Below, in pieces: positions 1 to 9,228 of a stretch of DNA of 9,228 nt. The notes beneath the pieces are model-generated. The model did not search any database. It worked only from the letters and a program-made list of their open reading frames with translations, and was not told where the DNA came from. A program made the position numbers and the translations under genes. The DNA comes from JBFLYE01 sp040756715 [NCBI: bacterium] (lineage in GTDB: Bacteria; UBA9089; UBA9088), in NCBI GenBank assembly GCA_040756715.1, contig JBFLYE010000215.1, positions 1 to 9,228 of the forward strand, in the 5' to 3' direction. Every line of letters begins with the position of its first letter. Positions within the stretch are counted from its first letter, which is position 1.

Positions 1-221
1 ATTATACCTATTGTGTAGATAAGTAAGCCTTTTCTTTTAAGGATTGAATAGTCAATTAAAGGGTTTAGGAGGCATAAAATTATTCCAAAAATTGCCCAGA
101 CTATCTGTTTTTTCCACAAAGGATATTCCCATCTGAATGTTGTGCTGTAAAGGGTAGCAATGCCAATCCCTGTTAAAAGAAGAACAAGGAGAATAAGTTG
201 TGAATTAAGCCTTTTTTTCAT
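1..221 (-). CDS. rodA: Rod-shape-determining SEDS glycosyltransferase RodA, N-terminal part
   Basis: The reverse strand from 221 to the window edge reads 73 open codons and is cut by the left edge, so only the N-terminus is present. It starts MKKRLNSQLILLVLLLTGIG and continues with LYSTT, WKKQIVW and LIDYSILKRKG. A hydrophobic helix at about residues 8-25, a KKQ-(I/L)-W stretch, a second helix at about 41-57 and an L-I-D-Y loop match the start of RodA/FtsW/SpoVE (SEDS) proteins; the LIDY loop favours RodA. SEDS proteins are multi-pass inner-membrane enzymes that polymerise peptidoglycan glycan strands from lipid II with a partner penicillin-binding protein. An in-frame stop lies at 231-233 and no other start codon is nearby, so ATG 219-221 is the start. 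It has no Shine-Dalgarno sequence, only a T-run. FtsW is the main alternative. Confidence 0.8.
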   Translation of the reverse strand, partial: MKKRLNSQLILLVLLLTGIGIATLYSTTFRWEYPLWKKQIVWAIFGIILCLLNPLIDYSILKRKGLLIYTIGI

Positions 222-229
222 AAAAAAAA

Positions 230-256
230 TTTATAATTATTTAAAAGCCTTGTCAA
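230..256 (-). promoter_or_regulatory. Possible sigma70-type promoter for rodA
   Basis: Read on the minus strand, a consensus -35 TTGACA (256-251) is followed after 15 nt by TATAAA (235-230). The spacer is shorter than the optimal 17 nt. The -10 ends only 8 nt before the rodA ATG at 221, so a start at the usual distance would give an essentially leaderless mRNA, which fits the missing Shine-Dalgarno sequence. This is pattern matching only; the region is very AT-rich, so chance hits are easy. Confidence 0.35.
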
Positions 257-280
257 GATTTGCATATAAAAAATTCTTGA
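253..280. repeat. Imperfect inverted repeat between the two divergent -35 boxes
   Basis: TCAAGATTT (253-261) and AAATTCTTGA (271-280) are inverse complements except for one extra T, separated by 9 nt. The arms overlap the -35 boxes of both divergent promoters, so a protein bound here could affect both rodA and the clpP operon. Part of the symmetry is trivial, because two divergent -35 boxes both contain TTGA. No known operator such as CIRCE or a CtsR box is recognisable. Confidence 0.3.
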
Positions 281-305
281 AAATTGTTCCTTTAGTTTGT
301 ATAAT
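277..305 (+). promoter_or_regulatory. Strong sigma70-type promoter for the clpP operon
   Basis: TTGAAA (277-282), a 17-nt spacer and a perfect TATAAT (300-305) form a near-consensus housekeeping promoter. The usual start distance puts the transcript start near 311-313, at the edge of the ribosome binding site AGAGGTGAT (311-319), about 13 nt before the first ATG at 325. It is the only good plus-strand promoter I see before the 325-7880 gene run, so it probably drives at least the unknown gene, clpP and the HEAT gene. Confidence 0.7.
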
Positions 306-324
306 AAATCAGAGGTGATGAGAT

Positions 325-756
325 ATGGTAGTTAATGCCATTGAGCCAAATCAAGGATATGTTTCCGAGATGCCAAAGGAGGTAAATGAAATAGCAAGTG
401 CTTCTGTAAGGGCAGAGATGCCTCAAGCAGAAACCCGAGACTCTTTTCGTTCTCCGATGCCTGTATCAGATGCGGTTGAGCCAGATCCTGCTATGTCTGT
501 TTATACAAGCCAAATATACCAGCAACAACAGGCATACTTTGATACGGCAAGAAGGATTGAAATAGGTGCGGTTGGGATTGGCGGGCAAGACCATGGAACT
601 TTACCACCGCCATTTGAGGTATCTCTATTGAGACCTGCAGAGACCCTTATAAGCCTATCAAAGGATGGATGGAGGGGGATTCTTCCTTACAATCCCTACA
701 TTTATCATAATTTTATGTGGAAACAACCACAGGAGCAAATCTCTATAGTTTGGTAA
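325..756 (+). CDS. Unknown 143-aa protein, first gene of the clpP operon
   Basis: I do not recognise a family. ATG 325 follows a good ribosome binding site (AGAGGTGAT at 311-319) and a near-consensus promoter, and the reading frame stays open to TAA 754-756, two bases before the clpP start, so it is probably a real gene translationally coupled to clpP. Residues 1-60 are rich in Pro, Glu, Ser and Ala with a loose [16 protein letters not shown] similarity, and look disordered. A glutamine run (QQQQ, 66-69) is followed by a Gly-rich patch (GAVGIGG, 81-87), PPP (94-96) and an aromatic C-terminus (YNPYIYHNF at 122-130, ending IVW). No signal peptide or membrane segment is visible. It does not resemble trigger factor, the usual gene before clpP in many bacteria. 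It could be a lineage-specific protein or the remnant of a larger one. Confidence 0.55.
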
Positions 757-758
757 AA

Positions 759-1361
759 ATGGAAAAATTTCAGCTTGTTCCTATGGTTATAGAGCAAAGC
801 CCAAGGGGTGAAAGGGGGTATGATATATTCTCTCGCCTCCTCAAAGATAGAATTATATTTTTAGGCCTACCGATTGATGATGAGGTATCAAATATAATAA
901 CCGCCCAGATGCTCTATTTGGAAGCAGAAGACCCAGAAAGGGATATTGACATTTATATCAATAGCCCAGGGGGCATAGTTACTGCCGGGCTTGCCATATA
1001 TGATACAATGCAATACATAAAATGTGATATTTCAACCATCTGTATTGGCCAGGCTGCATCAATGGGAGCCTTAATCCTTTCGGCAGGGACAAAGGGAAAA
1101 AGGTTTGTCCTTCCCCATGCCAGGATTATGATTCATCAGCCATTGGGTGGAGCACAAGGACAAGCTACTGACATAGGGATTCAGGCAAAGGAGATCTTAA
1201 GGGTAAAGGAAGAAATAAACAAAATTCTTGCAAAACATACAGGTCAGAAGCTTGAAAGAATTGAGCAAGACTCGGATAGGGATTTTTATATGTCAGCTAA
1301 AGAGGCTGTAGAATATGGAATAGCTGATCAAGTTTTTACAAGCAGGAAAACAAAGAAGTAG
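759..1361 (+). CDS. clpP: ATP-dependent Clp protease proteolytic subunit ClpP
   Basis: ClpP is the cytoplasmic serine peptidase that forms a double seven-membered ring and degrades proteins fed by AAA+ unfoldases such as ClpX or ClpA/C. The 200-aa product is a normal length. It starts with the family's [18 protein letters not shown] (6-23), followed by RIIFLG (31-36) and YINSPGG (66-72). The catalytic triad is Ser101 (GQAASMGA), His126 (MIHQPLGG) and Asp175 (DSDRDFYM), spaced 25 and 49 residues apart as in E. coli ClpP (97/122/171). I place the start at ATG 759 rather than 717, because the 717 start adds 14 residues that lack family character, lie inside the preceding gene and have no ribosome binding site. 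ATG 759 also has only a weak one, so translation is probably coupled to the upstream stop two bases earlier. The stop TAG shares its last G with the GTG start of the HEAT gene. No unfoldase gene is visible in this window. Confidence 0.97.
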
Positions 1362-3838
1362 TGGACTTTCCGAAAATTGTTAAAAATCTTTCCGATAAAT
1401 CAATTATTTTTGGAAAAGGAAGAAGAAAAAAGGCAGTAGAAGAGCTTGCAAAAATAGGGACAGCCGAGGTAGTTCCATATCTTGTCAATGCCCTTTCTGA
1501 TTCTGATAGTGAGGTAAAAAGACATGCCTTTTCTTCCCTTTGCCATCTTTCTGACCCTTCTGCAATTGATTGCCTTTGTTCTAATTATCTTAAGGATAGA
1601 AATGAAAAGGTATGGGAGATAATTACCACAAGGGGTTTCGCACCATCATCTCCTAAAGAAAGAATCCTTTTTTTTATAAAAACAGGCCAAACCGCAAAGT
1701 GTATCCCTCCATCTTCTCCTGATATTCCTGTTCTTATTGAAATGCTAAAAGAAGGGGAAACAAAAAATGAAGCCACAAGAATCCTCTCAAGCATCAATGA
1801 TGATACTGTAAAGGAAGGACTTTTTAATAACCTCTTTTTAACCTGGAATAACACCCTTTTTTCATTTCTTATAAATACAAGCTTTCTTCCCCAAGATGAT
1901 GGAAAAAGGCTTATATTCTATCTATTTCTAGGAAGGGATGAGGATGCGCAATTTATTGAAAAGAGAAAAAAGGGCTCTTTTATTTCGGGTTATAAATCCC
2001 TTGGACTTGAGGGAAAAAATAGGCTAATAGAGATTCTGGTCAAAAAACCCTCCCTTTTACACCTTCTTTATAATCTCATTGCTTTTGAAAATAACCTAGG
2101 AATTATGAGGTCTATATTTAAACTTATTATTGAACACAAAATGAAAGAGGCGTTTTCTTTCTTTCTTAAAAGAAGGGAGGAAGATTTTATTATAAAGATC
2201 TTAAGCGGTCTTTCTATTTCTAATGAAGACCTTCTTGAGATAGGGCTTATAAAGGGAGGGCTTGTTTTGTGTATGGTATATAATTGCTTAAAAAAAAGGG
2301 GGTGGAAAACGAATGAACCACTTCTTCTTGAATTTATAGAATATGTAGGAAAGATTGAGGATGAGCTTTTAAGGGTAAATATAAGGGCTTTAGCTTCTAA
2401 CAACAAAAGGGAGGCTATATCTATTCTCTCTAAAATTAAGGATAAAAGGGCAATAGATAACTTGATTTCCCTTCTTAAAGACCAGAATTGGAGAATAAAA
2501 AGGCAGGCAAGTAATTGCCTTGTTGAAATTGGAGGAAATAGGGTTTTATCCTCTTTGATTGAGCTATTTAAGGAAAAAGATTGGGCTTTAAGGGTTATAT
2601 GCTCTGAAAGCTTAGCAATGATGGGACAGGAAAAGGTAATAGAATTTCTTATTAAGGCACAATCAGAGGAGAAATTAGAGGTTTCTGAAGAGGCTTATAT
2701 ATCTTTAGCAAAGCTTTGCCCTCCTTCTTCCCAAGATGTTTTCATTAAGGCTTTAAGACATAATAACCCAAAGATAAGGAGAATAGCAACTGCCTCCCTT
2801 GGAAAGATAGGAAGCGATAGGGCAATAAAACCCCTCATTAGGACATTAAATGATATGGATAGTGTTGTAAGGCTACAGATATCATATTCCCTTGCAAATA
2901 TTGGAAAAAGATATAATGTAAGCCTTCCCATAGAGGAAAAGGGTTTATTTGCTAAAACTGGAATTATCAAGGCAATTGGTCTTAAGGCCGAGGAGAAACA
3001 CATAGATTTTCTCCTTTCTTCCCTTAATGATGGTGATTGGAGAATAAGAAAAGAGGCGATTAGAAGCTTAAAAAAGATAGGAAAACCGTATTTTATTAAG
3101 CCATTAATTAAGATGCTTCAGGATGAAAAGCTTGAGGTAAAAAGGGAAGCATCCATTGCTCTATGCAGACTTGGTGAAGAAAAGGGATTTGGTATACTTG
3201 TGGATGGAATAAGAAGCAAGAATTGGAGTGTTCAAATACAAATGGCTCATACAATGAGCAATTATATTACAGAAAATAGAGAAAGGGTTTTTAAGCTTTT
3301 TGTTGAATTAACCAAAGACCCAGATTCCCAGACAAGGGCAGCTGCCATTATTGGCATTGGAATGATGGGGGATGAAAAATTTATCCCAACCCTTCTTATG
3401 GCATGGACGCAGGAGAGAGAGGTTGGGATAAAAAAGAGAATAATCACATCCTTAATTAATATTGGAAGCGAAAAGGGCCAAAGGGCATTTATCCTTGGGC
3501 TATCAGACAAAAGCGAAGAAATAAGAGAAGCCTCTGCATATGGATTTAAAAGATTAAGGATAAAAGATGGTTTTAGCCCCCTTATTGAAAAGATTGATGA
3601 TAATAGTAGCAGGGTAAGAAAAAGCATATTCTCATCCTTAAGGCAAATTGTTGATGAATTTGGGATGGAAATTGCTGAAAAAAACCTTGTCTTACTTGAT
3701 AAAAAGATAAGGGAATTATCTAATGAGAAAAGGGATGCCTCTGAGATTACTGAGATCTTGCTCCTTCGCCTTTCCCTTGCCATATTGAAATATAAAAAGA
3801 GGTCAGGAGGAAGATATCAGGAGTCAGGAGTTATATGA
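1361..3838 (+). CDS. Large HEAT-repeat (PBS-lyase-like) protein
   Basis: This 825-aa all-helical protein starts at GTG 1361, overlapping the clpP stop by one base. HEAT repeats of about 31-38 residues have the pattern A-x2-x-L-x-x-(I/L)-G ... A-(I/V)-x-x-L-(I/L)-x-x-L-x-(D/N). An N-terminal set covers about 24-95, a less regular helical segment about 100-340, and a long run about 348-765. Clear units are GKIGSDRAIKPLIRTLND (481-498) and KKIGKPYFIKPLIKML (571-586). Such proteins act as protein-binding scaffolds and no catalytic motif is visible. No signal peptide or membrane segment is seen, so it is probably cytoplasmic. Its place directly after clpP could mean a role in substrate delivery or assembly, but that is inference from position only. 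Arginine is almost always AGA/AGG: by hand I found one CGN codon among about 53. The last residues (about 814-825) are encoded by a GGAGTCA-type heptamer tract, so the tail may be an acquired extension. The stop TGA lies inside the methyltransferase start ATGA. Confidence 0.85.
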   Translation: MDFPKIVKNLSDKSIIFGKGRRKKAVEELAKIGTAEVVPYLVNALSDSDSEVKRHAFSSLCHLSDPSAIDCLCSNYLKDRNEKVWEIITTRGFAPSSPKERILFFIKTGQTAKCIPPSSPDIPVLIEMLKEGETKNEATRILSSINDDTVKEGLFNNLFLTWNNTLFSFLINTSFLPQDDGKRLIFYLFLGRDEDAQFIEKRKKGSFISGYKSLGLEGKNRLIEILVKKPSLLHLLYNLIAFENNLGIMRSIFKLIIEHKMKEAFSFFLKRREEDFIIKILSGLSISNEDLLEIGLIKGGLVLCMVYNCLKKRGWKTNEPLLLEFIEYVGKIEDELLRVNIRALASNNKREAISILSKIKDKRAIDNLISLLKDQNWRIKRQASNCLVEIGGNRVLSSLIELFKEKDWALRVICSESLAMMGQEKVIEFLIKAQSEEKLEVSEEAYISLAKLCPPSSQDVFIKALRHNNPKIRRIATASLGKIGSDRAIKPLIRTLNDMDSVVRLQISYSLANIGKRYNVSLPIEEKGLFAKTGIIKAIGLKAEEKHIDFLLSSLNDGDWRIRKEAIRSLKKIGKPYFIKPLIKMLQDEKLEVKREASIALCRLGEEKGFGILVDGIRSKNWSVQIQMAHTMSNYITENRERVFKLFVELTKDPDSQTRAAAIIGIGMMGDEKFIPTLLMAWTQEREVGIKKRIITSLINIGSEKGQRAFILGLSDKSEEIREASAYGFKRLRIKDGFSPLIEKIDDNSSRVRKSIFSSLRQIVDEFGMEIAEKNLVLLDKKIRELSNEKRDASEITEILLLRLSLAILKYKKRSGGRYQESGVI
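3802..3831 (+). repeat. Heptamer tandem-repeat tract (CAGGAGT type)
   Basis: GTCAGGAG (3802-3809), an 8-nt interruption, then CAGGAGT twice (3818-3831). The 7-nt unit differs by one or two bases from the unit CGGRAGT found on the other strand at 5991-6021. The tract encodes the last residues of the HEAT protein, and its final unit contains the ribosome binding site of the methyltransferase gene. It resembles in style the heptanucleotide short tandem repeats described in cyanobacteria, without implying that lineage. Confidence 0.6.
3826..3830 (+). promoter_or_regulatory. Repeat-derived ribosome binding site for the methyltransferase
   Basis: AGGAG sits 4 nt before ATG 3835 and belongs to the last CAGGAGT heptamer. 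It favours ATG 3835 over the in-frame ATG 3856, which has only GGA close upstream. The spacing is slightly short but workable. Confidence 0.55.
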
Positions 3839-3853
3839 TTGGTGGTTTTGGAA
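3835..3853 (+). repeat. Left copy of a 19-bp duplicated edge of the RM module
   Basis: ATGATTGGTGGTTTTGGAA matches 16 of 19 bases with 5774-5792, the start of the phosphatidyltransferase gene; the encoded residues are MIGGFG and MIGSFG. The methyltransferase-like sequence proper seems to begin after this stretch (M-A-N-N from 3856). This looks like a duplicated target or a leftover of the original downstream gene start. Four of the matches (ATGA) are constrained by the overlapping stop, so the significance is moderate. Confidence 0.45.
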
Positions 3854-5010
3854 AAATGGCAAATAACGGTATAGAATTACAATACAAAGCAAAAGAAGAT
3901 TTAAAAAGGATTATCGCTATCATATCCCCAGTTACTCTCAAGGAAATCGTAAGTTTTGGTCAGAACAGACTTGATGGATGGAGCAATATGCTTATCTTCG
4001 GGGATAACTTACAGGCGTTAAGAACTTTGATAAAAGAACCAAATATCAAAGGAAAAATTAGGTTGGTATATATAGACCCTCCCTTTGGGACAAACCAAGA
4101 CTTCAAAAGTGGAATTTCACGAACAGTAAGTAAGAGTAGAGAAGACGATACCGCATATAATGATAGACTCGTGGGGGCAGAATACATTGAGTTTTTAAGA
4201 AAAAGAATTATTTTGCTTAGAGAGATAATGTCAGAGGATAGCTCAATATATGTTCACATTGATTGGAAAATGTGTCACTATGTGAAAGTTCTAATGGATG
4301 AGATTTTTGGGCAGGAACGATTTATCAATAATATTACGAGAATAAAATGCAACCCAAAAAGCTTTAGAAGAATGGCATACGGAAATATGACAGATGCAAT
4401 TCTTTTTTATTCAAAAACTGATGAGTATATTTGGAACGATCAGCGAGAAGACTTTACAGATGAACAAATAAAAACCCTATTTCCTAAAATTGATAAGGAG
4501 GGCAGGCATTATACAACACTTCCTCTCCACGCTCCAGGCGAAACTCTAAATGGACCCACGGGGAAGGAATGGAGAGGACGTAAGCCTCCAAGAGGAAGTC
4601 ACTGGCAATATCCTCCAGAAGAATTGGACAAATTAAATGAGCAAGGTTTGATTGAATGGTCATCTACAGGAAATCCACGCCGAATATATTATGCAGAGGA
4701 AGCTGTGAAAAAGGGTAAAAAACGACAGGATATTTGGGAATTTAAAGACCCTCCATATCCTTCTTATCCAACTGAAAAAAATCTTGAAATGCTCAAAACT
4801 ATTATAGAGGCATCCTCAAACCCAGATGACTTAGTTTTAGACTGTTTTGTTGGTTCTGGGACAACTTTAATTGCCGCAGAAGAGTTGGGAAGGCGGTGGA
4901 TTGGGATTGATAATTCTAAAGTTGCTTTAGATGTAGCACAAAAAAGGCTTTCATCAATAAAAAAACATTCAAGGTTTACACTATACAAGATATGGGAGAA
5001 AATGGAATGA
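3835..5010 (+). CDS. DNA methyltransferase (N6-adenine/N4-cytosine, beta-class) of a restriction-modification system
   Basis: It transfers a methyl group from S-adenosylmethionine to an exocyclic amino group of a base in a specific DNA site, protecting it from the partner nuclease. In the 391-aa product the catalytic motif IV DPPF (81-84, in LVYIDPPFGTNQDF) comes before the cofactor motif I DCFVGSGTT (336-344). This order, with YPTEKN (311-316, motif X) just before motif I and GIDNS (357-361) after it, marks the beta class (methylase N-4/N-6 family). DPPF favours N6-adenine over N4-cytosine, which more often has SPPY. The middle part, with GPTGKEWRG (240-248) and PPRGSHWQY (251-259), is typical of these enzymes; the recognition site cannot be read from it. 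ATG 3835 is chosen for its AGGAG; ATG 3856 is possible. Eight of 26 arginines are CGN, against almost none in the HEAT gene, which suggests transfer. It overlaps both neighbours by ATGA. Confidence 0.93.
   Translation: MIGGFGKMANNGIELQYKAKEDLKRIIAIISPVTLKEIVSFGQNRLDGWSNMLIFGDNLQALRTLIKEPNIKGKIRLVYIDPPFGTNQDFKSGISRTVSKSREDDTAYNDRLVGAEYIEFLRKRIILLREIMSEDSSIYVHIDWKMCHYVKVLMDEIFGQERFINNITRIKCNPKSFRRMAYGNMTDAILFYSKTDEYIWNDQREDFTDEQIKTLFPKIDKEGRHYTTLPLHAPGETLNGPTGKEWRGRKPPRGSHWQYPPEELDKLNEQGLIEWSSTGNPRRIYYAEEAVKKGKKRQDIWEFKDPPYPSYPTEKNLEMLKTIIEASSNPDDLVLDCFVGSGTTLIAAEELGRRWIGIDNSKVALDVAQKRLSSIKKHSRFTLYKIWEKME
4994..4998 (+). promoter_or_regulatory. Ribosome binding site that decides the endonuclease start
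   Basis: GGGAG lies 8 nt before ATG 5007 inside the end of the methyltransferase gene. The alternative start ATG 4992 overlaps this element and has no ribosome binding site of its own, so 5007 is preferred. It gives an ATGA overlap (5007-5010) like those at the two outer edges of the module. Confidence 0.6.
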
Positions 5011-5777
5011 ACGAATGGGTAAGAAAGAGCATAAAGATTGCTAATGCACCGGGATATTTGGATAACCTTCACAATATTTATTCTACAACAGAAGAATCAT
5101 GGAGAGCAATTTCTGTTGACACCAAAAAAGAATTAGAAGAAATTTTTAAATCCGGTGATGATGTGTCGTTGGTTAGGGAGCTATTAAGATTACCGAAGTT
5201 TCCGATCAATGACCCTTATGTAGCATTTTTACGAAAAAAGGATGTTTTCGTTAAATATAATCCTAAGACTGTTAACAGAATAGCTAAGAGAGTTCGTTCT
5301 TTGGGATTTAAGGCAATAATAGAAGCCATTGAAGAACCTAAGGCATCAAGTAGGCGAATCGGGATTCTTTTTAGAAAATGGCTACCAAGCATTGGCTATC
5401 CTGTACTTCCAGAATCCGAGTTTGGAACCTATAAAGGAATAGCATTTCTTCAAGGAAGCGATGCACAACTAAGGAATTTTGCAAACGAAAAACTTGGCTG
5501 TAATCTTGAGAAAGGACTAGATTTTCTTGCCAAAGTAAAAGATATTTATTTGATTGGGGAAGTAAAATTTCTTACTGATTATGGGGGTGCACAGAATGCA
5601 AACTTTGAAGATGCACTGAGATTGTTTAGAAAGAAGGAGGGGAATGCTATGCGAATCGCTGTCCTTGATGGTGTTGTATGGATCAAAGATGGAACAAAAA
5701 TGTATAGAACAGTTTGTGAGTTAGAAGAAACGGCTTTGACTGCCCTCTTACTTAAAAAATTCTTGGAAAGTCAATGA
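5007..5777 (+). CDS. Probable type II restriction endonuclease, PD-(D/E)XK-like
   Basis: This 256-aa protein directly follows the methyltransferase, overlapping it by ATGA, and is most likely the cognate nuclease that cuts unmethylated DNA. I do not recognise the named enzyme family. A PD-(D/E)XK-type core is readable: Asp172 in KGLDFLAKVKD (169-179), then 12 residues, then Glu185-Val-Lys187 in YLIGEVKFLTDYGGAQ (181-196). The central segment IEEPKASSRRIGILFRKWL (108-126) looks conserved and may help in structure or DNA contact. The N-terminal about 60 residues are helical and charged. There is no signal peptide or membrane segment, as expected for a cytoplasmic DNA enzyme. Four of 16 arginines use CGN codons, as in the methyltransferase. 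The stop overlaps the next gene start by ATGA. No controller (C) protein gene is present. Alternatives are a non-specific or solitary PD-(D/E)XK nuclease, but the pairing argues against that. Confidence 0.75.
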   Translation: MNEWVRKSIKIANAPGYLDNLHNIYSTTEESWRAISVDTKKELEEIFKSGDDVSLVRELLRLPKFPINDPYVAFLRKKDVFVKYNPKTVNRIAKRVRSLGFKAIIEAIEEPKASSRRIGILFRKWLPSIGYPVLPESEFGTYKGIAFLQGSDAQLRNFANEKLGCNLEKGLDFLAKVKDIYLIGEVKFLTDYGGAQNANFEDALRLFRKKEGNAMRIAVLDGVVWIKDGTKMYRTVCELEETALTALLLKKFLESQ

Positions 5778-5792
5778 TAGGTTCTTTTGGAA
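5774..5792 (+). repeat. Right copy of the 19-bp duplicated edge of the RM module
   Basis: ATGATAGGTTCTTTTGGAA is the natural start of the phosphatidyltransferase gene and matches 3835-3853 at 16 of 19 bases. Together the two copies bracket the methyltransferase-endonuclease pair almost exactly (about 1.94 kb apart). Confidence 0.45.
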
Positions 5793-6349
5793 GGAGATAT
5801 ACCTTTGTTTTAGACCCATTGGTCATTATTTTAAAAAAAATGGGTCTTTCTCCCAATGCATTAAGTATTATCGGCTTAATTATGTGTATTGCCTCAGGTT
5901 TTTGTTTTGCCATTGGGGATTTTATCTGTGGGAGCCTTTCCCTTCTTATTGCTGGATTACTTGATATATTGGATGGCAAACTCGCTAGAGACTCCCCACT
6001 TCCGACTTCCGACTCCCGACTTTATTTTGGTGCATTCCTTGATTCCTCCCTTGACAGATATGGCGATTCTTTTGTATTCTTTGGGATTATCTATCATTAT
6101 TTAGAAAACCATATTTTGGTAATTGTTTCTTTATTTAGCCTTATGGGTGCTTATCTTACAAGCTATATCAAGGCAAGGGCAGAGAAATGGATCAAGATAA
6201 ATGTTGGTCTCTTGGAAAGGCCAGAAAGAATTATCTTGCTGATAATTGGAGGGCTTACACGGATGGATATAGCCTTGTGGATACTGGCAATACTTGGAAA
6301 CATAACCGCAATCCAAAGGATTATCTATGTAATGCGGAATGCAGAATAA
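5774..6349 (+). CDS. CDP-alcohol phosphatidyltransferase, phosphatidylinositol-phosphate synthase type
   Basis: This membrane enzyme of 191 aa probably joins inositol-1-phosphate to CDP-diacylglycerol, giving phosphatidylinositol phosphate and CMP. The family signature is complete in its key residues: Asp64, Asp67, Gly68, Ala71, Arg72, then Gly86, Asp90, Asp94 (DILDGKLAR ... GAFLDSSLD). SYIKARAE (130-137) and ERPER (148-152) match the mycobacterial PgsA1-type phosphatidylinositol-phosphate synthase and archaetidylinositol-phosphate synthase rather than phosphatidylglycerol-phosphate synthase, and the inositol-phosphate synthase gene lies 29 nt downstream. Hydrophobic segments fall at about 33-63, 99-127 and 153-185. 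The start ATG overlaps the endonuclease stop and has GGAAAG at 5765-5770. Oddly, 13 residues separate Arg72 from Gly86, where the signature normally has 8 or 9; the extra ones come from an in-frame heptamer tract (5991-6021). All metal-binding residues remain, so activity is plausible but not certain. Phosphatidylglycerol-phosphate synthase is the less likely alternative. Confidence 0.85.
   Translation: MIGSFGRRYTFVLDPLVIILKKMGLSPNALSIIGLIMCIASGFCFAIGDFICGSLSLLIAGLLDILDGKLARDSPLPTSDSRLYFGAFLDSSLDRYGDSFVFFGIIYHYLENHILVIVSLFSLMGAYLTSYIKARAEKWIKINVGLLERPERIILLIIGGLTRMDIALWILAILGNITAIQRIIYVMRNAE
5991..6021 (-). repeat. Heptamer tandem-repeat tract inside the phosphatidyltransferase gene
   Basis: On the plus strand the units are ACTCCCC, ACTTCCG, ACTTCCG, ACTCCCG and a partial ACT; on the minus strand this is a CGGRAGT repeat, related to CAGGAGT at 3818-3831 but in the opposite orientation. 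It is in frame and encodes D-S-P-L-P-T-S-D-S-R-L (residues 73-83), in the loop between the two halves of the catalytic signature. Confidence 0.7.
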
Positions 6350-6378
6350 AAAAATCCAAAATAAAACGGGAGGTAAAG

Positions 6379-7500
6379 ATGAAGAAGATTAAAGTTGCCA
6401 TTGTGGGGGTTGGGAATTGTGCAAGTTCCCTAATTCAGGGGATTGAGTATTACAAAGGGAAATCACAAGATGAGGTAATCGGGCTGATGCACCATAATTT
6501 GGGTGGTTATAAGCCAGAGGATATTGAATTTATAACAGCCTTTGATATTGATAAAAGAAAGGTAAATCTTGATTTATCAAGCGCAATATTTCAGAAGCCT
6601 AATTGCACAAAGAAGATCTGCAATGTGCCATTTATGAATGTAAAGGTTGAGCTTGGATTTTTATTGGATGGTGTAGCAAGGCATATGCTAAATTATCCAG
6701 AGGAGCAAACATTTGTCATTGATGAATATTTGGATGATTTTGTTCCCGATGATAAAAGGAGCGAGGCAATGGAAAGGATTGTTAAAATCCTAAAGGAAAA
6801 GGGTGCAGAGATTTTAATAAATTACCTGCCGGTTGGCTCCCAGCATGCCACAGAATTCTACATCGAATGTGCCTTAGAAGCAGGATGCGGGGTAATAAAT
6901 TGTATACCGGTATTTATTGCCTCAAATAAAGATTGGGAGAAAAAATTTAAGGAAAGAAACCTTCCCATTATTGGCGATGATATAAAATCTCAGGTGGGAG
7001 CAACCATTGTCCATCGGGTTTTAACCAAGCTATTTGAGGATAGGGGGGTTTTGCTTGAGAGGACATACCAGCTAAACACAGGAGGAAATACAGATTTCTT
7101 AAATATGCTAAACAGAGATAGGCTGGCCTCTAAAAAAATTTCAAAGACGCAATCGGTCCAATCCCAGCTTAAAACCCCTTTAGCTCCTGAAAACATCCAC
7201 ATTGGTCCCTCTGACTATGTCCCCTGGCAAAAGGATAACAAGGTATGCTTTATACGGATGGAGGGAAGGGGTTTTGCCGATATTCCATTAAACCTTGAGT
7301 TAAGGCTCTCGGTTGAAGATAGCCCAAATTCTGCGGGTGTGGCAATTGATGCAATAAGATGCCTTAAGCTTGCTCTGGAGAGAAAAATAGGAGGGGTAAT
7401 AATTGGCCCCTCATCCTATTTTATGAAATCTCCACCCAAGCAATTTTCGGATACAGAGGCAAGAAGGCTTACTGAGAAGTTTATTGCTAATAAAACCTAA
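6379..7500 (+). CDS. ino1: Inositol-3-phosphate synthase (myo-inositol-1-phosphate synthase)
   Basis: This NAD-dependent cytoplasmic enzyme converts glucose-6-phosphate to 1D-myo-inositol 3-phosphate (L-inositol-1-phosphate), the headgroup precursor for inositol lipids. The 373-aa product has the compact prokaryotic length. It shows the Rossmann motif VGVGNCASSL (9-18) with acidic Asp56 after the second strand, NYLPVGSQ (148-155), GDDIKSQVGAT (199-209), NTGGNTDFLNM (233-243), IGPSDYVPW (275-283) and VEDSPNSAGV (312-321), all typical of the actinobacterial, archaeal and Thermotoga-type enzyme. The start ATG 6379 has the strong ribosome binding site GGGAGGT (6368-6374) at 4-5 nt; the longer reading frame from 6187 lies inside the preceding gene and adds 64 residues without family character. 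It sits between the phosphatidyltransferase and a PH-like protein gene, whose ATG overlaps its TAA by one base. The substrate for downstream lipid synthesis is inferred from context. Confidence 0.95.
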   Translation: MKKIKVAIVGVGNCASSLIQGIEYYKGKSQDEVIGLMHHNLGGYKPEDIEFITAFDIDKRKVNLDLSSAIFQKPNCTKKICNVPFMNVKVELGFLLDGVARHMLNYPEEQTFVIDEYLDDFVPDDKRSEAMERIVKILKEKGAEILINYLPVGSQHATEFYIECALEAGCGVINCIPVFIASNKDWEKKFKERNLPIIGDDIKSQVGATIVHRVLTKLFEDRGVLLERTYQLNTGGNTDFLNMLNRDRLASKKISKTQSVQSQLKTPLAPENIHIGPSDYVPWQKDNKVCFIRMEGRGFADIPLNLELRLSVEDSPNSAGVAIDAIRCLKLALERKIGGVIIGPSSYFMKSPPKQFSDTEARRLTEKFIANKT

Positions 7501-7880
7501 TGGATAATGTTTTGGAAGAAATAGTTAAATGGCTGAATCATTTTTTTAAGGCTTCAATTCCTGTTATCGCTGTTATTATCGCATTGGCTTCTTGCTTTAC
7601 CATAAGATACGAGCTTTCAGATGATGCACTCAAGATAAAGATATTTGGCTTCTCTGTAAAAAGGCTTCCCTATCGGAATATTGTCGATGTAAAAATTGGC
7701 TATCCATTTTGGGGTGAAAACTTCTGCCGTCTAATCTGGCGCTTTTGGGATATCAAAAGCTATGTAACCATCCATCATAAGGGCTTTTTATTTAAAAATA
7801 CAACCATTACCCCAGAAAACCCAGAGGAATTTATAAGAGAGCTTAAGGAGAGGCTTAAGATTTTTGGAATTGCAACATAA
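7500..7880 (+). CDS. Small membrane-anchored protein resembling bacterial PH domains
   Basis: This 126-aa protein has one membrane helix at about residues 18-34 (KASIPVIAVIIALASCF), then a beta-rich domain: IRYELSDDALKIKIFGFSVKRLPYRNIVDVKIG (35-67, read as strands), YVTIHHKGFLFKNTTITP (88-105) and a final helix ENPEEFIRELKERLKIFG (106-123). The order 'YEL-dd-L-ki ... r-ipy-nI-dV ... itp-ep-eeFi-eL' is the pattern of bacterial PH-domain-like proteins (DUF304/bPH). The function of these is mostly unknown; several are membrane-associated. It begins at an ATG sharing one base with the inositol-phosphate synthase stop and has no good ribosome binding site, so it is probably translated by coupling. 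Being the last gene of the inositol-lipid segment, it could act at the membrane with that pathway, but this is inference. The next gene has its own promoter, so transcription probably ends or weakens here. Confidence 0.7.
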   Translation: MDNVLEEIVKWLNHFFKASIPVIAVIIALASCFTIRYELSDDALKIKIFGFSVKRLPYRNIVDVKIGYPFWGENFCRLIWRFWDIKSYVTIHHKGFLFKNTTITPENPEEFIRELKERLKIFGIAT

Positions 7881-7882
7881 AT

Positions 7883-7911
7883 TTGACTTCATATTCTTTT
7901 AACTATATAAC
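7883..7911 (+). promoter_or_regulatory. Sigma70-type promoter for metK
   Basis: TTGACT (7883-7888), a 17-nt spacer and TATAAC (7906-7911) lie in the 50-nt gap before metK. The -10 ends 19 nt before the ATG, exactly as at the clpP-operon promoter (300-305 to 325), so the leader would again be only about 13 nt, starting close to the ribosome binding site AAAAGGAGGAT (7915-7925). The gap is too short for a SAM riboswitch. Confidence 0.6.
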
Positions 7912-7930
7912 CATAAAAGGAGGATAAAAT

Positions 7931-9061
7931 ATGAAAAGGGATTATTTTTTTACCTCAGAGTCAGTTACAGAGGGACATCCCGATAAGATTGCCGACCAGA
8001 TATCTGATGGAATCTTGGATGCAATTATAAAGGATGACCCAATGGCAAGGGTTGCCTGTGAGACATTTGTAACCACAGGCCTTACATTTATCGCAGGCGA
8101 GATAACAACCTCAACCTATATTGAGATTCCAGCTATAGCCAGGGAGGTAATTAAAGACATTGGCTATACAAATGCTGATTATGGCTTTAACTATGAGGAT
8201 TGTGCGGTAATCACAGCCATTCATGGCCAATCGCCAGATATTGCCCAGGGTGTTGATACAGGTGGTGCAGGTGATCAGGGGATGATGTTTGGCTATGCCA
8301 CGGATGAGACGCCTGAATTTATGCCAATGCCCATATTGTTAGCACACAAGCTTACGCGTAGGCTTGCTTATGCAAGGAAGGAGAGGATTTTGGATTGGTT
8401 AAGGCCAGATGGAAAGAGCCAGGTTACCATAGAATATATTGAGGGAAAGCCAAAAAGGGCATCTGCTATTGTTATTTCAACCCAGCATGACCCGGATATT
8501 GAATATACAGACCTTAAGGATGCTATTATGGATGAGGTAATAAAAAAGGTAATCCCAGAGCATTTTATAGACAGGGAGACAAAATTCTACATCAATCCAA
8601 CCGGAAGGTTTGTTATCGGAGGCCCACAGGGAGATACAGGTCTTACGGGAAGAAAAATAATGGTTGATACATATGGTGGATTTGGCGCACACGGCGGTGG
8701 ATCCTTCTCGGGAAAAGACCCAACCAAGGTTGACCGCTCTGCCTCATACATGGCAAGATACATCGCAAAGAATATTGTTGCCTCTGGCATTGCAAGGATA
8801 TGTGAGGTCCAGCTATCATATGCCATTGGTGTTGCCGAGCCTTTATCTATTATGGTCAATACAAAGGGAACAGCCAAAAAAGAAGAGAAAGAGATAGTTA
8901 ATGATATAAAAAAGAATTTTGACCTTACCCCAAAGGGGATAATCCAAACCCTCAACCTAAGAAGGCCAATATACCGAAAAACAGCCTCCTATGGACACTT
9001 TGGAAGGGAGGAAAAGGAGTTTACCTGGGAGAAGACGGATAAGAAGGAGGCATTTTTGTAA
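7931..9061 (+). CDS. metK: S-adenosylmethionine synthetase
   Basis: MetK makes S-adenosylmethionine from methionine and ATP in the cytoplasm, the methyl donor for DNA, RNA and protein methylation, including the methyltransferase encoded in this window. The 376-aa product is close to the usual 380-400. It starts [20 protein letters not shown] (5-24) with the ATP-site HPDK (16-19). The family signature [12 protein letters not shown] (112-123) and the phosphate-loop [16 protein letters not shown] (255-270) are intact, followed by [12 protein letters not shown] (273-284) and a normal C-terminus ending near SYGHFGRE (353-360). ATG 7931 has an ideal ribosome binding site (AAAAGGAGGAT, 7915-7925) and a promoter just upstream, so it is probably transcribed independently of the preceding operon. 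A partner such as ahcY is not seen before the window ends; 167 nt of non-coding sequence follow. Confidence 0.97.
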
Positions 9062-9083
9062 AATAATGATATACCAAAAATCT

Positions 9084-9124
9084 TAAGTCATTCTATGGAG
9101 ATTTATAGTATCTTCCATTACTTA
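9084..9124. terminator. Imperfect hairpin after metK, possible terminator
   Basis: ATGGA-GAT (9095-9102) can pair with ATC-T-TCCAT (9110-9118, one bulged base) around a 7-nt loop, and an outer TAAGT (9084-9088) can pair with ACTTA (9120-9124). On the plus strand no T-run follows; on the minus strand a run of five T (complement of 9076-9080) follows, so it would suit a minus-strand gene entering from the right better than metK. Weak evidence. Confidence 0.25.
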
Positions 9125-9144
9125 GTGCAAAAATAGTATTTAAG

Positions 9145-9228
9145 AAATTTTGAATTCTAAATTTTGAATTTTGGATTGAAGGTTTAAGTTTTATAAAATT
9201 TTGAATTCTAAATTTTGAATTTTGGATT
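9145..9228. repeat. AT-rich direct repeats built of 7-nt units
   Basis: A 33-bp sequence at 9145-9177 recurs without mismatch at 9196-9228, period 51 bp, with an 18-nt spacer. Each copy is itself heptameric: AATTTTG, AATTCTA, AATTTTG, AATTTTG, then GATT. The second copy ends at the window edge, so the tract may continue. The preceding stretch 9062-9144 holds no gene I can support, only the weak hairpin. Confidence 0.75.

Follow-up and report, generated by a model that had tools for sequence, protein, structure and literature searches.

The restriction-modification module in the window, i.e., the whole DNA stretch of 9,228 nucleotides that was analysed, very probably entered its present locus at the start of a phosphatidyltransferase gene, the first 19 bases of which were duplicated. 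Such an insertion with duplication of the target had been proposed in the initial annotation and is supported by an empty site in related genomes as well as by the ends of homologous genes.

The restriction-modification pair sits between a HEAT-repeat gene and the phosphatidyltransferase gene, and the module genes and the surrounding host genes all lie in the same direction on one strand, as a comparison of the window with G001 (same genus) and G002 (same family) revealed. All features described here are located on the plus strand. The upstream host gene (1361..3838; HEAT_2, PF13646, E 2.3e-66) ends with a TGA that is part of the ATGA at 3835-3838 and has an orthologue with 80% identity at the matching position in G001. 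It is followed by the DNA methyltransferase (3835..5010; N6_N4_Mtase, PF01555, E 1.5e-49; PADLOC MTase_II, E 5e-160), which covers the whole PF01555 profile, and by a type II restriction endonuclease of the Tsp45I family (5007..5777; Tsp45I, PF06300, E 4.2e-69; PADLOC REase_II, E 2.7e-54). Tested in the frame from 4992, the endonuclease scored 233.4 bits at a PF06300 cut-off of 25 and matched nearly the entire profile. The downstream host gene encodes a PgsA-like CDP-alcohol phosphatidyltransferase (5774..6349; PF01066, E 5.6e-12), whose frame is open across its whole length and which shares 79% identity with its counterpart in G001 and 70% with that in G002.

As is known for the Tsp45I family, a PF06300 endonuclease is paired here with a PF01555 methyltransferase. 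According to the alignment, seven homologues share 50-56% identity with the latter and L090 shares 72%, and most of these adjoin a PF06300 gene. Unlike most homologues of this family, the window features the rarer order of methyltransferase before endonuclease (M-R). The homologue table comprised 102 rows. A methyltransferase match was missing from 10 of these, and the remaining 92 include the window and four genomes listed twice; the endonuclease comes first in 76/92 rows, while the M-R order occurs in 10/92, where the window is counted and one genome appears two times.

The state of the locus before the insertion can be read from relatives. In G001, the HEAT-repeat and phosphatidyltransferase genes overlap directly by an uninterrupted ATGA and the 19-base stretch is present once, which bears out the earlier suggestion that both genes had formerly overlapped; in G002, the site is likewise empty and the stretch is found in a single copy. 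PF06300 had no match in these two draft genomes (completeness about 97% and 95%), and matches were found in 12 of the 386 genomes searched, with the window's own genome counted. Judging from these two empty relatives, the direction of the change was probably gain, not loss. The opposite course, i.e., an ancestral module cleanly lost from both G001 and G002 when the 19-base copies recombined, has a published counterpart in the deletion of a restriction system by recombination between flanking repeats of 80 bp, as described in passages of PMC7494987. It would nevertheless require two independent losses and is highly improbable, given that the phosphatidyltransferase gene has other neighbours in G003 and G004 of the same order, and that the nearest homologous modules found fall outside the phylum, archaeal ones included. 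Beyond the family, the adjacency of both host genes was not seen in the genomes compared: in G007, too, other genes neighbour the phosphatidyltransferase gene, and the HEAT-repeat gene has a different follower in G003 and G004.

The native ends of the module emerge from its homologues. Among methyltransferase homologues that share the M-R order, L090 is the closest (73% identity for the methyltransferase, the best value for any homologue of the module, and 65% for the endonuclease), and its native start, MAKN, aligns with Met8 of the window's enzyme, i.e., with a native start at 3856. Therefore, MIGGFGK represents extra residues in the window's methyltransferase. The 97 bases seen in front of the L090 gene are AT-rich and unlike those of the window. 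Moreover, the sequence MIGGFG occurred in the compared N-terminal part of none of the 91 other rows with a methyltransferase, a favourable outcome of the check proposed in the initial annotation as to whether residues 1-7 are absent elsewhere. At the opposite end, three of the nearest endonucleases terminate in FLES(L/Q)G-stop, among them L090 with FLESLG and L098 with FLESQG, the DNA of the latter closely resembling that of the window at this point; L101 and L103 possess other C-terminal ends, and L100 and L102 appear frame-shifted. The window's endonuclease ends with FLESQ, and its stop codon comes from the ATGA of the host gene. The inserted coding cassette (3854..5773) thus runs from just 5' of the native methyltransferase start to the second-last native endonuclease codon.

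The left target copy (3835..3853), which today supplies the first methyltransferase codons, corresponds to bases 1-19 of the phosphatidyltransferase gene, and the right copy (5774..5792) is the intact start of that gene. Recounting confirmed the coordinates and an identity of 16/19 bases. The duplication is short, with the copies differing at 3/19 bases, and a repeat search with a seed of 9 did not list the pair, since its longest exact run of 8 bases is below the seed. As a bare word, the match lies within chance and is significant only via the register of the start codons. Accordingly, two results could be taken in favour of a coincidental similarity, in which the module was inserted between the genes and the methyltransferase was extended upstream by seven codons of unrelated origin. 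Matches to the phosphatidyltransferase 19-mer with at most 3 mismatches number four in the own genome, the two copies among them, compared to three for a backward control pattern, and in an open flank search of 78 loci (five self or duplicate loci, six opposite-strand gene pairs and three loci with the last gene off the locus were dropped) the window's pair scored 10, inside a null range with a 95th percentile of 11. What makes this coincidence scarcely credible is that start lies exactly on start and that the match spans precisely the stretch missing from the closest homologue. In this register, none of 11,612 ATGs and none of 3,356 ATGAs, sampled from 20 contigs of G000 and 20 stretches of G001, matched the rest of the stretch equally, and the calculated chance amounts to 2.5e-5 per ATGA.

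The differences between the copies could also stem from two allelic forms of the phosphatidyltransferase start, if the module arrived by homologous recombination from a strain that already carried it at this place; the insertion itself would then have taken place in that strain. Both copies are nearer to G002 than to G001 (right copy 17/19 vs 15/19, left copy 16/19 vs 14/19), as this scenario would allow, but the phosphatidyltransferase as a whole is nearer to G001, and such a donor was found neither among the 386 genomes nor among 80 loci retained from 411 relatives, leaving recombination from another strain rather unlikely. The three bases TCA preceding the phosphatidyltransferase ATG are found there in G002, too, so that the right boundary of the module is ambiguous by a few bases.

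The empty site, the duplication and the native ends of the module are the demonstrated parts of the preferred explanation, i.e., insertion at the phosphatidyltransferase start with duplication of its first 19 bases. Beyond these, an M-R coding cassette of the Tsp45I family, lacking both a promoter and a recombinase gene, would have entered the start of the PgsA-like gene, which previously overlapped the preceding HEAT-repeat gene by ATGA. This presumably happened as a staggered break was repaired or in an event driven by microhomology. The left copy would then have become the methyltransferase start, readable as MIGGFGK joined to the native Met8, while the right copy would keep the phosphatidyltransferase gene whole, with its ATGA substituting for the lost endonuclease stop. 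The promoter of the host operon may drive the module, and the genes are probably translated by coupling across the joints. With such a joint, a cassette lacking its own promoter could be expressed immediately and the downstream gene would not be silenced.

With regard to these joints, the initial annotation correctly noted an ATGA at each of the three (3835-3838, 5007-5010 and 5774-5777), with long open frames on either side. Still, only the right one arose with the insertion, as the left joint is older, being present in G001, and the middle one is part of the module, the methyltransferase and endonuclease genes of L090 overlapping there as well. Codon usage, which had also been put forward, was counted correctly, with CGN codons accounting for 12/42 arginines in the module (8/26 in the methyltransferase and 4/16 in the endonuclease) and for 1/53 in the HEAT-repeat gene. 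As proof of foreign origin it was nonetheless rejected, because the contrast, though real, is weak: among 55 sampled genes of the own genome, 11% have a CGN share as high as that of the module (12/42) or higher. Likewise, avoidance of GTSAC, which we take to be the recognition site of Tsp45I-type systems, was rejected as proof of an active system, since the observed/expected ratio of 0.53 in the own genome sample is accompanied by a similar depletion of 0.43 in the sample taken from the module-free G001.

Several carriers and causes of the insertion were considered and rejected. A recombinase gene was not found in the inserted cassette, and of the two pairs of inverted repeats of at least 12 bases in the region 3700-6400 neither is located at the module ends, where a transposon-like restriction unit with short target duplication would carry imperfect inverted repeats. 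Among plasmids, the endonuclease was matched in 2 records, at 33% and 31% identity, the 564 phage records matching the methyltransferase all remained below 60% identity, and 13 viral contigs carry distant endonucleases with 33-42% identity; a plasmid or phage carrier was rejected on these grounds. The 3' end of the HEAT-repeat gene contains a remnant of a seven-base repeat (3802..3831; GTCAGGA-type, with a 90% match elsewhere in the genome), the site of which is occupied by a perfect (GTCGGAA)n array in the empty G001. Thus, the array predates the insertion and was dismissed as its cause. The array and the likely native endonuclease end have AGTCAGG-like bases in common, and a role of the array in microhomology is possible. 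Its pattern matched in 13/19 genomes, exceeding the backward control in G001 (23 vs 7), the own genome (8 vs 3), G010 (71 vs 28) and G007 (2 vs 0), and staying at or below it in the other nine.

The movement of restriction systems without recombinases is an old question. Restriction-modification genes inserted with long target duplications were reportedly described by Nobusato et al. in 2000 and Furuta et al. in 2010. Passages of PMC3031569, PMC3874152, PMC1643837 and PMC4615327 describe operon insertion and target duplication for such systems, and those of PMC3120642 held nothing on insertions with long duplications. The window shares with long-target-duplication insertions the lack of another mobile element, a relative without the module and direct repeats at both ends; it differs in that the repeats, long, variable and on the order of 100 bp according to passages of PMC3874152, here measure 19 bp and that a gene start is fused in frame to the methyltransferase. 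Restriction genes of the PabI family were similarly found on the same strand within a putative host operon, one insertion having replaced 4 bp, but the passages concerned (PMC4615327) describe neither a duplicated start codon nor four-base overlaps. Insertions of restriction systems are hence known and the form that captures a gene start is a variant of them, so that the insertion, initially considered unusual, is so at most in this respect. The particular value of the locus is that the site before and after the event is readable base by base and that homologues allow the module's native ends to be deduced.

Flanking repeats recur in this enzyme family, which provides a set of cases for testing the mechanism. 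Direct repeats of any strength flanked 11/83 modules compared to 10/321 control segments (p 0.0009), and strong ones (at least 80% identity and 25 bp) 5/83 modules compared to 3/856 control segments (p 0.0002), the controls being taken several per locus from the same locus and hence not independent; 72/83 modules had no flanking repeat. Before counting, the window's own locus, duplicates and loci lacking a methyltransferase match were dropped, as were those with spans above 3.5 kb or flanks below 150 bases, and the BLAST setting used does not pick up the 19-base pair of the window itself. An earlier survey with 1.5-kb flanks yielded repeats in 17/97 loci and 2/200 mismatched pairs, but this figure includes some repeats distant from the module, probably one locus twice (L182 and L183) and a near-identical 489-bp pair in L139 that may be an unrelated repeat, so that the surveys with same-locus controls are the better tests. 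One might speculate, rather tentatively, that Tsp45I-family modules move as bare coding cassettes with a preference for the places where essential host genes start (or end), whereby the duplicated start would lend its translation signal to the methyltransferase and tie the translation of the essential gene to the endonuclease gene, with operon and module holding each other in place. A second candidate for the capture of a gene start by a module of this family is L126. There, two copies of a gene start, presumably tyrS-like, enclose the module, and the second copy continues into the beginning of a C5-methyltransferase gene.

All genes of the window lie on one strand, in the order ClpP-like (a label which we assume), HEAT-repeat, methyltransferase, endonuclease, CDP-alcohol phosphatidyltransferase and inositol-1-phosphate synthase. 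The methyltransferase (3835-5010; PF01555, E 1.5e-49) and the endonuclease (5007-5777; PF06300 Tsp45I, E 4.2e-69, with residues 7-260 of the frame tested aligned to profile positions 1-259 of 260) are both recognised by PADLOC too and form a type II restriction-modification pair. Its insertion between the HEAT and phosphatidyltransferase genes had been proposed in the initial annotation, together with the expectation that a module-free relative would feature an uninterrupted junction with one copy of the start. This junction was found in a genome of the same genus (G001), where contig 104 retains the order ClpP-like, HEAT, phosphatidyltransferase without the module, the HEAT gene ending at 6767 and the phosphatidyltransferase gene starting at 6764 in an ATGA overlap with a single copy of the start. 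In a second module-free genome, of the same family (G002), both genes are separated by 6 bases and the inositol-phosphate synthase gene comes next. PF06300 matches occurred in 12 of 386 genomes searched, the window's own genome counted, and none fell in G001 or G002. Two genomes of the same order (G003, G004) feature a different neighbour beside the phosphatidyltransferase gene, so that the adjacency is seen only within the family. The structure of the site before and after the insertion is established by these comparisons.

As claimed initially and borne out by base comparison, the starts of the methyltransferase (3835-3853) and phosphatidyltransferase (5774-5792) genes share 16 of 19 bases, and the similarity ends beyond. 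Taken as a bare word, this match is unremarkable: with up to 3 mismatches, the phosphatidyltransferase-start word occurs at 4 places in the own genome (both copies counted) versus 3 for the reversed pattern, and in an open search of the flanks the pair scores 10, the null 95th percentile being 11. Both copies have as their first three bases the start codon of a gene that overlaps its predecessor by ATGA. Sampled contigs from the own genome and G001 contained 3,356 ATGAs, none of them followed by a sequence that agrees with the other 15 bases at 12 positions or more, and the calculated chance of a match in start-codon register is 2.5e-5.

The native ends of the module were indicated by its homologues. 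The nearest one with the same gene order (L090, which comes from a Cloacimonetes genome and is identical to record L096 by position and values) shares 73% identity in the methyltransferase and 65% in the endonuclease. Its methyltransferase start, MAKN..., aligns with Met8 of the window's protein (MANN..., position 3856), and the 97 preceding bases seen are AT-rich and dissimilar to the window's. MIGGFG is confined to the window's own row among 92 rows with both genes, a set in which the window is counted and four genomes appear twice; the suspected absence of methyltransferase residues 1-7 from homologues was thus confirmed. Among the nearest endonucleases, L096 and L097 end in FLESLG-stop and L098 in FLESQG-stop (DNA ttcttggagagtcaggggtaa), while L101 and L103 have different ends and L100 and L102 are apparently frame-shifted. 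The window's endonuclease ends in FLESQ (DNA ttcttggaaagtcaatga), its stop codon lying within the ATGA of the phosphatidyltransferase gene. Because of these homologue ends, the insert is almost exactly the coding cassette, from 3854/3856 to 5773; its right edge is ambiguous to within a few bases, as the phosphatidyltransferase ATG of G002 likewise follows TCA. In L092 and L102, the endonuclease genes contain an in-frame stop or apparent frame shift near the end and are possibly decaying while the methyltransferase remains open.

ATGA is indeed kept at all three joints, as described initially, but the left one (HEAT/methyltransferase) predates the insertion because it is present in the empty site of G001, and the inner one belongs to the module because the L090 genes share an overlap of 8 bases at this joint too. 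The right one (endonuclease/phosphatidyltransferase) is the sole joint produced by the insertion event. The own genome has ATGA joints elsewhere with some frequency: in a sample, 17 of the 222 open frames of at least 80 codons that were listed mechanically have one. We infer that the module most likely arrived at the gene start through the joining of a staggered break or through copying driven by microhomology; an insertion like this would be retained by selection, as it leaves the downstream gene intact and would let the methyltransferase be translated immediately from the host signal.

Across the 83 family modules with usable flanks, 11 have a direct-repeat pair with one copy no more than 350 bases from each end, versus 10 of 321 equal-length segments of the same loci (p 0.0009); under a minimum of 25 bp and 80% identity, such repeats were found in 5 (L092, L116, L125, L126, L163), versus 3 of 856 segments, all in one locus (p 0.0002); both p-values are rough, as each locus supplies several control segments. 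No flanking repeat was detected in 72 of the 83 modules within these 350-base flanks. At this setting the window's 19-bp pair was missed as well, so short duplications are undercounted. The 86-bp repeat of L092 extends across a sigma-70 gene end, and the 81-bp repeat of L163 is an FtsJ/S4-domain gene end. The L126 module is flanked on both sides by 31 identical bases starting with ATG. The left copy goes on as a short frame, MKNFIQELQWRGMIQDCMPN, presumably tyrS-like, with no Pfam match over its 26 residues; the right copy continues into the start codon of a C5-methyltransferase gene (PF00145, E 3.3e-9), which lies at the contig end. Two restriction units, one being the Tsp45I module enclosed by the 31-base copies and the other the C5-methyltransferase gene, seem to be stacked at one gene start (L126 4893-7053).

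Restriction systems that inserted with a long duplication of their target are described or mentioned in PMC3031569, PMC3874152, PMC4978471, PMC1643837 and PMC7494987, all citing Nobusato 2000 and the first two also Furuta 2010; PMC4615327 describes operon insertion, said to be reported for other systems. Both halves of the event are therefore already known kinds, and the initial description as unusual would apply at most to the gene-start capture (chimeric methyltransferase and borrowed stop codon), which did not turn up in a limited literature search and may, on this thin basis, be without printed precedent.

In 6 of the 92 rows (L098, L102, L104, L105, L107, L147), the methyltransferase is encoded on the other strand from the endonuclease, giving the Tsp45I family a third arrangement. 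GTSAC, GGWCC and CTWAG each occur at about half the expected frequency in contig samples of the own genome and of G001, with or without the module. Inside the phosphatidyltransferase gene, the window features an in-frame seven-base array (5990-6024, GTCGGAA-type, minus strand) where G001 has another short stretch; the HEAT gene end in G001 is an array of the same kind. Repeated AT-rich words (AATTTTGAATTCTAAATTTTGAATTTTGGATT) occur at the contig end (9137-9228), and different simple AT-rich arrays come after the phosphatidyltransferase gene in G001.
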